64,000 bases of DNA from Microbacterium soli (GTDB lineage: Bacteria; Actinomycetota; Actinomycetes; Actinomycetales; Microbacteriaceae). Positions within the stretch are counted from its first letter, which is position 1. Every line of letters begins with the position of its first letter. The notes beneath the pieces are model-generated. The model had not been told where the DNA came from. It worked only from the letters and a program-made list of their open reading frames with translations, and did not search any database. Where the stretch lies: the NCBI RefSeq assembly GCF_039539005.1, contig NZ_BAABCP010000001.1, forward strand, positions 930,001-994,000, in the 5' to 3' direction. Below, piece after piece: positions 1 through 64,000 of the stretch. Both the position numbers and the translations under genes were made by a program.

Positions 1-111
1 ATGAGCTTCAGCAGCTGCCCCGCGACACCGGGCGAACGCAACTGACCATGGCGTGCGATGGGCTCGCGCCGTCTGCTGGACCTGCTCACTCAGTGCCTTT
101 CGGAAACTCTG

Positions 112-196
112 CGGAGGGTGTGGGATTCGAACCCACGGGACATCTCTGCCCACTGGTTTTCAAGACCAGCTCCATCGGCCGCTCGGACAACCCTCC
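112..196 (-). tRNA. tRNA-Ser (anticodon UGA)
   Basis: Read on the minus strand this is an 85-nt class II tRNA with a long variable arm. The acceptor stem GGAGGGT pairs with ACCCTCC and the discriminator base is G. The anticodon loop is CTTGAAA, giving UGA, which decodes UCA and other UCN serine codons. The T arm contains GGTTCGAATCC. CCA is not encoded. It lies downstream of serS and the HAD gene on the same strand. Confidence 0.95.
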
Positions 197-230
197 CGAT
201 CCCGGCTGTGCGCCGGTCGATCAAGGGTCG

Positions 231-236
231 AGTCTA
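231..236 (-). promoter_or_regulatory. -10 box for tRNA-Ser
   Basis: TAGACT on the minus strand, about 35 nt upstream of the mature tRNA-Ser 5' end. It fits the actinobacterial TANNNT -10 consensus. No convincing -35 element is visible. Confidence 0.4.
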
Positions 237-369
237 GCGGCTCCGGGTGGGGGACGATCGAGTCCGCCGATGCCCCATTCTCACCTCCCCACCTGGACAA
301 GACCTGGATCGTCGGGGGATGCGTCGCCGCAGGGCGGATCGGATGCGTCGGAGCGCGCTGTCGGATGCC

Positions 370-1164
370 TCAGAGCAGCGTGCGCAGGGCGCGCGCCAGT
401 CCGCCCTCCTCGACGGCGTCCGTCACCTCGCCGGCGACCTGCTTGACCTCGTCCGGAGCCTGCCCCATCGCCACGGCCCTGCCGCCACCGGCGAGCGCCC
501 ACTCGAACATGCCGATGTCGTTGCGCCCGTCGCCCACGACGAGGACATCGCCGCGATCGTGACCGAGCTCGGCGCGCACGCGTTCGAGCGCGGTGCCCTT
601 GTCCACTCCCCGCGGGGCGATGTCCAGCCACGCCGTCCAGCCGATCGCATAGGACACCTCGTTGAGACCGACGGTTGCGACCAGCCGCTGGAAATCCTCC
701 TCGTCGTGGCCGGGTGAGACGACCACCACGCGGGAGACCGGGTTGGACACGAGCTCGGCGAAGTCGACCCGACGGCCGTCGTCGAGCGTCCAGTCGGCGA
801 GGACCTCCGTGTACAGGCGCTGCCCGGATTCGAGTTCCACCATGTAGCGGGCTTCGGGAAGTCTGTCGTGCAGCAGCTCGAGCACGGGTGCGGGGTCGAA
901 CACCTCGACGTGCCAGCGCGTCCACTCCTCCCCGACCCTGCGCATGATGACCGCGCCGTTGGAGCAGACCGCGAACGAGGAGGTCAGCCCGAGCGCGTCG
1001 ACGAAGCGCTGCGTTCCAGCCCAGCCGCGGCCGGTGGCCAGCATGACCTCGAACCCGACGTCGCGTGCCGCGGCGACGGCGTCGGCCACCCCGGGGCTGA
1101 GCGTCTCGTCCTGCAGGAGGATGGTGCCGTCGACGTCCAGGCCGACCAGCCCCCGCGAGCTCAC
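370..1164 (-). CDS. HAD-superfamily hydrolase (Cof-type)
   Basis: 264-aa cytosolic phosphatase of the HAD superfamily, probably acting on small phosphorylated metabolites. The nucleophile motif [11 protein letters not shown] is near the N-terminus, the Ser/Thr motif is in LATGRG, and the C-terminal acidic motif is [15 protein letters not shown]. The cap lies between motifs II and III, as in Cof/YbiV proteins. I chose the GTG at 1164 because it overlaps the serS stop codon as GTGA, giving translational coupling; an open frame continues to 1200 but would run into serS. The substrate cannot be read from sequence. Pairing with serS is common in actinobacteria (from memory). Confidence 0.9.
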
Positions 1165-2480
1165 TCCGCGACCTGCGCCGCGTCGGCGCCGTCGGACCAC
1201 CCCAGCGGATGGATCACCTCGATGCCGCCCAGGTACGGGCGCAGCACCTCCGGCACCACGACGGAGCCGTCCGGCTGCTGATGGGTCTCCAGCAGCGCGA
1301 CGATCCAGCGGGTGGTCGCCAGCGTGCCGTTGAGCGTGGCGACCGGGGTCGTCTTCGCGCCCTCCTCCGGCCGGTAGCGCACATCCAGGCGGCGGGCCTG
1401 GTAGGTCGTGCAGTTGGAGGTGGAGGTCAGCTCCCGGAAGGCGCCCTGTGTGGGCACCCAGGCCTCGATGTCGAATTTGCGCGCGGCGCTGGAACCGAGA
1501 TCCCCGGCTGCCACGTCGATCACCCGGTACGACAGACCGAGCGAGGTCAGCATCTCCTCCTGCAGGGCGACGAGCCGCTCGTGCTCGGCCTCCGCATCCT
1601 CGGGGGTCGTGTAGACGAACATCTCCAGCTTGTTGAACTGGTGCACGCGGATGATGCCGCGGGTGTCCTTGCCGTAGGACCCCGCCTCGCTGCGGTAGCA
1701 GGTGGACCAGCCCGCGTAGCGCTGCGCACCGCCGGTCAGGTCGAGGATCTCGTCCTTGTGGTAGCCGGCGAGCGGCACCTCGCTGGTGCCGACCAGGTAC
1801 AGGTCCTCCTTGTCGAGGTGATACACCTCGTCGGCGTGCTCGCCGAGGAATCCGGTGCCCTGCATGATCTCCGGACGCACCAGCGTCGGGACGATCATCG
1901 GTGTGAAGCCGTTGCGCAGCGCCTTGTCGAGCGCGAGGTTCATGAGCGCGATCTCCAGGCGCGCGCCGATGCCCTTGAGGAAGTAGAAGCGGGCCCCGGA
2001 GACCTTCACGCCGCGCTCCATGTCGATGGCGCCCAGCAGCTCGCCGATCTCGAGGTGGTCGCGCGGGCCGTCCGGATACGCCTCCGGGTCGAACGTCGGG
2101 ATCTCGCCGACCCGACGCAGCTCGACGAAATCCTCCTCGCCGCCGGCGGGAACGCCGTCGATGATGATGTTCTCGATCCTTGCGAGAGCGGATGCCGCGG
2201 CATCCGCCGCCTCGTTCGACGCCTGCTGCGCGGCCTTGACCCGCTCGGCGAGCTCCTTGGCCTGCGCGACGAGCGCGGCCTTCTCCTCCTTCGGTGCCCT
2301 GGCGACGGTCTTGCCGAAGGCGTTCTGCTCGGCGCGCAGCGACTCGAAGGCGTTCAGCGCGTCACGGCGAGATCGGTCGGCCTCGATCGCGGCGTCGACG
2401 GTCTCAGGCGCGTTCCCGCGCGCGAGCTGTGAACGACGGACGAGCTCGGGCTCGTCGCGGAGGAGGGCGAGATCGATCAT
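1161..2480 (-). CDS. serS: Serine--tRNA ligase
   Basis: 439-aa class II aminoacyl-tRNA synthetase that charges tRNA-Ser with serine in the cytosol. The N-terminal helical arm (about residues 25-105, rich in Glu/Lys/Arg/Ala) forms the antiparallel coiled coil that grips the long variable arm of tRNA-Ser. The catalytic core carries motif 2 around [14 protein letters not shown] and motif 3 around [10 protein letters not shown], with [13 protein letters not shown] upstream of it. Length is normal for the family. A TAGACT box ends 6 nt before the ATG, so the transcript is probably leaderless. The HAD gene downstream overlaps the stop by 4 nt. Confidence 0.98.
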
Positions 2481-2486
2481 TGTGCA

Positions 2487-2492
2487 AGTCTA
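2487..2492 (-). promoter_or_regulatory. -10 box of serS (leaderless)
   Basis: TAGACT on the minus strand, separated from the serS ATG by 6 nt (2481-2486). Transcription starting about 7 nt after the box would begin at the A of the start codon. There is no Shine-Dalgarno sequence, which agrees with leaderless initiation. No clear -35 is seen. Confidence 0.5.
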
Positions 2493-2632
2493 TCCAGCGG
2501 GCGTGTCGCCACCCGGCCGGGTCCGTGCCCGTGGCGCAGGGCGGCGCGGGCGCGCAGCATCCGCCCTCCCGACCGCCACCATGCCATGCCCGGGGAGCGA
2601 CGGCGTCACACCACCCGCAGGGGGTTCGGTCG

Positions 2633-2638
2633 TAGAGT
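2633..2638 (+). promoter_or_regulatory. -10 box of lipid kinase gene (leaderless)
   Basis: TAGAGT lies 6 nt upstream of the ATG at 2645, with no Shine-Dalgarno between. The 164-bp gap 2481-2644 between serS and this gene therefore holds two divergent, probably leaderless promoters. Confidence 0.45.
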
Positions 2639-2644
2639 GGCGTC

Positions 2645-3643
2645 ATGTCGGCATCCGGTGATCAGCGCAGCCACGCGGCGCTCGTGCTCAATCCGGTGAA
2701 AGTCGACGCGGAACGGCTGCGCTCCGTGCTGCGCGAGCTGTCGACCGTCCACGGCTGGGAGCCGCCGCGCTTCTACGAGACCAGCGTCGAAGATCCCGGC
2801 CAGCGGGTCACGCGCACAGCTCTCGACGAGGGGGCGACGGCAGTGCTCGCCGCCGGCGGTGACGGGACGGTGCGCGCGGTCTCCGAGGCGATGGCGGGTA
2901 CCGACGTCCCCTTCGCCGTGGTCCCCGGCGGCACCGGGAACCTCTTCGCCCGCAACCTCGGACTGCCGCTGCTGGATCCGGAGAAGGTGATGGATGCCGT
3001 CTTCACCGGCTTCACGTACCCCGTGGACATCGGCTGGGCACGGCTGGCCAGGGAGGACGGGTCGGAGACCGAGCACGGGTTCGTCGTGCTCGCGGGCATG
3101 GGCCTGGATGCCGACATGATCGCCAACACCCGTCCGGATCTGAAGAAGACCGTCGGGTGGGTGGCCTATCTGGACGGTGCGGCGCGTTCCCTGCCGGGCG
3201 CGAAGCCGTTCCGGGTCGTGTACCAGCTGGACGACGGCCGACTGCACGCGGCGAAGGTGCACAGCATGCTGTTCGCGAACTGCGGGGCGCTGCCGGGGGG
3301 CATCGCCCTCATGCCGGATGCGTCGCTGGACGACGGAACGATGGACATCGCCGTCATCCAGCCCAGCGGCCCGCTGGGCTGGCTGGGGATCTGGCGGAAG
3401 GTGTGGTGGGACAACTCGGTGCTGCGACGGTCACGGGCAGGTCGCCGGGTGCTGGAGCGCCGCGGACGGAACTCCTCGATCCGCTACCTGCGCGGGCGCA
3501 CGGCGGATGCCGCGATGGTCGCGCCCACCTCGATCGAGCTCGACGGCGACGAGCTCGGCACGGCCGTGCGGATGTCCTGCCGCATCGAGCAGGGCGGGCT
3601 GCGGATCGTCCTGCCGGAGGGCCACGACGTCTCGCGCTTCTGA
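2645..3643 (+). CDS. Diacylglycerol/lipid kinase family protein
   Basis: 332-aa protein of the DagK/YegS family, predicted to phosphorylate diacylglycerol or a related membrane lipid with ATP. The nucleotide-binding motif AAGGDGTVRAV and the second glycine motif GGTGNLFARNLGLPL, both in the N-terminal third, are diagnostic. The C-terminal half contains LDGDELGTAVRM, matching the beta-sandwich domain of the family. No membrane segment is evident, so peripheral association is likely. It is divergent from serS and convergent with the cardiolipin synthase gene, another phospholipid enzyme. Substrate specificity is not resolved. Confidence 0.9.
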   Translation: MSASGDQRSHAALVLNPVKVDAERLRSVLRELSTVHGWEPPRFYETSVEDPGQRVTRTALDEGATAVLAAGGDGTVRAVSEAMAGTDVPFAVVPGGTGNLFARNLGLPLLDPEKVMDAVFTGFTYPVDIGWARLAREDGSETEHGFVVLAGMGLDADMIANTRPDLKKTVGWVAYLDGAARSLPGAKPFRVVYQLDDGRLHAAKVHSMLFANCGALPGGIALMPDASLDDGTMDIAVIQPSGPLGWLGIWRKVWWDNSVLRRSRAGRRVLERRGRNSSIRYLRGRTADAAMVAPTSIELDGDELGTAVRMSCRIEQGGLRIVLPEGHDVSRF

Positions 3644-3670
3644 CGCTGTGGCGCACCCCGTGCACGGCGT

Positions 3671-5131
3671 CTACTGCAGGGCGGAGGTGAGCCGGGCGAG
3701 GTTGTCGAGCACCGTGGAGCGCAACGGCTGCTTCATCCATTCCTCGAGCGTCAGCTCGCGGCTGAGGGCGCGGTACTCGTCCTCCACGACGCGCATCTCG
3801 TCGACGAACTCCTCACCGCGCACGAGCATGGACACCTCCATGTTCAGACCGAACGAGCGCATGTCCATGTTGCTCGACCCGATGACGGCGACCTGGTCGT
3901 CGATCGTGAGGCTCTTGGTGTGCAGGATGTACGGCTTGGGGTACATCCAGATCCGGATGCCGGCGCGCAGCAGCGCCTCGTAATAGCTGCGCTGCGCGTG
4001 GTAGACGACGGCCTGGTCCCCCTGCTCCGAGACGAACAGCTCCACCTGCACCCCGCGGTCGACGGCGGCGGTGACCGCCAGCAGCAGCGCCTCATCGGGG
4101 ACGAAGTAGGGGCTGACGATCATGATCCGCTCCCGCGCCGCGTACAGCAGCGCGAGGAACAGCCTCAGATTGTTCTCCACCTCGAAACCGGGCCCGGAGG
4201 GCACGATCTGACACCCCAGCTCGCCACGGCCCCGTTCGATGCGGGTGAGATCCCCGGCATCCGGGATGCGGTCGGTCTCGGCGTAGTAATCGCTGAGGAA
4301 CACGGCGTTCAGGCTCGACACCACCGGGCCGTGCACGCGCACCATGAGGTCGATCCAGTGCAGCCCCCGTCGGATGTTCTTGGGCAGGTTGTACGACGAA
4401 TCGGTGACGTTCTGCGACCCGACGAATCCGATCGCGCCATCCACCACCAGCAGCTTGCGGTGATTGCGCAGGTCGGGGCGCTGGATCCGGCCGCGCAGGG
4501 GCTGGACGGGGAGCATGAGGTGCCAGTCGGCGCCCATCTCGTCGAGGCGCCGCAGCGTCTGGCGGTAGCGCGGTTTCCAGCGATTGGCCCAGTAATCCAG
4601 CAGCACGCGCACCGGCACGCCCCGGGCGGCGGCCTCCTCCATCGCCCGGAAGAAGTTGTCCGTCGAGGCGTCGCTCTGCAGGATGTAGAACTCGACGTGG
4701 ATGTAGTCCTGCGCCTGGCGCATGGCCTCGGCCATCTCGTCCAGCGACTGCTGGTAGTCGCTGATGAGATGCGCCTCATTGCCGCCGGAGAGCGGGAGGG
4801 CGCCCAGGCGCTGGTTCATCGCCACCAGCGGGGGGAACCAGTCCGGGGCGTTCGGGCGCAGCGAGCCGAAGTTCAGGTGGCTGGCCGCCTCGGTGATGTA
4901 CTCGTTGATCTGCTCCTGCTTGCGCCGTCGGGCGCGCGGCAGTTTGGGGTTGCCGATCAGCAGGAACAGCAGCACCCCGATCACGGGGATCAGGAAGATG
5001 GCGAGCAGCCAGGCCATCGCCGAGGTGGGGCGGCGGTTGCGGGGGACGACGATGATCGCCACGACGCGCACGCTGATGTCGAGGATGAGATAGCCCAGCG
5101 CCGCCCACCACGGCCATGATGCGATGTCCAC
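3671..5131 (-). CDS. cls: Cardiolipin synthase (phospholipase D family)
   Basis: 486-aa membrane enzyme that joins phosphatidyl groups to make cardiolipin. The N-terminus has two hydrophobic segments (roughly residues 5-25 and 35-58, containing the PLDc_N region). Two phospholipase D HKD motifs follow: HRKLLVVDGAIGFVG and, near the C-terminus, HTKSLTIDDQVAVIGSSN. I chose the GTG at 5131 rather than the in-frame GTG at 5149, because GGGAGGAGG sits 5 nt before 5131 and would otherwise be inside the coding sequence. A TACTCT box at 5172-5177 could be the -10. The gene is convergent with the lipid kinase gene. Confidence 0.93.
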   Translation of the reverse strand: MDIASWPWWAALGYLILDISVRVVAIIVVPRNRRPTSAMAWLLAIFLIPVIGVLLFLLIGNPKLPRARRRKQEQINEYITEAASHLNFGSLRPNAPDWFPPLVAMNQRLGALPLSGGNEAHLISDYQQSLDEMAEAMRQAQDYIHVEFYILQSDASTDNFFRAMEEAAARGVPVRVLLDYWANRWKPRYRQTLRRLDEMGADWHLMLPVQPLRGRIQRPDLRNHRKLLVVDGAIGFVGSQNVTDSSYNLPKNIRRGLHWIDLMVRVHGPVVSSLNAVFLSDYYAETDRIPDAGDLTRIERGRGELGCQIVPSGPGFEVENNLRLFLALLYAARERIMIVSPYFVPDEALLLAVTAAVDRGVQVELFVSEQGDQAVVYHAQRSYYEALLRAGIRIWMYPKPYILHTKSLTIDDQVAVIGSSNMDMRSFGLNMEVSMLVRGEEFVDEMRVVEDEYRALSRELTLEEWMKQPLRSTVLDNLARLTSALQ

Positions 5132-5259
5132 GTTCGCCTCCTCCCGCACGCAGAATCACTCGCTCTGCATCAGAGTAGCCGCAGCCGCCGACAGGCGCGG
5201 CAGACCGGTCGGTCAGCCGCCGGTGGTCGCGGCGGCGCCGATGGTCGCGGATGCGTCGA

Positions 5260-5445
5260 TCAGGACGCCTTGGGCGGCAGCCCGCGCGCAGCGCGCTCCT
5301 CCGCCTCGATGCGCGCGTGCACCTTGCGCTCGGTGCGGTCGGCGCGCAGAATCCCGCGGAGCACGACGGCGAAGATCACGCAGATCGCCAGGGTCGGCAG
5401 AATCGCCCATCCCGCGGCGATCCAGATGTTGTCCACGTCATCCAT
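5260..5445 (-). CDS. Small single-pass membrane protein
   Basis: 61-aa protein starting MDDVDNIWIAAGWAILPTL at the ATG at 5445. It has one strong transmembrane segment (about residues 7-28) followed by a basic and acidic cytosolic tail with RADRTERKVHARIEAEERA, which looks helical. I recognise no named family. Small proteins of this type are common in Microbacteriaceae. The frame is open upstream to 5511, but codons before 5445 carry no ribosome-binding site and no conserved look. It lies upstream of cls on the same strand, 128 bp away. Confidence 0.65.
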   Translation of the reverse strand: MDDVDNIWIAAGWAILPTLAICVIFAVVLRGILRADRTERKVHARIEAEERAARGLPPKAS

Positions 5446-5558
5446 CGTACGCCACCGTGCACGCCGTTCCCCCTGCACATACGCCGTCGTCCGCGACCTC
5501 TCCACAGTCACCGGGATCCGGCTGATCCCGGATGCACGGCAGCGGGCAGACTCCCGGC

Positions 5559-6677
5559 ATGAACACCGTCATCCATGCCGCCGAACCCGCCGAGCTGCTC
5601 GGCACCGTCCCCGTCCTGGCGGGGTTCACCCCGAGGCGCAGCGTCGTGCTGCTGCCCTTCCACGGCACGAGGGGCCGCGGGGCGATGCGCATCGACCTGC
5701 CCGACCCGGGCGGTGATCCGCATACGTTCGCGAGCGCCGCCCTCCAGGCGCTGCTCCAGGTCGACGATGTCGACGCGACTGCGATCGTCGTGTACTCGGA
5801 CGCCCCTCCGCAGTCCGACGCCGACCGGCTGCTGCCGCCCTGGGCCGCCCTCGCGGAGGCCCTCGTCGAGGCGTGCGAGGGCTCGGGTCTGCGCATCATC
5901 GAAGCGATGTGGGTGACACCGACCGGCTGGGGCGACTATCTCGACGAGGACGCCGTGCCACGACCGCTGGACAGCATCCCGTCTGCGCCGGACATCCCCG
6001 GCGTCGGGGACCTCAGCGGAGACCAGCTGGCCGGGGCGGACCTGCCTGCGAGCGACCTCGCGGATCGCGAGCGCGTGGGTCGCGCCCTCGCTGAGCTGGA
6101 GACGATCATGGACGGCCATCGGGACGGGCGCGCGGGCGATGCGGGCGATGAGAACCCGCTCGCCCTGATGGGCGCGGCGATGATCCTCGACGACCTGCCC
6201 GCCTTCGTCGAAGACCTCCTGGAGGCGCCGACCCGCACGGACTCGTACAGCTGCGCGGCACTGCTGTGGTGCCTGAGCAGGCCCGTCCTGCGCGACGCGA
6301 TCCTCGTGCAGTGGGCGAGCGATGAGGAGTTCGGATGCCGCGCGCTGGCCGCGCAGCTGGCGTTCACCGGGCAGCACTCGGAGCTCCCGGACGAGATCGG
6401 CGACGTCTTCACGGGGCGCGGCGCCCGACCCGATCCCGACCGGCTGGGATGCGCGCTGGAGGTCGTGCGGCACGCCGCAGCGAGGGCGCCGAGACCCGCG
6501 AAGGCCGGTGCGCTGACGGCTGCCGCCTGGCTGGCGTGGGCGCTGGGCCGCTCCTCGCATGCGGGCAGGTATGTCGACGAAGCGCTGCGCATCGACCCCG
6601 GGCTCGGCATGGCGACGCTGATCCGGAGCATGCTCGATGCCGCCCGCCTGCCGGAGTGGGTGCTGCGACGACCGTGA
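5559..6677 (+). CDS. DUF4192 domain-containing protein
   Basis: 372-aa cytosolic protein. The opening, with AEPAELLGTVPVLAGF followed by SVVLLPF, is characteristic of DUF4192, an actinobacterial family of unknown function. The C-terminal third (AKAGALTAAAWLAWALGRSSHAG and the following helices) resembles the tetratricopeptide-like helical tail of these proteins. I chose the ATG at 5559 because family members start about 8 residues before AAEPAELL; an ATG at 5532 is also in frame. CAGACT ends 6 nt before 5559 and could be a leaderless -10. It is convergent with lysS. Confidence 0.8.
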   Translation: MNTVIHAAEPAELLGTVPVLAGFTPRRSVVLLPFHGTRGRGAMRIDLPDPGGDPHTFASAALQALLQVDDVDATAIVVYSDAPPQSDADRLLPPWAALAEALVEACEGSGLRIIEAMWVTPTGWGDYLDEDAVPRPLDSIPSAPDIPGVGDLSGDQLAGADLPASDLADRERVGRALAELETIMDGHRDGRAGDAGDENPLALMGAAMILDDLPAFVEDLLEAPTRTDSYSCAALLWCLSRPVLRDAILVQWASDEEFGCRALAAQLAFTGQHSELPDEIGDVFTGRGARPDPDRLGCALEVVRHAAARAPRPAKAGALTAAAWLAWALGRSSHAGRYVDEALRIDPGLGMATLIRSMLDAARLPEWVLRRP

Positions 6678-6714
6678 ACGACCGGTGACCGCCTGCTCGA
6701 CGAAGGGGGTCCGC

Positions 6715-8238
<1,524 letters not shown>

Positions 8239-8269
8239 GGGTGGGGGCTCCTCGAGGAAAGTCTCCGCC

Positions 8270-8275
8270 AGTCTA
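8270..8275 (-). promoter_or_regulatory. -10 box of lysS
   Basis: TAGACT on the minus strand, 31 nt upstream of the lysS ATG. GAGGAG lies between them. This is one of the leadered promoters, in contrast to the leaderless DUF2207 promoter on the other strand of the same gap. Confidence 0.4.
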
Positions 8276-8319
8276 CCGGCGAGCCGACGCCGTCCCGGAG
8301 ACGGCGGCGGTGCCCGGGT

Positions 8320-8325
8320 TAGCCT
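8320..8325 (+). promoter_or_regulatory. -10 box of DUF2207 gene (leaderless)
   Basis: TAGCCT lies 7 nt before the ATG at 8333 and there is no ribosome-binding site between. This supports 8333 as the start rather than any of the in-frame upstream codons antisense to lysS. Confidence 0.45.
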
Positions 8326-8332
8326 CGATGAC

Positions 8333-10159
8333 ATGTCCTCCCTCGCAGCCGCCCGCCGACGCCACCCCGGGTCCGCTCCCGCCCGCGGACGCGTCCTCGC
8401 GATCCTCGCCGTCGTGCTCGGAGCGCTCATCGCCGTGCTCGCGCCCGCCGCGGCGAGCGCGGATGTCGACGACTTCGACTATTCGTCCTGGGAGTCCCGG
8501 TACGACGTGTCGCTGGATGCCGAGGGGCGCGCGGTCGCGCACGTGACCGAGACCGTGGTGGCCGAGTTCCCGGAGTTCGATCAGAACAAGGGCATCATCC
8601 GCGGATACCCGCAGCGGTTCGAGGGCGCGGGGCTCGACATCCGCATCCTGTCGGTGACCGACGGGGCAGGCCACGACGTGCCGTTCGAGACGGACACCGA
8701 GGACGGCATGCTCCTCGTGCTCACCGGCGACGACGACTACGTGCACGGCCCGACCACCTACGTCATCGAATCGACCATGCGCGACGTCATGATCCACGGC
8801 ACGCAGACCGGCAACGACGAGTTCTACTGGAACCTGCTGCCCCTGAACAGCACACAGGACATCGGCCGCTTCCGCGCCACGATCGCCTTCTCCCCGCCGC
8901 TGGCCGCCGCGCTCACCGGTGATGCCGCCTGCTACCGCGGGCTCGCGGGGATGTCGTACCCGTGCAGTCTCACCGGTCCGTCCCCGTCGGCGGACGGCGC
9001 GACCTTCACGGTCGAATCCGGCGAGCGCGCCGCCGGCGACGGAGTGACGGTCGCGATCGGCTTCACGGCGGGCACGGTCACCCAGCCCGCCGCGCGCCTG
9101 CCGGATCCCGTGGCCGACTTCGGTCCCGCGCTCGTCGGACTGGGGGCGATCATCACCGCCGGCGGAGCCTGGTTCTCCCTCGCGGCCATGAAGCGGCGGC
9201 GCCGGGCGGCGACCGGCATCATCATCGCCCAGTACGATGTGCCGGCCGACCTGCCTCCGCTGGCCGCCGCACCGCTGATCCCGGGGGCGCCGAACCCGAT
9301 CCCCGCGCAGATGGTGCACCTGGCGGTGCAGGGCGTGCTGCGGCTGGAGGAGGAGCCGGGGGCGAAACGACGTCCGTCCCTGCGACTCCTCGACCGCGAC
9401 CTCCCATCGGACCCGCTGGACCGCGCGATGGTGGCGGCGCTGTTCCCCGGGGAGCGGACCGAGCGACGGATCCCGAAGTCCAGCACGAAGTTCGCCCAGC
9501 GCATGGAGAAACTGGTCGCGAAGGGGCGCGCCGCAGCAATGCGGAACGGCTGGCTGACGAAGGAGCGCAGCACGGCCGCCATGGCGTTCGGCTGGGTGTC
9601 CATCACTCTGCTGGCCGCCACCGCGGCCTTCCTGGCCTGGTCGGCCGTGAAGGATCGGGAGCTGCTCGGCCTGTCGATCGTCGCGCTCATCGCGGCGGGC
9701 ATCGTGGTGGCGATCAGCTCCATCGTCGTATTCAGCAGGCACACCGTGCTGACCCGGGAGGGCGCCCTCCGCGGTGAGCATCTGAGGGGCGTCAAGGAGT
9801 TCATCCGCGTCGCCGAGGCCGACCGCCTGCGCATGCTGCAGTCCTACCAGGGCGCCGAGCGCCGCCCGGACGGCACGATCGACGTCGTGCACCTGTACGA
9901 GAAGCTGCTCCCCTACGCGATGCTGCTGGGCGAGGAGAAGAGCTGGTCGAAGGTGCTGGAGACCGGCTACTCGGCATCCGACTCCTCCCCGACCTGGATG
10001 GACACCGCCGTGGGCACGTCGATCAGCGCGCGACTGTCGCACTACTCGAGCGCGATGAGCTCCGCGGCGACCTACACCCCTCCGAGCTCCTCGGGCGGCT
10101 CGACCGGCGGCGGGTTCTCCGGCGGTGGCGGAGGGGGAGGGTTCTCCGGCGGTCGCTGA
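8333..10159 (+). CDS. DUF2207 domain-containing membrane protein
   Basis: 608-aa membrane protein of unknown function. A signal peptide (about residues 17-42, VLAILAVVLGALIAVLAPAA) precedes an extracytoplasmic DUF2207 domain containing YDVSLDAEGRAVAHVTETV and NKGIIRGYPQRF. A transmembrane helix follows near residues 262-285, then a cytoplasmic part with two more hydrophobic segments (near 420-465). The tail is the glycine-rich low-complexity end (GGGFSGGGGGGGFSGGR) typical of this family. The upstream open frame to 7391 is antisense to lysS and rejected. Single-gene unit; the downstream neighbour is convergent. Confidence 0.88.
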   Translation: MSSLAAARRRHPGSAPARGRVLAILAVVLGALIAVLAPAAASADVDDFDYSSWESRYDVSLDAEGRAVAHVTETVVAEFPEFDQNKGIIRGYPQRFEGAGLDIRILSVTDGAGHDVPFETDTEDGMLLVLTGDDDYVHGPTTYVIESTMRDVMIHGTQTGNDEFYWNLLPLNSTQDIGRFRATIAFSPPLAAALTGDAACYRGLAGMSYPCSLTGPSPSADGATFTVESGERAAGDGVTVAIGFTAGTVTQPAARLPDPVADFGPALVGLGAIITAGGAWFSLAAMKRRRRAATGIIIAQYDVPADLPPLAAAPLIPGAPNPIPAQMVHLAVQGVLRLEEEPGAKRRPSLRLLDRDLPSDPLDRAMVAALFPGERTERRIPKSSTKFAQRMEKLVAKGRAAAMRNGWLTKERSTAAMAFGWVSITLLAATAAFLAWSAVKDRELLGLSIVALIAAGIVVAISSIVVFSRHTVLTREGALRGEHLRGVKEFIRVAEADRLRMLQSYQGAERRPDGTIDVVHLYEKLLPYAMLLGEEKSWSKVLETGYSASDSSPTWMDTAVGTSISARLSHYSSAMSSAATYTPPSSSGGSTGGGFSGGGGGGGFSGGR

Positions 10160-10179
10160 CCCCGAGCGCGGACGGCGAG

Positions 10180-10881
10180 TCAGAGCGCGATGGGAGGGTC
10201 CACCGGGCCGGACGCCTCGCGCAGCGCCTGCTCCACCGTCGACGACACGAGCGCGGACAGGTAGCCACCCGGGTTCTCCACGCCGACCTCGCGCAGCAGC
10301 GAGGTCGCCTGGCCGATGATCGAGCGGGAGAACTCGGATGCCGTGGCGATGGCCTCGCCGTATGCGGCCCTGTCCTCCTCCGCGATCACGACGGGCTCGC
10401 AGCCCATCTCGACCGCGAGCGCCTGCGCGATCGGCAGCACGGCCGCCGGCGCCGTCACGCCCGCGAAGGCCGCCTGCAGCTGACGCAGGTCGACGGTCGT
10501 GCCCGTGAACGCGATGGCGGGGTGCACTGCGAGGGGGATCGCACCCTGCGCGGCGGCAGGCCGCATCACCTCGATGCCGTGCCCGGGGTCGGTGTGCATG
10601 ACGAGCTGTCCGATCTGCCATCCGCTCACGTCGGCGATGCCGCTGACCAGACCCGGCAGCTCATCGTGCGGCACGGCGATCACGACGAGTTCGCTGCGCC
10701 GCACGACCTCGAGCGGCTCCAGCACCGGAACGCCCGGCAGCACCGCTGCGACGCGATCGTCGTCGGACCCGGAGGTGATCCCGGTGAGGGCATGACCGGT
10801 GCCCGCCAGCGCCGCGCCGACGATCGGCCCGACTCTGCCCGCGCCGATGATCCCGATGCCCAGGCGACCGTCTCGGCGCAT
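10180..10881 (-). CDS. Rossmann-like and DUF2520 domain protein
   Basis: 233-aa protein with an N-terminal NAD(P)-binding Rossmann fold (GIGIIGAGRVGPIVGAALAG) and a helical DUF2520 C-terminal domain, giving the architecture of a small oxidoreductase related to F420/NADP and pyrroline-5-carboxylate reductase-like proteins. ELVVIAVPHDEL and AVHPAIAFTG match the family. The substrate is unknown. In actinobacteria this gene often sits beside pantothenate and folate genes (from memory); here it is the last gene of the hpt-ftsH-fol series, starting 4 bp after the stop of the large PH-domain protein. Confidence 0.85.
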   Translation of the reverse strand: MRRDGRLGIGIIGAGRVGPIVGAALAGTGHALTGITSGSDDDRVAAVLPGVPVLEPLEVVRRSELVVIAVPHDELPGLVSGIADVSGWQIGQLVMHTDPGHGIEVMRPAAAQGAIPLAVHPAIAFTGTTVDLRQLQAAFAGVTAPAAVLPIAQALAVEMGCEPVVIAEEDRAAYGEAIATASEFSRSIIGQATSLLREVGVENPGGYLSALVSSTVEQALREASGPVDPPIAL

Positions 10882-10885
10882 CGGT

Positions 10886-12733
10886 TCACTCCGGGGAGGA
10901 GGTCGGCGGCAGCGGTGCGGCCTGGACGGGCTGCGCCCCCGGCACGGCGTCCGTCGGGGCGACGATGACCCCCGCACCCGTCGGGGCGGCGGCGCCTTCG
11001 GCATCCGTCGAGCTCGCCTCGCCCCAGCGATGCGTGTGGTCGTGCGCGGCGGCGAGCGCGGCCGCCCGGCCCGTCCCGTCCAGCAGTGCGAGGGCCTCGT
11101 CGCGGTCGACGCCCGACAGCCCGCCCGAGACGGGCCCCAGGATCGAGTGCACATGCACGGCGGTCACGTGCTGGATGCGGTCGATCGGCCCCTGCGAGAG
11201 CGAGACGCTCTGCAGTCGAGCGAGCGGGAACACCGCGAGCTTGCGCCACAGCACCCCGCGCCGCAGCAGCAGCCCGAAGTCGGTCATGACGAAGCCGTGC
11301 CGCTTCCAGGACAGCGGACGATGCCACCAGGCGCGTCGCGGGATCGTGCGGTAGGGGTCGTCGGGGCCGGGGCCCAGGATGCCGTGCTCCCACACCAGGG
11401 GGATGTCGGCCCGGGGGATGTCGGGCAGGATGAGCGAGAGCACCCGCTCGACGTCGGCGCGCTGGCCGACCGGCAGCACGGTGTTGAACTGCTGTGTGCT
11501 GCTGTTGCTCTGCTGGGCCGCACTGCGACCGCTCATCCGGTTGATCTTGATCGTCCACCAGCCGAAGGGCCGCCACAGCAGCGACTGCGTCACCTCGACG
11601 GCGAAGATGCGGCCGGGGGGCAGCGTCTCCGTCACCGTGGTCAGCAGCCCGTACGTGATCCGGACACCGTCCGGCGTGGGTGCGATGGAGTAGCGCAGCG
11701 ACTTGGAGATCTGCGCCCAGGTGATGCCGACCGTGGCGATCACCAGCGGGATGCCCATGCCCAGCCCGATGCCGAGCATCGCGAGGCCGATGTCGGCGGC
11801 GCTCTCCCCCGAGGCGATCATGCCGAAAAGCGTGCCGCCCATCGACGCGGCGAACAGGGCGCCGAAGAACAGCAGCCAGAGGATGCCGCTCAGCAGCTGC
11901 GAGCCGATGAGCCGGCCGGTGGGGATCTTGACGACGCTCTCCGGGGCGACGTCGTCGAGGTCCACCCCGGTGAACAGGTCGCTGACCCCGTCGTTGACCG
12001 AGTCGACCAGGTGGGCGGTCCCGACGGGCGCCGTCGCGTCGGCGGTGCGGTGCGGTCGCCCGGCGGCCTGTTCCCGGGCGGAGCGCGCACCGGAGGCCAG
12101 GCGCAGGATGTCGGCGCGGATGGATTCGGCTCGCGGGGTGGCGAGGTACTCCAGGGGCACGTTGGCGTCGGTGCCCGCGCCGATGACCTCGAGTTTGGCG
12201 AGGCCGATCAGTCGGGCGGGGAACGGCCGGGTGAGATTCACGCCCTGCACGCGGTCCAGCGGCGCCCGGCGCTGCGAGCGGAAGATCATTCCCTTGCGCA
12301 TCTCGACGTGATCGCCCGTGATGCGGAACTGCTGGAACCGCCACACCAGCCAGAACACCACGACGAGCAGGACCGCCACGCCCAGCACGCCCAGCAGCGC
12401 CACCAGGAGCAGATTGTTGGCGAGCACCCAGTCCACCGGATCACCGGTGTGGTCGATGTAGACGGACTCCTCCGGGGCGAACAGGCCCACCGCCCAGGCG
12501 ATGAGGCGGTCGCGCATGTTGGAGATCGCGACGCCGGCGACGATGATCAGCACGAGGCCGCCCTTGAACAGCGGCGTGAGCGGATGCATCCGGTGCCATT
12601 CGCCGTCGGCGAGCGCCGAGGAGCCGCCCTCCGGCAGCACCGGAGGCGTCGCCGCGGGTGCGGGAGGCGGGGGCACCGGCGGTACCGGTGCGGCGGCGGG
12701 AGAGTCCCGGCGGGGGTCGGACGGCGTGCTCAC
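10886..12733 (-). CDS. Bacterial PH-domain membrane protein (YdbT-like)
   Basis: 615-aa membrane protein with three bacterial PH (bPH2) domains separated by paired transmembrane helices. The repeats are visible as HVEMRKGMIFRSQRRAPLDR, VRITYGLLTTVTETLPPGR and GLLLRRGVLWRKLAVFPLAR, each followed by a hydrophobic beta-strand pattern. The N-terminus is a Pro/Ala-rich cytosolic linker. The GTG start at 12733 overlaps the stop of the upstream PH gene as GTGA, so the two are translated together like the ydbS/ydbT pair. The role is unknown; B. subtilis YdbS/YdbT affect bacteriocin resistance. The open frame to 13183 is a shadow of the upstream gene. Confidence 0.85.
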   Translation of the reverse strand: MSTPSDPRRDSPAAAPVPPVPPPPAPAATPPVLPEGGSSALADGEWHRMHPLTPLFKGGLVLIIVAGVAISNMRDRLIAWAVGLFAPEESVYIDHTGDPVDWVLANNLLLVALLGVLGVAVLLVVVFWLVWRFQQFRITGDHVEMRKGMIFRSQRRAPLDRVQGVNLTRPFPARLIGLAKLEVIGAGTDANVPLEYLATPRAESIRADILRLASGARSAREQAAGRPHRTADATAPVGTAHLVDSVNDGVSDLFTGVDLDDVAPESVVKIPTGRLIGSQLLSGILWLLFFGALFAASMGGTLFGMIASGESAADIGLAMLGIGLGMGIPLVIATVGITWAQISKSLRYSIAPTPDGVRITYGLLTTVTETLPPGRIFAVEVTQSLLWRPFGWWTIKINRMSGRSAAQQSNSSTQQFNTVLPVGQRADVERVLSLILPDIPRADIPLVWEHGILGPGPDDPYRTIPRRAWWHRPLSWKRHGFVMTDFGLLLRRGVLWRKLAVFPLARLQSVSLSQGPIDRIQHVTAVHVHSILGPVSGGLSGVDRDEALALLDGTGRAAALAAAHDHTHRWGEASSTDAEGAAAPTGAGVIVAPTDAVPGAQPVQAAPLPPTSSPE

Positions 12734-13350
12734 AGCCCGGTCCTGCGGGTCTCGGCGACCTCGATGAGGGCGTCGCGCAGGGCCTCGGCGGCCTCCTGCG
12801 TGAGCCCGGGGATCTGCACGCCCGTCGCCGCGGCGGCCGTGACCATCTTCAGCTGCGAGATGCCGAAGGCGCGGTCCAACGGGCCCTGCGTGATGTCGAC
12901 GAGCTGCAGCCGCCCGTAGGGGACGGCCACCATGCGCTGCCACAGGATGCCCTTGCGGAAGACGATGTCGTCCGCACGCAGCGCGTACCCCAGGGCACGG
13001 GCCTGGCGCGGCACGATGAGAAGCGTGATCAGGGTGATCAGCACCAGCGCGCCGGCGGGCAGCCACGGCCACGCCTGCCCGGTCACGAGGCCGACGACGA
13101 CGGCCGCGATGATCACGACGGCGATGAGGATGGCGTCCTGCACGATCTGCGACACGACGTAGCGCGGGGAGATCTGATGCCACACGCCGTCGAGGGCGAG
13201 CGCCGACAAGCTTCGCGGCGCGCGCAGGGCCCGGTAGGTGCCCGCGTCCAGCGCGGGAGCGGATGCCGGGGCAGCGGCGGATTCGGAGAGCTGAGCCGCT
13301 GACGCGGCGCCGTCCGGATCACGGGGCGGGGTCGTCGGGCTCTCGGTCAT
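12730..13350 (-). CDS. Bacterial PH-domain membrane protein (YdbS-like)
   Basis: 206-aa membrane protein: a disordered N-terminus rich in Ala/Ser/Pro, a pair of transmembrane helices (about residues 68-115), then one bPH2 domain containing DIVFRKGILWQRMVAVPYGR and LDRAFGISQLKMVTA. It is the short partner of the 615-aa PH protein that follows, joined by a 4-nt GTGA overlap. It overlaps the DUF3180 stop by 32 nt. The function is unknown. Confidence 0.85.
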   Translation of the reverse strand: MTESPTTPPRDPDGAASAAQLSESAAAPASAPALDAGTYRALRAPRSLSALALDGVWHQISPRYVVSQIVQDAILIAVVIIAAVVVGLVTGQAWPWLPAGALVLITLITLLIVPRQARALGYALRADDIVFRKGILWQRMVAVPYGRLQLVDITQGPLDRAFGISQLKMVTAAAATGVQIPGLTQEAAEALRDALIEVAETRRTGL

Positions 13351-13783
13351 CAGGTTCCTCCGGCAGAGTGCAGAACTGTTCGGCGACGAGCGCCGCCCCG
13401 ACCAGTACCAGTGCGCCGACGATCAGGGCGATCATCGCCACAGTCGACCCTACCTGCGCGGGCACCGGCCTTGTCGACAGGAACACGAGCAGTCCCGCGC
13501 CGAATCCGGCGATGAGGGCGCCCAGCAGGCTGGACGCCCTGGCGAGCGTCGCGGCGTGCACGGCGCGGAACGGGTCCACCCGTGCGCCGCCGCGCAGACT
13601 GCGGCGCACCGGCCAGGCCAGCGCCAGCGTCGCGGCCGCGATGAGCAGCAGCATGACCGGCAGCAGCGGCGACGGTGTGAACGTCGCCCGGCCGGTCGCG
13701 GTCAGCACCTGGTCGAGCCCGAACCCGCAGCCCGCCGCCAGCAGGGCGAGCACGGCCAGCACCCCGGCGGAGGTCCGCCTCAC
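13319..13783 (-). CDS. DUF3180 membrane protein
   Basis: 154-aa protein with four predicted transmembrane helices (residues 5-25, 40-62, 85-108 and 118-140) and an acidic C-terminus ending DDREPDDPAP. The size, topology and position directly after folK match DUF3180, an uncharacterised actinobacterial family. I chose GTG at 13783 because it forms a GTGA overlap with the folK stop; an open frame to 13864 lies inside folK. Confidence 0.85.
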   Translation of the reverse strand: MRRTSAGVLAVLALLAAGCGFGLDQVLTATGRATFTPSPLLPVMLLLIAAATLALAWPVRRSLRGGARVDPFRAVHAATLARASSLLGALIAGFGAGLLVFLSTRPVPAQVGSTVAMIALIVGALVLVGAALVAEQFCTLPEEPDDREPDDPAP

Positions 13784-14313
13784 CGTCGGCCCTTCAGACG
13801 CCGCACCAGCTCGTCCACCCGTCCGGCGCCGGGCAGCACGGCATCCGGGTCTATGCTCAGCCACGGTTCCAGCACGAACAGCCGCTCGGCCGCGCGCGGG
13901 TGCGGGACCAGCAGATGCTCCGCATCGCTGCGGAAGTCGCCGTAGGCGATGAGATCGAGGTCCAGGGTGCGGTCCCCCCAGCGCTGCAGGCGCACGCGAC
14001 CCTGTTCCTCCTCCACCGCGTGCAGCATGCCCAGCAGCACCTGCGGAGCCAGTCGGGTGGTCAGCAGCGCGACGGCGTTGAGATAGCGCGGGGCGTCCGG
14101 GTCGGGCCCGTCGAGCTTCACGGCGACGGTTTCCACGGGCTCCGACATGACGAGGTCATCGACCAGGGGCAGCCTGCGCAGCCGCTCGGCCGCCGCGCGG
14201 AGCATCTCGCCACGGTCGCCCTCGTTGGATCCCAGTGCCACCACGGCGACCTGCGGCTCGCGGCCTGGACGCGGGTCGGGCGGCTCGGGCAGGTGCGTCA
14301 GTCGGACGTCCAC
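13780..14313 (-). CDS. folK: HPPK, 6-hydroxymethyl-dihydropterin pyrophosphokinase
   Basis: 177-aa enzyme that transfers pyrophosphate from ATP to 6-hydroxymethyl-7,8-dihydropterin, just before the FolP step. The start region VVALGSNEGDRGEML and the signature RWGDRTLDLDLIAYGD, with its metal-binding aspartates, are clear; VPHPRAAERLFVLEPW follows. The GTG start at 14313 is preceded by GAAGGAGG at good spacing and overlaps the end of folB by 16 nt. Confidence 0.96.
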   Translation of the reverse strand: MDVRLTHLPEPPDPRPGREPQVAVVALGSNEGDRGEMLRAAAERLRRLPLVDDLVMSEPVETVAVKLDGPDPDAPRYLNAVALLTTRLAPQVLLGMLHAVEEEQGRVRLQRWGDRTLDLDLIAYGDFRSDAEHLLVPHPRAAERLFVLEPWLSIDPDAVLPGAGRVDELVRRLKGRR

Positions 14314-14690
14314 GCCGGCGCCTCCTTCTGCATCCGGTGGACGCTGACCGCCACGTCCGCGAAGGTCTGCGCGATGGGCGCGTGCGGCTTGTGCACGGTC
14401 ACGGTGACGACCTTGACGCGCTCGTCCTCCAGCACGGCGTCCGCGATGCGCTGCGCGAGGGTCTCGATGAGGTTGACGGGCTCGCCGGCGACGATCGCCG
14501 CGACACGGTCGGCCAGTTCGCCGTAGTGCACGGTGTCGGTGACGTCGTCCGAGGCCGCCGCGGCCCCCAGCGGCAGCCCGAGCCTCAGATCGATCGTGAA
14601 CTCCTGGCCGTCACGGCGCTCGAAGTCGAAGACTCCGTGGTGTCCGAAGACCGTCAGCCCGGTCAGCACGATCTCGTCGAGCAGGTCCAT
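14298..14690 (-). CDS. folB: Dihydroneopterin aldolase
   Basis: 130-aa enzyme converting 7,8-dihydroneopterin to 6-hydroxymethyl-dihydropterin and glycolaldehyde. The family pattern DEIVLTGLTVFGHHGVF opens the protein, and VHKPHAPI near the C-terminus is the conserved catalytic-lysine region. Length is standard. The ATG at 14690 lies 1 nt after the folP stop (TGAG-ATG), so coupled translation is expected. The open frame to 15374 is antisense-frame noise over folP. Confidence 0.96.
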   Translation of the reverse strand: MDLLDEIVLTGLTVFGHHGVFDFERRDGQEFTIDLRLGLPLGAAAASDDVTDTVHYGELADRVAAIVAGEPVNLIETLAQRIADAVLEDERVKVVTVTVHKPHAPIAQTFADVAVSVHRMQKEAPAWTSD

Positions 14691-14691
14691 C

Positions 14692-15501
14692 TCACACTCC
14701 GTCCCACGCGCCGACGACCGCCAGCGCATCCCTCGTGGCCGCCACGTCGTGCACGCGCACCGCCCAGACCCCGGCGCGCGCGGCCAGCGCGCTCGTGACC
14801 GCCGTCGCCAGGTCGCGCCGGCGCTCGCTGAGCGGCGTGTCATCGGAGGCCCGATGCAGGGCATCCGCCAGCAGCCGCTTGCGGGAGGTGCCCACCAGCA
14901 CCCGGTGGCCGAGCACGGAGATCTCGTCGAGCCCGCGCAGCACCTCCCAGTTCTGCTCAGCGGTCTTCGCGAACCCGATGCCCGGATCGACGATGATCCG
15001 CGCCGGGGCGATGCCCGCCGCCATGGCTGCCTCCACGCGCCCGCGCAGCTCCGCCGCCACCTCGCGCGCCACGCGCGTGTACTGCGCGTGCGCGTACATG
15101 TCCTCGCTCGGTCCCCGCCAATGCCCGAGGGCGATGTCGGCCCCGAGATCGGCGACGGCGGGCAGCATCCGCTCGTCGGCGAGCCCGCCGGACACGTCGT
15201 TGACGATCCGGGTGCCCGCTCGCACGGCGGCGACGGCGGTGTCGGCGTTGAGGGTGTCGATGGAGGTGGGGATGCCGGCATCCGTGAGCGCCTCGATGAC
15301 CGGAAGCACACGTGCGCGCTCGACGGCCGGATCGACGCGCACGGCGCCGGGGCGGGTCGACTCCCCGCCCACATCGATGATCGCCGCGCCCTGTGCGCGC
15401 ATGAGGTGCGCCCGCGCGATGGCGGCGTCCGGGTCGACGTACCTGCCGCCGTCGCTGAACGAGTCGGGGGTGGTGTTGAGGACGCCCCAGATGCCGGTCA
15501 T
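14692..15501 (-). CDS. folP: Dihydropteroate synthase
   Basis: 269-aa TIM-barrel enzyme condensing p-aminobenzoate with 6-hydroxymethyl-dihydropterin pyrophosphate; it is the target of sulfonamides. Both signatures are present: GVLNTTPDSFSDGGRY at the N-terminus and IIDVGGESTRPGA. DPGIGFAKTAEQNW and GTSRKRLL (pABA and pterin pocket loops) are intact. It overlaps folE as ATGA and is followed 1 nt later by folB. Confidence 0.97.
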   Translation of the reverse strand: MTGIWGVLNTTPDSFSDGGRYVDPDAAIARAHLMRAQGAAIIDVGGESTRPGAVRVDPAVERARVLPVIEALTDAGIPTSIDTLNADTAVAAVRAGTRIVNDVSGGLADERMLPAVADLGADIALGHWRGPSEDMYAHAQYTRVAREVAAELRGRVEAAMAAGIAPARIIVDPGIGFAKTAEQNWEVLRGLDEISVLGHRVLVGTSRKRLLADALHRASDDTPLSERRRDLATAVTSALAARAGVWAVRVHDVAATRDALAVVGAWDGV

Positions 15502-16109
15502 GCCCCGGCCTCGTGCGAACCCGGCGCACCGGCTCCGATGAGGGCGATCAGCTCGGTCCGCGCGACGGGATCGGTGAACTCCCCGCGGACGGCGACGGTG
15601 AGCGTCGACGCGTCCGGCTGACGGCCGCCGCGCATGGTCACGCAGCCGTGCGAGGCGTCCAGCACGACCAGCACCCCACGGGCGTCCAGGTGCGCGTCCA
15701 GGGCATCCGCGATCTGCTCACCGAGCCTCTCCTGCACCTGCGGACGCGCGGCGAGGGTCTCCACGACCTTGACGAGCGACCCCAGCCCGACGACCTGCTC
15801 ACCGGGGAGGTACGCCAGGTGCGCGACACCCGCGAACGGAAGCAGGTGGTGCTCGCAGACGGAGCGGAAGCGGACGCCGCGCAGCAGCACCGCACCCGAC
15901 GGCAGCGTGCCGGGGGCCGGGCCCCGGGACACGCTGATCGTGCGCGCGAGGTGCGCGCCGGGGTCCTCGCCGATGCCGGCGAACAGCTCATCGTAGAGCA
16001 TCGCCATCCTGCTCGGGGTCTGCGTCAGCCCCGGACGATCCGGGTCCTCGCCGATCGCCTCGAGCAGCTCTCTCACGAGCCGTTCGATGCGTGCTCTGTC
16101 GACAGCCAC
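15498..16109 (-). CDS. folE: GTP cyclohydrolase I
   Basis: 203-aa enzyme forming dihydroneopterin triphosphate from GTP, the first step of folate synthesis. Zinc and catalytic residues are visible in SVCEHHLLPF and in SHGCVTMRGG. RPGLTQTPSRMAMLYDELF matches the N-terminal helical region. The GTG start lies 1 nt after the ftsH stop. Together with folP, folB and folK it gives four consecutive folate genes. Confidence 0.97.
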   Translation of the reverse strand: MAVDRARIERLVRELLEAIGEDPDRPGLTQTPSRMAMLYDELFAGIGEDPGAHLARTISVSRGPAPGTLPSGAVLLRGVRFRSVCEHHLLPFAGVAHLAYLPGEQVVGLGSLVKVVETLAARPQVQERLGEQIADALDAHLDARGVLVVLDASHGCVTMRGGRQPDASTLTVAVRGEFTDPVARTELIALIGAGAPGSHEAGA

Positions 16110-16110
16110 G

Positions 16111-18114
<2,004 letters not shown>

Positions 18115-18219
18115 GATCCGTTCAGCGTACCGCCCGGCCACTGGCCTCCCGCTGTGCGTTCACCATCGGCGTACCGTGAGTCGCCCATGGGGTCGCTGAG
18201 CGCGCGCCCCACCGTCGGG

Positions 18220-18771
18220 TCAGGAGTATACGTGCGGGGCGAGCACGGCGATGTCACGGAGGTTGCGGTAGCGCTCGGCGTAATCCAGCCCGTAGCCGAC
18301 GACGAACTCGTTGGGGATGTCGAAGCCGACGTACTTGCAGCGGATCTCGACCTTGGCGGCATCGGGCTTGCGCAGCAGGGCGAGCACCTCGATGGACTCC
18401 GCGCCGCGGGACTCGAAGTTCTCCAGCAGCCAGCTCAGCGTCAGACCGGAGTCGATGATGTCCTCGACGATGAGGACGTGCTTGCCGTGCAGGTCGGTGT
18501 CGAGGTCCTTGCGGATCTGCACGACGCCGCTGGACTTCGTCCCCGCTCCGTAACTGGACACGGCCATCCAGTCCATCGGCGCGTGGAACGGCAGGGCCCG
18601 GACGAAGTCGGCCATCACCATGACCGCCCCCTTGAGGACGCCGATGAGGATGAGGTCCTTGCCCGCGTAGTCCTGCGCGACCCGGACGGCGAGCTCGTCG
18701 AGCTTGGCGTGGATCTCCTGCTCGGTGACGAGGATCTGGGCGAGGTCTGCTTCGATGTCCGCTACGCGCAT
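18220..18771 (-). CDS. hpt: Hypoxanthine phosphoribosyltransferase
   Basis: 183-aa purine-salvage enzyme making IMP or GMP from hypoxanthine or guanine with PRPP. The PRPP-binding motif VLIVEDIIDSGLT and the loop VSSYGAGTKSSG are clear, and FVVGYGLDYAERYRNL is the usual C-terminal base-binding segment. A TAAACT box ends 6 nt before the ATG, pointing to a leaderless message. The gene lies 105 bp upstream of ftsH, so it may be transcribed with it or separately. Confidence 0.96.
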   Translation of the reverse strand: MRVADIEADLAQILVTEQEIHAKLDELAVRVAQDYAGKDLILIGVLKGAVMVMADFVRALPFHAPMDWMAVSSYGAGTKSSGVVQIRKDLDTDLHGKHVLIVEDIIDSGLTLSWLLENFESRGAESIEVLALLRKPDAAKVEIRCKYVGFDIPNEFVVGYGLDYAERYRNLRDIAVLAPHVYS

Positions 18772-18777
18772 GGGACG

Positions 18778-18783
18778 AGTTTA
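18778..18783 (-). promoter_or_regulatory. -10 box of hpt (leaderless)
   Basis: TAAACT on the minus strand with a 6-nt gap to the hpt ATG and no ribosome-binding site. The same spacing recurs at many starts in the window. Confidence 0.5.
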
Positions 18784-18849
18784 GAGTGTGCTCCTGCGAC
18801 ATCCGCACTACTGTGAGCGGAGGAGCGGGCACCCCGCCTGCGGGGAAAG

Positions 18850-19440
18850 ATGAAGATGAACCTCGACGAGATCCTGAAGCAGGTGCCGATCGATGACATC
18901 GCCGAGAAGTTCGGCGTGAGCCGCGATGTGGCCCAGCAGGCGGTGCAGGAGGGCGGCGCGGCGCTCCTGGGCGGGCTCGCCAAGAACGCCGAGACGGCGG
19001 AGGGCTCCTCCGCGATCGAGCAGGCGCTGAGCAGGCACGGCGGCTTCTCCGGTGCCGCGAAGGTCGACGACGTGGACCAGGTCGACGGCGGGAAGATCCT
19101 CGGGCACGTGTTCGGGGAGAATCAGCAGGAGGTGGCGGCCGGGCTGACCGCTTCGGACAAGACCGCCGGCGGCATTGACTTCGGCAAGCTGCTGCCGATC
19201 CTCGCTCCGATCATCATGGGCGTCATCGCCAATGCGAACAAGGGCGGCAGCGGCGGAGGTCTCGGCGGCATCCTCGGGGGGCTGCTGAGCGGCGGGCAGC
19301 AGTCCGCCCAGTCCTCGGGCGGCGGCCTGGGCGACATCCTGGGTGGCCTGGGCGGTCTGTTCGGCGGCGGGCAGAGCAGCGCCTCCGGCGGCGGGAACGT
19401 GATCGGAGACCTCCTCGGCGGCCTCTTCGGCAAGAAGTAG
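18850..19440 (+). CDS. DUF937 domain-containing protein
   Basis: 196-aa protein with an N-terminal helical DUF937 region (MNLDEILKQVPIDDIAEKFG, then FGVSRDVAQQAVQEGGAALLGGL), a hydrophobic stretch FGKLLPILAPIIMGVIANA, and a glycine-rich tail of repeated GGLG/GGLLSGG units. The function is unknown; the family is widespread and cytosolic or loosely membrane-associated. Two in-frame starts exist, ATG 18850 and ATG 18856; the latter has better spacing from GGGGAAAG. A short CCCCG-CCTG-CGGGG hairpin (18832-18845) covers that ribosome-binding site. TACTGT at 18809-18814 is a possible -10. Confidence 0.82.
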   Translation: MKMNLDEILKQVPIDDIAEKFGVSRDVAQQAVQEGGAALLGGLAKNAETAEGSSAIEQALSRHGGFSGAAKVDDVDQVDGGKILGHVFGENQQEVAAGLTASDKTAGGIDFGKLLPILAPIIMGVIANANKGGSGGGLGGILGGLLSGGQQSAQSSGGGLGDILGGLGGLFGGGQSSASGGGNVIGDLLGGLFGKK

Positions 19441-19463
19441 GCCCGACCTCGCGGGGGCGCTGG

Positions 19464-19640
19464 CCGCACAGACGGATGCAGGGCGTCGGCGAGGCCGGAG
19501 AACCCCTCCGCGGCGAGCGCGGTGAACAGACCCCTGCGGTCGCCGAAGTGGTGCGCGGGGGCGGCGTGGGAGACACCCGCACGCCGGGCGAGGTCCCGCA
19601 TCGACAGCGCGTCCGCTCCCGCCGGAGCGCCGTCGTCATC
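19464..19640 (-). pseudogene. TetR-family regulator remnant (HTH only)
   Basis: A minus-strand frame reads SMRDLARRAGVSHAAPAHHF and then GDRRGLFTALAAEGF with LADAL, a textbook TetR helix-turn-helix. The frame then runs into sequence antisense to the DUF937 gene and loses all resemblance, so the ligand-binding domain is missing. Upstream, the frame passes through a GATGACGACGGC tandem repeat and into tilS without a credible start. It looks like the decayed stump of a regulator gene. Only about 58 codons are recognisable. Confidence 0.6.
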
Positions 19641-19707
19641 GCCGTCGTCATCGCCGTCGTCGGCTGACCCGTCCGGCGCTGCGGCGCGGGCGATCAGGCA
19701 CCGGTGC

Positions 19708-20700
19708 TCAGCGGCGGGCGGCGAACACGATCCGCGGACCGACGCGACGGGCCGTGCATCCGGGCAGGTCGATGGGCCCCTGCCCCGACCAGTCGGTCGC
19801 GAGCCGGGCGACCTCGAGGGTCTGCACGCGGGTGAGGCCGACGCCGAACTCGCTGTCGACCACCAGGCGGATGATGCGGTTGCGCAGCGCCGCGGGGTTG
19901 GCGGCGAGGGCGGCGACGCTGACGGAGATGCCCGCCTCGGCGTGCTCGACGATGTCCTCGATGGTCTCGTGGATCATCTCGTCGAACGCCGCGGCGTCCT
20001 CACGAAGCTGCTCGGCCGTGCGGGCCAGCGCCGCCGCGATGCCGGGGCCGAGCTCCCGCTCCAGCACCGGCAGCACCCGCTCGCGCACACGCACGCGGGC
20101 GAAGCGCGGCTCGCTGTTCTGCGGGTCGTCCCACGGCTGAAGACCGGATGCCGTGCAGCACGCCCGCGTGGTCACACGGGTCACCGCGAGCAGGGGCCGC
20201 AACCACCGCGTCCCGTCGTCGTCCTCGCGCACCGGAGCCATGCCCTGCAGGCTCGCCGCACCCGACCCGCGGGCCAGTCCCAGCAGCACGCTCTCGGCCT
20301 GATCGTCGAGGGTGTGCCCCAGCAGGACCGCGGATGCCCCGAGCTCGCGTGCGCAGCGCCGCAGCGCCTCGTAGCGGGCGATGCGCGCGGCGGCCTCCGG
20401 CCCGTCCGGATGCCGTGGGTCGACGTCGACGGCGATCACCTGCGCCGCCGCTCCCAGAGACCGCGCCTGGTCGGCGGCCCGCCGGGCCACGGCATCCGAT
20501 CCCTCCTGCAGACCGTGGTCGACGACGGCCGTCGTGACCTGCGCATCGATCCTGGCCGCCTCGAAGACCGTCGCCGCCGTGAGCGCGAGCGAGTCGGCGC
20601 CGCCGGAGAGCGCGACCACGAGGCGGCCACCCGCGTGCGGGGCGACCGCCGCGCGCACGGCACGGCGGACTTCGGCGATGGCGGGATCGAGGGACGGCAT
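19708..20700 (-). CDS. tilS: tRNA(Ile)-lysidine synthetase
   Basis: 330-aa N-type ATP pyrophosphatase that converts the wobble cytidine of tRNA-Ile(CAU) to lysidine, changing its decoding from AUG to AUA. The P-loop is VVALSGGADSLALTAA; AVVDHGLQEGSD and LLGHTLDDQAESVLLGLARGSG are the other family signatures. The C-terminal substrate-binding region is short, as in actinobacterial members. I chose the ATG at 20700: TACGGT ends 6 nt before it, and upstream codons overlap the ppa promoter region. Confidence 0.95.
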   Translation of the reverse strand: MPSLDPAIAEVRRAVRAAVAPHAGGRLVVALSGGADSLALTAATVFEAARIDAQVTTAVVDHGLQEGSDAVARRAADQARSLGAAAQVIAVDVDPRHPDGPEAAARIARYEALRRCARELGASAVLLGHTLDDQAESVLLGLARGSGAASLQGMAPVREDDDGTRWLRPLLAVTRVTTRACCTASGLQPWDDPQNSEPRFARVRVRERVLPVLERELGPGIAAALARTAEQLREDAAAFDEMIHETIEDIVEHAEAGISVSVAALAANPAALRNRIIRLVVDSEFGVGLTRVQTLEVARLATDWSGQGPIDLPGCTARRVGPRIVFAARR

Positions 20701-20706
20701 ACCACC

Positions 20707-20712
20707 ACCGTA
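20707..20712 (-). promoter_or_regulatory. -10 box of tilS (leaderless)
   Basis: TACGGT on the minus strand, 6 nt from the tilS ATG, with no Shine-Dalgarno. It is divergent from the ppa promoter (TAGGCT at 20761-20766). Confidence 0.45.
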
Positions 20713-20760
20713 TTGCGCTCGGCTCCGTGGAGCGGTACAGAGCCGCCGGACAGCCGCGAG

Positions 20761-20766
20761 TAGGCT
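20761..20766 (+). promoter_or_regulatory. -10 box of ppa
   Basis: TAGGCT, 44 nt before the ppa ATG. The leader carries TGAGGAG as the ribosome-binding site, so ppa is a leadered gene. Confidence 0.35.
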
Positions 20767-20810
20767 GGTCTGCGGCATCCACCCGACATCATCTCCTGAG
20801 GAGCATCCGC

Positions 20811-21299
20811 ATGGCACATGACGCCGTCATCGAGATCCCGCGCGGCAGCCGCGTGAAGTACGAGGTCGACCACGAGACCGGTCGGGTGCACCTCGACCGC
20901 GTGCTGTACACGACCTTCGGCTACCCGGCCGACTACGGCTACTTCGACAACACGCTCGGCGAGGACGGCGACCCGCTGGACGTGCTCGTGCTGCTGGACC
21001 ACGCCATCTACCCGGGCGTCGTCGTGAACGTGCGCCCCGTCGCCGTGCTGAAGATGAGCGATGAAGCCGGCGGAGACGACAAGCTCGTCGCGGTGCTGTC
21101 GAACGACCCCCGCTGGGCGCACATCCAGGACGTCGACGACCTGGCCGAGTACACGAAGAAGGAGATCGCGCACTTCTTCGAGCACTACAAGGACCTCGAG
21201 CCGAACAAGTGGGTCAAGGTCGACGAGTGGGGGAACGCCGCCGAGGCGCAGCGCATCCTCGACGAGGCGATCGCGCGTTTCGAGGCCGAGGGCCACTGA
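20811..21299 (+). CDS. ppa: Inorganic diphosphatase
   Basis: 162-aa family I pyrophosphatase that hydrolyses PPi to phosphate and pulls biosynthetic reactions forward. The metal-binding signature EDGDPLDVLVLL is present, preceded by TTFGYPADYGYFDNT, and KDLEPNKWVKVDEWG lies near the C-terminus. Length is normal for an actinobacterial enzyme. TGAGGAG precedes the ATG at 20811 by 7 nt. A strong hairpin terminator follows at 21315-21350. Confidence 0.97.
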   Translation: MAHDAVIEIPRGSRVKYEVDHETGRVHLDRVLYTTFGYPADYGYFDNTLGEDGDPLDVLVLLDHAIYPGVVVNVRPVAVLKMSDEAGGDDKLVAVLSNDPRWAHIQDVDDLAEYTKKEIAHFFEHYKDLEPNKWVKVDEWGNAAEAQRILDEAIARFEAEGH

Positions 21300-21314
21300 G
21301 CTCTCCGCCAGACG

Positions 21315-21350
21315 GACGAAGGACCCCGGTTCGCGCCGGGGGTCTTCGTC
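21315..21350. terminator. Bidirectional hairpin terminator
   Basis: Inverted repeat GACGAAGGACCCCGG / CCGGGGGTCTTCGTC just after the ppa stop, able to form a long GC-rich stem on either strand. It lies between convergent ppa and the M23 peptidase gene and probably serves both. Confidence 0.75.
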
Positions 21351-21402
21351 GTCTGCGCCCGTTCCCTCCGCCCCGTGCCGGCCGTGTGCGGGGAGCGGAT
21401 GC

Positions 21403-22773
21403 TCAGATCGCGCCGCGCGCGACCATGAACGGGTACGGGTCGATCCGTCCGCCGTTGACGTAGACCTCGAAGTGCAGGTGGCACCCGAACGAGTTGCCGG
21501 TGTTGCCCGCGTACCCGATGACCTGACCGGCGCTGACGTACTGCCCCCAGCGCACGGCGAATCGCGCCTGGTGCCCGTACCCCGTCGCGATGCCGCCACC
21601 ATGCTGGATGCGCGTGTAGTTCCCGTAGCCGCCGTTGTAGCCCACGTAGTCGACAGTTCCGGAATGGGCCGCGTAGATCGGCACTCCGCATCCGTTGGCG
21701 ATGTCGATGCCGCCGTGGTCGCGAGACGCGCAGTAGCTGTTGCTGCACTGGACGTTGCGGCGGCCGTAGTAGGAGGTGATGCGGCCGCTCGACGGGCGCC
21801 GCCATGCTCCCGATCCGGACCCGCCGGACCCGCCCCCACCGCCGCCCCCGCTGTTGTGGTTCTTGGCGGCCTCTTCGGCGGCCTTGCGTCGGGCCTCCGC
21901 CTCGGCGGCCTCGCGGGCCTTGCGAACCTGCTCGCCCTTCTGGTAGCCGGCGACGGTCGCCGACGTGGTGTCCTTGAGGGCGGCGAGCTGGGCTTGGAGG
22001 GTGGCGAGGTTGTTCTGCTTCTCCTCGAGGGCGGCCTGCGCGGCGTCGGAGGCCTGCTGCGCCTTGACCATCTTCTCCTCGGCGATCTTCTGCAGGCGAT
22101 CGCGCTCGTCGCGCGCGCTCTTGGCCTGATCGCTGAGCGCCTGCGCGGAGTTGCGTGCGGCCGCCGCCCTGTCGGCGACGGTGCGGTTGTACTCCAGCAG
22201 CTTGTCCAGGCTGCCAAGACGCGAGAGCAGGTCGTCGGCGCCGTGCGCGGAGTCGGAGAGGAAGAGTTCGAGTGCGGCCTGGTCTCCGCCGCTGCGGTAC
22301 AGCTGGGTGGCGACCTGGCCCGCCTTACGGGCGCTCTCGTCGGCGATCCCCGCCTGCTCGTCGGCCTGCGCCTGCAGGGTGTCGGCTCGATCGACGGCCT
22401 CGAAGTACGCCTGCTGAGCCGCGAAGAACTCGTCGCCGGCGGCACGGGCGGCCTGCTCCGCGGCGGCCGCGCGCTGCGTGAGGCTCTGGATGAGGCCCTG
22501 GATGCGGGTGATCTCGGCGCCCTTGGCCGCTTCATTGGCCTTCGCGCGCTGCACGTCGTCCCAGCTGGGGTAGCCGGGTTCGGCCCGGGCGGACTGCGTG
22601 CCTGAGGAGACGCCGAACACGGTGAGGGCGATGGCGCTGAGCGCGCCGACGGTCATGGCGCTGCGGCGGGTCACCTTCGAGGACGGCCAGAGGGCGCGCC
22701 GTTCCCCGAGCGTCGGAGCGCACCCGCAGTCCTCGGATGCCGCGCGAGCATCTGCCATGGCTTCGTCGTTCAC
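21403..22773 (-). CDS. Secreted M23 peptidoglycan endopeptidase
   Basis: 456-aa predicted cell-wall hydrolase or divisome activator. A cytosolic leader of about 35 residues precedes a signal or anchor helix (RRSAMTVGALSAIALTVFGV). A long coiled coil (about residues 70-310, Ala/Glu/Gln/Lys/Arg-rich) leads to a glycine linker and a C-terminal LytM/M23 domain with HGGIDIA (HxxxD) and CHLHFEVYVNGG (HxH). Coiled-coil plus LytM is the EnvC/RipA-like plan. GTG 22773 follows GGAAGGGG; ATG 22758 is an alternative. CASRDHGG and CGVPIY cysteines could form disulfides. Confidence 0.88.
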   Translation of the reverse strand: MNDEAMADARAASEDCGCAPTLGERRALWPSSKVTRRSAMTVGALSAIALTVFGVSSGTQSARAEPGYPSWDDVQRAKANEAAKGAEITRIQGLIQSLTQRAAAAEQAARAAGDEFFAAQQAYFEAVDRADTLQAQADEQAGIADESARKAGQVATQLYRSGGDQAALELFLSDSAHGADDLLSRLGSLDKLLEYNRTVADRAAAARNSAQALSDQAKSARDERDRLQKIAEEKMVKAQQASDAAQAALEEKQNNLATLQAQLAALKDTTSATVAGYQKGEQVRKAREAAEAEARRKAAEEAAKNHNSGGGGGGGSGGSGSGAWRRPSSGRITSYYGRRNVQCSNSYCASRDHGGIDIANGCGVPIYAAHSGTVDYVGYNGGYGNYTRIQHGGGIATGYGHQARFAVRWGQYVSAGQVIGYAGNTGNSFGCHLHFEVYVNGGRIDPYPFMVARGAI

Positions 22774-22973
22774 ACGGCCCCTTCCGCCGGTTTCACAAGT
22801 GCCACACTAACAACATTCGTCACATCCGCAACAGGTATGATGCGTGCGGCGCACCGCAGGGCACAGCGTGCACCCGCGCGCACGCAGGTACAGCGCATCT
22901 TTCATCGTCCACCCGAAACGCCCGAGAGAAACGATGACCCGCCCTCGATTTCGTTTTTCGTCGGCGCGTCCCT

Positions 22974-22979
22974 TATGCT
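22974..22979 (+). promoter_or_regulatory. -10 box for tRNA-Glu-Asp-Phe cluster
   Basis: TATGCT, 37 nt before the tRNA-Glu 5' end. The surrounding stretch 22900-22980 is relatively AT-rich. No strong -35 is seen. The 243-bp gap 22774-23016 holds no other gene I can support. Confidence 0.4.
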
Positions 22980-23016
22980 TGAGCGTCGGCAAGGGAAGCC
23001 CCCAGGGACTCTCTTC

Positions 23017-23089
23017 GGCCCCATCGTTTAGCGGCCTAGGACGCCGCCCTTTCACGGCGGTAGCACGGGTTCGAATCCCGTTGGGGTCA
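23017..23089 (+). tRNA. tRNA-Glu (anticodon UUC)
   Basis: 73-nt tRNA with acceptor GGCCCCA pairing TGGGGTC (one G-U pair) and discriminator A. The anticodon loop CTTTCAC gives UUC. The T loop GGGTTCGAATCCC is canonical. It is the first of a three-tRNA cluster. Confidence 0.96.
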
Positions 23090-23115
23090 CTCATCCGATA
23101 CAATTGAAAAGTTAT

Positions 23116-23189
23116 GGCCCTGTAGCGCAGTTGGTTAGCGTGCCGCCCTGTCACGGCGGAGGTCGCGGGTTCAAGTCCCGTCAGGGTCG
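23116..23189 (+). tRNA. tRNA-Asp (anticodon GUC)
   Basis: 74-nt tRNA with acceptor GGCCCTG pairing CAGGGTC and the discriminator G expected of tRNA-Asp. The anticodon loop CTGTCAC gives GUC. It starts 26 nt after tRNA-Glu; TACAAT at 23099-23104 between them may add transcription. Confidence 0.96.
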
Positions 23190-23200
23190 CTCCATGCGGC

Positions 23201-23222
23201 GGGCCTTCTTTCGAGGAGGCCC
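23201..23222 (+). terminator. Possible terminator after tRNA-Asp
   Basis: GGGCCT ... AGGCCC inverted repeat with a 10-nt loop, followed by TTCGTCT. It is only 6 bp and has no U-tract, so it may instead be a processing hairpin between tRNA-Asp and tRNA-Phe. Confidence 0.4.
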
Positions 23223-23256
23223 TTCGTCTCGGACGCGACAGGTTCGCCGGTCGCGC

Positions 23257-23329
23257 GGCTCTGTAGCTCAGTTGGTAGAGCGTTCGACTGAAAATCGAAA
23301 GGTCACCGGATCGACGCCGGTCGGAGCCA
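23257..23329 (+). tRNA. tRNA-Phe (anticodon GAA), integration target
   Basis: 73-nt tRNA with acceptor GGCTCTG pairing CGGAGCC and discriminator A; the anticodon loop CTGAAAA gives GAA. Its 3' part from the anticodon loop onward (23287-23329) is repeated exactly at 26716-26758. The gene itself is complete, so an integrating element restored the tRNA 3' end. Confidence 0.96.
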
Positions 23330-23330
23330 C
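23287..23330 (+). repeat. attL: 3' end of tRNA-Phe
   Basis: 44-bp exact direct repeat unit, covering the anticodon loop to the acceptor end of tRNA-Phe plus one base. The second copy is at 26716-26759. Base identity stops sharply on both sides (G/A at the left, T/A at the right), as for a tyrosine-recombinase core site. Confidence 0.85.
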
Positions 23331-23333
23331 TGG

Positions 23334-23365
23334 AACCCTCGCGTAGCTTCTACATCGCGGGGGTT
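23334..23365 (+). terminator. Hairpin after tRNA-Phe (copy 1)
   Basis: AACCCTCGCG pairs with CGCGGGGGTT (10 bp, one T-G) across a 12-nt loop. A near-identical hairpin with a T-rich tail follows the second att copy at 26787-26818. Confidence 0.65.
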
Positions 23366-23445
23366 TCCGCTTTCTCCTGGTGAGGGACGGTTTCTGCGGC
23401 GCTGCAAGCTCCCGGTTGCAGAGCGAGCAATGCGAGATGAAGGGC

Positions 23446-23480
23446 CGGTCGTTGAGCGAGGGTAGCGAGACGAAACGCCC
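23446..23480. repeat. Dispersed GGTCGTTGAGCG repeat, copy 1
   Basis: About 35 bp starting GGTCGTTGAGCG and ending GCGAGACGAAACG. Two further copies are at 26857-26890 and 26900-26930. I associate this word from memory with intergenic repeats of Microbacteriaceae. Confidence 0.7.
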
Positions 23481-23520
23481 TCGCCGAGTGCGTTTGGGCC
23501 GGTCTGGGGCCGGTTCGCGG

Positions 23521-23766
23521 TCAGATTCCGTGCGTTTCGTTCCCCGGATGCACATCCGGACAATCCGCCAAGCAGCACCCGCAGATCGGGGAACCGCCCC
23601 ACCACAGATCGGCTTCATTCGCGCAACTGCACTCCTGACAGCCGCACGCCGTGCCACGAGGAGGCATTCCCTGGGCGACGCGTTGCTCATCGTCGAGATC
23701 CCCGACGAAGGTCAGGGCGTACTCCACCCCATCGAGCTCAACAGTCTCTTCCGCCTGATTTTCCAT
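23521..23766 (-). CDS. Cys-rich small protein
   Basis: 81-aa protein with an acidic N-terminal half (ENQAEETVELDGVEYALTF) and a C-terminal cluster of seven cysteines in CGCQECSC and ICGCCLADC, suggesting a zinc- or iron-binding knuckle. I recognise no family. It starts with ATG at 23766 without a clear ribosome-binding site and lies 55 bp downstream of the metallophosphoesterase on the same strand, so the two may be co-transcribed. It sits inside the tRNA-Phe element. It could be a small regulator or DNA-binding accessory, but nothing proves this. Confidence 0.55.
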   Translation of the reverse strand: MENQAEETVELDGVEYALTFVGDLDDEQRVAQGMPPRGTACGCQECSCANEADLWWGGSPICGCCLADCPDVHPGNETHGI

Positions 23767-23821
23767 GACCGTCCAGGGTCACACACGGGGGCCCGGTCGA
23801 ACCCCCTGAGCCCGGAACGCA

Positions 23822-24454
23822 TCAGAGTGATCGAAGCCACGCATCGATCGCGCTGAACGGAACCGGCTCGAACCCGAAGGCATCCACACCCACATGGAAC
23901 TCATGCGTACCGTGCGCACCGAAATCATGCTCATGCGTGTGTCCGTGGATGAGCGGGATGCCTTCGTCAGCCGGACGATGCCTGGTGTGCCGATCCGGGC
24001 CGGTCGTGTCACTGGAGTATGGGTAGTGCGAAGCGAGCAGCCGCTTGCCAGAACGAGTACCGTCGAGGAGTTCGGGAAGCACGGTCCACCCTGCCTGTTC
24101 ATACAGCGGACGGAAACGCTCGATCGCACGCTTGGACTGCGTCGCGGACGACACACGATCATGATTCCCCGGAACAAGCAGGCGCCGCCCGTTCAGCTGC
24201 GCCGTCAACCTGACACTGTCCTCAATCGGACCGAGAGCGACATCCCCCAGTTGAAGCACGACATCATCTGGACCGACGAGAGCGTTCCACCGTTCGATCA
24301 TCACGGCATTCATCTCATCCACCGACGAGAACGGACGCCCCGCCAACTCACTGATCCGCACATGACCGAAGTGATGATCACTCGTCACGAAATCGACGGC
24401 ATCGAAATCGAAACCCGACATGTCGGCAGCTACCATGCCTTTTACGTCAACCAT
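23822..24454 (-). CDS. Calcineurin-like metallophosphoesterase
   Basis: About 210-aa phosphoesterase of the type often carried by phages and mobile elements. All metal motifs are present: TSDHHFGH (DxH), LGDVALG (GDV), VPGNHDR (GNHD), SHYP and HGHTHEH. It could hydrolyse a phosphomonoester, cyclic nucleotide or nucleic-acid end; the substrate is unknown. The start is uncertain: ATG 24454 is preceded by GGAG and overlaps the stop of the small upstream ORF by 8 nt, favouring coupled translation; ATG 24436 and ATG 24421 are alternatives nearer the conserved core. Confidence 0.82.
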   Translation of the reverse strand: MVDVKGMVAADMSGFDFDAVDFVTSDHHFGHVRISELAGRPFSSVDEMNAVMIERWNALVGPDDVVLQLGDVALGPIEDSVRLTAQLNGRRLLVPGNHDRVSSATQSKRAIERFRPLYEQAGWTVLPELLDGTRSGKRLLASHYPYSSDTTGPDRHTRHRPADEGIPLIHGHTHEHDFGAHGTHEFHVGVDAFGFEPVPFSAIDAWLRSL

Positions 24455-24644
24455 TCCAGTGCGAGCTCCGCGAATCGACGCCGCGGACGAACCGGGCGAG
24501 AAGCTCACGATCATTCGCGGGCCCGCGGTCAACCCACCCGCCGGAGGCGAGATACAGAGTACGTACGTCACGATCAAGCTTGTGATCGAACCGGCTCTCT
24601 GCCGCCGCTCGGATCACCGCATAGGAACCTACCTGTGCGGACAT
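24447..24644 (-). CDS. Small ORF coupled to metallophosphoesterase
   Basis: 65-aa ORF with ATG at 24644 and its stop overlapping the first codons of the metallophosphoesterase. The sequence (QVGSYAVIRAAAESRFDHKL, then RDVRTLYLASGGWVDRGPAN) is mixed and protein-like, with a basic C-terminus. I recognise no family. The 241-bp stretch from 24645 to the AIPR start contains a GCCGGCC-TTC-GGCCGGC hairpin (24712-24728) and no convincing gene. Confidence 0.4.
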   Translation of the reverse strand: MSAQVGSYAVIRAAAESRFDHKLDRDVRTLYLASGGWVDRGPANDRELLARFVRGVDSRSSHWNG

Positions 24645-24711
24645 GCGGCCAGCACGGCCAAACGCATAGGCAGGCTCGAGCGCATGAAACCAGAACCACT
24701 GCCCTTCAAGG

Positions 24712-24728
24712 CCGGCCTTCGGCCGGCT
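24712..24728. repeat. Perfect hairpin upstream of AIPR gene
   Basis: GCCGGCC TTC GGCCGGC, a 7-bp perfect stem with a 3-nt loop, between the divergent small ORF and the AIPR gene. It could be a terminator-like or structural element; no T-tract follows. Confidence 0.45.
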
Positions 24729-24885
24729 GCGCAGTGCGCTTGACCCACCTGCGGTGCGTCCGGTCCTCGCTCCGCTGCGGTCCGGGCGCTCCTCGGCACC
24801 TCAAGCACACTGCATCAATTGCCATGGAGAGGCTCCCGAATCGAATCGCACCGCCGCGAGCCTTTCGACCGCTAGTGTGCTGTCT

Positions 24886-26586
24886 ATGCCGCTTGACCTC
24901 AGCTATCCCGCCGTGCTCGACCAGTTCGGACGACACCGCGTGCCTGGCCGAACAGACTCTCGCGCGTTTTTGGGCTGGTTCCTTGAGAACTACTTCCGGC
25001 TTGAGGCGCTCACCGTTGAAGACTCAATCTGCGACGGTCCCGACGACAAGGGCATCGACGGGATCTACGTCGATGACACGTTGGAAGTGGTCTACGTGCT
25101 TCAGGCCAAGCTCCTTCAAAACCCATCTAAGACAGTTGGCGACGGAACGCTACGAGACTTCTCGGGCGCGATCCAGCAGCTGACCACCCCAGAGGGCGTT
25201 GAAGCTGTGGCGAACTCCACGGGAAACGTGGAGCTCAAGAACCTCCTCGCGGATGCGGACGTTGCAGCAAAGGTCAAAGCCGGTTACGAGGTCCGCGGGA
25301 TCCTATTGACGAATGCTCCGCTCGACGCCAACGGCCTAAACTTCGTGGCCGCCCATGGCGCGATCACGGCATACGATGCCGATCGCCTCCAGAAGGATTG
25401 GCTCCCCCTCGGTGATACTGAGCCCGTCGAGAAGGAGGTCACATTTCACCTCGATAGCTTAGGGCACATCACCTACAAGACTGAGGCCGCAACCGCGCAC
25501 TTCGTGTCATTGCGTGGCTCCGAGCTTGTCCAGATGGCAGGTATCGAGAACCAAGCACTTTTCGCCTGGAACGTGCGCCAATCGCTCGGTCGCACCAAGG
25601 TCAACCGTGCCATCGCCTCAAACGTCCAGACGCAGCCCGAACACAAGAACTTCATGCTTTATCACAACGGTCTCACCATCCTGGCGCGCACGGTCCGCCT
25701 TGACGAGGAGAACGACACCCTCACGATCGACCAGTACAGCGTCGTGAACGGTGCTCAGAGTTTGTCGACCTTGAATGAAAAGAAGGATTCACTGAGCAAC
25801 GACCTTCGGCTTCTCGCACGGGTCGTCGAACTTGACCCGGCATCGGATCTCGCCGGGATGATCACCCGCAACAGCAACAACCAAAACTCCATCGGTGCCC
25901 GCGATCTCCAGTCAAACTCGGTAATCCAGAAGCGACTGAAAGAGGACTTCAATCGCTCCTTCGGTGACCAGTTCGACTACGAGGTGAAGCGTGGTGAGGC
26001 TTCGTCAGCGGAGCGCGTCATCACAAATGAGGACGCAGCCAAGGTTCTCCTAGCCTTCGACCTCGGGCAGCCTTGGAGCTGCCACCAGTCCTATCGGTAT
26101 TTCGATGACCTTCACGCCGACATCTTTGGTCGCCCGGTGGTTACCGCGGGGCGAATCGTTGCCCTGATCGCAGTCCGCGATGCAGCGATCGAGAGTCTCG
26201 CAGCCCTCGACAATCAGCTCGTCGCCCGTTACTCGGTTACACCGTACTTCTTGATGTACCTACTCAAGCAAGCCCTCAAGATCGATGACGTCGGCGAAGA
26301 ATTCTGCAAGGATCCCGGCGCCTTCCTTGCCGAAAAGGGCTTTGCCGCGGTCGCCGCGGTGATCAAACGTGTTACGGATGATCTTGTCGTAGATCTCAAC
26401 TCAGAGATTGAAGAGCGAGAAGAAGCCCGAAACCCGTTCGACCACAAGCGCGAACTTAAGAGCCCAACCGCGGTTCGGGCGCTAAAGCAAGCCGTGATTC
26501 CGATCTACCAGAAGGCCGTTCAGCGGAAACGCGCAACTTCATTCGCTGAGGAGTGGAACGCCGCAGAGCCGAGTGAGCCCGCGTAA
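24886..26586 (+). CDS. AIPR family abortive infection protein
   Basis: 566-aa protein of the AIPR (abortive infection phage resistance) family. The core shows NFMLYHNGLTILA, VVNGAQSLSTL and NSNNQNSIGARDLQSNS, the typical order. The N-terminal region contains KGIDGIYVDD followed 13 residues later by VLQAKL, which resembles the PD-(D/E)xK nuclease pattern (D58 ... Q73-x-K75), so DNA or RNA cleavage during infection is plausible; that is inference. I chose the ATG at 24886, where the conserved N-terminus begins; the frame is open to 24754. It is the only plus-strand gene in the element and is less GC-rich than core genes. Confidence 0.85.
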   Translation: MPLDLSYPAVLDQFGRHRVPGRTDSRAFLGWFLENYFRLEALTVEDSICDGPDDKGIDGIYVDDTLEVVYVLQAKLLQNPSKTVGDGTLRDFSGAIQQLTTPEGVEAVANSTGNVELKNLLADADVAAKVKAGYEVRGILLTNAPLDANGLNFVAAHGAITAYDADRLQKDWLPLGDTEPVEKEVTFHLDSLGHITYKTEAATAHFVSLRGSELVQMAGIENQALFAWNVRQSLGRTKVNRAIASNVQTQPEHKNFMLYHNGLTILARTVRLDEENDTLTIDQYSVVNGAQSLSTLNEKKDSLSNDLRLLARVVELDPASDLAGMITRNSNNQNSIGARDLQSNSVIQKRLKEDFNRSFGDQFDYEVKRGEASSAERVITNEDAAKVLLAFDLGQPWSCHQSYRYFDDLHADIFGRPVVTAGRIVALIAVRDAAIESLAALDNQLVARYSVTPYFLMYLLKQALKIDDVGEEFCKDPGAFLAEKGFAAVAAVIKRVTDDLVVDLNSEIEEREEARNPFDHKRELKSPTAVRALKQAVIPIYQKAVQRKRATSFAEEWNAAEPSEPA

Positions 26587-26589
26587 CCC

Positions 26590-26715
26590 TGTGCCGGTTT
26601 CGTGCCGGTAGCCCCGCTGAAACCACCCTCAACCAGCCGCGACCAACCATGACCACTTCCGCGGAATCACGCGGCAAACAGCGACCAACGAGCACCCACT
26701 GCCCCGCCGTATCCA
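26590..26715. other. Putative integrase arm-site region
   Basis: Between the AIPR stop and attR. It contains GTGCCGGT twice (about 26592-26610) and several CAACC/GACCAAC words (about 26628-26690). Such short direct repeats next to a core site are typical of tyrosine-integrase arm sites. No ORF is convincing here. Confidence 0.35.
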
Positions 26716-26759
26716 ACTGAAAATCGAAAGGTCACCGGATCGACGCCGGTCGGAGCCAC
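26716..26759 (+). repeat. attR: second copy of tRNA-Phe 3' end
   Basis: Exact 44-bp copy of 23287-23330 without the 5' half of a tRNA, so it cannot encode a functional tRNA. It marks the distal end of the inserted segment. Confidence 0.85.
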
Positions 26760-26786
26760 ACGGGTGATCGTTACAATCATCCCAGG

Positions 26787-26818
26787 AACCCTCGCGTAGC
26801 TTCTACATCGTGAGGGTT
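26787..26818 (+). terminator. Hairpin after attR (copy 2)
   Basis: AACCCTCGCG pairs with CGTGAGGGTT and is followed by TTTT. The 26 bp at 26785-26810 are identical to 23332-23357. Relative to the core site it is displaced by about 25 bp that are absent from the first copy. Confidence 0.65.
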
Positions 26819-26856
26819 TTGCTTTGCCCTGGCGAGGGGCAATTTCGGCGGCCTTC

Positions 26857-26890
26857 GGTCGTTGAGCGAACGCAGCGAGACGAGACGCCC
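26857..26890. repeat. Dispersed GGTCGTTGAGCG repeat, copy 2
   Basis: GGTCGTTGAGCG followed by AACGCAGCGAGACGAGACG; it differs from copy 3 at a few positions. It lies directly upstream of copy 3. Confidence 0.7.
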
Positions 26891-26899
26891 CCGCACCCC

Positions 26900-26930
26900 G
26901 GTCGTTGAGCGAGCGAAGCGAGACGAAACG
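26900..26930. repeat. Dispersed GGTCGTTGAGCG repeat, copy 3
   Basis: GGTCGTTGAGCG followed by AGCGAAGCGAGACGAAACG, in tandem with copy 2. From here to 27227 (about 300 bp) I see no gene; the stretch is less GC-rich and looks like accessory DNA. Confidence 0.7.
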
Positions 26931-27227
26931 CATCCCTCGACGAGGCTCACGCCAGTAAGCGCGACCACCAGCACCACAGATTCAACCACCGGCGGCAACC
27001 CATTTAAGCTCTTATCTGGGTTATCGTTTTGCTACGGCGGGCAGTAGCCCTCGGAGCCTGGCAGTCTTCCGGACGGTATGACGAGCCAAGCTCACGTATT
27101 TCTACAGCCGAGTCACGCGAGACTCGATGATCGCCTCCGCTCGGCGGATCCAGTCCCCTCCACGTGCGCCCGGCGCGAATAAGTGACTATTGCATATCCT
27201 TCCGCCGAGCCCATGCGGAGCGTAGGC

Positions 27228-27262
27228 TTTCTGTATGAATAACTAAGTTACTCATACAGAAA
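27228..27262. promoter_or_regulatory. 35-bp near-palindrome upstream of fic
   Basis: TTTCTGTATGA (27228-27238) and TCATACAGAAA (27252-27262) are perfect 11-bp inverted arms; the centre ATAACTAAGTTAC is also nearly symmetric. A TAGGCT box at 27223-27228 abuts the left arm and the fic ribosome-binding site AAGGGG touches the right arm. This is the geometry of an operator that would block both transcription start and translation. An obvious candidate ligand is the winged-helix C-terminus of the Fic protein itself (inference). Confidence 0.7.
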
Positions 27263-27275
27263 GGGGTGGGCGTGT

Positions 27276-28439
27276 ATGAGTAATGCCGCAACATCGTGGC
27301 CGGCTCTCGAATGGGAGAGCCAGGTGTGGCTGCCCACGACGGGCTTCGGCGGTGGCCGATACAAGGCAGCGGTGCCACCACTCATCGCCATGCTGACGCC
27401 GCAGCCATCCGCCGAGGCGGCAGAGGCAGCGTCCACCGCCGCGAATGCGTTGAGCAGGTTCGATGCAGAGCTTGGTCATCGAGTCGCCGCTTTCGCTCCC
27501 GTTCTCCTCCGTTCAGAGTCCGCGTCCTCGTCTCGGATAGAGAACCTGACCGCCAGTGCCCGCGCGATCTTCAGTGCAGAGCTCGGCGCCAAGGGCAGCC
27601 GGAATGCGGAGTTGATCGCGGCCAACACGCAATCGTTGCAAGCCGCACTCAACCTGAGCGCAGGCCTTTCCTCCGATGCGATCCGTGACATGCACCGCAT
27701 ACTCATGGCTGGGCAGCCGCGCCACACTCCCGGCGAATGGCGCGACCAGGCGGTATGGATCGGCACCCGGGCAGACAGCCCGATAGGTGCGGATTACGTA
27801 GCCCCCGATCACGTCCGCATCCCCGCGTTCATCACCGATCTCGTCGCCTTTGCGACGCGCCACGACCTTGCTCCTCTGACTGCTGTCGCGGTGGCTCACG
27901 CGCAGTTCGAGACGATCCACCCGTTCAGCGACGGCAATGGGCGAACCGGCCGCGCACTTGCGCAAGCAGTGCTGCGCCATCGCGGAGTGACTGAGAACGT
28001 GGCAGTGCCGGTCTCGGCTGGACTGCTGGCAGATGTCGAGGGATACCACCAGGCGCTGACGGCCTATCGGGCAGGAGACGTGTCCCCCATCGTGCTGGCC
28101 TTCGCGAACGCCTCCATGAGGGCGGTGTCGAACGCGCGGCGACTCATCGCCGACATCGACGAGATCCAACGCTCATGGGCCACTCGGTTGACGGTACGGC
28201 GTTCAAGCAACGCGTGGAGGCTTCTGGACATCGTCGCCCGCAGACCGGTGCTTGACGCCGTCACCGCCGCCCGAGAACTGGGCGTCCAGCGCCCCAACGC
28301 CTACCCACCACTTCAAGCGCTTGTCGACGCCGGCATCCTGACCGCGAAAGCGGAACGGCCGTTCTGGCGAAGCACCGAGATCCTCGGAGCAATCGACGCG
28401 TTCGCCGAACGGGCCGGGCGGCGCGAGATGCCTCGATGA
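27276..28439 (+). CDS. Fic-domain AMPylase with C-terminal winged helix
   Basis: 387-aa Fic/DOC-family protein that would transfer AMP (or another phosphate-containing group) from a nucleotide onto a hydroxyl of a target protein. The active-site motif HPFSDGNGRTGR (residues 215-226) is intact. The N-terminal inhibitory motif (S/T)xxxE(G/N) appears as SSRIEN (residues 85-90), making it a class II, self-inhibited Fic. The last about 80 residues look like a winged helix (LLDIVARRPVLDAVTAAREL and so on). AAGGGG lies 9 nt before the ATG. It sits just outside attR, next to an ATPase pseudogene. Confidence 0.92.
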   Translation: MSNAATSWPALEWESQVWLPTTGFGGGRYKAAVPPLIAMLTPQPSAEAAEAASTAANALSRFDAELGHRVAAFAPVLLRSESASSSRIENLTASARAIFSAELGAKGSRNAELIAANTQSLQAALNLSAGLSSDAIRDMHRILMAGQPRHTPGEWRDQAVWIGTRADSPIGADYVAPDHVRIPAFITDLVAFATRHDLAPLTAVAVAHAQFETIHPFSDGNGRTGRALAQAVLRHRGVTENVAVPVSAGLLADVEGYHQALTAYRAGDVSPIVLAFANASMRAVSNARRLIADIDEIQRSWATRLTVRRSSNAWRLLDIVARRPVLDAVTAARELGVQRPNAYPPLQALVDAGILTAKAERPFWRSTEILGAIDAFAERAGRREMPR

Positions 28440-28538
28440 CACTGCGAGAGCTGTGAGAACATTCTTTGCGCATTCAAGGCGCGCCTCCGGCTGACCGCGC
28501 CCTCTGCCGACGCGGCGCAGGCCAGATATGGTTGCCGT

Positions 28539-29016
28539 ATGAAGCAACTGGGCCGTACCGCCGACTCCGTATTCGGCGTCAGCAGCGACGTCAACCCCGA
28601 GTCGTATGTCGACCGTGCGGGCTCGGCTCAAAGGTAAGGCGTGAGCTGGACCGATCCCAGCGTCATATCTCGCTCGTAGGCCCATCAAAAAGCAGAAGAT
28701 CGTGGCTCAGGCAGAAGATGATCCCCCAGGGGATCATCGTTCAGTGCCGACACGGCAAGACGGTCGATGACATTTACCGCGAGGCTCTCGGCTCCCTGGG
28801 GATTGAGCTCACCTTAAAGAAGACAACATCTGACAGTGAAGAGCATCCTCACCAAATTGGACCAGCTTCAGGTCGACTCCGATGGGCGCGGACTGGTCGT
28901 TAGTTACGATGAGTCGCGAGAGCAGGTCTTCCTGGTTGATCGGCAGCTCCTCCTTTGCAGAGCATTCTCGACAGTCCGATGGTCCTGGGGTGACCTCCTT
29001 GCGGAGGCGATGCTGG
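28539..29016 (+). pseudogene. Degraded P-loop (AAA/STAND-like) ATPase
   Basis: Three pieces in order look like one protein. ATG 28539 starts KQLGRTADSVFGVSSDVNPE and hits a stop after a probable 2-nt insertion near 28617. The next frame continues GLGSKVRRELDRSQRHISLV with a P-loop changed to GPSKSRRSW, where GPSKSGKSW is expected, and QCRHGKTVDDIYREALGSLG. After about 28830 a third frame gives KLDQLQVDSDGRGLVVSYDE and VDRQLLLCRAFSTVRW, which resembles the C-terminal end of such proteins. The central part is missing, indicating a large internal deletion. Joining the pieces is inference from their look. Confidence 0.55.
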
Positions 29017-29049
29017 CAAGGACCGCTGCGGTTCGCTTCATCATCCGCA

Positions 29050-29859
29050 TCATGACACCGTCACCGACAGTTCGACGGCATAGTCATCAGCGCTCTGACC
29101 GATGACCGTCTGACGCACCTCGACATCACCGAGTTCGACCCCGCGTTCGGCGATCGCGTCGAAGAGCCCGACGGCTGCGGGATGCAGTGCCCCCTCAGGC
29201 GGCTCTTCTCCGTCGACCGGACGCCACGTCGCCACGAGCTCCGTCCGGGCGGGGAGCTCGGCGGAGAAGCTCTCGGATCCACGCGCCTCCTCGGGCACAT
29301 GGGACGCGGTCGGCCAGCAGCACACCACCTCGATGGTTCCTCGATCACCGGCTCGCAATGTAAGCCAGAACGGCCCGCTGGGGCCGGCGCCTGCGGCCTG
29401 GAGCCGTGCGAACAGCGCACCCAGCACCGCGTTCGCATCGTCATCCGAGACAGCGCCGGCATCGTCGACCGGAGCAGTGATGGCCTGCCCGACGAAGTGC
29501 TGGACCAGCATCGACCGCTCGCTGACGTTCACCGGGACGGCCAGCGCACGCAGCATCCGCGCGGCATCGTGGAACGCACGATCCTCGCGTTCCCGCTGCT
29601 CGAGGACACGGACCCGATGAGCGGCGAGTGCTTGCTCGGCGTCCCCTCCCGCGATCGCAGTGGATGCCTCCGGCAGCGGCACCCCGGCGTCCCGCAGCGC
29701 GCGGATCACCACACCCGCCCGCACCTGACTCTCGGCGTACAGCCGATACCCCGAGCGGTCATCCACATCCGCGGGGACGAGCGCGCCCGTCTCGTCGTAG
29801 TGACGAAGAGCCTTCACGCTCAGCCCGGTCAATCCTGCGAACTCCCCGATCTTCAACAT
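29050..29859 (-). CDS. MerR-family regulator with GyrI-like domain
   Basis: 269-aa transcription regulator. The N-terminal MerR winged helix is clear: MLKIGEFAGLTGLSVKALRH followed by YDETGALVPADVDDRSGYR. A linking coiled coil (about residues 75-105) leads to a C-terminal effector-binding domain of the GyrI-like type (about residues 115-269) that probably senses a hydrophobic or cationic small molecule. No neighbouring efflux or target gene is evident; the next gene upstream on this strand is 241 bp away. It marks the return to core-like base composition after the accessory region. Confidence 0.85.
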   Translation of the reverse strand: MLKIGEFAGLTGLSVKALRHYDETGALVPADVDDRSGYRLYAESQVRAGVVIRALRDAGVPLPEASTAIAGGDAEQALAAHRVRVLEQREREDRAFHDAARMLRALAVPVNVSERSMLVQHFVGQAITAPVDDAGAVSDDDANAVLGALFARLQAAGAGPSGPFWLTLRAGDRGTIEVVCCWPTASHVPEEARGSESFSAELPARTELVATWRPVDGEEPPEGALHPAAVGLFDAIAERGVELGDVEVRQTVIGQSADDYAVELSVTVS

Positions 29860-30100
29860 GAGACCAGCTTCCCGTCTCCCCCAGCAGGAGAGTCAACCCG
29901 CGCATCCACGACCCACCGGACCACCCTCGTCGATGCCACCCCGAGCGCCATGGCCGGCGACAGCCACCGGCGGCGGTGCCGGGTGAGACACCACTTCCCG
30001 GGTGAGAAACCATGCCTGAGCGGGGTCTCACGCCAGAAGCGGTCTCTTGGCGGGAGGGAGGACGCGGACAAGAGAGAGGGCGCGGGGGGAGGGGCGCCCG

Positions 30101-31294
30101 TCACTCGTCCGGGATCGACGCCCCGGGGTTCGCGGCGCGGAGCAGGGCGAGGGCGTCGGCGCGCAGCGCCTCGGTCTCGGCCCGGAGCGCGGCCGTGGCG
30201 GCCTCCGCATCGGCCAGGGAGCGCGCCCGTTCCTCGATGTCGACGCGATAGCGCTCGAGCTCCTCGTGCCGGTACGTCAGCGACTCCTCCCACGACATGG
30301 TCATGGGCTCCCCACCCTTCGGGGTCAGCGTCACCTGCCATCGCTCGCGCTCCTCGGCCGGCGTCGCGTCGAACTCCGCACGGTCGGCGTCGTATGCGCG
30401 CACCGCCTCGTCGTAGGCCGCACGGTCGGCATCCAGCTGGGCGCGCTGCTGCGCGTTCGCCTGCTCCTGCTCCGCGACGTGCGCCCACGCCGACTTGACC
30501 GCGGCGAGCACGTCATCGACGGCGTCGAGCGACCGGCGGTGCGCCTCCACGAGCGCCATGCGGTCGGTGAAGACGCCGGCGTAGATCTCCTCCAACGCGG
30601 GATCGAACCCGCCGTCGAGCGCGACCTGCGAGCCGAGATACGCGAACTGCTCGGTCGCCCGGCTGTCGTCCTCGTCGCCGACGGATGCCGTGATCTGCGC
30701 GTGCACGGGATCGTCCGCCGGCACGCGCGCTGCCGCCGCCGGCATGAGTTCGTCCACGACCGCCCGTTCATCGGCGCGCATGTTCGCGTAGACGGCATGC
30801 AGCAGCTCGTGGGCGGCGACGGTGACCATCGCATCCACCAGCCGGTCATCCCCCGGCCGATACACGTAGATGCGTCCCGGTCTGCCCTCGGCCGAGGTCA
30901 GGAGGAAGCATCCGCGCACCGACCAGTCCTCGGACTGCCCGTGCACGGCATCCGCGCACACCTCGCCGATCTCGTCGGCGCCCACCAGCTCCGGGCGGGT
31001 CCGCGCGAACAGCTCCCTGCCCTCGTCGCTCAGCTGCATCCGGTCGGCGAGCTCCGCGGTCTCGCCGGTCAGCGGCGGAGGCGGTGCCTCGACCTCGACG
31101 AACGGAGCCGCCCTCCCGTCCGGCGGGTCGGACGGCGACTCGGATCCAGGACCACCCAGCACGGCCGACAGCACGACCGCGACGAGCGCGCCGATCCCGA
31201 TGACCACCACGACGGCGGCCACGATGCCTCGCCGACGACCGGACGCCGGTTCCTTCACGCTCCGGTCCGGGCCGTCGGACTCGAAGAGCGTCAT
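30101..31294 (-). CDS. Membrane-anchored HExxH putative metalloprotease
   Basis: 397-aa protein with one N-terminal transmembrane helix (about residues 22-46, GIVAAVVVVIGIGALVAVVL), a proline-rich linker, and an extracytoplasmic domain. That domain carries the zincin motif AAHELLHAVYA (HELLH) and a downstream EQFAYLGSQVALDGGF that could supply the third zinc ligand. The C-terminal about 130 residues are an Ala/Glu/Arg coiled coil. I recognise no named family. GGGGAGG precedes the ATG at 31294. The 241 bp between its end and the MerR gene hold no gene I can support. Confidence 0.75.
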   Translation of the reverse strand: MTLFESDGPDRSVKEPASGRRRGIVAAVVVVIGIGALVAVVLSAVLGGPGSESPSDPPDGRAAPFVEVEAPPPPLTGETAELADRMQLSDEGRELFARTRPELVGADEIGEVCADAVHGQSEDWSVRGCFLLTSAEGRPGRIYVYRPGDDRLVDAMVTVAAHELLHAVYANMRADERAVVDELMPAAAARVPADDPVHAQITASVGDEDDSRATEQFAYLGSQVALDGGFDPALEEIYAGVFTDRMALVEAHRRSLDAVDDVLAAVKSAWAHVAEQEQANAQQRAQLDADRAAYDEAVRAYDADRAEFDATPAEERERWQVTLTPKGGEPMTMSWEESLTYRHEELERYRVDIEERARSLADAEAATAALRAETEALRADALALLRAANPGASIPDE

Positions 31295-31465
31295 CGACCG
31301 TCCTCCCCGCGCACGGGAACCGCCGTGCCCGCGCACACCGGTGACAGCGGCATGGTCCGCGGAACGACGTCGGCGGACATCCGCCCGGATCTCGACAGCA
31401 TCGTGCTCACCCTACACACGCCACCGGACGGCGCGGCGAGCGCGGAGAACCGCGATGATGGAGCC

Positions 31466-32071
31466 ATGCCCTCCCGCAGCGATCATGCCGCCGAACGCCC
31501 GCGTTTCACCCGCGCCGAGCTGTCGGCGTTCACGGGCGGGACGCTGCCGGATCTCCTCCCCGACCCCACCCTGCTGCTGTTCGCGGGCATCAACCCCGGC
31601 CTGCTGTCGGTGGCCGTCCAGGCGCACTTCGCACCCCGCGGCAACCGGTTCTTCCCCGCCCTCGCGGCGGCGGGCATCGTCGACCGCCGGATCGATGCCT
31701 CCGCCGGCATGCTGCCCGCCGATGAAGAGCATCTTCGCAGCCGCGGCGTCGGGATCACGAGCATCGTCCGCGGCGCCACGTCCAGGGCATCCGAGCTCAC
31801 CGCCGCCCAGCTGCGCGCGGGCGGCGCGGATCTGCGCGAGCGCGTCGCCGGCATCCGTCCGCGCGTGGTCGCGCTGCTGGGGATCACCGCCTACCGGACC
31901 GCGTTCGACGCCCCGCACGCCCTGGTCGGCCGGCAGCCCGGCGACTGGGACGGCGCCGAGGTGTGGGTGGTCCCCAACCCCAGCGGCCTGAACCGGCACC
32001 ACACCACCGCCGATCTCGCACAGGCCTACCGCGAGGTCGCGCTGCGCGCGGGGATCCGTCCGCCGGCCTGA
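31466..32071 (+). CDS. mug: Mismatch-specific DNA glycosylase (Mug/TDG-like)
   Basis: 201-aa uracil-DNA glycosylase superfamily enzyme that removes uracil or thymine from G:U and G:T mispairs. The active-site loop is FAGINPGLLSVAV (GINPG) and the intercalation motif is VPNPSGLNRHH. HFAPRGNRFFPALAAAG matches the Mug family. Length is close to the family norm. The frame is open far upstream, but ATG 31466 begins the family-like N-terminus. It lies between the divergent HExxH gene and dgt. Confidence 0.9.
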   Translation: MPSRSDHAAERPRFTRAELSAFTGGTLPDLLPDPTLLLFAGINPGLLSVAVQAHFAPRGNRFFPALAAAGIVDRRIDASAGMLPADEEHLRSRGVGITSIVRGATSRASELTAAQLRAGGADLRERVAGIRPRVVALLGITAYRTAFDAPHALVGRQPGDWDGAEVWVVPNPSGLNRHHTTADLAQAYREVALRAGIRPPA

Positions 32072-32179
32072 CCCGGCCGACGGTGCTCCGATGACGGATG
32101 CCGAGGATGCCGCGTACGAGCACCGCCCCCGCACGAGCATACGCACGGTCCCGTCCCCGCCCCGTGCCACACTGGCTTC

Positions 32180-33676
32180 ATGCCCCAGGACTCCCCCGAT
32201 CCCCGTCAGGCGCGACGCCTGCCCGAGACTCTCGACGAGTTCCAGCGCGCGGAGGGGCATCCGAACTTCCGGGTGGATGTGGAGCGCATCCGCTTCTCCC
32301 CCTTCTACTCGCGGCTCTCCGCCGTCACCCAGGTGATCTCACAGGCGGGCGCGGGGCTGGCGGTGAACAACCGGCTCACCCACTCGGTCAAAGTCGCCGC
32401 CGTGGCTCGGGCGATCGCCACCCACCTGTCCACGCGCACCGACGAGCGCGGCCGGATCGTCGCCGAGCTCGGCGGTGCGCATCCGGTCGTCGTGCAGGCC
32501 GCCGCGGCCGCGCACGATCTCGGCCATCCGCCGTTCGGGCACCTCGGCGAGCAGACGCTCGACCGGCTGGCCCGCACCCGGTTCGGGCTCGCGGAGGGCT
32601 TCGAGGGCAACGCCCAGACCTACCGCATCCTCACACGTCTCGACGAGCACGATCGGCCCGGCGTCGGCCTCAACCTCACCGCCGCGGTGCGCGCGGCCGT
32701 ACTGAAGTACCCCTGGCTGCGCGGCGAGGGCGGCACACGTCGCGGCGGCGCGAGCAAGTTCAACTTCTATGCGATCGACGAGCCGGACGCCCGGCGCGCG
32801 CTCTCCGCCTACCCGCTGATCGAACCGGGCCAGCAGACCGTGGAGTGCTCCATCATGGACATCTCGGACGACATCGCGTACTCGCTGCACGACCTCGACG
32901 ACTTCTACCGCGCCGACCTGCTGAACCCCGCCGCCCTGTCGGCGGAGTTCCGCGCGTGGCGTCGGGATCTCGCCCGACTGCGCGCCGCCGAGGTCGAAGC
33001 CCTCGCGGCAGACACCCGGACCCCCGGTCATTCGCTGGAGCTGCTGTGGCGGCGGATGCAGGAGAAGGACGCCTGGATCGCCGACCCGGATGCCTTCAGC
33101 GAGGCTGTCGCGAAGGTGGCCGCCGAGGTCGTCGACGGGCTCGTCGCGGAGCCGTTCGACGGCTCGCTGGCCAGTGAGCGGTCGCTCGCGCGGTTCACGT
33201 CGGGCTGGATCGCCCGGCTGCAGTCCTCCGTGGAGGTGCACCGGCATCCGGATGCCCGCTCCGGCCATGTGCGACTCAGCAGGACGGCTTGGCATGAGGT
33301 CGGCGTGCTGAAGTTCCTGCACGAGAGGTTCATCCTCGAGCGCCCCGACCTCACGGTGTACCAGCGGGGTCAGGCGGGTGTGCTCGAGCGGCTCGTGGAC
33401 GGGTTCACCGCTTGGCTCGACGATCCACGCGACGCCCGGCGCGCACCACGACGGCTGATCGACCTCGTCGAGCTGGCGACGGACGATTACCGGATGCTGC
33501 GCAGGGACGCCCCCGAGATGACCGACCCGCACACGGATGCCGATCTCGACCGGCTCGGCCGGGGCCGCGGCATCATCGACTACGTCGCGTCGCTGACCGA
33601 TGCGCAGGCCGTCTCGCTGGACGCCCTGCTCGCCGGGCACACCGAGCGGCTGTGGGATGCCGGGCAGGGACTGTGA
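32180..33676 (+). CDS. dgt: dGTPase-like deoxynucleotide triphosphohydrolase
   Basis: 498-aa HD-domain enzyme that splits dNTPs into deoxynucleoside and triphosphate, controlling nucleotide pools. The metal site residues are in NRLTHSVKVA, AAHDLGHPPFGHLGE (HD) and MDISDDIAYSLHD (distal D). YKFNFYAID-like SKFNFYAIDEPDA is the usual segment between them. A CACACT hexamer lies 6 nt before the ATG and may be a weak leaderless -10. In many actinobacteria dgt sits upstream of dnaG; here an ATP-grasp gene follows instead. Confidence 0.92.
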   Translation: MPQDSPDPRQARRLPETLDEFQRAEGHPNFRVDVERIRFSPFYSRLSAVTQVISQAGAGLAVNNRLTHSVKVAAVARAIATHLSTRTDERGRIVAELGGAHPVVVQAAAAAHDLGHPPFGHLGEQTLDRLARTRFGLAEGFEGNAQTYRILTRLDEHDRPGVGLNLTAAVRAAVLKYPWLRGEGGTRRGGASKFNFYAIDEPDARRALSAYPLIEPGQQTVECSIMDISDDIAYSLHDLDDFYRADLLNPAALSAEFRAWRRDLARLRAAEVEALAADTRTPGHSLELLWRRMQEKDAWIADPDAFSEAVAKVAAEVVDGLVAEPFDGSLASERSLARFTSGWIARLQSSVEVHRHPDARSGHVRLSRTAWHEVGVLKFLHERFILERPDLTVYQRGQAGVLERLVDGFTAWLDDPRDARRAPRRLIDLVELATDDYRMLRRDAPEMTDPHTDADLDRLGRGRGIIDYVASLTDAQAVSLDALLAGHTERLWDAGQGL

Positions 33677-33757
33677 GCAGCAGGACACGAGCAGCCGCCG
33701 GGTCTCGCTGTGCGTCCTCGCGTGACGTTCCCGGAGCCTCCCCGCGGTGGGCGTCAG

Positions 33758-33763
33758 TACGCT
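33758..33763 (+). promoter_or_regulatory. -10 box of ATP-grasp gene (leaderless)
   Basis: TACGCT with a 7-nt gap to ATG 33771 and no ribosome-binding site. It supports this start over the in-frame codon at 33747. Confidence 0.45.
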
Positions 33764-33770
33764 GAAACGC

Positions 33771-34706
33771 ATGACCGAGCCCCGCGTCTACATCATCCAC
33801 GAGAACCCCCAATGGATCCCGCCGCTGGCGGCCGCGTTCGCCGCGGAAGGCGTGCCGATCGAGTCCTGGTCGCTGACCGACGGCTCCATCGACCTGTCTG
33901 CCGAGCCGCCGCAGGGCGTGTTCTGGTCGAGGCTGAGCGCCTCCGCGCACACGCGCGATCACGGCGCCTCGAAGGAGTACGGCCGGGCCGTGCTGCGCTG
34001 GCTGGAGTCGTGGGGGCGGACCGTCATCGACGGCAGCCGCGTCCTCGAGCTCGAGGTCAGCAAGGCCGCCCAGCATGCGGCGCTGCGCCGTGCCGGCATC
34101 GACGTCCCCCGCACGATCGCCGTGTTCGGGACCGCGGACCTCTCCCGGCGCGCGCGCGAGCTGCCCGCACCGTTCATGTCCAAGCACAACCAGGGCGGCA
34201 AGGGGCTGGGCGTGCGCCGGTTCGACAGCCACGACGAGTTCGACGCCTGGGTATCGGGCCCCGACTTCGAGCCCTCCCCCGACGGCATCACCCTGCTGCA
34301 GGAGCATCTCGCCGCCCGGGAGCCCTTCGTGACCCGCGCCGAGTTCGTGAACGGCGAGCTCGTGTACGCGGTCCGGGTGGACACCAGCGACGGATCCTTC
34401 GAGCTGTGCCCGGCGGAGGCCTGCGCGCTGCCCTCCGCCGCCGACGAGCCGCCGCTGCCGATGTTCACGCTGCGCCGCGACATCGACCCCGCACTGATCG
34501 CTCAGTATCGCGGCTTCCTCGCCGCGGAGGGGATCGACATCGCCGGCATCGAGTTCATCGAGACCGTCGACGGGCGCACGGTCACCTACGACGTCAACAC
34601 CAACACCAACTACAACCCGGACGTCGAGGCGGAGTCCCCCCGCTCGGCGCCCCGCGAGATCGCCCGCTGGCTGGGCTCCCTGCTGCCCGCACTCGCACAG
34701 GTCTGA
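33771..34706 (+). CDS. RimK-like ATP-grasp ligase
   Basis: 311-aa ATP-grasp protein, likely forming an amide or peptide-like bond with ATP. FMSKHNQGGKGLGVRRF is the ATP-lysine and glycine loop, IEFIETVDGRTVTYDVNTNT carries the metal-binding Glu/Asn pair, and the N-terminal half has a Rossmann-like pre-ATP-grasp domain. No neighbour identifies the substrate. A TACGCT box 7 nt upstream suggests leaderless expression. Two inverted repeats follow the stop. Confidence 0.82.
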   Translation: MTEPRVYIIHENPQWIPPLAAAFAAEGVPIESWSLTDGSIDLSAEPPQGVFWSRLSASAHTRDHGASKEYGRAVLRWLESWGRTVIDGSRVLELEVSKAAQHAALRRAGIDVPRTIAVFGTADLSRRARELPAPFMSKHNQGGKGLGVRRFDSHDEFDAWVSGPDFEPSPDGITLLQEHLAAREPFVTRAEFVNGELVYAVRVDTSDGSFELCPAEACALPSAADEPPLPMFTLRRDIDPALIAQYRGFLAAEGIDIAGIEFIETVDGRTVTYDVNTNTNYNPDVEAESPRSAPREIARWLGSLLPALAQV

Positions 34707-34713
34707 GGGGAGC

Positions 34714-34759
34714 GCGCTCGGGTCCGTGCACTCGCGTCCGCGAGCACGGGCCCGAGCGC
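34714..34759 (+). terminator. Terminator-like inverted repeat after ATP-grasp gene
   Basis: GCGCTCGGGTCCGTGC pairs with GCACGGGCCCGAGCGC (16 positions, nearly perfect) across a 14-nt loop, 8 nt after the stop codon. Confidence 0.65.
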
Positions 34760-34778
34760 ACGGCATCCGCTGGACGGA

Positions 34779-34819
34779 CGAAGGACCCGGCCGGGTGAGC
34801 GCCCCGGCCGGGTCCTTCG
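34779..34819. terminator. Strong bidirectional terminator
   Basis: A perfect 17-bp inverted repeat, CGAAGGACCCGGCCGGG / CCCGGCCGGGTCCTTCG, with a 7-nt loop, ending 4 bp before the stop codon of the minus-strand gene. It can terminate both convergent genes. Confidence 0.8.
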
Positions 34820-34822
34820 CTC

Positions 34823-36052
34823 TCACCCGGCGGTCGTCGCCCGCTGCGCGCCGATGGCCCACACGTACGGCGGCTCGGTGCCGTTGATCGCCCAGTCGCC
34901 GACGATGCGCTCCTTGAACACGACGGGGTTGTGCGAGGACACCGTCCGCGCATTGCGCCAGAACCGGTCGAGCTGCTTGCCCCCGCCCGCCGCCGACGCG
35001 CCGAGCGCGTCGAAGACATGCGAGGTCGCCTCCTGCGCGATCGCGGTGATGACGATCTGCCCCTGCGCGGAGTCGAGCTCGGCGCGGATGTTGGCATCCC
35101 GCTCCGCGGCCTCGTCATCCGCGAACGCCGCCAGGTACGCGTCCTGCGCGGCCTGCGCGGCGCGCACGGCGACGGCCCGGGCGGCGAAGCCCTGCGCGGT
35201 CGCCTTCCCGATCACCTGGTGGATGAGCGGGTCCTGGTTCCAGACGTCGCCGGCCCCGTGGCTGTACACCCGGGTGCGGCGCTGCGCCTGCGCCGCGAAC
35301 TCCGCGGCGGCGTTCTCGGCGATGCCCGCGAGCGTCGCCAGCAGCACCAGCTGGTAGAAGGCGGTCTGGTAGCGGAACCGCTCGGAGAAGTCGATGACGT
35401 CGGATGCCTCCACGCGAGCGTCCGTGAGCACCGTCGTGCCGCTTCCCGTGGTGCGCTGCCCGAAGCCGTCCCAGTCGTCCAGCAGGGCCACCCCGGGCTG
35501 GTCGGCGGGCACGAGCGCGATGACGCGCACGCCGTCGGACTCCCGCTGCGCGAACACGTCCAGCCAGTCCGCGAAGATGCTGCCGGTGCTGTAGTACTTC
35601 GTGCCGGACACCGTCAGGACGCCGTCCGACTCGCGCACCTTCGTGCCCACGTCCCCGACCTCGACCGCACCGATCTCGGTCCATGCATTGCCGCCCAGCT
35701 GTCCGGCGACGAACCTCTCGAACCAGACGCTCTGATCGGCGTGCGCGTGGGCGACCAGCCGGTCCTCCACGAGCGCGAAGTGGCCGCGCAGCGCCTGCGG
35801 CAGGTTGGAATCCGCGGCGGCGAGGTCGGTCAGCAGCTCGATGAGCTGCGGAAGGCTCGCGCCCGCGCCCCCGTGGCTGCGCGGCACGCGCACAGCGCCG
35901 AACCCGGCATCCGCGAGTTCGCGGATGAGCTCGCGGGGCAGTTCCCGCGAGGCGTCCCGCTCCGCCGCGCCCTGGGCGATCCGCTCGAAGAGCGGCCGGA
36001 ATCGTGCGCGCAGCTCCTCGAGATCAGCCCCGGTGGATGTCTGGTCGGTCAT
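34823..36052 (-). CDS. SfnB/DszC-like acyl-CoA dehydrogenase-fold oxidase
   Basis: 409-aa flavoprotein with the acyl-CoA dehydrogenase fold. ADAGFGAVRVPRSHGGAG and SGTKYYSTGSIFADW are typical of the monooxygenase branch (SfnB, DszC), which uses FMNH2 to oxidise organosulfur compounds. The C-terminal SSHNPVVFKERIVGDWAING matches that branch. It faces the MetY, SsuD-like and SfnG genes, which supports a role in sulfur scavenging. ATG 36052 follows GAGAGGAT; upstream in-frame codons are rejected. The 301-bp gap to metY holds promoters, with TACCGT at 36101-36106 as a possible -10 for this gene. Confidence 0.82.
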   Translation of the reverse strand: MTDQTSTGADLEELRARFRPLFERIAQGAAERDASRELPRELIRELADAGFGAVRVPRSHGGAGASLPQLIELLTDLAAADSNLPQALRGHFALVEDRLVAHAHADQSVWFERFVAGQLGGNAWTEIGAVEVGDVGTKVRESDGVLTVSGTKYYSTGSIFADWLDVFAQRESDGVRVIALVPADQPGVALLDDWDGFGQRTTGSGTTVLTDARVEASDVIDFSERFRYQTAFYQLVLLATLAGIAENAAAEFAAQAQRRTRVYSHGAGDVWNQDPLIHQVIGKATAQGFAARAVAVRAAQAAQDAYLAAFADDEAAERDANIRAELDSAQGQIVITAIAQEATSHVFDALGASAAGGGKQLDRFWRNARTVSSHNPVVFKERIVGDWAINGTEPPYVWAIGAQRATTAG

Positions 36053-36340
36053 GTGAGATCCTCTCGCCGTCGATGGGGACGCGCGGTGCGCGCCCCGCCG
36101 ACGGTAGACCCGCGCCGCCGCCGCACGCCACCGCGGATGCCATACGGTGAAGCGATTCGTCATACGCCGAAACGCGGCGACACGGGACGACGCCCACCGT
36201 GGACGACGACGCACCGGCGCGAAGATCGTCGAGGTGGGCCGGTTCGCCCCGCTGGGCGAGGTTCCCGAGCCCGGCCGGTGCCCCTGAGTCCCGCATCGTC
36301 ACGGAGGGAAATCAAGCATCTCGGGACGGACAGCGGATTC

Positions 36341-36346
36341 TACGGT
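36341..36346 (+). promoter_or_regulatory. -10 box of metY-like gene (leaderless)
   Basis: TACGGT with a 7-nt gap to ATG 36354. It overlaps the GTG at 36345, which I therefore do not take as the start. Confidence 0.4.
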
Positions 36347-36353
36347 GGATGGC

Positions 36354-37700
36354 ATGACCGACCAGATCGCTTCCCCCACCCTGACGACAGGCGTCGCAGC
36401 CCCCGAGTACGACTGGGACTCGTACGGCTTCGACACGCGCCAGGTGCATGCGGGGGAGTACGACGAGCTCACCTACGGAGCCCGGGTCTCCCCCGTCTAC
36501 CTCTCGGCCGCCTACCGGTTCGATTCGTTCCGGCAGGCGAAGAACCGCTTCTCGGGCGAGGAGGCGGGACAGCTGTACTCCCGCAATCTGAACCCCACCA
36601 ACCAGGTGGCCGAGCACCGCATCGCCTCGCTGGAGGGCGGTGCGGGGGCGCTCGTCGTCGGCTCCGGTCAGGCCGCCGTGACCTCGGCCCTGCTGGGCCT
36701 GGCCGGAGCCGGCGACCGGATCGTTTCGGCCGCGAGCATCTACAGCGGCACGCGGCTGCTGTTCGAGCGCACCCTGTCGCGCCTCGGCGTCACCGTCGAC
36801 TACGTGTGGTCGCCGTCGGACGAATCCGAGTGGGACGCACTGATCACCCCCGACACCAGGGCGCTGTTCGTCGAGACGATCCCCAACCCCAAGAACGACA
36901 TCATCGACCTCGACGTGATCTCGCGGGTCGCCTCCCGGCACGGGATTCCGCTCGTCGTCGACAACACCATCGCCACCCCCTACCTGATCCGCCCCATCGA
37001 GCACGGCGCGAACATCGTCGTGCACTCGGCGACCAAGTTCCTCACCGGTCACGGCACGACGGTGTCGGGCGTGATCATCGATGCGGGGAACTTCGACTGG
37101 GAGGGGACGTCGCGCCCCTACCCGGCGCTCACCGCGACGCCCGTCGCCGGTCACCGCTCGCTCGTGGAGGCCTTCGGCCCGCGCGCCTTCGAGATGCACG
37201 TGCGTCTGGGCGTCGCCAATGACACCGGCCCCGCCCTGTCGCCGCTGGCGGGCTTCCTGCTGCACCAGGGCATCGAAACGCTGTCGCTGCGCGTGCAGCG
37301 TCACCTCGACAACGCGCACCGGATCGCCACCTGGCTGTCACGGCATCCCGACGTGGAGAGCGTCGACTACGCGGGCCTGGACGGGCATCCGCTGAAGCCG
37401 CTCGCCGACCGCGATTACCGCGGCACACCCGGCTCGGTGTTCTCGTTCACGATCGCCGGCGGCGCCGTCGCCGCCGAGCGGTTCTTCGACGCCCTGCGGG
37501 TGTTCAGCAGGATGACGAACATCGGCGACACGCGCTCCATGGCGCTGCATCCCGCCACCACCACGCACCTCGGCTTCACGCAGGAGATGCGCGACCGGCT
37601 CGGCATCGCGGACGGGCTCATCCGCCTCTCGGTCGGCATCGAGGATGTCGCGGACCTGCTGGCCGATCTCGATCAGGCCATCGCCGTCGCGCGTCGCTGA
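36354..37700 (+). CDS. metY: O-acetylhomoserine sulfhydrylase-type PLP enzyme
   Basis: 448-aa Cys/Met-metabolism PLP enzyme, best matching O-acetyl-L-homoserine sulfhydrylases that fix sulfide into homocysteine. The Schiff-base lysine lies in HSATKFLTGHGT; GFDTRQVHAGEYDE and YSRNLNPTNQVAEHRIASLE are family segments. RMTNIGDTRSMALHPATTTH forms the C-terminal substrate loop. Cystathionine gamma-synthase or methionine gamma-lyase activity cannot be excluded. Its position among sulfonate and sulfone monooxygenases suggests that the sulfite released is reduced and reassimilated here. Confidence 0.88.
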   Translation: MTDQIASPTLTTGVAAPEYDWDSYGFDTRQVHAGEYDELTYGARVSPVYLSAAYRFDSFRQAKNRFSGEEAGQLYSRNLNPTNQVAEHRIASLEGGAGALVVGSGQAAVTSALLGLAGAGDRIVSAASIYSGTRLLFERTLSRLGVTVDYVWSPSDESEWDALITPDTRALFVETIPNPKNDIIDLDVISRVASRHGIPLVVDNTIATPYLIRPIEHGANIVVHSATKFLTGHGTTVSGVIIDAGNFDWEGTSRPYPALTATPVAGHRSLVEAFGPRAFEMHVRLGVANDTGPALSPLAGFLLHQGIETLSLRVQRHLDNAHRIATWLSRHPDVESVDYAGLDGHPLKPLADRDYRGTPGSVFSFTIAGGAVAAERFFDALRVFSRMTNIGDTRSMALHPATTTHLGFTQEMRDRLGIADGLIRLSVGIEDVADLLADLDQAIAVARR

Positions 37701-37801
37701 CGCCGACGGGCAGTATCCGTCTGCTCAGCGGGCAACGGATGCCGGGCACGGGCGCCGGCGCGGCCCCTGCCCGTGGACGCCGATGCGCGGCATCCGCCGG
37801 C

Positions 37802-38887
37802 TCAGGCCGCGGCGCGCAGCGACTCCAGCCTGCGCACCCGCGGGATGACCTCCTCGGCGAAGCGCTGGAGCTCCGGCAGGTGCGGCGAGAACTGCAGCAG
37901 CAGTGTCTCCACGCCCACCTCGCTGAAGCGCAGGATGCGCTCGGCCACCTGGTCGGGCGTGCCGACGAGGTTGGGGCGGAGGCCCCGGTTGGAGACCGAG
38001 TACTCCTTGAGGTCGACCTGCACGTCGAGCTTCGACTTGCTCACGAAGTCCTGATACGAGCCGTAGGCGGCGCCGGTGCGCACATCGGTGATGCGCTCGA
38101 CCTCGGCCAGCGCCTCCTCCTCGCTGTCGCGGACGATGGCGTACGCGGCCATGCCGAACGCCTCGAAGGGGGCCCTGCCGGCCTCGGCGGCGCGGCGGCG
38201 CATGTCGGCGATCTTCTCACCCACCTCCTCGACCGTGCCGCCGTGGGTCAGGTACGCGTCGGCGAACCCCGTGATGGCCGTACGGCCCGCCTCGCTCTCG
38301 CCGCCCGCGTAGATGCGGGGGATGCGCTGCGGCTTGGGCTCCAGGTAGGTGCCCTCGGTCCGGTAGTAGTCGCCCTCGAAGGCGAACGGCGTGCTGCTCC
38401 ACAGCCCGCGCAGCACCCGCACCCACTCGGCCGTGCGCGCATAGCGGTCGTCGTGCGCGCTGAACAGACCGCCGTACTGCTTCGCCTCCTCCGCCCACCA
38501 CGCCGAGACGACGTTCAGCGTGAAGCGTCCTCCGCTGATCTCGTCGATCGTCGCGGCCTGCTTGGCGGTCAGGAACGGGTTGTGGAATCCCGGCCGCACG
38601 GCCGCCAGCAGCTCGATCCGCTCCGTCACCGCAGCGAGGCCCGCGGCGATGCTCCAGGCATCCAGCGACGGCGCCTGCACGCCCTTGATGTCGTTGAGGC
38701 TCAGCTCGGGGATGAGCGTCACATCGAACCCGCCCTGCTCGGCGGTGCGGGCGATCTCCGCCAGATGCGAGAAGGAGACCGGGGTCTGCTCGTCGGCGAT
38801 GTTGCGCAGCCATCCTCCGAAGATCGGAGTCCAGTAGCCGAAGCGGACGGGGGCGGGCGATGCGGAGTGCGAGGGCATGTCCTCCAT
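37802..38887 (-). CDS. SsuD/MsuD-like FMNH2-dependent monooxygenase
   Basis: 361-aa luciferase-like (LLM) TIM-barrel monooxygenase, predicted to desulfonate alkanesulfonates or methanesulfonate with FMNH2 and O2. VRFGYWTPIFGGWLRNI opens the protein; AAVRPGFHNPFLTAKQAATI and RFTLNVVSAWW match SsuD-type enzymes. ATG 38887 and ATG 38878 are both possible; GGAGG lies only 2 nt before 38878, so I take 38887. It is divergent from the ahpD-sfnG pair across about 134 bp that contain the 8-bp palindrome TCATATGA (38916-38923). Confidence 0.85.
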   Translation of the reverse strand: MEDMPSHSASPAPVRFGYWTPIFGGWLRNIADEQTPVSFSHLAEIARTAEQGGFDVTLIPELSLNDIKGVQAPSLDAWSIAAGLAAVTERIELLAAVRPGFHNPFLTAKQAATIDEISGGRFTLNVVSAWWAEEAKQYGGLFSAHDDRYARTAEWVRVLRGLWSSTPFAFEGDYYRTEGTYLEPKPQRIPRIYAGGESEAGRTAITGFADAYLTHGGTVEEVGEKIADMRRRAAEAGRAPFEAFGMAAYAIVRDSEEEALAEVERITDVRTGAAYGSYQDFVSKSKLDVQVDLKEYSVSNRGLRPNLVGTPDQVAERILRFSEVGVETLLLQFSPHLPELQRFAEEVIPRVRRLESLRAAA

Positions 38888-38965
38888 CCTGACGGCGGAC
38901 GGCGCCATCACCGCGTCATATGAACAACCGTTACGTCTCCGGCGCACGAGCACCCCTTCGCCCCC

Positions 38966-38971
38966 TAGCTT
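38966..38971 (+). promoter_or_regulatory. -10 box of ahpD-sfnG operon
   Basis: TAGCTT, 50 nt before the ATG at 39022. The leader ends with AAGGGATG as the ribosome-binding site. TCATATGA at 38916-38923, in an AT-rich patch near the expected -35 region and the divergent promoter, is a candidate regulator site. Confidence 0.35.
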
Positions 38972-39021
38972 CGGAGAGGGCCTCCTGCGGCCCGCACGAC
39001 CGAAGACGAAGGGATGCCGAT

Positions 39022-39363
39022 ATGAGCCACTTCTACGACAAGGAGAAGGATGCGTCCTTCACCTCCGTCTACAAAGCGGAGACCCCCGACATCCTGAACG
39101 CGTTCGCGGACTTCAACAACGCGGTGTTCGCCGCGGAGGGGCGGGAGATCCCGCTGAAGTACCGCGAGCTGATCGCCGTCGCCGTGAGCACCACCACCCA
39201 GTGCGTGTACTGCATCGACGCGCACACGCAGAAGGCCATCGCCGCCGGTGCCACCGACGCGGAGCTCGCGGAGGTCGCCTGGGTGTCCTCGGCGATCCGT
39301 GCGGGCGGCGCATACGCGCACGGCCGCCTCGCCTTCAAGACCGCATCCGAACACCGTCACTGA
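39022..39363 (+). CDS. AhpD-like carboxymuconolactone decarboxylase family protein
   Basis: 113-aa alkylhydroperoxidase-like protein. The CxxC-His redox motif is TTQCVYCIDAHTQKAIAAGA, typical of AhpD-type peroxidases. Its stop overlaps the ribosome-binding region of sfnG (TGAGGAACGAC-ATG), so the two are translated as a unit. A plausible role is removal of peroxide that leaks from the reduced-flavin monooxygenase reaction; that is inference from pairing. Confidence 0.88.
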   Translation: MSHFYDKEKDASFTSVYKAETPDILNAFADFNNAVFAAEGREIPLKYRELIAVAVSTTTQCVYCIDAHTQKAIAAGATDAELAEVAWVSSAIRAGGAYAHGRLAFKTASEHRH

Positions 39364-39371
39364 GGAACGAC

Positions 39372-40508
39372 ATGACCGACCTCTCGAAGATCCGCAACCC
39401 CCTCAAATTCGCCTACTGGGTCCCCAATGTCAGCGGCGGGCTCGTCATCAGCAACCTGCCGCAGCGCACCTCCTGGGACCTCGACTACAACATCGAGCTC
39501 GCCAGGACGGCCGAGCGCGTCGGGTTCGAGTACGCGCTCAGCCAGGTCCGTTACGCGTCCAGCTACGGCGCCGCCCAGCAGCACGAGTCCACGAGCATCA
39601 GCCTCGCCCTGCTGCTGGCGACGGAGAAGCTCAACGTCATCGCCGCCATCCACCCGGGCGCCTGGCATCCGGCCGTGCTGGCAAAGTTCATCAACTCCGC
39701 CGACCAGTTCTCCCACGGCCGGGCGGCCGTGAACGTCGTGTCGGGATGGTTCAAGGACGAGTTCGTCGACCTCGGGCTGGAGTGGCCCGAGCATGATGAG
39801 CGCTATGTGCGCTCCGCGGAGTTCATCCAGGTCCTGCGCGGCCTGTGGACCCAGGAGAAGTTCTCCTTCCACGGCAAGTACTACGACATCAACGAGTTCA
39901 CCCTCCGTCCCTTCCCCGCTCAGGTGGAGGGCAGGCCGCACCCGGAGATCTTCCAGGGCGGGAACTCGACCGCCGCGCGGTTCAACGGCGGCGCGCACGC
40001 CGACTGGTACTTCTCCAACGGCAAGGACTTCGACGGCTTCACCGAGCAGTACGACGAGGTCTCCCGGATCGCCGCCGAGCACGGCCGCCGCACGCGCTTC
40101 GCGCTGAACGGCTTCGTGATCCAGCGCGACTCGCTCGCCGAGTCCGAGGAGCAGCTGCGCGAGATCATCGCGCACGCCGACGACGACGCGGTCGAGGGCT
40201 TCCGCGCCTCGGTCCAGGAGGCCGGCAACGCCACCGCCGACAAGAAGGGCATGTGGGCCGACTCCACCTTCGACGATCTCGTGCAGTACAACGACGGCTT
40301 CCGCACCCGCCTGTTCGGCGACGCGCAGCAGATCGCCGAGCGCATCATCGAGTACAAGAAGCGCGGCGTCGACCTGTTCCTGCTGGGATTCCTGCACTTC
40401 CAGGAGGAGCTCGAGCGCTTCGGGCTCGAGGTGCTGCCGATCGTGCGCGAGCTGGAGGCCGAGCTCGACGCGAAGACCCCGCAGGAGGAGGCTCCGGTCA
40501 CCGCGTGA
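39372..40508 (+). CDS. sfnG: Dimethylsulfone monooxygenase SfnG-like
   Basis: 378-aa LLM-family FMNH2-dependent monooxygenase. KFAYWVPNVSGGLVISNLPQ, SGWFKDEF, HADWYFSNG and FLLGFLHFQEELERFGLEVL match SfnG closely in my memory of Pseudomonas sequences. SfnG converts dimethylsulfone to methanesulfinate, and an SsuD/MsuD-type enzyme then releases sulfite from methanesulfonate. TGAGGA precedes the ATG and overlaps the ahpD stop. A strong hairpin follows. Confidence 0.9.
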   Translation: MTDLSKIRNPLKFAYWVPNVSGGLVISNLPQRTSWDLDYNIELARTAERVGFEYALSQVRYASSYGAAQQHESTSISLALLLATEKLNVIAAIHPGAWHPAVLAKFINSADQFSHGRAAVNVVSGWFKDEFVDLGLEWPEHDERYVRSAEFIQVLRGLWTQEKFSFHGKYYDINEFTLRPFPAQVEGRPHPEIFQGGNSTAARFNGGAHADWYFSNGKDFDGFTEQYDEVSRIAAEHGRRTRFALNGFVIQRDSLAESEEQLREIIAHADDDAVEGFRASVQEAGNATADKKGMWADSTFDDLVQYNDGFRTRLFGDAQQIAERIIEYKKRGVDLFLLGFLHFQEELERFGLEVLPIVRELEAELDAKTPQEEAPVTA

Positions 40509-40553
40509 CCGGGACGGGTGCGTCGGGTCGGTCCCGGCGCACCCTGCGCGGAG

Positions 40554-40587
40554 CCGGGGTGCGGTGCGGGCGTGCATCGCACCCCGG
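40554..40587. terminator. Terminator between sfnG and ltrA
   Basis: CCGGGGTGCG pairs with CGCACCCCGG (10 bp, perfect) across a 14-nt loop. It lies between convergent genes. A smaller CCGGGAC...GTCCCGG hairpin precedes it at about 40509-40537. Confidence 0.65.
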
Positions 40588-40620
40588 TGCCCGATGTGCG
40601 CGCCGACCCGCGCCACACGC

Positions 40621-41820
40621 CTAAGATCGCACGGTTCGGGCGACCGGGTCGCGCATCACGAGCACGACGACCACCGCGACGAGTGTCGCACAGGTGACCA
40701 GCACCGACGACGGCAGCAGCAGCGCGTCGACGAGCACGACGATCGCCGCCAGCGGCACGACGACGTTCACCACCCGATCCGCGCAGATCCGGATCGCCAC
40801 CCACCAGATCCCCATCAGGAACACCGCGATGGGGATCGCCACCGCGAAGGACGCGTCGCGGTCGGAGGCCCGGGTCGCGCCCGTGAGCACATCGATCTGC
40901 AGCTCGATGCCGACGGAGAACGCCGCGGCGGCGGCCAGCACGAAGTAGTGCACGTAGCCGTAGCGCAGCGACTGGGCCAGCGACCCGATCGCCCGGTGGT
41001 GCGGCGGCCAGAAGTAGATCCACCACATCGATGCGGCGGACACCAGCGTGAGGGCTGCGATCCCGATGAGCGGCAGGAGCGTCTCCACGACGTCGAGGGC
41101 GCTGATCACCGCGCCCGCGGATGCCAGCACCGTCTCGCCCAGCACGATGAGGGTGAACGCCGAGTAGCGCTCGGTGATGTGATGCGGATGCCAGGGCGTC
41201 AGCGCCTGCCGCTCGGCGATCACCGGCACAGCCAGCTCCACGACGACGAGCGCCGCGAAGCCCACCAGGCGCAGGCCGCCCACGGGCACCAGCAGGAACA
41301 GCGCCCACAGCACCTGCACGGATGCGATGCCCACCGCGTACGTGAGGGCCGTGCGGCGGTGCACCCGACCGGACGCCGCCGCACGCAGCCACTGCGCGAT
41401 CATCGCCACCCGCATCACGACATAGGCGACCACGAGCAGGCGCAGATCACCGGACTCGTACACGGGCCCGATGCCGGCGGCCAGCACCAGCACGCCGCTC
41501 ATCTGCACGATCGTGACGACGCGGTACAGCCAGTCGTCGGTGTCGAACGAGGTGGCGAACCAGCTGAAGTTCATCCACGCCCACCAGATGGCGAAGAAGA
41601 CCATCAGGTACGTGACGATCCCGCCCTGCACGTTCCCGTCGCGGAGCTGCTCGTGAAGCTGCGCGGAGGCGATGCTCACCGCGACGACGAACACCAGGTC
41701 GAAGAACAGTTCCAGGGAGCTCGCGGTGCGATGCGGCTCATCGGGGTCTCTCGGCAGCATCCGCTCCAGCCTGAACCGCGCCCCGCGCGCATCCCCGTTC
41801 ACCTCAGCAGAGTAGCGCAC
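40621..41820 (-). CDS. ltrA: Low temperature requirement protein A (LtrA)
   Basis: About 399-aa polytopic membrane protein of the LtrA family, whose biochemical role is unknown. The signature DEPHRTASSLELFFDLVFVV leads into about ten transmembrane helices; HHITERYSAFTLIVLGE is the second conserved block. The GTG at 41820 lies 4 nt after the glycosyltransferase stop, implying co-transcription; GTG 41802 or ATG 41760 could also start it, since the conserved part begins only near residue 25. Confidence 0.9.
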   Translation of the reverse strand: MRYSAEVNGDARGARFRLERMLPRDPDEPHRTASSLELFFDLVFVVAVSIASAQLHEQLRDGNVQGGIVTYLMVFFAIWWAWMNFSWFATSFDTDDWLYRVVTIVQMSGVLVLAAGIGPVYESGDLRLLVVAYVVMRVAMIAQWLRAAASGRVHRRTALTYAVGIASVQVLWALFLLVPVGGLRLVGFAALVVVELAVPVIAERQALTPWHPHHITERYSAFTLIVLGETVLASAGAVISALDVVETLLPLIGIAALTLVSAASMWWIYFWPPHHRAIGSLAQSLRYGYVHYFVLAAAAAFSVGIELQIDVLTGATRASDRDASFAVAIPIAVFLMGIWWVAIRICADRVVNVVVPLAAIVVLVDALLLPSSVLVTCATLVAVVVVLVMRDPVARTVRS

Positions 41821-41823
41821 CGG

Positions 41824-43056
41824 TCACAGCTCGCCGGGGCGCATCGCCTCCGCATCGATGGCGCGGATCACCCGCAGCGCCGCCGTGTCGGCGGGCGGCT
41901 CCCCCTCGGCATCCGCCGCGCTCTCGGCGTCCGTCACGGCTGCGGCATCGGTCGCATCCGTGCGCCGGCGCCGCCGCGGGGCGTACACGACGAGCGCGTG
42001 GAAGAGGAACCGCGCGAAGAACGCCACCACGAGCGAGATCGCCGTCGCCAGCACCGCCGAGATGTGCCAGGTCTCGACCATGAGCGCCATCACGGGGATG
42101 CGCAGCGCCGCCTCGATGCCGTTGAAGGTGACGGATGCCGACAGTCGCACCCACAGCCGCGGGGCGTCCTTGCGCTCCTCGCGGAAGACGAACAGCTCCT
42201 GCAGCACGAAATTGCCGATGATCGTCGCTCCGGCGCCGATCACGGCTGCGAGGACGTAGTCCATGCCCAGGTGCACGAGCACCCACATGATGCCGATGTT
42301 GGCGAGCGCGCCCACGCCGCCGATGAGCGCGAACAGCCCCATCTTGCCGAACCGCAGGCGCGCCAGATGGGCGAGGAACAGCGCCCCCTGCCGCAGGCTC
42401 GCCTTGGAGGCCCCCGCCCGGCGCTCGTCGAAGGCGAGCGGGACCTCGGCGATGCGCAGCTCGCGGTGCTCACCGCCGCGCACGAGGATCTCCAGCAGGA
42501 TCTTGAAGCCCTGCGGACGCAGCTCGTCCAGGTCGATGCGCGCGCGGTCGACGAGGAAGAACCCCGTCATCGGGTCGGTGCTGCGCCACAGCCTGCGCAG
42601 GAACATCGCCTTGGTGACGGCTGTGGCGGCCCGGGACACGGCCAGGCGCAGGGCGGTGCCGAGCCCCGCCGAGTCGCCCCCGCCGATGTAGCGCGAGGCC
42701 GCCACGATGTCCGCATCCCCTCGCGCCCAGCGCTCCAGCATCGCCGGGATCAACTCCGGCGGATGCTGCAGGTCACCGTCCATGACGATGCACACGTCGT
42801 GCCGCGCCTCGGACAGCCCCAGCACGACCGCGCCGCCCAGGCCGCCCGTGTTGCGCTGCCGGTGGATCACGCGGACCGGGAGCGGAGCGGATGCCGACAC
42901 CCGCTCGATCTCGGCGGCCGTGTCGTCGGAGCTGTCGTCGATGAAGAGGAGCTCGCCGTCCACACCGCCCAGCGCCGCTGCCGCGCGTTCGACGAGTTCG
43001 GCGACGTTGTCGCGCTCGTCGAACGTCGGGATGATCACGGTGACCGAAGCGCTCAT
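41824..43056 (-). CDS. GT2 glycosyltransferase fused to GtrA domain
   Basis: 410-aa dolichyl-phosphate-mannose synthase-like protein. The GT2 domain (residues 1-230) has VTVIIPTFDERDNVAELVER and CIVMDGDLQHPP (acidic metal site). The C-terminal part has four transmembrane helices of the GtrA/DPMS type. It would transfer a sugar from a nucleotide donor to polyprenyl phosphate, to feed cell-wall glycan or protein mannosylation. ATG 43056 follows GGAGGGGA. The Ala/Asp-rich tail is variable. Confidence 0.9.
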   Translation of the reverse strand: MSASVTVIIPTFDERDNVAELVERAAAALGGVDGELLFIDDSSDDTAAEIERVSASAPLPVRVIHRQRNTGGLGGAVVLGLSEARHDVCIVMDGDLQHPPELIPAMLERWARGDADIVAASRYIGGGDSAGLGTALRLAVSRAATAVTKAMFLRRLWRSTDPMTGFFLVDRARIDLDELRPQGFKILLEILVRGGEHRELRIAEVPLAFDERRAGASKASLRQGALFLAHLARLRFGKMGLFALIGGVGALANIGIMWVLVHLGMDYVLAAVIGAGATIIGNFVLQELFVFREERKDAPRLWVRLSASVTFNGIEAALRIPVMALMVETWHISAVLATAISLVVAFFARFLFHALVVYAPRRRRRTDATDAAAVTDAESAADAEGEPPADTAALRVIRAIDAEAMRPGEL

Positions 43057-43192
43057 CTGCTCCCCTCCGGCCTGATGATGCGAGGCGGCATCCATCGTCG
43101 CATCTTTCCCTCTGCGCCGTGTCATCGATTTCTCTCCGGCCGCGGCGGCCCGCCGGCGGAGGGGCGGCGGCCCGTGGCCGCTCACGGCGGCT

Positions 43193-43198
43193 TACGCT
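43193..43198 (+). promoter_or_regulatory. -10 box of mycoredoxin gene (leaderless)
   Basis: TACGCT with a 6-nt gap to ATG 43205. GGAGG also lies 2 nt before the ATG, too close for normal ribosome binding. Confidence 0.45.
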
Positions 43199-43204
43199 GG
43201 AGGC

Positions 43205-43468
43205 ATGACCACTCCTGCATCCGACACCATCACGATGTTCGGCGCCGACTGGTGCGGCGACTGCCGTCGCACCAAGAAGCAGCTCGACGAGCTGGGCGTC
43301 GCGTACACGTACATCGATCTCGTCGCCGAGCCCGCCGCGGCCGACGTGGCCAAGGACATCTCGGGCCGCACGAACATCCCCGTGGTCGTGTACCCCGACG
43401 CGAGCCACCACGTGGAGCCGAGCAACGCCGACGTCGAGGCCAAGCTGCGCGAACTCTCCCTCATCTGA
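43205..43468 (+). CDS. Mycoredoxin/glutaredoxin-like protein
   Basis: 87-aa thioredoxin-fold protein. The active site WCGDCRRTKK (CGDC) and the cis-proline region NIPVVVYPD are intact. In actinobacteria such proteins reduce mycothiol-protein disulfides. It is followed 41 bp later by an aldehyde dehydrogenase gene on the same strand with its own AAGGAGA site, so co-transcription is possible. Confidence 0.9.
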   Translation: MTTPASDTITMFGADWCGDCRRTKKQLDELGVAYTYIDLVAEPAAADVAKDISGRTNIPVVVYPDASHHVEPSNADVEAKLRELSLI

Positions 43469-43509
43469 GGAGCCCTCGCGGGTGTGTCCCGTATGGGAAG
43501 GAGACGACG

Positions 43510-45312
43510 ATGACTCAGGAAGCGACCGCTCCCCCGGCGTCCGGAGGGCGCGCACGCCGAGGGTCGGCATCCGCCCTCCCCCCGCTCGATGCGGCCGAAC
43601 AGGAGGCGCTGGACGTCGACATCGCCGTCCTGCAGCAGGGCTCGCGCACGTGGACCGGGCTCACCGTGGCGCAGCGGGCGACCCTGCTGCGCGCCCTGCG
43701 CACGAGCGTCGCCGCGGCCGCCGCCGACTGGGCGAACGCCGCCGCCGACTCGAAGCAGCTCCCCGCCGGCCATCCGCTGCGCGGTGAGGAATGGCTGAGC
43801 GGCCCGTACTCCGTGCTCGGGGCCATCGACGCGTACGTCGACACGCTCACGAAGCTCGCCGACGGCCGCAGCGCCCTGGACGGCGTCGACATCGCACGGG
43901 CCCCGGGCGGGCGCACGAGGGTGCGCGCGTTCCCCCTCAGCGGCATCGACGCGTTCCTGCTCTCCGGGTTCAGCGGGGAGGTCTGGCTGAAGCCGGGCGT
44001 CACGCCCCGCACGGCGCGCACGGCCGCGGGGCTCGCGCAGCTGACTCCCACGGCGTCCGGCGGCGTGGGACTCGTACTGGGGGCGGGCAACATCACCGCG
44101 ATCCCCGTGCTCGACGTGCTGTACGAGCTGCTCGCCCACAATCGCGTCGCACTGCTGAAGGTCAACCCCACCCAGGACGCCCTCGTGCCGGTGTTCGAGC
44201 GCGCGCTGGCCCCGCTCATCGAACCCGGCCTGCTGCGCATCGTGCGCGGCGGTCCGGCCGTCGGCGCGCACCTGACCGCGCGCCGCGACCTCGTGCACGT
44301 GCACATCACCGGGTCGGCGGCCACGTTCGACGCCATCGTGTGGGGCCAGGGCGCGGCGGCCCGTCGCCGGCGACGCGAGAACAGGCCGCTGCTGAAGAAG
44401 CCCATCACGGCCGAGCTGGGCGGGGTGTCGCCGATCATCGTCGTGCCCGGCGAGTGGACCGACGCCGACATCGCCTTCCAGGCCGAGCACATCGCGACCA
44501 TGCGTCTGCAGAACTGCGGTCACAACTGCATCGCGGGCCAGGTCGTGCTCATCTCGCAGGACTGGCCGCAGGCCGAGCAGTTCCGCATCGCCCTGCGGCA
44601 CGCCTACGCGTCCGCCCCCGAGCGCCCCATCTGGTACCCGGGCTCCTCGGCGCGCATGCAGCGCGCGGAGGACGACTATCCGGACGCCCTGCAGCTGGGC
44701 GACCGGCTCCTCGTGGAGATCGAGGAGGGGCAGGACGCCTCGGCTCTGCAGAGCACGGAGTACTTCGCCCCGGTGCTGGGTGTGGTGGAGCTGCCCGGCA
44801 CAGGGCAGGCGTTCCTCGACACCGCCGTCGCACACGCGAACGAACGGCTGCAGGGCGCGCTGGGCGCCAATGTCCTCGTCGACCCGCTGACCGAGCGATC
44901 ACTGGGCAGCGGGTTCGAGCGCGCGATCGCCCAGCTGCGCTACGGATCCATCGCGATCAACGCCTGGACGGCGTTCGGGTTCATCATCCCGACACTGACC
45001 TGGGGCGCCTTCCCGGGCAGCACGATCGAGGACGTCGGCAGCGGCATCGGCGTGGTCCACAACGCCCTGCTGCTCGACGACGTGGAGCGCTCCGTGGTGC
45101 GCGGACCGTTCCGCCCGTTCCCGCGATGGGTCTCCGACGGCATCCGCCGGCCCGGATCGCTGGGCCTGTCCCGGCGCACGATCCTGCCCACCCCGCCGTG
45201 GTTCGTCACCGCGCGCACGGGCGCGCGGGTCAGCGAGGGCCTCACGCGCTTCCGTGCCCACGGCGGCGTGCCGGGCCTCGTGCGGACCCTGCTCCAGGCG
45301 CTGCGCGCCTGA
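43510..45312 (+). CDS. Aldehyde dehydrogenase family protein
   Basis: 600-aa protein, longer than typical 480-500-aa aldehyde dehydrogenases. The NAD(P) segment includes LGAGNITAIPVLDVLYEL, the general-base region AELGGVSPIIVVPGEW, and the catalytic cysteine lies in NCGHNCIAGQ. The N-terminal about 100 residues and a C-terminal extension (RRPGSLGLSRRTILP onward) are extra. ITAIPVLDVLYE replaces the usual PWNFP-type motif, so it belongs to a divergent branch; the substrate is unknown. ATG 43510 is preceded by AAGGAGA. The large frame to 40564 is antisense noise. Confidence 0.87.
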   Translation: MTQEATAPPASGGRARRGSASALPPLDAAEQEALDVDIAVLQQGSRTWTGLTVAQRATLLRALRTSVAAAAADWANAAADSKQLPAGHPLRGEEWLSGPYSVLGAIDAYVDTLTKLADGRSALDGVDIARAPGGRTRVRAFPLSGIDAFLLSGFSGEVWLKPGVTPRTARTAAGLAQLTPTASGGVGLVLGAGNITAIPVLDVLYELLAHNRVALLKVNPTQDALVPVFERALAPLIEPGLLRIVRGGPAVGAHLTARRDLVHVHITGSAATFDAIVWGQGAAARRRRRENRPLLKKPITAELGGVSPIIVVPGEWTDADIAFQAEHIATMRLQNCGHNCIAGQVVLISQDWPQAEQFRIALRHAYASAPERPIWYPGSSARMQRAEDDYPDALQLGDRLLVEIEEGQDASALQSTEYFAPVLGVVELPGTGQAFLDTAVAHANERLQGALGANVLVDPLTERSLGSGFERAIAQLRYGSIAINAWTAFGFIIPTLTWGAFPGSTIEDVGSGIGVVHNALLLDDVERSVVRGPFRPFPRWVSDGIRRPGSLGLSRRTILPTPPWFVTARTGARVSEGLTRFRAHGGVPGLVRTLLQALRA

Positions 45313-45330
45313 TCGCACCCGGCGTCACGT

Positions 45331-45352
45331 GCCCGGCATCCGGATGCCGGGC
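45331..45352. terminator. Perfect 22-bp palindrome between convergent genes
   Basis: GCCCGGCATCCGGATGCCGGGC is fully self-complementary and would fold as a 9-bp stem with a CCGG loop. It lies 18 bp after the aldehyde dehydrogenase stop, facing the iminopeptidase gene. Confidence 0.6.
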
Positions 45353-45391
45353 AGGGGGCCCACGAAGCCGGGCGTGCCCCGCGCCGGCGCC

Positions 45392-46357
45392 TCAGGTGCG
45401 GGCGAAGCGGTCCGTGGCGGCACGGAGGGCCGCGGCGATGCCCGGCTCGGCGGCGGAGTGCCCGGCGTCGTCGACGATCACCAGCTCGGCCTCCGGCCAC
45501 GCCGTGTGCAGATCCCACGCGGTCATCATCGGCGTGCACACGTCGTGCCGTCCCTGCACGATCACGGCGGGGATGTCCCGGATGACGCCGACATTGTCGA
45601 TCAGCTGGCCCTCCTGGAACCAGCCGCCGTTGAGGAAGTAGTGGTTCTCGATGCGGGCGAAGGCCGTCGCATGCACCGTGTCCGTCGCCTCCGCGACATG
45701 CTGCGGATCCGGTCGCAGCGTGACCGTCGCCGCCTCCCACCTCGACCACGCGACGGCGGCGGGAACATGCACGGCGGGGTCCGGATCGAACAGGCGCCGA
45801 TGGTAGGCCTCGATCATCCGGCCGCGCTCGACCGGCGGGATGACGGCCGCGAAGTCCTCCCAGGCATCAGGGAACAGCGCCGCGGCGCCGCCCTCGTAGA
45901 ACCACTCCAGCTCGTGCCGGCGCAGAGTGAAGATCCCCCGCAGCACCAGTCCGGACACGGCGTCCGGATGCGACTGCGCGTACGCCAGCGCGAGGGCGCT
46001 GCCCCAGGACCCGCCGAAGACCTGCCACTGATGGATGCCGAGGTTCTTGCGGAGCAGCTCGATGTCGGCGACGAGGTGCCAGGTCGTGTTGAAGCGCAGA
46101 TCGGCATCCGGCTGCCCCGCGTGCGGAGTACTCAGACCGCAGCCGCGCTGGTCGAACAGCACGATGCGGTAGACCTCGGGGTCGAAGAACCGGCGCTGCC
46201 ACGGCGAGGTGCCGCCGCCCGGGCCGCCGTGCAGGAAGACGACGGGCTTCCCGCCGGGATTCCCGCTCTGCTCCCAGTGGATGCGGTTGCCGTCGCCGAC
46301 GAGCAGATCGCCCGTCTCGTACGGCTCGACAGGCGGATGCAGTCCGTCCGGTTCCAT
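45392..46357 (-). CDS. pip: Proline iminopeptidase
   Basis: 321-aa alpha/beta-hydrolase of family S33 that removes N-terminal proline from peptides. The oxyanion loop is FLHGGPGGGTSP, the nucleophile elbow GGSWGSALALAYAQ, FDQRGCGLSTPH is conserved, and the catalytic His lies in DDAGHSAAEPG. The ATG at 46357 has GGGGGAG about 8 nt upstream; the TTG at 46363 is less likely. Cytosolic. Confidence 0.95.
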   Translation of the reverse strand: MEPDGLHPPVEPYETGDLLVGDGNRIHWEQSGNPGGKPVVFLHGGPGGGTSPWQRRFFDPEVYRIVLFDQRGCGLSTPHAGQPDADLRFNTTWHLVADIELLRKNLGIHQWQVFGGSWGSALALAYAQSHPDAVSGLVLRGIFTLRRHELEWFYEGGAAALFPDAWEDFAAVIPPVERGRMIEAYHRRLFDPDPAVHVPAAVAWSRWEAATVTLRPDPQHVAEATDTVHATAFARIENHYFLNGGWFQEGQLIDNVGVIRDIPAVIVQGRHDVCTPMMTAWDLHTAWPEAELVIVDDAGHSAAEPGIAAALRAATDRFART

Positions 46358-46438
46358 GATCAACTCCCCCGAGTGCCCGTTGATCGGGCCCTCCCACGGT
46401 AACCCGGAATCGGAGCGCCGTGCGTCCTCGCGCGCGGC

Positions 46439-47320
46439 CTACAGTCGCACCCCAGGCGCGAACGTGTCGCACACGCCGAGTCCGTTCTGGTAGCCGTTGG
46501 CGAACCAGTACTGCCGCTGCTCGCTCGTGCCGTGCGTGAAGCTCTCCGGATTGACGAATCCGGACTGCGCCTGGATGTGGTCGTCGCCGACCGTGTAGGC
46601 GGCGTCGACCGCATCCGCCAACTGCTCCTCGGTCGGCGGCTGCAGGTACGGGTTGCCGTTCGGATCCCGGGAGTCGGCCGCGTCCTTCAGCCAGGCTCCC
46701 GCGTAGCAGTCGGCCTGCAGCTCGATGCGCACGCCGTCGCTCTCCGGGCCGGTTCCGTTGCCGGGATGGTCCTGCATCACTCCGGTGATGTTCTGGATGT
46801 GGTGCCCCCACTCGTGCCCGACGATGTACAGCTGTGCGAGCTCGCCCGCCGAGGCTCCGAACTGCTGCCGCATGAGCTGGAAGAAGTCCGGGTCGATGTA
46901 CACGCCCTGCTCGGGCGGGCAGTAGAACGGCCCGACGGCGTTGGACGCCGTGCCGCACTGCGTGGGGGTCTGCCCCTCGACGACGGTCATGGTGGGTGCG
47001 ACGTAGCCGTCGACGTGCCGGGACCAGTAATCGTCGAGCATGACCTGGGCGCCGGCCATCCGGCAGTCGTCGTTCACGTTCGCGTCCTGACCGGTGGCGC
47101 ACTCGCTGAGGGTGTTCTCGCCGGTGACGGCCGACTGCCCGCCCGCCCCGCCGCCGGTCATCCCGCCGACGAGACCCGACAGGTCGACGCCCAGCATCGG
47201 TCCGAGGATGAGGGCGAGGATGCCGATCACCCCCACCCCGCCGCCGGCGGCGATGGCCGCTCCCCGTCCTCGGCGGCGGGTGGTGTTGCCCGAGATGTCG
47301 GCGTCGGGATTGAAGGTCAT
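46439..47320 (-). CDS. Neutral zinc metallopeptidase (YpfJ-like)
   Basis: 293-aa membrane-anchored protein with one N-terminal helix (about residues 22-45) and an extracytoplasmic peptidase domain. The zinc site is YIVGHEWGHHIQ (HEWGH) with a distal RIELQADCYAGAWL glutamate. Cysteine pairs (ECATG..DDCRMAG, QCGTA..YCPPE) suggest disulfides. The physiological substrate is unknown. ATG 47320 is preceded by a TACCTT box with a 6-nt gap, so it is probably leaderless and directly divergent from mdh. Confidence 0.92.
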   Translation of the reverse strand: MTFNPDADISGNTTRRRGRGAAIAAGGGVGVIGILALILGPMLGVDLSGLVGGMTGGGAGGQSAVTGENTLSECATGQDANVNDDCRMAGAQVMLDDYWSRHVDGYVAPTMTVVEGQTPTQCGTASNAVGPFYCPPEQGVYIDPDFFQLMRQQFGASAGELAQLYIVGHEWGHHIQNITGVMQDHPGNGTGPESDGVRIELQADCYAGAWLKDAADSRDPNGNPYLQPPTEEQLADAVDAAYTVGDDHIQAQSGFVNPESFTHGTSEQRQYWFANGYQNGLGVCDTFAPGVRL

Positions 47321-47326
47321 GGGGAA

Positions 47327-47332
47327 AAGGTA
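47327..47332 (-). promoter_or_regulatory. -10 box of metallopeptidase gene (leaderless)
   Basis: TACCTT on the minus strand with a 6-nt gap to ATG 47320. The divergent mdh -10 lies only 26 bp away. Confidence 0.4.
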
Positions 47333-47358
47333 CCCTGCCCGTACCCCGCGCACGGACG

Positions 47359-47364
47359 TAGGCT
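47359..47364 (+). promoter_or_regulatory. -10 box of mdh (leaderless)
   Basis: TAGGCT with a 6-nt gap to ATG 47371 and no ribosome-binding site. The two divergent promoters must overlap in their -35 regions. Confidence 0.45.
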
Positions 47365-47370
47365 CGACGG

Positions 47371-48378
47371 ATGGCGACGACGATAACCCTCACAGGTGCC
47401 GGCGGTCAGATCGGATACGCGCTGCTGTTCCGCATCGCGGCGGGTGACATGCTCGGTCCGGACGAACCCGTGCGGCTGAGGCTGCTGGAGATCCCGCAGG
47501 GTCTGCGGGCCGCCGAGGGCGCGGCCCTGGAACTGCAGGACGGCGCCTTCGAGCTGCTCGAGCACGTGGAGGTGACCGACGATCCCGCCGTCGGATTCGA
47601 CGGTGCGAACCTCGCCCTGCTGGTGGGCGCCCGCCCGCGCGGCCCGGGGATGGAGCGCGGCGACCTGCTGGCGGCCAACGCGGGGATCTTCGGGCCGCAG
47701 GGCTCGGCCATCGCCGCGCACGCGGCCTCCGACGTGCGGGTGACGGTCGTGGGGAACCCGGCGAACACGAACGCCCTCATCGCCGCATCCGCCGCCGACG
47801 GCGTCCCCGCCGAGCGGTTCAGCGCGCTGACCCGCCTGGACGAGAACCGTGCGCGCGCCCAACTCGCCCTCGCCCTGGACGCGCCCGTCGCGAGCATCCG
47901 CGGCGTCACGATCTGGGGCAACCACTCCGCCACCCAGTTCCCGGACATCTCGCGGGCGAGCGTCGACGGCGAGCCGGTCGCCGAGCGGCTCGCGCAGCGC
48001 GTGGGGGATGTGCGCGCCTGGCTGGAGGGGACGTTCATCCCGCGCGTGGCCCGACGCGGAGCGGAGATCATCGACGTGCGCGGATCCTCGTCGGTCGCGT
48101 CGGCGGCGAACGCGACCATCGACCACGTCCGGGACTGGACGGGCGGCACCGACCGGCGGCACGGCCCGGACGGCTGGACGAGCGCGGGCGTGGTCTCGCA
48201 CGGCGAGTACGGAGTGCCCGAGGGGCTGGTCTCGTCGTTCCCCGTGCGCGCGATCGACGGGGACTGGCGGATCGTGGAGGGATGGGAACCGGATGCCCCG
48301 GCACGGGCCCGCATGAGCGCCTCCATCGCGGAGCTCGCCGAGGAGCGGGACGCGGTGCGGAGGCTGGGCGTGCTGTGA
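47371..48378 (+). CDS. mdh: Malate dehydrogenase
   Basis: 335-aa NAD-dependent enzyme interconverting malate and oxaloacetate in the TCA cycle. The Rossmann motif is [20 protein letters not shown], the substrate loop [16 protein letters not shown] carries the catalytic arginines, and [10 protein letters not shown] holds the active-site histidine; [13 protein letters not shown] is the other signature. Length and motifs are those of the cytosolic-type actinobacterial enzyme. Confidence 0.97.
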
Positions 48379-48436
48379 GAGCACCCGGCGGGGAACCGCG
48401 GACTCGGGCACAATGGGAGCCGGAGGTGGGCGAAGG

Positions 48437-48895
48437 ATGAACGACGCGAGGAACGCCACAGATGCGCAGGGGGGTGAGCCCGTCACGAGCCCGCTGCATC
48501 TTCCGCACGCGGCGGCGTCGTGCCCGAAGTGCCTGGCCAACGACGACCACGCCTGGTGGTCGGCCCGTCCCGAGGGCGCGCGGCTGGTGGGCCTGGTCGT
48601 CGCCCGCGAGGGGATGCCCTCGGTCACGCAGCAGCGCGAGGACCTCACGCGCTTCGGTGTGCCCATCGAGGGCTTCCGCCATCCGGCGCCGGAGATCCTG
48701 GAGAGCTGGGCGGACCGGCTCGCGCGCCTCATCGACACGCTGCGGCGCGGCGACGTGCTGGTCGTCGCCAACGTGCACGCGCTGGGTCGTGACATCGACG
48801 AGGAGACCCGCACGGTCGCGGAGCTGCGACGGCGCGGCATCATGGTCAAGGTGCTCAGCCACCATGCTCGGCATCTCGCCGACGCAGGCCGCTGA
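48437..48895 (+). CDS. Serine-recombinase-like protein lacking the catalytic Ser
   Basis: 152-aa protein. The N-terminus has a CPKCLAND knuckle (half a zinc ribbon) followed by a fold resembling the resolvase catalytic domain: LVGLVVAREGMPSVTQQRED aligns with the usual YxRVSTxxQ start, and RRGDVLVVANVHALGRDIDE resembles the RPGDTLVVxRLDRLGR core. The position of the nucleophilic serine after the first Arg is changed (AREG instead of xRVS), and no DNA-binding tail follows. Recombination activity is therefore unlikely; a regulatory or structural role is possible. GGAGGTG lies 9 nt before ATG 48437. It is convergent with the ESX genes. Confidence 0.7.
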   Translation: MNDARNATDAQGGEPVTSPLHLPHAAASCPKCLANDDHAWWSARPEGARLVGLVVAREGMPSVTQQREDLTRFGVPIEGFRHPAPEILESWADRLARLIDTLRRGDVLVVANVHALGRDIDEETRTVAELRRRGIMVKVLSHHARHLADAGR

Positions 48896-48947
48896 CCGCT
48901 GACGCCCGAACCGCCACGCCCGCCCCGTCGGTGCCGGAGACGACGAA

Positions 48948-48976
48948 CCGGCTGCCGCCCGTGGGGCGACAGCCGG
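48948..48976. terminator. Hairpin between recombinase-like gene and ESX locus
   Basis: CCGGCTGCCGCCC pairs with GGGCGACAGCCGG with one mismatch and a 3-nt loop. It sits between convergent genes and probably terminates both. Confidence 0.6.
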
Positions 48977-49008
48977 TCGCATGCATCGATCGCGTCAGCG
49001 TCGAGGAG

Positions 49009-49305
49009 TCACCACCGACTCTCGTTGCGAGCCTCGGTGGAGCGCGCGTCCATCGAGTCCTGCGTGACCTGGCGGCCGATGTCGCCGAGCAGCACCTTCA
49101 TCTCGCTCAGCGCCGCGGTCCACGAGGCCTTCGCCCGAAGGTACGCCTCGGAGGCCGAGCCGGTCCAGTTCGCCTGGAGCGGCTTGAGGTCCCGCTCCAT
49201 CTCGTCGAGCTTGTTCTCGATGCCGGCCGCACTGCGGACGAGGTCGCCGCCCGCGGTGTCGACGGCACCGAAGTTCATCTTGTAGCCGTTGTTGCCCTCA
49301 GCCAT
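49009..49305 (-). CDS. WXG100 family ESX substrate
   Basis: 98-aa ESAT-6/CFP-10-type helical hairpin protein, exported by the type VII system as a dimer. The turn motif is ANWTGSASEAY (W-T-G) at about residue 47, and the flanks are amphipathic helices. It has no YxxxD/E export signal at its C-terminus, so export would rely on its partner. GGAGGGA lies 8 nt before ATG 49305. It follows the other WXG100 gene by 19 bp. Confidence 0.93.
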   Translation of the reverse strand: MAEGNNGYKMNFGAVDTAGGDLVRSAAGIENKLDEMERDLKPLQANWTGSASEAYLRAKASWTAALSEMKVLLGDIGRQVTQDSMDARSTEARNESRW

Positions 49306-49324
49306 GATCTGCTTCCCTCCGGTC

Positions 49325-49636
49325 TCAGCCGAGACGGCCCATGAACTTGTTCTGCGCCTGAGCCGACGCGTCGTCGGCCTGGCTGTACGTCGTCTGCGAC
49401 TCGAGCAGGTTCTGCTCGAACTGGTCGAGCGAGTTCGTGATGCGACGCGACTTCTCCTGCCACGCCTGGAACGTCTGCTGGAACGCGGCAGCCCCCGTGC
49501 CCTGCCACGACGCACCGATGTCGGACAGCTTGCCCTGAATCGCGTTCAGCTCCGCGATGATCTGCGTCTTCGACTGGTTGACGATGTTGGCGCCACGCTG
49601 CAGGGCTCCATCCGCTGCAGAGACTTCTCCGCTCAC
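49325..49636 (-). CDS. WXG100 family ESX substrate with YxxxD signal
   Basis: 103-aa WXG100 protein; the turn is ASWQGTGAAAF (W-Q-G). The C-terminal helix carries TTYSQADDASA, matching the YxxxD/E export signal, so this is the probable partner recognised by EccC. I chose GTG 49636 over the in-frame GTG 49642, because GGAGG spans the latter and lies 5 nt before the former. The 157-bp gap to eccC contains no gene; a TAGAGT on the minus strand about 95 nt upstream is a possible -10. Confidence 0.93.
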   Translation of the reverse strand: MSGEVSAADGALQRGANIVNQSKTQIIAELNAIQGKLSDIGASWQGTGAAAFQQTFQAWQEKSRRITNSLDQFEQNLLESQTTYSQADDASAQAQNKFMGRLG

Positions 49637-49793
49637 GGTCACCTCCTGGTCCTGAGGGCTTGTCCGCCCCTGATGCTTCAGCCCTGTGGGCCGTGACGCC
49701 GATGCCCGGCGACAGGTAACACTCTACGGTCCGTTCCCGATGGCGCCCATGGGTAGCACTGCCCACGTCCGCGCCTCCGCTCCACCGCCGCAC

Positions 49794-52700
49794 TCACAGC
49801 GGCGACGGGGGCGCGTAGGCGAGCTGCATGATCTGCAGGCCGTGCTCGCGCGTGATGACCTTGGCCCGGCCCGGCACGGCCAGGGACGCCTTGACGTTGC
49901 CGATCAGCGCGCCCTCGTCGGGGCTGCCCGACAGCAGGATGCCGGGGGCGGCGAGATCGCGCAGCGTCTGCATGACGGGCTCGAAGGTGGCCCGGGAGGC
50001 GCCGCCCGTGCGCCGCGCCAGAGTCAGGTGCAGCCCGACGTCGGTGGCCTGCGCGAGAAGCGGCTGCAGGGCGGAGATCGGATTCCCGGATTGCGTGTTG
50101 ACGAGGTCGTAGTCGTCGACGAGCACGAACACCTCGGCGCCCGACCACCACGAACGGTCGCGCAGCTGCTGGGGCGTCACATCGATGCCGGGCAGGCGCC
50201 CGCGCAGGTACTCGGCGAGCTCGGACAGCTCCTCCGTCGCCTGCTGCGCGGTGGTGTAGTACCCGGCGAGGTATTCGTCGGGCAGTTCCGACAGCAGCGC
50301 GCGCCGGTAATCGACGAGGAAGAACTGCGCCTCCTTGGGCGTCTTCGTGCGCATGACCTCCCGCGCGAACCCGCGCAGGAAGCTGGACTTGCCCGACTGA
50401 CTGTCGCCGAACAGGTACACGTGCGGGTTGCGACGCGTGTCGAAGGTCGTCGGAGCCAGTTCGGCCTCGTCCACGCCCAGCAGCACCTGGTTCTGCTGTC
50501 GGGTGCCCTCGGCGCGACGCTGCAGCTCCGACAGCTCGAGCAGCTCCGGCAGCAGCCGCAGCTTCGGCCCCTGCGGGCCCTTCCAGGCCGCGTTGACACG
50601 GGTGATGAGATCCTCCACCCCCTCGCTGAGCATCCCCGGGTCCCCGGACCCGTCGATGCGCGGCAGCGCCGTGAGCATGTGATGCTTGGACGGCGAGAGG
50701 CCCCGCCCGGGGCGCCCCTGCGGCACGTTGGCGGCGATCCTGCGGTCGATCTCGGAATCGCTCGTGTCGCCGAGCCGGAGCTCCAGCTTCGAGCCGAAGG
50801 TGTCGCGGATGGCGGTGCGGAAGTCCATCCACCGGGTGGTGGTGATCACCAGATGCACGCCGTAGGTCAGCGCGCGCCCGGCCAGCGACTGGATCTCGAA
50901 CTCCATCTCGTCGAACTCGGCGCGGATCGTCGGCCACCCGTCGATGATGAGGAACACGTCGCCATAGCCGTCGTCGGCCGCGCCCTGGGCGCGCAGGCGT
51001 CGGTACGTCTCGATGGAGTCGATCCCGTTGGCGGTGAAGTACCGCTCCCGGGCGTTGACGATGCCGGCGACCTCCTGGAACATGCGCCGCAGCACGTCCG
51101 GCTGGTTGCGGCCGGCGACACCCGCGACATGCGCCATCTTCGCGAACGGCACGAACGTGCCGCCGCCGAAGTCCATGACGTAGAACTGCACCTCGCGGGG
51201 TGTGTGCGTGAGGGCGATGCCGGTGAGCACGCTGCGTGCGAGCGTGCTCTTGCCGCTGCGGGCTCCTCCCACGATAGCGAGATGACCGCCGGCGCCCACC
51301 AGGCTCATGACGAGGCTGTCGCGGCGCTGCTCGAGCGGGCGGTCCACGATGCCCAGCGGGATGGTGAGCGGGCCGGCCTGCCGCCAGCGCGGCGAGATCA
51401 GACCCAGCTGCGGATCCTCCACGAGGTCGCCCAGCAGCTCGTCGAAGGTGGGCGGCACGTCCAGCGGCGGCAGCCACACCCGGTGCGCGGGTATGCTGCG
51501 CCCCTTCATGAGCGAGACGGCGATGTCGAAGGTCACGCGCTTCTCGGGCGCATCGCGCGACGCATCCGGGGCGGCTTCCGGCTCCGGAGCGTCCTCCTGC
51601 ACGATCACCGGTGCGGCGGTGAACGCGCGTGCCTCGATGGTGCGGGCGGGAGCGGCGGAGCCCTCCGCCTCGGTGGCGGCGTGACGGCGGCGCTGGGTCT
51701 TCGGCGGGGCCGAGACGTAGGCGGCGCGGAACTGGGTGAGGGTCTCGGCATCCGACTTCAGGATGCCGTGGCCGCCGCCGCCGGGGAGGGTGAACGCGTC
51801 GGGGACGCCGATGACGGCGCGGGAGTCGGCCCCGGAGAACGTCTTGAGCCCGATCCGATAGGACAGGTGGGACTCCAGCCCGCGCAGCTTGCCCTCCTCC
51901 AGGCGCTGCGTCGACAGCAGCAGGTGCACCTGCAGCGAGCGGCCCAGGCGTCCGATCGCGACGAACAGCTCCGTGAAGTCGGGTTTGGCCGCCAGCAGCT
52001 CGGAGAACTCGTCGGCGACGATGAGCAGCGCCGGCAGCGGCTCGAGGTCGGTGCGACCGCCGCGGCGCGCCGCCTCGTAGTCGGTGACGTTGGCGAAGTT
52101 CCCCGCATCGCGCAGCAGCTCCTGGCGCCGCGTCATCTCACCCTGGATGGCGTCCTGCATGCGGTCGACGAGCGTGAGGTCGTCGCCGAGGTTGGTGATG
52201 ACCGCGGAGACGTGCGGCATGTCGGCCATGCCCGCGAACGTCGCACCGCCCTTGAAGTCGATGAGCACGAAGTTGAGCGCCTCGGAGGAGTGCGTCATGG
52301 CCAGCGAGAGCACGAGGGTGCGCAGCACTTCGGACTTGCCGGACCCGGTGGCGCCGATGAGCATGCCGTGCGGCCCCATGCCCTGCTGCGCGGATTCTTT
52401 GATGTCGAGGATCATGGGCTGTCCGGCGGCGGTGAGACCGATCGGCACGCGCAGCCGGTCGCGGGCGGAGCGGGGCTTCCAGGCCACCTCCGGGTCGAAG
52501 TCGCGCACATCGGGCAGTCCCAGCAGATCGGTGAGCTCGGCGGAGATCGCGCGCGCGCCGCCCGCGGCGGCGTCCTCGTCGGGCCCGCTGTCGGCGAGCC
52601 CCGTCAGGCGCCGTGCCACGGCCTCCGCCGATGCGATGCCGAGGAAGTCGGGGGATGCCTGGATGGTGCCGTGCCCGTGACGCGCGACGGTGAGCTGCGG

Positions 52701-53780
52701 CTGCTCGCCCTCCTCGATGATCAGCCGGATGCGGAAGGGGTCGGTCAGCTCGGACCACTGGCGGGCGATGTCGATGACGGTCACGCCGTCCACCCCGCCC
52801 TCCTCGGCGAGGGGATGCCCGGGAGGCAGCTCGGCGCCGTCGGTGACCACCACGAGATGCGGGAGGGTGCTGCTGCTGCCGCCCGCGACGCCTCGTGCGC
52901 GGATGTCGGCGACCAGCGGCTCGATCTCGTCCCACGTCGATCCGATCCGGCGCGCACCGCCCACGGCATCCGTCCTGCTGTCGGACTGGGCGTGCGGCAG
53001 CCACTTCACCCATTCCCAGTACGGCAGGTCCGCCCCGGAGGCGACGACGGCGATCTGCAGATCCTCCGGAGCGACGAAGGTCGCCAGATGCGCGATGACC
53101 GCGCGGGCCAGGCCCCGCCCGCGCACCGTGTCGCCGACGATCTCGAGTCGGGAGCAGGCGGCCAGGTCCAGGGCGAACGGCAGATCGGGCACCTGATCGT
53201 GCGTGAGCACGAAGCGGTGGGCGGCGGAGGCGCTGACCGGGTCGAGCTGTGCGAGGGCGGGGATGGGCGCCTCGTCGAGGGTGAGCGCGAGCGGCTGCGT
53301 CGCCGTGCCGATCCGCGTGACGAGGAACCCCTGACCCCCCGCGACGTGCTCCCACACCCGGGAGCCCTCCTCCACGATGAACGGCAGGGTCTCCGGGGCG
53401 GGCAGCATCCACTCCTCGTAGCGGCGCTGCCTGGCGGCCACCTCGCGGACGGCCTCGCGGGTCTCGGCGAGGTAGGCGAGGTACTCGCGGCGGGTGTTCT
53501 CGACGTTGGTGGAGTGCTGCGACTTCTGCCGCCACATCTGCCCGCCGACCATGGACAGGGCCATGAACAGGAACATCCCGCCCATGATGTAGGTCCGGGT
53601 GGCGTCGCCGCCCTGCGTGAGCGAGAGCACGGCGACGGCGCCGAGGCTGCCGACCATGGGCAGCGCCATCATGAGGGTGTTCGAGGCCCCTTCGGGCTTG
53701 GGGAGCTCGGGCGCCTGCTGCAGGGTGAGTTGGCCGCCGGCCGGGGGTTTCGGCGCACGGGTGCTGCTGGTGGTGCTCAC
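49794..53780 (-). CDS. eccC: Type VII secretion ATPase EccC (fused EccCa-EccCb)
   Basis: 1328-aa FtsK/SpoIIIE-family ATPase that recruits substrates and drives ESX export. Two transmembrane helices lie near residues 37-75. Three ATPase modules follow, with P-loops LIGATGSGKSEVLRTLVLSL (about residue 477), VGGARSGKSTLARSVLTGIA (about 841) and FGDSQSGKSSFLRGFAREV (about 1130); LLIVADEFSELL is the first Walker B. The single-chain arrangement contrasts with split EccCa/EccCb of some mycobacterial systems. The GTG start at 53780 has GGAGGG 6 nt upstream. It is divergent from the EccD-like gene. Confidence 0.96.
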   Translation of the reverse strand: MSTTSSTRAPKPPAGGQLTLQQAPELPKPEGASNTLMMALPMVGSLGAVAVLSLTQGGDATRTYIMGGMFLFMALSMVGGQMWRQKSQHSTNVENTRREYLAYLAETREAVREVAARQRRYEEWMLPAPETLPFIVEEGSRVWEHVAGGQGFLVTRIGTATQPLALTLDEAPIPALAQLDPVSASAAHRFVLTHDQVPDLPFALDLAACSRLEIVGDTVRGRGLARAVIAHLATFVAPEDLQIAVVASGADLPYWEWVKWLPHAQSDSRTDAVGGARRIGSTWDEIEPLVADIRARGVAGGSSSTLPHLVVVTDGAELPPGHPLAEEGGVDGVTVIDIARQWSELTDPFRIRLIIEEGEQPQLTVARHGHGTIQASPDFLGIASAEAVARRLTGLADSGPDEDAAAGGARAISAELTDLLGLPDVRDFDPEVAWKPRSARDRLRVPIGLTAAGQPMILDIKESAQQGMGPHGMLIGATGSGKSEVLRTLVLSLAMTHSSEALNFVLIDFKGGATFAGMADMPHVSAVITNLGDDLTLVDRMQDAIQGEMTRRQELLRDAGNFANVTDYEAARRGGRTDLEPLPALLIVADEFSELLAAKPDFTELFVAIGRLGRSLQVHLLLSTQRLEEGKLRGLESHLSYRIGLKTFSGADSRAVIGVPDAFTLPGGGGHGILKSDAETLTQFRAAYVSAPPKTQRRRHAATEAEGSAAPARTIEARAFTAAPVIVQEDAPEPEAAPDASRDAPEKRVTFDIAVSLMKGRSIPAHRVWLPPLDVPPTFDELLGDLVEDPQLGLISPRWRQAGPLTIPLGIVDRPLEQRRDSLVMSLVGAGGHLAIVGGARSGKSTLARSVLTGIALTHTPREVQFYVMDFGGGTFVPFAKMAHVAGVAGRNQPDVLRRMFQEVAGIVNARERYFTANGIDSIETYRRLRAQGAADDGYGDVFLIIDGWPTIRAEFDEMEFEIQSLAGRALTYGVHLVITTTRWMDFRTAIRDTFGSKLELRLGDTSDSEIDRRIAANVPQGRPGRGLSPSKHHMLTALPRIDGSGDPGMLSEGVEDLITRVNAAWKGPQGPKLRLLPELLELSELQRRAEGTRQQNQVLLGVDEAELAPTTFDTRRNPHVYLFGDSQSGKSSFLRGFAREVMRTKTPKEAQFFLVDYRRALLSELPDEYLAGYYTTAQQATEELSELAEYLRGRLPGIDVTPQQLRDRSWWSGAEVFVLVDDYDLVNTQSGNPISALQPLLAQATDVGLHLTLARRTGGASRATFEPVMQTLRDLAAPGILLSGSPDEGALIGNVKASLAVPGRAKVITREHGLQIMQLAYAPPSPL

Positions 53781-53802
53781 GACTGGCCCTCCTCGAGTCG
53801 CC

Positions 53803-53808
53803 TACTAT
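53803..53808 (+). promoter_or_regulatory. Divergent promoter region of eccC and EccD-like gene
   Basis: TACTAT in the 85-bp gap 53781-53865; it could be the -10 of the EccD-like gene (leader about 50 nt). On the other strand the same AT-rich patch reads CAATAGT/TAGTAG and may serve eccC. This is the only AT-rich spot in the gap. Confidence 0.35.
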
Positions 53809-53865
53809 TGTGTCAGGATGCCGAGATGAGCCGGTGTCGCACGCAGGAGCGTCGAGGGGCGGGGG

Positions 53866-55203
53866 ATGTCAGCGAAGACGATTCGCCTCACCGTCGCCGA
53901 CGCGCACAGCCGGCACGATCTCGTCGTCCCGGCTGATTCCACGGTCGCCGACCTCTTCGCCGTCGGCGGCGTGGACCTGAGCCGCTATGTGGGCACGACC
54001 GCCTCCGGCGCCGCCCTGGATCTCGCCGACGAGGTGTCGGCGGTGCCCGGCGACGGCGGCGTGATCTGGCTCTTCGACCGCACGGCGGCAGCACCCGACG
54101 GGGGTGCGGCGAGAGCCGCGGGTCGGGCTGCGCCCGGTCTGCCGGCCCGTGAGCGCTGGACGCTGCTGGCCCTGTTGCTGACCGTCGCGTCGGCCATCCT
54201 CGCCGGCACGATCATCGCCCCCGGCCCGGTGACGATCTCCGTCTCGGTCGCCGTCCTGCTGGCGGGCGCGCTGCTCCTGCTCGCCCAGCCCGTGCGCGAG
54301 AGCAGCGGCCACGTCGCCTTCGTCGCTCCCGGGCTGGCCGCCGCGGGCGGAGCGCTCGCGGTCGCGTCCTTCGGCGACGCGGGGGCCATGATCGCGGCAG
54401 GCACGATCGCCGGGGCGACGGCGGCCTGCGCGCGTCACGCCCGCACCCGCGCGAGCGGGCGCACGGAGTCCGGGAGCACGGCGGTGATCGCGGCCATCTG
54501 GTCGGTCGTGGCGACGGTCGACGCCGCGGCCTTCCTGTTCGAGATCACGGCGGCGACGATCGCCGCCGTGCAGATCGCCGCGGCGGCGCCCCTGTTCCAC
54601 TACATGCGCGGCAGCGCGCTGGACGTCGACGCCGACGACCTCCTCGACATCCCCTTCGTGATCCGTGACGCCCCGGGCATCCGCGCCAGGCCGCCGGCGG
54701 AGCCCGCGCCCGTGCGGCGCGATCTCGCCGCCGCGCAGTACCGGGCGGCGCGACAGCGCTCCACCGCCGGCATCGTGATGGCCTGCGCGCTGGCGCTGCT
54801 GTCGAGCCTGTACGCCCTGGTGTCCTTCCCCGGCGGCTCGGTCGCGTCGTGGTGCGTGATCGGCGGCACGCTGGGGGTGGGGTGCTACCTGTTGCTGGCC
54901 TCGCGGCGACTGCGCGACGGGTCGGCCCGCGCGGCCGCGCTGAGCACCGGTGCGCTCGTGTCCGTGCTCGCCGCGACGGCTCTCGTGCTGGCCCTGGCGG
55001 TGCCCGCGCTGCTGGTGGCGATAGTGCTCGTGCCGGCGGGGATCGTCATCGGATGCGTGACGGCCCCGCTCTCCGGCGGCTGGCGGTCGCTGGGCTGGTC
55101 GCGCACCGGTGACATCCTGGAGGGGCTGATGCTGGCGCTCGCCCCCGCGGCGCTGCTGTACGGCTCGGGGCTGGCCGGACAGATCCTGGAGGTCCTCCCG
55201 TGA
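53866..55203 (+). CDS. EccD-like membrane protein with ubiquitin-like N-terminus
   Basis: 445-aa protein. Residues 1-75 (KTIRLTVADAHSRHDLVVPA to GGVIWLFDR) look like the YukD/EsaB ubiquitin-like domain that starts EccD proteins. After a linker come about ten transmembrane helices. It would form the membrane pore or a scaffold of the ESX machine. A second EccD-like protein is encoded at the right end of the window, so this locus has two. The stop overlaps the RDD-FHA start as GTGA. Confidence 0.75.
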   Translation: MSAKTIRLTVADAHSRHDLVVPADSTVADLFAVGGVDLSRYVGTTASGAALDLADEVSAVPGDGGVIWLFDRTAAAPDGGAARAAGRAAPGLPARERWTLLALLLTVASAILAGTIIAPGPVTISVSVAVLLAGALLLLAQPVRESSGHVAFVAPGLAAAGGALAVASFGDAGAMIAAGTIAGATAACARHARTRASGRTESGSTAVIAAIWSVVATVDAAAFLFEITAATIAAVQIAAAAPLFHYMRGSALDVDADDLLDIPFVIRDAPGIRARPPAEPAPVRRDLAAAQYRAARQRSTAGIVMACALALLSSLYALVSFPGGSVASWCVIGGTLGVGCYLLLASRRLRDGSARAAALSTGALVSVLAATALVLALAVPALLVAIVLVPAGIVIGCVTAPLSGGWRSLGWSRTGDILEGLMLALAPAALLYGSGLAGQILEVLP

Positions 55204-56666
55204 CGCCGACCCCGCCTCCCGCGGCCGCCCCGCCGCTCTCGCGCCGCACGATGCCGAACCCGCCCACCGCGTCGCCGGTGCGGGCGAGCGCGGGTCAGCG
55301 CATCGGCGCGTACCTGATCGACATCGCCGCAGTCGCCGTGGTCGCCGCCGCCGTGTGGGTTCTCAGCGGCTCGCCGCTGCTGCTCGCGGTGGCCGTCATC
55401 GAGCTGTGGGCGATCGGCTGGATCTGGGAGGGCCACACCGGGGGAAGCCCGGGGAGCCTCGCCCTCGGCATCCGCACGGTCCGGCGCGGCTCGGAGGTGA
55501 CCGTCGGCGCACCCGGTCTGCTGCTGCGGAGTCTGCTGATGGGCGCCGCGCACATCGTGCCGGTCGCGCTGCCCGCCGTCCTGGCGGCGACGGGCGCGCT
55601 GGACGGCGTCGCCGGGGCGCAGGTGATCGACGTGCGCCGCACGCGCGCGGCGCAGTCCGCGGGCGTGCGGGCGCCGAGTCTGGACGCGCGGGTCAGCGGC
55701 GGCGACCTCATCACGAGCACGCCGCTGGACCGAGGACAGCGGGACCCCGCGATGCAGCCGGCCCTCGGCGCCGGCGCACAGGCGGCGGGTGCCGCGGCGA
55801 CCGCGCCCGCCGCGGCACCCGCGCAGGCCTCCCCCGCTCCCGCGCTCATCCCGGCGGGTGCGAGCACCGTGCCCGTGTTCGAGCTGTCCGACGGCACGGT
55901 CATCCGCGCCACCGGTCTGGGCTTCATCGGACGGGCGCCGCGCGCCCCGGAATCCGTGCAGGGCGCCATCCTCGTGCGCGTCCCGGACGGCGCCCGATCG
56001 CTGTCGCGCACGCACGCGGCCTTCGGCATCGAGGACGGCGACCTGTGGGTGCAGGACCTCGGGTCGGCCAACGGCGCCTCCGTGCGTCATCTCGGCGGCG
56101 GGGTCACGGATCTCGCCTCGCAGACCCCGTACTTCCTCGTCCCCGGGGATGTGCTCGTGCTCGGCGGGGCCGCCGAGCTGGCGTTCCGCCGTGTCGTGGA
56201 GCGCGCGGAGCCCCCTGAGCGCGAGCAGCGGCCGACCCCGGATGCCGTGCCGTCCGCGTCCGCGCCGACGACGCCTCCGCCAGCCGCGGCGCCCACGGGC
56301 GCGGTGCCTGCGGCCATCGCTCCCACGGACCAGGCGACCGTCGCCCTGCAGTTCCAGGACGGCACCACGGTCGGCATCCGCGGCATCGGCTACATCGGCC
56401 GCGCCCCGAGCCTGCCCGACGGAGAGCGGCCGGATGCCGTGCTCGTCACGGTCCCCGACGGCGACCGCTCCGTGTCGCGCACGCACGGCCGGTTCGGCGT
56501 CGCGGGCGGTCAGGCGTGGTTCGAGGATCTGGGATCGGGGAACGGGTCGATGCTGCACACCGATGACGGCCGTTCGGGCCCCATGACGCCGCACCAGCGC
56601 TTCAGCCTCGTGCCGGGCATGGTGCTGCGGCTGGGCGACTGCGTCATCCGCATCGTCGCCGGCTGA
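55200..56666 (+). CDS. RDD membrane protein with two FHA domains
   Basis: 488-aa protein. An RDD module with three or four helices (about residues 30-135; QRIGAYLIDIAAVAVVAAAV, GGSPGSLALGIRTVRRGS) is followed by a disordered Ala/Pro linker and two FHA domains: FIGRAPR...SLSRTHAAFGI...DLGSANGASV (about residues 215-335) and YIGRAPS...SVSRTHGRFGV...DLGSGNGSML (about 380-488). Both keep the Arg, Ser and Asn that bind phosphothreonine. It probably links Ser/Thr kinase signalling to the secretion system. GTG 55200 overlaps the preceding stop. Confidence 0.85.
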   Translation: MTPTPPPAAAPPLSRRTMPNPPTASPVRASAGQRIGAYLIDIAAVAVVAAAVWVLSGSPLLLAVAVIELWAIGWIWEGHTGGSPGSLALGIRTVRRGSEVTVGAPGLLLRSLLMGAAHIVPVALPAVLAATGALDGVAGAQVIDVRRTRAAQSAGVRAPSLDARVSGGDLITSTPLDRGQRDPAMQPALGAGAQAAGAAATAPAAAPAQASPAPALIPAGASTVPVFELSDGTVIRATGLGFIGRAPRAPESVQGAILVRVPDGARSLSRTHAAFGIEDGDLWVQDLGSANGASVRHLGGGVTDLASQTPYFLVPGDVLVLGGAAELAFRRVVERAEPPEREQRPTPDAVPSASAPTTPPPAAAPTGAVPAAIAPTDQATVALQFQDGTTVGIRGIGYIGRAPSLPDGERPDAVLVTVPDGDRSVSRTHGRFGVAGGQAWFEDLGSGNGSMLHTDDGRSGPMTPHQRFSLVPGMVLRLGDCVIRIVAG

Positions 56667-56702
56667 GCGGGCTTGCGCGGGGCGGTCGCCGCCCCGCGGT
56701 GC

Positions 56703-57989
56703 TCACCAGCCGAGTTCCTCGTACCCGTCGGATGCCGAGCTGCCGGCCTCTCCCGCCGCCCCGAGGTCGGGCAGTGCATCCTCGTCGTCCGGATCGACCT
56801 CGAAGGCCAGCAGGTCCTGACCGCGGCGACGTCTGCGTCTGCCCTCGCCGGCGCCCCCCGCTCCTCCTGCGGCACCGCCGGCGATCATGCCGGTCCGCCC
56901 CGCTCCGGCACCCGCCCCCGCACCGGCCTGCGCGCCGACCGCACCGGCACCGGGGGCTCCGGCACCGGCCGCACCGGGCGCACCCAGCGCACCGAGTCCC
57001 CCGAGTCCGCCCAGCCCGCCGACGCGACCCAGGCGACCCGCCAGTGCCGCGCCGCCGACACCGCCGGCCGTTCCGCCGACGACTCCGCCCACGCCGCCAT
57101 GCGACGCGCCTCCGGCACCGCCGGGAATGCCCGAACCCGGAGCGGGCAGCCCGGAGCCGCCCGGGCCCGTGCCCGGGACCCAGCCGTCAGCGACGCCGTC
57201 GACGCGCGGCGGCCCGTCGTATCCGCCCGGCGGGCGCTCCCACTGCTCCGAGGGCGGGTACGGCGACCCGTCGGGGATGTCCGGGCCATCGACCCGCACC
57301 ACGCGGGGGGCGTCGTAGTCTCCGCCGCCGCCGTCGAAGCCGCCCACGGGCGCGATGCCGTAGCCGGTGATGCCGAGATCCGGAGCGCCCATCGCCCCCG
57401 GTCCGAGGGGTCCGGAGCCGGCCGCCGGACCCGGCACGTTCCGGGGCGGGTCGTAGTCCGAGGTCGGCATCCCGTCGATGATCTCCTGGAGCCGCGCGTC
57501 CAGCGCCGCCGTCAGCCTTCGGGCGGCCTCCTCACGCTCGCCCTCCGCCTGGTCGAGGTAGTACTGCCTCGCCTGGGCGGGGGTCATCGTCGTGCCCGGC
57601 CGCACCTGCACCGGGCTCTCCGTCCTGATCGCCAGGTCGATGGTGCTCTGCTGGGCGGAGGTCAGCCCCGTCTGCGGCAGCCCGGCGATGTCGCCTGCTG
57701 TGCTCTGCAGCGCCGAGTCGGCGGCGATGATCGCCTTGTTGACCTCCACCTGGTACTCGGTGAACCGCTCCAGGTCGCTGCGGATCTTCGTGAGGCCGGT
57801 CCTGACCGTCTCACCGAGGTTCCCCTCGAAGCCGTCCGAGTTCGCCGCGCTCTCGACGCCGTTGGCGGCCTCGGCGACGGCGCGGGTGACCGTCGTGCGC
57901 TGCCGGGACTGCCCCTGCCGGGCCGCCTCCGCCAGGTAGCTCGTCATGCTCGACTCCAGTCGGCCGAGGCGCTCCACGTTGTGTCCCAC
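56703..57989 (-). CDS. Putative ESX-secreted substrate, glycine-rich tail
   Basis: 428-aa protein. Residues 1-180 are mostly helical and amphipathic (GRLESSMTSYLAEAARQGQS, TRAVAEAANGVESAANSDGF), resembling large LXG/PPE-like ESX substrates. The rest is low complexity: Pro/Gly/Tyr-rich, then a long GGLGGLGGLGALGAPG stretch, an RRRRRRG cluster and an acidic end DPDDEDALPDLG. I see no enzymatic domain. GTG 57989 follows GGAGGACGAC at good spacing. The gene starts 12 bp after a small helical protein gene, so the two look like a substrate-chaperone pair. Confidence 0.65.
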   Translation of the reverse strand: MGHNVERLGRLESSMTSYLAEAARQGQSRQRTTVTRAVAEAANGVESAANSDGFEGNLGETVRTGLTKIRSDLERFTEYQVEVNKAIIAADSALQSTAGDIAGLPQTGLTSAQQSTIDLAIRTESPVQVRPGTTMTPAQARQYYLDQAEGEREEAARRLTAALDARLQEIIDGMPTSDYDPPRNVPGPAAGSGPLGPGAMGAPDLGITGYGIAPVGGFDGGGGDYDAPRVVRVDGPDIPDGSPYPPSEQWERPPGGYDGPPRVDGVADGWVPGTGPGGSGLPAPGSGIPGGAGGASHGGVGGVVGGTAGGVGGAALAGRLGRVGGLGGLGGLGALGAPGAAGAGAPGAGAVGAQAGAGAGAGAGRTGMIAGGAAGGAGGAGEGRRRRRRGQDLLAFEVDPDDEDALPDLGAAGEAGSSASDGYEELGW

Positions 57990-58001
57990 GTCGTCCTCCG
58001 A

Positions 58002-58385
58002 TCAGACCGCGACGGGTCCCTGCGGGGAGGTCGTGCTCCCCGTCCGGTTCAGCAGGTTGTGGTAGTGCTCCTTCTGCTGGTCGTTCAGCAGTCGCGTCTC
58101 CTCGATGGCCGTGTGGAGGTTCTCCCTGGCCGTGGCGAGGTCCTTCGCGATCGCGTCGAGCCACCGCTCGCCCGCCTCGTAGCGGGTCCTCAGCGCGGCC
58201 GCCAGCTCGACGGACTTCCCGTCGGCCGTCCACAGCAGAGCCGTCTGCCCCTGCCCCAGCTCGCGCATCGTCAGCCGTGACCGGTCCACCGTGTCCTGCG
58301 CCTCGTCGATGAGGGTGATCTGACGGAGGACGGCGTCCTCGTTCATCCCGAAGCCGCCGCCCGGCGGAATCACTCGGATGACCAT
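58002..58385 (-). CDS. Small helical ESX-associated protein
   Basis: 127-aa protein, mostly helical, with a central turn LLWTADGKSVEL that resembles a relaxed WXG motif (W-T-A-D-G). Size and helical pattern fit an ESAT-6-like fold or a substrate partner. ATG 58385 has GGGGG 6 nt upstream; GTG 58388 is possible. It is directly upstream of the glycine-rich substrate gene. No family assigned with certainty. Confidence 0.65.
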   Translation of the reverse strand: MVIRVIPPGGGFGMNEDAVLRQITLIDEAQDTVDRSRLTMRELGQGQTALLWTADGKSVELAAALRTRYEAGERWLDAIAKDLATARENLHTAIEETRLLNDQQKEHYHNLLNRTGSTTSPQGPVAV

Positions 58386-58479
58386 CACGCACCCCCTTCT
58401 GCGAATCTGTCAGCGACGATCCTAACCCGCTTCCCGTCGGGCCCTCCATGGGGAGGGATCCCCATGATTCCGGCGAGGA

Positions 58480-59298
58480 TCACGGAAGCGGATCGCAGGC
58501 GACGAAGGCGTCCGCGCCGACGTCGACGGCCGCGGCGCGCTCCGGACCGGTGACGTCCACCCCATCGGCGGTCGCCTGGAGCGCCTCGTCGGACAGGTCG
58601 GAGTCGTGGAGGTACTGCCCCATGCACAGGAAGAATCCCGGCTTGTCGTCGTATTCCGTGATCCCGTCTCCGTGCAGGAGCGCCTGGGCGCCCTCCGCGA
58701 TCTGCTCGGGAGAGGGCCTCGTGGCGCTCTCGTCCGTCGCGGGCCCGTCGGCGGGTCGCTCGGTGCCCGCCCCCGCAGGCGGCGGCACCGGCAGGCCGGG
58801 TGCAGGACCGGCGGGAGCGCCGAGGATCAGGGCGACCAGCATCACGACGGTCCCGACGGCGCCGCCCACGATCGACAGGGCGAGACCGACGACGGACGGC
58901 CACCTGCGCGCCCCTCCGCGGAAGAGGGCGATGAGCGACGCGACGAACGCGATCAGCAGCACCGCGGCACCGACCCAGAACGTGACGGGGGTCGGGATGC
59001 ACGCCAGGATCGTGCCCAGCACGGCCAGCGCCAGTGCGATGACGCCGAGGACCGGCCGCGGACAGGCATCCGTCGCCGCGACCGCAGGGGACCCCGCGAC
59101 CGCAGGGGACCCCGCGACCGCAGGGGACCCCGCGACCGCAGGGGATGCCGGGACTGCGGGGGACCCCGGGACCGCGGCGGCCTCGGCGGCCTGCGGGGCG
59201 CCGCCGTCCGACGGCGCGATGTGAGCGGTCCACTGCCCGCCATCCCACCACCGCTGTCGGCCGGATCCGTCGTCGTACCATCCTGCCGGAGTGCTCAT
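58480..59298 (-). CDS. DUF2510 membrane protein
   Basis: 272-aa protein starting with the DUF2510 module TPAGWYDDGSGRQRWWDGGQ, then a PAVAGS hexapeptide repeat, three transmembrane helices (about residues 80-165), and an extracytoplasmic C-terminal part with two cysteines (FFLCMGQYL, AFVACDPLP) that may form a disulfide. DUF2510 proteins are common in actinobacterial ESX regions, but the role is unknown. GAGGAGGG precedes ATG 59298. The hexapeptide repeat is encoded by an 18-bp tandem repeat. Confidence 0.8.
   Translation of the reverse strand: MSTPAGWYDDGSGRQRWWDGGQWTAHIAPSDGGAPQAAEAAAVPGSPAVPASPAVAGSPAVAGSPAVAGSPAVAATDACPRPVLGVIALALAVLGTILACIPTPVTFWVGAAVLLIAFVASLIALFRGGARRWPSVVGLALSIVGGAVGTVVMLVALILGAPAGPAPGLPVPPPAGAGTERPADGPATDESATRPSPEQIAEGAQALLHGDGITEYDDKPGFFLCMGQYLHDSDLSDEALQATADGVDVTGPERAAAVDVGADAFVACDPLP
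59078..59167. repeat. 18-bp tandem repeat inside DUF2510 gene
   Basis: Unit GCGACCGCAGGGGACCCC: three exact copies (59078-59131), a fourth with two changes and a degenerate fifth. Being a multiple of three, copy-number change adds or removes one PAVAGS-type hexapeptide without a frameshift. Confidence 0.85.
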
Positions 59299-59377
59299 CC
59301 GACCCTCCTCATCGTGCTCATCCTCCGCGCGGCGACCGCGCACCCCTCAGGACGTCGAACACGCCCCTCCGTGTATA

Positions 59378-60142
59378 TCAGCCGGTCGGTCGTCGCGTCG
59401 CCTCGACGTCCTGCGCGACGAACGCGTCCAGCAGGTCCAGGTCGTCGGGGGCGACGATGCGCGCCCCGACGGCGTGCTCGACCAGGCGCGAGCACGCCGA
59501 GGCCGGCAGCTCGCCGCGCGCATCGCGCTCCACACCACGGATGCCGAGTCTCGCGAACTTGCCGCACAGCACACCCACCCGGCGCTCGACCTTCTCCGTC
59601 GACCAGCCCAGCCGCACCGCCACCTCGGCCAGGGAGGGAAGCCGCACCGCGCCCTCTCCGCCCCGGCGCAGCAGCGGCTCGGCGAGCGCGGTCAGCAGGA
59701 TGCGCTGCACGGGCGAGAGCGTCTCGGAGACGCCCTCCGCATCGGCCTCGGACCGCCAGGGGTGCGAAGACCGGTAGAACGGCGACTCCGCCGTCAGTCT
59801 CAGCTCGTAGGTGACATCGCCCGCGGTGAACATCACCGTCGTCACCGCGAACACCAGCGGCGTGCCCGCACCGGGGGCCAGCCAGGTCTGCGCGAGCCCG
59901 TCCGCCGAGGCGACGGACGCCGTCAGACCCGACCCGACGTTGCGGAGCCACCACATCCCGCCGCGCGCGGCGATCTCGAGGAAGCGCCGGTGCATGTAGG
60001 GGTTGTCGTCGATCGACAGGTCGGCACCGCGTCCGATCACGAAGCTCTCACCGGCGGGGATGCGCTCGTGCCGGCCCGCGAAGTCCAGCAGCAGGGCGCC
60101 GCCCGTCTCTCCCCCCGTGTCCCGACGTCGCGATTCCGTCAT
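59378..60142 (-). CDS. FHA-like and HTH domain protein of ESX locus
   Basis: 254-aa protein. The N-terminal about 120 residues form a divergent FHA domain (FVIGRGADLSIDDNPYMHRR, WWLRNVGSG). The C-terminal half (LSPVQRILLTALAEPLLRRG, LPSLAEVAVRLGWSTEKVER) looks like a helix-turn-helix. The combination suggests a phospho-responsive transcription regulator acting on the secretion genes. ATG 60142 overlaps the coiled-coil gene stop as ATGA. Confidence 0.75.
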   Translation of the reverse strand: MTESRRRDTGGETGGALLLDFAGRHERIPAGESFVIGRGADLSIDDNPYMHRRFLEIAARGGMWWLRNVGSGLTASVASADGLAQTWLAPGAGTPLVFAVTTVMFTAGDVTYELRLTAESPFYRSSHPWRSEADAEGVSETLSPVQRILLTALAEPLLRRGGEGAVRLPSLAEVAVRLGWSTEKVERRVGVLCGKFARLGIRGVERDARGELPASACSRLVEHAVGARIVAPDDLDLLDAFVAQDVEATRRPTG

Positions 60143-60498
60143 GCCGCCCCGCCCGATCCTGGGGCTCCGCGCTGCAGGCCGGCGGCCCGATCGCGCATGC
60201 CTGCGGCACGCTCGCGCAGCTCGACGGCGTCCTCCTGGGCGTCCGTCAGCTCATCGAAGGCGTCGTCGCGCAATCCCTCGAGCTCCGCGATCCGCTCTCG
60301 CGCCCCGGCCGTCGGCGGCACGCTGCGGGTGGAGAGGGCTTCGAGCTCGTCGAGCCGGCGGGCGATGTCCTCGATCTGCTCCCGCGCCCGACCGGCGTGC
60401 AGGTCGGCCTGGTCGGCCTGGCGCTCCAGAGCACCGGCGCGGAGGTCGAGCCGCTCGACCTCCGTCTCGACCGCGTCGTCGGTCATCTCCAGGTTCAC
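60139..60498 (-). CDS. Coiled-coil protein of ESX locus
   Basis: 119-aa protein composed almost entirely of heptad-rich helices (ETEVERLDLRAGALERQADQ and similar), with a break near residue 55 (STRSVPPTAGARE). It probably folds as an antiparallel coiled coil. I chose GTG 60498, which has GGGAG 5 nt upstream; ATG 60486 has GGAG directly abutting it. Coupled by ATGA overlap to the FHA-HTH gene, so the two likely act together. No family recognised. Confidence 0.65.
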   Translation of the reverse strand: MNLEMTDDAVETEVERLDLRAGALERQADQADLHAGRAREQIEDIARRLDELEALSTRSVPPTAGARERIAELEGLRDDAFDELTDAQEDAVELRERAAGMRDRAAGLQRGAPGSGGAA

Positions 60499-60588
60499 AG
60501 GGGCTCCCAACCGTCTCGGACCGTGCAGACGATCCTACGGTCACGGCCGCACGGCACCCAGGGGGAGGACTCCCCATCCGCGCGCCGC

Positions 60589-61854
60589 TCAGTCATGGCT
60601 CCGCCGCGATCGTCCCCGGGACAGCAGCAGGAGGATGACGGATATCGTCGCCCCGGCGCCGAACGCCCAGCCGATGATGGCGCGGGCGGGCGCCAGCGGA
60701 TCAGCAGCGGGGTCGACGTCGATCGTGCGCGCGGCAGGAGCCTCGGTCGTCTGCGCGTCGTGCCCGGGTGACGGCGGGCCCGGCAGACTCCCGTCATCGA
60801 TGAGAGCGAGGGCCGCCGCGGGCCTGACCTCGCCCCAGCCGACGGTGTCGCCGCGCTGCGCGGGTGCGACGCGCATGGCCGACTGAGTGAGCCGGAACGC
60901 CCACTGATCCGGGGACTCGTCGGGGAAGCGCGCGGCGACGAGCGCAGCGGCACCCGAGACCACGGCCGTCGCATAGCTGGAGGAGGCGGAGTCCACGTTG
61001 AACACGCAGTCGCCTCCGGAGATGTGGGCGGACGGCATCGACTGCCCGGGCGCCGCGATGTCGACGTGCTCGCCGGGGTACGACGAGTCGGCGTCCCACC
61101 GTCCGTCCTCCAGGACGGCGGCGACGGCGAGCGCGCCGGGGAGCTCGCCGGGCAGGAAGCGCACGGGGTCGGGACTGTCGGCGTCTGCCGTGCGGCGGTT
61201 TCCCGCGCTGGCGACCACGAGCGCGCCCCGGGCACGGGCGTGGTCCACGGCATCCCGGTACGCGGTGGCGGATCCCTCGTCCGACAGTGAGACGTTGATG
61301 ATCTGCGCGCCGTGGTCCGCCGCCCAGCGGATGCCGGAGACGAGCGCCTCCGCCGACGGCTGCACGAGCTCCCGTGACGCACCGGAGCCCGGGGCGCTCT
61401 CGAAGGCGCGCACGGGCATGATCCGCGCCTCCGGAGCGATCCCCACCACGCCCGATCCCTCCACCCGCCGGGCTGCGATGAGACCCGCCACCGCGGTCCC
61501 GTGCGCGGCGACGTCGGCGTCCGCTCTCGCGGAGCCGTCGCCGAAGCTCGTGAACCCCGGCACCAGGGCGTCCTGCAGGTGCGGGTTCCCGCCGTCGACG
61601 CCGGAGTCGACGACGGCGACCGTGACGCCTGCGCCGCGGCTCAGCGACCACGCCTCCTCCAGTCCCAGCCGCGCGATGAGGTAGCTCGGCGAGGAGACGA
61701 GCAGCCGCTGGTCGGGGGTGCACTGCTGCTCGGCATCGACCCAGGGCGCGGATGCCGGGACTCCGCCCGCCGCCGCGGCCGGCGGGACGCCCGCCGCCAG
61801 GGCCGCGAGGAGGCCGACGGCCGCCGCCGCGCTCCGCAGAGCACGCGGACCCAT
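60589..61854 (-). CDS. mycP: Mycosin, ESX-associated subtilisin-like protease
   Basis: 421-aa secreted and membrane-anchored S8 serine protease required by type VII systems. A signal peptide (about residues 1-30) precedes the catalytic domain: Asp in VAVVDSGVDGG (about 83), His in AAHGTAVAGL (about 118), oxyanion Asn in ASAGN, Ser in SSSYATAVVSG (about 293). Two cysteines (QQCTP, GGDCVF) probably form the conserved disulfide. A C-terminal helix (IIGWAFGAGATISVILLLL) and a basic tail anchor it. ATG 61854 overlaps the eccB stop; GTG 61857 is also possible. Confidence 0.94.
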   Translation of the reverse strand: MGPRALRSAAAAVGLLAALAAGVPPAAAAGGVPASAPWVDAEQQCTPDQRLLVSSPSYLIARLGLEEAWSLSRGAGVTVAVVDSGVDGGNPHLQDALVPGFTSFGDGSARADADVAAHGTAVAGLIAARRVEGSGVVGIAPEARIMPVRAFESAPGSGASRELVQPSAEALVSGIRWAADHGAQIINVSLSDEGSATAYRDAVDHARARGALVVASAGNRRTADADSPDPVRFLPGELPGALAVAAVLEDGRWDADSSYPGEHVDIAAPGQSMPSAHISGGDCVFNVDSASSSYATAVVSGAAALVAARFPDESPDQWAFRLTQSAMRVAPAQRGDTVGWGEVRPAAALALIDDGSLPGPPSPGHDAQTTEAPAARTIDVDPAADPLAPARAIIGWAFGAGATISVILLLLSRGRSRRSHD

Positions 61855-63173
61855 CACTCCCCCTGTCCCGGTGCCGTCCTCTGCGCGATCTCCCGGCTCA
61901 GGGTCGGCCCCTGCTCGAGCAGCTGCACCCAGGCACCCGGGACGACGACCGCCTGCGCGGTCCGGTAGCCCAGCAGCTCGAGGTCCGCGGCGGATTCGAC
62001 GGGGAAGAACACGCCCGCCTCCGACACGAACCCGTAGGTGGCTCCCTCGCCCGTGCCGCGCACGCTGACGGCGACGCCCGTGCCGGGTTTCACACGGGTG
62101 CCCGGCTCCGCACCCTCGGGGACGTCGGCGACCGAGACCGCGGGGTCGTCCGAGCCGGGTGTCATCCGCAGGCAGGCGGCAGAGGGGTTCTCCGCCGGGA
62201 CCGGCACCTGTTCGGGCCAGCCCTCCGGCACGGCACGGGAGTTCGCATCACGGAGGTTCGTGGCCTCGGCGACCGTCAGCTCCGCGGGATCGACGCCGAC
62301 GTACGCGGTCAGGAGGGTGCGGGCGAAGGGCGTCGCGGGCACGAGGCGTCCGCCACCGTCCACGATGTACTCGGCCACCGTCTCTCCATCGGCCTGGGTG
62401 TGCACGACCTGGCCGACGACGAGGCCCGCGGCACCGGCATCCGATCCCAGCTCGCTGCCGAGGTCCACGGCCAGCGGCGGGCCGGGCGCGACGAGGTTCA
62501 GCCACAGCGCCGACACGGTCGGCACGGCGCGCACGTCGTCGATGCCGAGGAACACGCTCGCGACCACCGCGACGCTGTCGGTGGGCACCGCGTAGCGACG
62601 ATCAGCCTGGAGGAACCAGTACGCGCCGTCCTCGTCCGCGACGAGTGCGGCCCGCTCCTGCGACGACCCGCTCGGGTCGTCCAGCAGTCGGGTGGAGATC
62701 CGCTGGGGAGCGTCCGCGGACACGCAGCCGAGCCACGCCCCGTCGTACTGCCGGTCGGGCGCGGGCAGACTGTCCGGCGCGCCGTCGATGCCGATTTCGG
62801 CCGGGTCGCGCGCGATGCCGTCGAGCTTGTCCGCCGGCACGGAGATGACCTCCGTCGTGCCGGCCAGCAGGCGCGCGCTGGCGAGGTTCCTGACCGGGTG
62901 GAGCGTGTCGTTCAGCGCGACGTACCGGGTCCCCTCGCCCTGCACGACGATGATCGAGCCGTCACCCCAGCCCTTCGGGAGAGTGCCGGTGAACGTCCCG
63001 ATCAGCAGCGAGACGATGACGGTGAGGATGCCGAGGGCGACGCTGACGACGACGCCCCGCAGGGGCTTGGCCGGCGGCAGCTCTCGCCCGCCGGGCGCGC
63101 CGCTGGTGAACGCCGTCTGGAGCCGTCGACGGTTGAACGCCTGCGCCTGCAGCAGCTCGGATTTGGATGCCAT
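61854..63173 (-). CDS. eccB: Type VII secretion protein EccB
   Basis: 439-aa component of the ESX membrane complex. The opening, ASKSELLQAQAFNRRRLQTA, is the EccB signature; one transmembrane helix (about residues 40-62) is followed by a large periplasmic R-repeat domain with paired cysteines (LGCVSADAP, AACLRMTP). ATG 63173 lies 3 bp after the upstream EccD-like stop, and its stop overlaps mycP, so eccD-eccB-mycP form one unit. Confidence 0.95.
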   Translation of the reverse strand: MASKSELLQAQAFNRRRLQTAFTSGAPGGRELPPAKPLRGVVVSVALGILTVIVSLLIGTFTGTLPKGWGDGSIIVVQGEGTRYVALNDTLHPVRNLASARLLAGTTEVISVPADKLDGIARDPAEIGIDGAPDSLPAPDRQYDGAWLGCVSADAPQRISTRLLDDPSGSSQERAALVADEDGAYWFLQADRRYAVPTDSVAVVASVFLGIDDVRAVPTVSALWLNLVAPGPPLAVDLGSELGSDAGAAGLVVGQVVHTQADGETVAEYIVDGGGRLVPATPFARTLLTAYVGVDPAELTVAEATNLRDANSRAVPEGWPEQVPVPAENPSAACLRMTPGSDDPAVSVADVPEGAEPGTRVKPGTGVAVSVRGTGEGATYGFVSEAGVFFPVESAADLELLGYRTAQAVVVPGAWVQLLEQGPTLSREIAQRTAPGQGE

Positions 63174-63176
63174 GGA

Positions 63177-64000
63177 TCAGAACCAGCCCCCGGCGATGAT
63201 GGCCAGCGGCAGGAGCAGGGCGATCGTCGCCCATTCCGCGAAGTCGGCCAGGCGCGTCAGACCCAGTCGGGCCCTGCCGCTGAGCAGCACGATCACGATG
63301 ACGCACACGGCGGTCGCGGCCAGGGCCACCACGAGGACGCCGATCCAGTCCGGGTGGGAGATCATGGCGGCGACGACTCCCAGCGCCACTGCGGTCAGGG
63401 CGCCGGCCACGACGATCACGATGTCGAAGTGCGAGTACACCTGCCTGGTTCCCAGCAGCATGCCGGCGAGGGTGAGCACCCACAGCAGGAGTCCCCAGAA
63501 GCCGGATGCCACCACGGGCGCCGTCGCGATCAGCACGATCAGGCACAGCGCGATCCGCAGCGACACCTGGTAGCGGTGAGCACGCACGTACAGCTTCGCG
63601 ACCTGCTCGGGCGAGATGTGCTCGGGGGCGCTGTACACCTCGGAGTCGTCGCGGGCCGAGACGACGCGCAGCGGGACGGAGGCCAGCGCCACCCAGGGCG
63701 CGCCCAGTCCCGCGATGCCCGCGAGCGCCATGGCCGCGGTCAGGGTCCCGGCGACCGGGGCCGCCATCCAGGCGACCAGGGCGCCGATCACGAGGAGCAC
63801 GCCGCCCAGCGCGATGGGGATGAGACCGTACTCCCGCCGGCTGCGCAGCGCGAGCATGGCGATGACGCCGAACACGAGCACCGCCGCGCCGCCGGCGACC
63901 AGCGGAAGGCCCCACCCCGGCCCGGTCGGCAGCGCCGTGTAGCCCGCCGCCCCCGCGAAGGCGGAGGAGACCAGCGCGAGCGCCATCGCCGCCTGGGAGG
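63177..64000 (-). CDS. eccD: EccD-like integral membrane protein, 5' part outside window
   Basis: The C-terminal about 274 residues of a polytopic membrane protein, with eight or so transmembrane segments and a cytosolic loop SAPEHISPEQVAKLYVRAHR. The loop and helix pattern match the second half of EccD, the pore-forming subunit of type VII systems. The frame is open to the window edge, and the internal ATG at 63986 is not a credible start. It directly precedes eccB, the usual partner. Confidence 0.85.
   Translation of the reverse strand, partial: SQAAMALALVSSAFAGAAGYTALPTGPGWGLPLVAGGAAVLVFGVIAMLALRSRREYGLIPIALGGVLLVIGALVAWMAAPVAGTLTAAMALAGIAGLGAPWVALASVPLRVVSARDDSEVYSAPEHISPEQVAKLYVRAHRYQVSLRIALCLIVLIATAPVVASGFWGLLLWVLTLAGMLLGTRQVYSHFDIVIVVAGALTAVALGVVAAMISHPDWIGVLVVALAATAVCVIVIVLLSGRARLGLTRLADFAEWATIALLLPLAIIAGGWF

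Follow-up and report, generated by a model that had tools for sequence, protein, structure and literature searches.

A short element between tRNA-Phe repeats of Microbacterium soli as a probable non-autonomous, CIME-like derivative of a pSAM2-type AICE

Background

In the 64,000-nucleotide stretch of the Microbacterium soli genome analysed here (the window), the 3' end of a tRNA-Phe gene recurs behind a 3.4-kb segment with a handful of genes, which raises the question of how an apparent site-specific insertion came to lie there with no integrase of its own, and whether such an element could still move. The original prediction, made from the sequence alone, offered a minimal element mobilised in trans or a remnant whose integrase had been deleted. 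We present a comparison with 366 genomes of the genus, on the basis of which the element at tRNA-Phe most probably descends from a pSAM2-type AICE (actinomycete ICE, a self-transmissible element) and is now CIME-like and non-autonomous.

Integration at tRNA-Phe

Comparison of repeats within the window showed the predicted 44-bp repeat to be exact (44/44). ARAGORN called a single complete tRNA-Phe in the window and no tRNA at the second copy, which is a 3' fragment comprising tRNA positions 31-74; this rules out duplication of a tRNA gene as the source of the repeat. In an Rfam scan of 23200-26900 with E-values up to 1, the tRNA alone was matched, and no other known RNA family. Beyond the core, the left-arm direct repeat GGGCCGGTCTGGGGCCGGT scores at least 14 in 35 of 49 tRNA-Phe elements and in none of 285 control windows (control maximum 13), and the right arm, with its own direct repeat GTGCCGGTTTCGTGCCGGT, agrees with 98% of the columns conserved in this arm and is 72-94% identical to the right arms of AICEs and short elements. 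Judged by sequence, both attL and attR appear to be retained, with core, arm repeats and right arm intact (Table 1).

The bracketed DNA had also been described as less GC-rich. Its G+C content in 500-base steps is indeed 0.56-0.64, and most steps outside lie at 0.65-0.77. The dip is nevertheless not confined to the element, beginning already in the tRNA cluster and extending to about 29 kb.

In one relative, G347, the tRNA-Phe site is uninterrupted, so the window element is an insertion, and the possibility that no strain lacks it was not borne out. Judged against the uninterrupted alleles of G347 and G029, the insertion starts at the tRNA 3' end. Because a repeat resembling that of the left arm lies about 200 bp past the tRNA of G347, that locus may be the relic of an earlier element and no virgin site. 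In a close relative, G030, the contig ends 46 bp past the match to the tRNA region.

Table 1. Features of the element at tRNA-Phe, in window coordinates
Feature	Position	Strand	Basis
tRNA-Phe (GAA), integration target; attL core = 23287-23330	23257..23330	+	ARAGORN, Rfam RF00005, repeat
Terminator-like hairpin behind tRNA, element left end; 35-bp, 94% copy at 26785-26819 behind attR	23332..23366	+	Repeat comparison
Left-arm direct repeat, putative integrase arm-type site	23496..23514	+	Score 16/16
81-aa Cys-rich protein, no recognised family; AICE accessory gene (family F14)	23521..23766	-	Homologue adjoins tRNA-Phe in AICE G099
Metallophosphoesterase-like, AICE accessory gene (family F8); Metallophos_2 below cut-off	23822..24454	-	Profile and relatives
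Accessory gene F26, 5'-truncated remnant; deletion junction at right end	24453..24710	-	Comparison with G338 protein
Structured element, putative rolling-circle origin / transfer locus; part before TTCAAGG missing	24703..24832	+	Cross-element comparison
AIPR-family protein, 566 aa, cargo	24886..26586	+	PF10592 E 7.6e-28; AbiU-like (PADLOC) E 3.8e-27
Conserved right arm, ~125 bp; direct repeat at 26591-26609	26588..26715	+	Cross-genome arm comparison
attR core, 44-bp copy of tRNA-Phe 3' end	26716..26759	+	Repeat comparison
Hairpin and terminator behind attR; directly joined to tRNA-Phe in G347 = pre-insertion arrangement	26760..26832	+	G347 comparison

Gene content and the missing mobility module

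Accessory genes had been predicted between the repeats, and those for the Cys-rich F14, the metallophosphoesterase-like F8 (start codon picked by codon score) and the AIPR protein were recognised. The last of these carries an N-terminal Mrr_cat-like stretch just under the cut-off and is likely, from its sequence affinities, to be phage-defence cargo; a scan of the named genome collection that requires exact peptide words recovered one relative, from Salinicola socius (38%). The F26 remnant aligns with residues 34-119 of the G338 protein (120 aa) at 52% identity (E 8e-28).

The predicted lack of recombinase, excisionase and replication genes held up: Int, Xis, RepSA and Tra are all absent from the element, with no PF00589 match inside it, nothing matching Tra or Rep at E 1e-4, and no hit better than E 0.03 in a tblastn search with two related integrases over 23-30 kb, which recovered no integrase remnant. 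The M. soli genome as a whole has no Int of this AICE family and hence no resident helper integrase. As candidate helpers, four of its six PF00589 proteins were at most about 30% identical to three Ints of the family; the two best PF00589 matches look like Xer.

Descent from a pSAM2-type AICE

In relatives the same genes stand at the left end, with an integrase behind them and matching ends around the whole, which supports both the proposed site-specific integration and the idea of a remnant with its integrase deleted. The order in G099 is tRNA-Phe, F14, F8, Int, Xis-like, RepSA (PF20199, E 8.5e-149), FtsK-type Tra, Pra-like, structured element, cargo and right arm, and G071 combines the gene order of the window with a C-terminal Int fragment. 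The structured site (GAACTTTCTTTACTCGTTCAAG) lies near RepSA/Tra genes in three genera, in two of which, other than this one, it accompanies Rep/Tra and not this Int/att; it offers a candidate, open to testing, for the replication origin of AICEs or their transfer locus. A query from G555 found a single partial match to it in a plasmid collection, from Gluconobacter. The window copy is without the half bearing the putative nick site, and the structured element begins at the end of the F26 fragment, the two sharing GCCTTGA.

The shared ends, F8, F14, the truncated F26 and the partial structured element thus point to AICE descent: the locus presents an insertion with ends matching those of AICEs, the mobility block absent, F26 truncated at the junction and a relative uninterrupted at this site. 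We propose that an AICE of the G099, G338 or G159 kind would have lost its Int-Xis-RepSA-Tra block, leaving both ends and, between them, the accessory genes, a portion of the origin-like hairpin and the AIPR cargo. The microhomology GCCTTGA may have given the deletion, perhaps via faulty rolling-circle replication beside the putative nick site, although an ordinary chromosomal microhomology deletion would give the same junction. The integrase of a visiting AICE might still recognise the ends, whether in trans or, following accretion, in cis, and the cargo might be under selection as phage defence. Against this reading as a whole stand the possible relic status of G347 and the fact that an identical element with Int was found in no relative, so that the parent AICE is deduced from shared modules.

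Short and long elements across the genus

The right arm was found at no fewer than 83 places in 76 of the 366 genomes searched. Fifty-seven elements are bounded by their tRNA, 37 of them under 8 kb and 20 longer; an intact integrase is present in none of the short elements and an Int gene in 17 of the longer ones, a split whose Fisher value is descriptive only, because the 8-kb limit was set after the lengths were seen and length is partly fixed by the presence of the Int-Xis-RepSA-Tra block. An integrase profile run over 2836 stop-to-stop frames (at least 40 aa) of 39 short elements recovered G071 alone, the next best match having E 0.07. The smallest shell, that of G171, consists of arms only in 321 bp. 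A single ancestral short lineage was ruled out, as the arms of both classes intermix in the tree. In a phage collection the right arm met a single record, which matched the tRNA core only.

Decay, mobilization in trans or recombination

The short elements might be inert wreckage, a reading to which we give slightly under an even chance: AICEs would arrive frequently and lose their costly core, while the rest would last only until the defence cargo ceased to be useful, the ends being functionless recent leftovers. Intermediate states of decay fit this, with Int/Xis but not full Rep/Tra in G006 and G191, 15% of Int in G300 and a truncated Int in G071, as do stops in the Int of G191, G198 and G130, and Pra copies that look broken in G100, G326 and G137 (that of G077 looks whole). 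Retention of Pra as a helper-switch does not hold for short elements in general, given the broken-looking copies among those read. The attR core is mutated in 12 of 29 short against 1 of 11 Int-class elements with comparable cores, five short elements and G191 having been left out as too divergent; this favours decay and tells against continued mobility. Weighing on the other side are the 17 of 29 short elements whose attL and attR cores show no difference across the 43 nt compared, and the many that keep both ends but no tested backbone gene. Nor are arms and variable stems clearly worse in the short class: arm conservation, although retention is partly ascertained by the use of the right arm to locate elements, is 0.909 in 32 short elements and 0.931 in 13 Int-class arms (permutation p 0.27), and the stems are still paired above the 99th percentile of cross-pairings in 10 of 19 short and 6 of 18 Int-class elements.

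This likeness of the two classes, together with the lack of intact Int in the short one, also suits a self-sustaining class of trans-dependent satellites, holding cis sites only (two att arms and a rolling-circle origin) and excised, replicated and transferred by passing AICEs, which we consider a serious possibility while leaning against it. The structured element scores as complete (profile score of at least 100 bits) in all 18 Int-class elements, one of them with an Int fragment only, and in 19 of 37 short ones, the window's partial copy counted in. Cargo is common to both classes, as in the 3985 bp shared at 85% by G114 and G208, and the hosts G071 and G141, 97-98% identical, carry different short elements. 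Conversely, the structured element is absent from 9 of the 37, and the Int family occurs in only 29 of 366 genomes; among those with a bounded short element it is found only in G130 (a copy with a stop) and G071 (truncated), and in G006 the inner member of a tandem carries it. The Tra'-Pra remnant shared at 92% by G164 and G326 is also present in the AICE G194 (91-92%) and does not prove a short-only lineage crossing hosts. In the window itself the att ends are complete, but the incomplete structured element and the missing helper fall short of such a satellite.

Unlikely, finally, is an exchange of cargo without integrase, through homologous recombination at conserved ends or flanks. The conserved tRNA-Glu-Asp-Phe cluster on the left and the conserved arms would offer homology for it, and it would suit the 2.1-kb right half, right arm included, common to G114 and G249 (82.5%) beside unrelated left halves. 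Against it, few locus pairs share at least 400 bp of right flank behind attR, making exchange across both flanks hard for most hosts, and the insertion begins at the tRNA 3' end.

Short elements in general may be trans-dependent AICE satellites, although their movement is an inference. We advance more tentatively, and with some doubt, the broader idea of a large satellite class without movement genes, in which exchangeable phage-defence cargo is surrounded only by cis sites of three kinds (the left and right att arms and a rolling-circle origin/transfer hairpin). Such elements would borrow the integrase, replicase and dsDNA translocase of AICEs in trans. They would arise time and again, in part through faulty replication at the origin, and package defence genes in minimal movable units down to the G171 shell. 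If short elements do move in trans, they give small actinobacterial defence islands a concrete means of transport, and cis sites by themselves are enough for spread. Searches for mobile islands usually begin with an integrase, and most bounded elements at this tRNA would escape them.

Relationship to known systems

The parent family, pSAM2-type AICEs, is described as having Int, Rep, FtsK-type Tra and a 3' tRNA target, and remnant AICEs without tra or rep have been reported from Frankia (PMC3218068); the window element has none of the three proteins and, in contrast to IMEs, no excision or integration genes of its own. The defective AICEs (DAICEs) of Streptomyces have lost functions and are regarded as mobilizable with a helper, likely when they lie in tandem; as described in PMC9513070 they retain traB, unlike the window element, which keeps no Int, Rep or Tra, though the same source notes a conserved remnant that lies between repeats and lacks traB. 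At the ssrA gene of Dehalococcoides, 31 islands occupy one RNA gene, 15 of them without an integration module, and the authors suggest cis-mobilizable elements (PMC3146451); the account of those islands concerns serine recombinases and dehalogenase genes, whereas here a tyrosine-integrase AICE family is involved and arms and a structured cis site were compared. The closest likeness is to the cis-mobilizable element (CIME), described as an ICE- or IME-derived element that has lost integration and transfer genes, has kept attL and attR and moves in cis by accretion with an ICE (PMC5704250). The window element has likewise lost those genes and kept both ends, its AICE derivation being supported by shared modules, and tandem arrays of the kind that accretion beside related elements would give are seen in the relatives G006, G118 and G114. 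It departs from the CIME in that the parent is an AICE, with dsDNA transfer and a rolling-circle replicon, and in belonging to a genus-wide class that outnumbers Int-bearing elements among the bounded ones and often combines defence-type cargo with an origin-like structured site.

Insertion at tRNA-Phe and the uninterrupted site

The 44-bp repeat is exact, as originally predicted: positions 31-74 of tRNA-Phe recur downstream in a copy that is not itself a tRNA. Three genes lie between the repeats (table), and the earlier reading that no recombinase is among them also holds: none of the PF00589 matches of the window's own genome maps to this element. The original prediction looked to an empty tRNA-Phe site in a relative, and an uninterrupted site is found in a related genome, G347, where tRNA-Phe runs straight into the counterpart of the window's post-attR sequence. 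Its locus (L235 800-3469) aligns with window 20757-23381 (81.5%), while window 26716-26832, from attR onward, matches the G347 tRNA-Phe 3' end and the sequence downstream of it (3352-3468; 92.3%). The arm profile matched only the core at this locus, and tRNA-Phe is followed, in the same order as in the window, by Fic and then by what we take to be a dGTPase-like gene. This alignment shows that the window element is an insertion. Given a left-arm-like repeat ~200 bp behind the G347 tRNA, this site may itself be what an older element left behind.

In another clade, the sequence from behind attR of the elements in genomes G071 and G141 sits close behind the tRNA of G029 (74%). These two elements differ in gene content despite flanks that are 97-98% identical on both sides; the pair is absent from the 40 best Int-less pairs, the 40th of which has 203 bp in common. 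Behind attR of the window lies a low-GC tract with a SoFic-type Fic gene, a degenerate piece of the structured site and a ~130-bp piece that recurs in tRNA-Met-type loci and in G089 (L159, L168, L179, L180, L048); the tract is probably what is left of earlier elements at this site.

Features in and beside the window element
Feature	Window position	Strand	Remark
attL core	23287-23330		tRNA-Phe 3' end
attR core	26716-26759
81-aa Cys-rich protein	inside repeats	minus
Metallophosphoesterase-like protein	inside repeats	minus
566-aa AIPR-family protein	inside repeats	plus
Structured site	24703-24832		part of a ~170-nt element
Repeat CGGTCGTTGAGCGA...GAGACGA	23446-23484, 26856-26894, 26899-26937		inside and adjoining the element; also at some related loci
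Low-GC tract	26760-29050
~130-bp piece	27033-27161
SoFic-type Fic gene	27276-28439
Degenerate structured-site piece	28446-28502		57 nt

A family of elements with and without an integrase

GC content and relatives point to a genus of the Microbacteriaceae. A 172-nt query of right arm plus core found a match in 361 of 366 genus genomes, in most to the tRNA core alone; with two candidates per genome scored, the arm itself was matched at at least 83 places in at least 76 genomes. Stretches were fetched for 80 of the 83 (excluding genomes G140, G037 and G279) as well as around further loci where the tRNA end has a second copy, and a profile search for arms in 100 loci retained 84. Sixty of these are bounded by a tRNA within the same stretch, 49 by tRNA-Phe and 11 by tRNA-Met, the latter with the same arm type and a different core; as the stretches were at most 20 kb, elements above that length were missed. 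With three overlapping spans of tandem arrays dropped, 57 elements remained. Thirty-seven are shorter than 8 kb and none has an intact Int, the sole match (G071) missing the N-terminal ~78 residues. Among the 20 longer elements, 17 have a match that covers 75% or more of Int, those of G191 and G198 being interrupted by stops.

In L187 (G171), an element of 321 bp, the left end, right arm and core make up nearly everything. L039 (G062), a tRNA-Phe element of 1.97 kb, encodes another integrase (identity about 30-35%) and gave no match with this type of arm. The arm type is likewise absent from second tRNA-Phe 3' copies 20-42 kb downstream in G052, G083 and G050 (L090, L094, L097, L100, L101, L104), apparently other element families. 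The short element L048 (G089) carries two 411-aa genes alike over the displayed residues, likely a transposase pair.

The long class is AICE. Its representative in G099 encodes Int (PF00589), RepSA (PF20199, E 8.5e-149), an FtsK/SpoIIIE-type Tra, a GntR regulator and a Xis-like protein below the cut-off. A further 132-aa protein, matched by no library model, presumably resembles Pra. PMC8584621 describes Pra as an activator of repSA, int and xis. Among 39 short elements (overlapping spans included) there was no Xis or Rep match; a third of Tra persists in two, a Pra match in five, the metallophosphoesterase in three and the accessory family F26 in one, the window. The Int family is present in 29 of the 366 genus genomes (E up to 1e-60) and was not found in the window's genome by the same search. 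Metallophosphoesterase relatives occur in 57 of the 366, many of the listed matches lying away from tRNA-Phe; the gene is perhaps an accessory of further AICEs.

Attachment arms and cores

The right arm contains a direct repeat, GTGCCGGT-N3-GTGCCGGT, and a similar repeat lies in the left arm, mostly at +165 to +200. The latter scores at least 14/16 in 35 of 49 tRNA-Phe elements (counting the 321-bp G171 element, which has only the right-arm copy) versus 0 of 285 internal control windows. Scored at columns conserved above 80%, right arms of the two classes are alike (0.931 for 13 Int-class arms, among them the outer one from the tandem in G006, versus 0.909 for 32 short arms; p 0.27), and the window arm reaches 0.98; this conservation is partly ascertained, as the arm was how elements were found. 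For 43 of the 49 the cores were comparable, five short spans and G191 being too divergent. They are identical in 17 of 29 short versus 10 of 11 Int-class elements, so the short elements look older on average. Apart from these tallies, the G006 outer span has seven mismatches and the long Int-less elements of G011 and G178 have none.

A putative rolling-circle origin

The structured site comprises GTGAGAACTTTCTTTACTCGTTCAAG, which is conserved, together with a hairpin, a variable stem and an apical block, CTGCGGTGCGTCCGGTCCTCGCTCCGCTGCGGTCCGGGCGCTCCTCG, that hardly varies. By blastn and covariance model it is single-copy in the window's genome, besides the degenerate piece. With a profile trained on 37 of its own copies, it scores at least 100 bits in 18/18 Int-class elements (the 17 with Int and that of G300, where 15% of Int is left) versus 19/37 short ones; of the remaining short elements nine score 25-100 bits and nine nothing, and the profile search found none in the two long Int-less elements. 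Its orientation relative to the tRNA is identical in all 47 matches inside bounded elements. RNAalifold gave 21 pairs, with double changes in two (one from C-G to G-C in four sequences) and a covariation term near zero, because most columns are invariant. The variable stem pairs better within copies than between them (mean 10.2 versus 5.9), exceeding the 99th percentile of cross-pairings in 20 of 46 copies (10/19 short, 6/18 Int class, 4/9 unresolved).

A search of 199 family genomes, with filters that drop weak matches, found the site in four: the window's genome, G034 and two of other genera. In the latter two it lies near AICE genes, in fetched stretches that contain no tRNAs besides tRNA-Thr and tRNA-Arg; Rep is 51-52% and Tra 47-51% identical, whereas Int is only 27-30% identical and such arms are absent. 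By this comparison the site follows Rep/Tra rather than this Int/att. The sequence CTTTCTTTACTCG in the site is similar to the pC194 nick region quoted in PMC5037232, when the latter is read as its reverse complement, and according to PMC3218068 pSAM2 was placed in the pC194 family by its motifs and nick site. We infer a putative rolling-circle origin (dso plus hairpin); a Tra locus, clt, is less likely.

F26 lies ahead of Int in G338 and G159. In the window it is cut at residue 34, where the structured-site TTCAAGG starts. Comparison of G338 F26 (GCCTTGAGGAGCAGTGG), the structured-site minus strand (GGCCTTGAACGAG) and the window (GGCCTTGAAGGGCAGTGG) suggests that a deletion used ~7 nt of microhomology adjoining the putative nick; the nick-site half of the structured site was lost with it. 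The junction is suggestive of faulty rolling-circle replication, but this endpoint is unique to the window among aligned copies.

Cargo and relation to known systems

For the cargo of 35 short elements, a hand-picked 113 of 147 called proteins, mostly of at least 150 aa, were scanned. This set excludes G089, whose genes are insertion-sequence-like, and G171 has no called proteins. As raw tallies, the best 25 of 86 Pfam families include GmrSD_N, AAA_15 and AAA_21 (six proteins each), SIR2_2 and Fic (three each), AIPR and ThsB_TIR (two each) and several DNA methylases; four proteins match rve transposase domains. The best 25 of 634 PADLOC models include NsnB, PtuA, AriA, GajA, AbiLi and HEC/PDC candidates, many of them probably matching the same ATPases.

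Among the open-licence PMC titles listed, neither those on such genus islands, AICE remnants and CIMEs nor those on integrase-less islands mobilized in trans and non-autonomous AICEs name this system. AICEs with defence-associated nuclease genes are described in PMC11706625, and the principle itself is covered by CIMEs, DAICEs and the Dehalococcoides ssrA islands.
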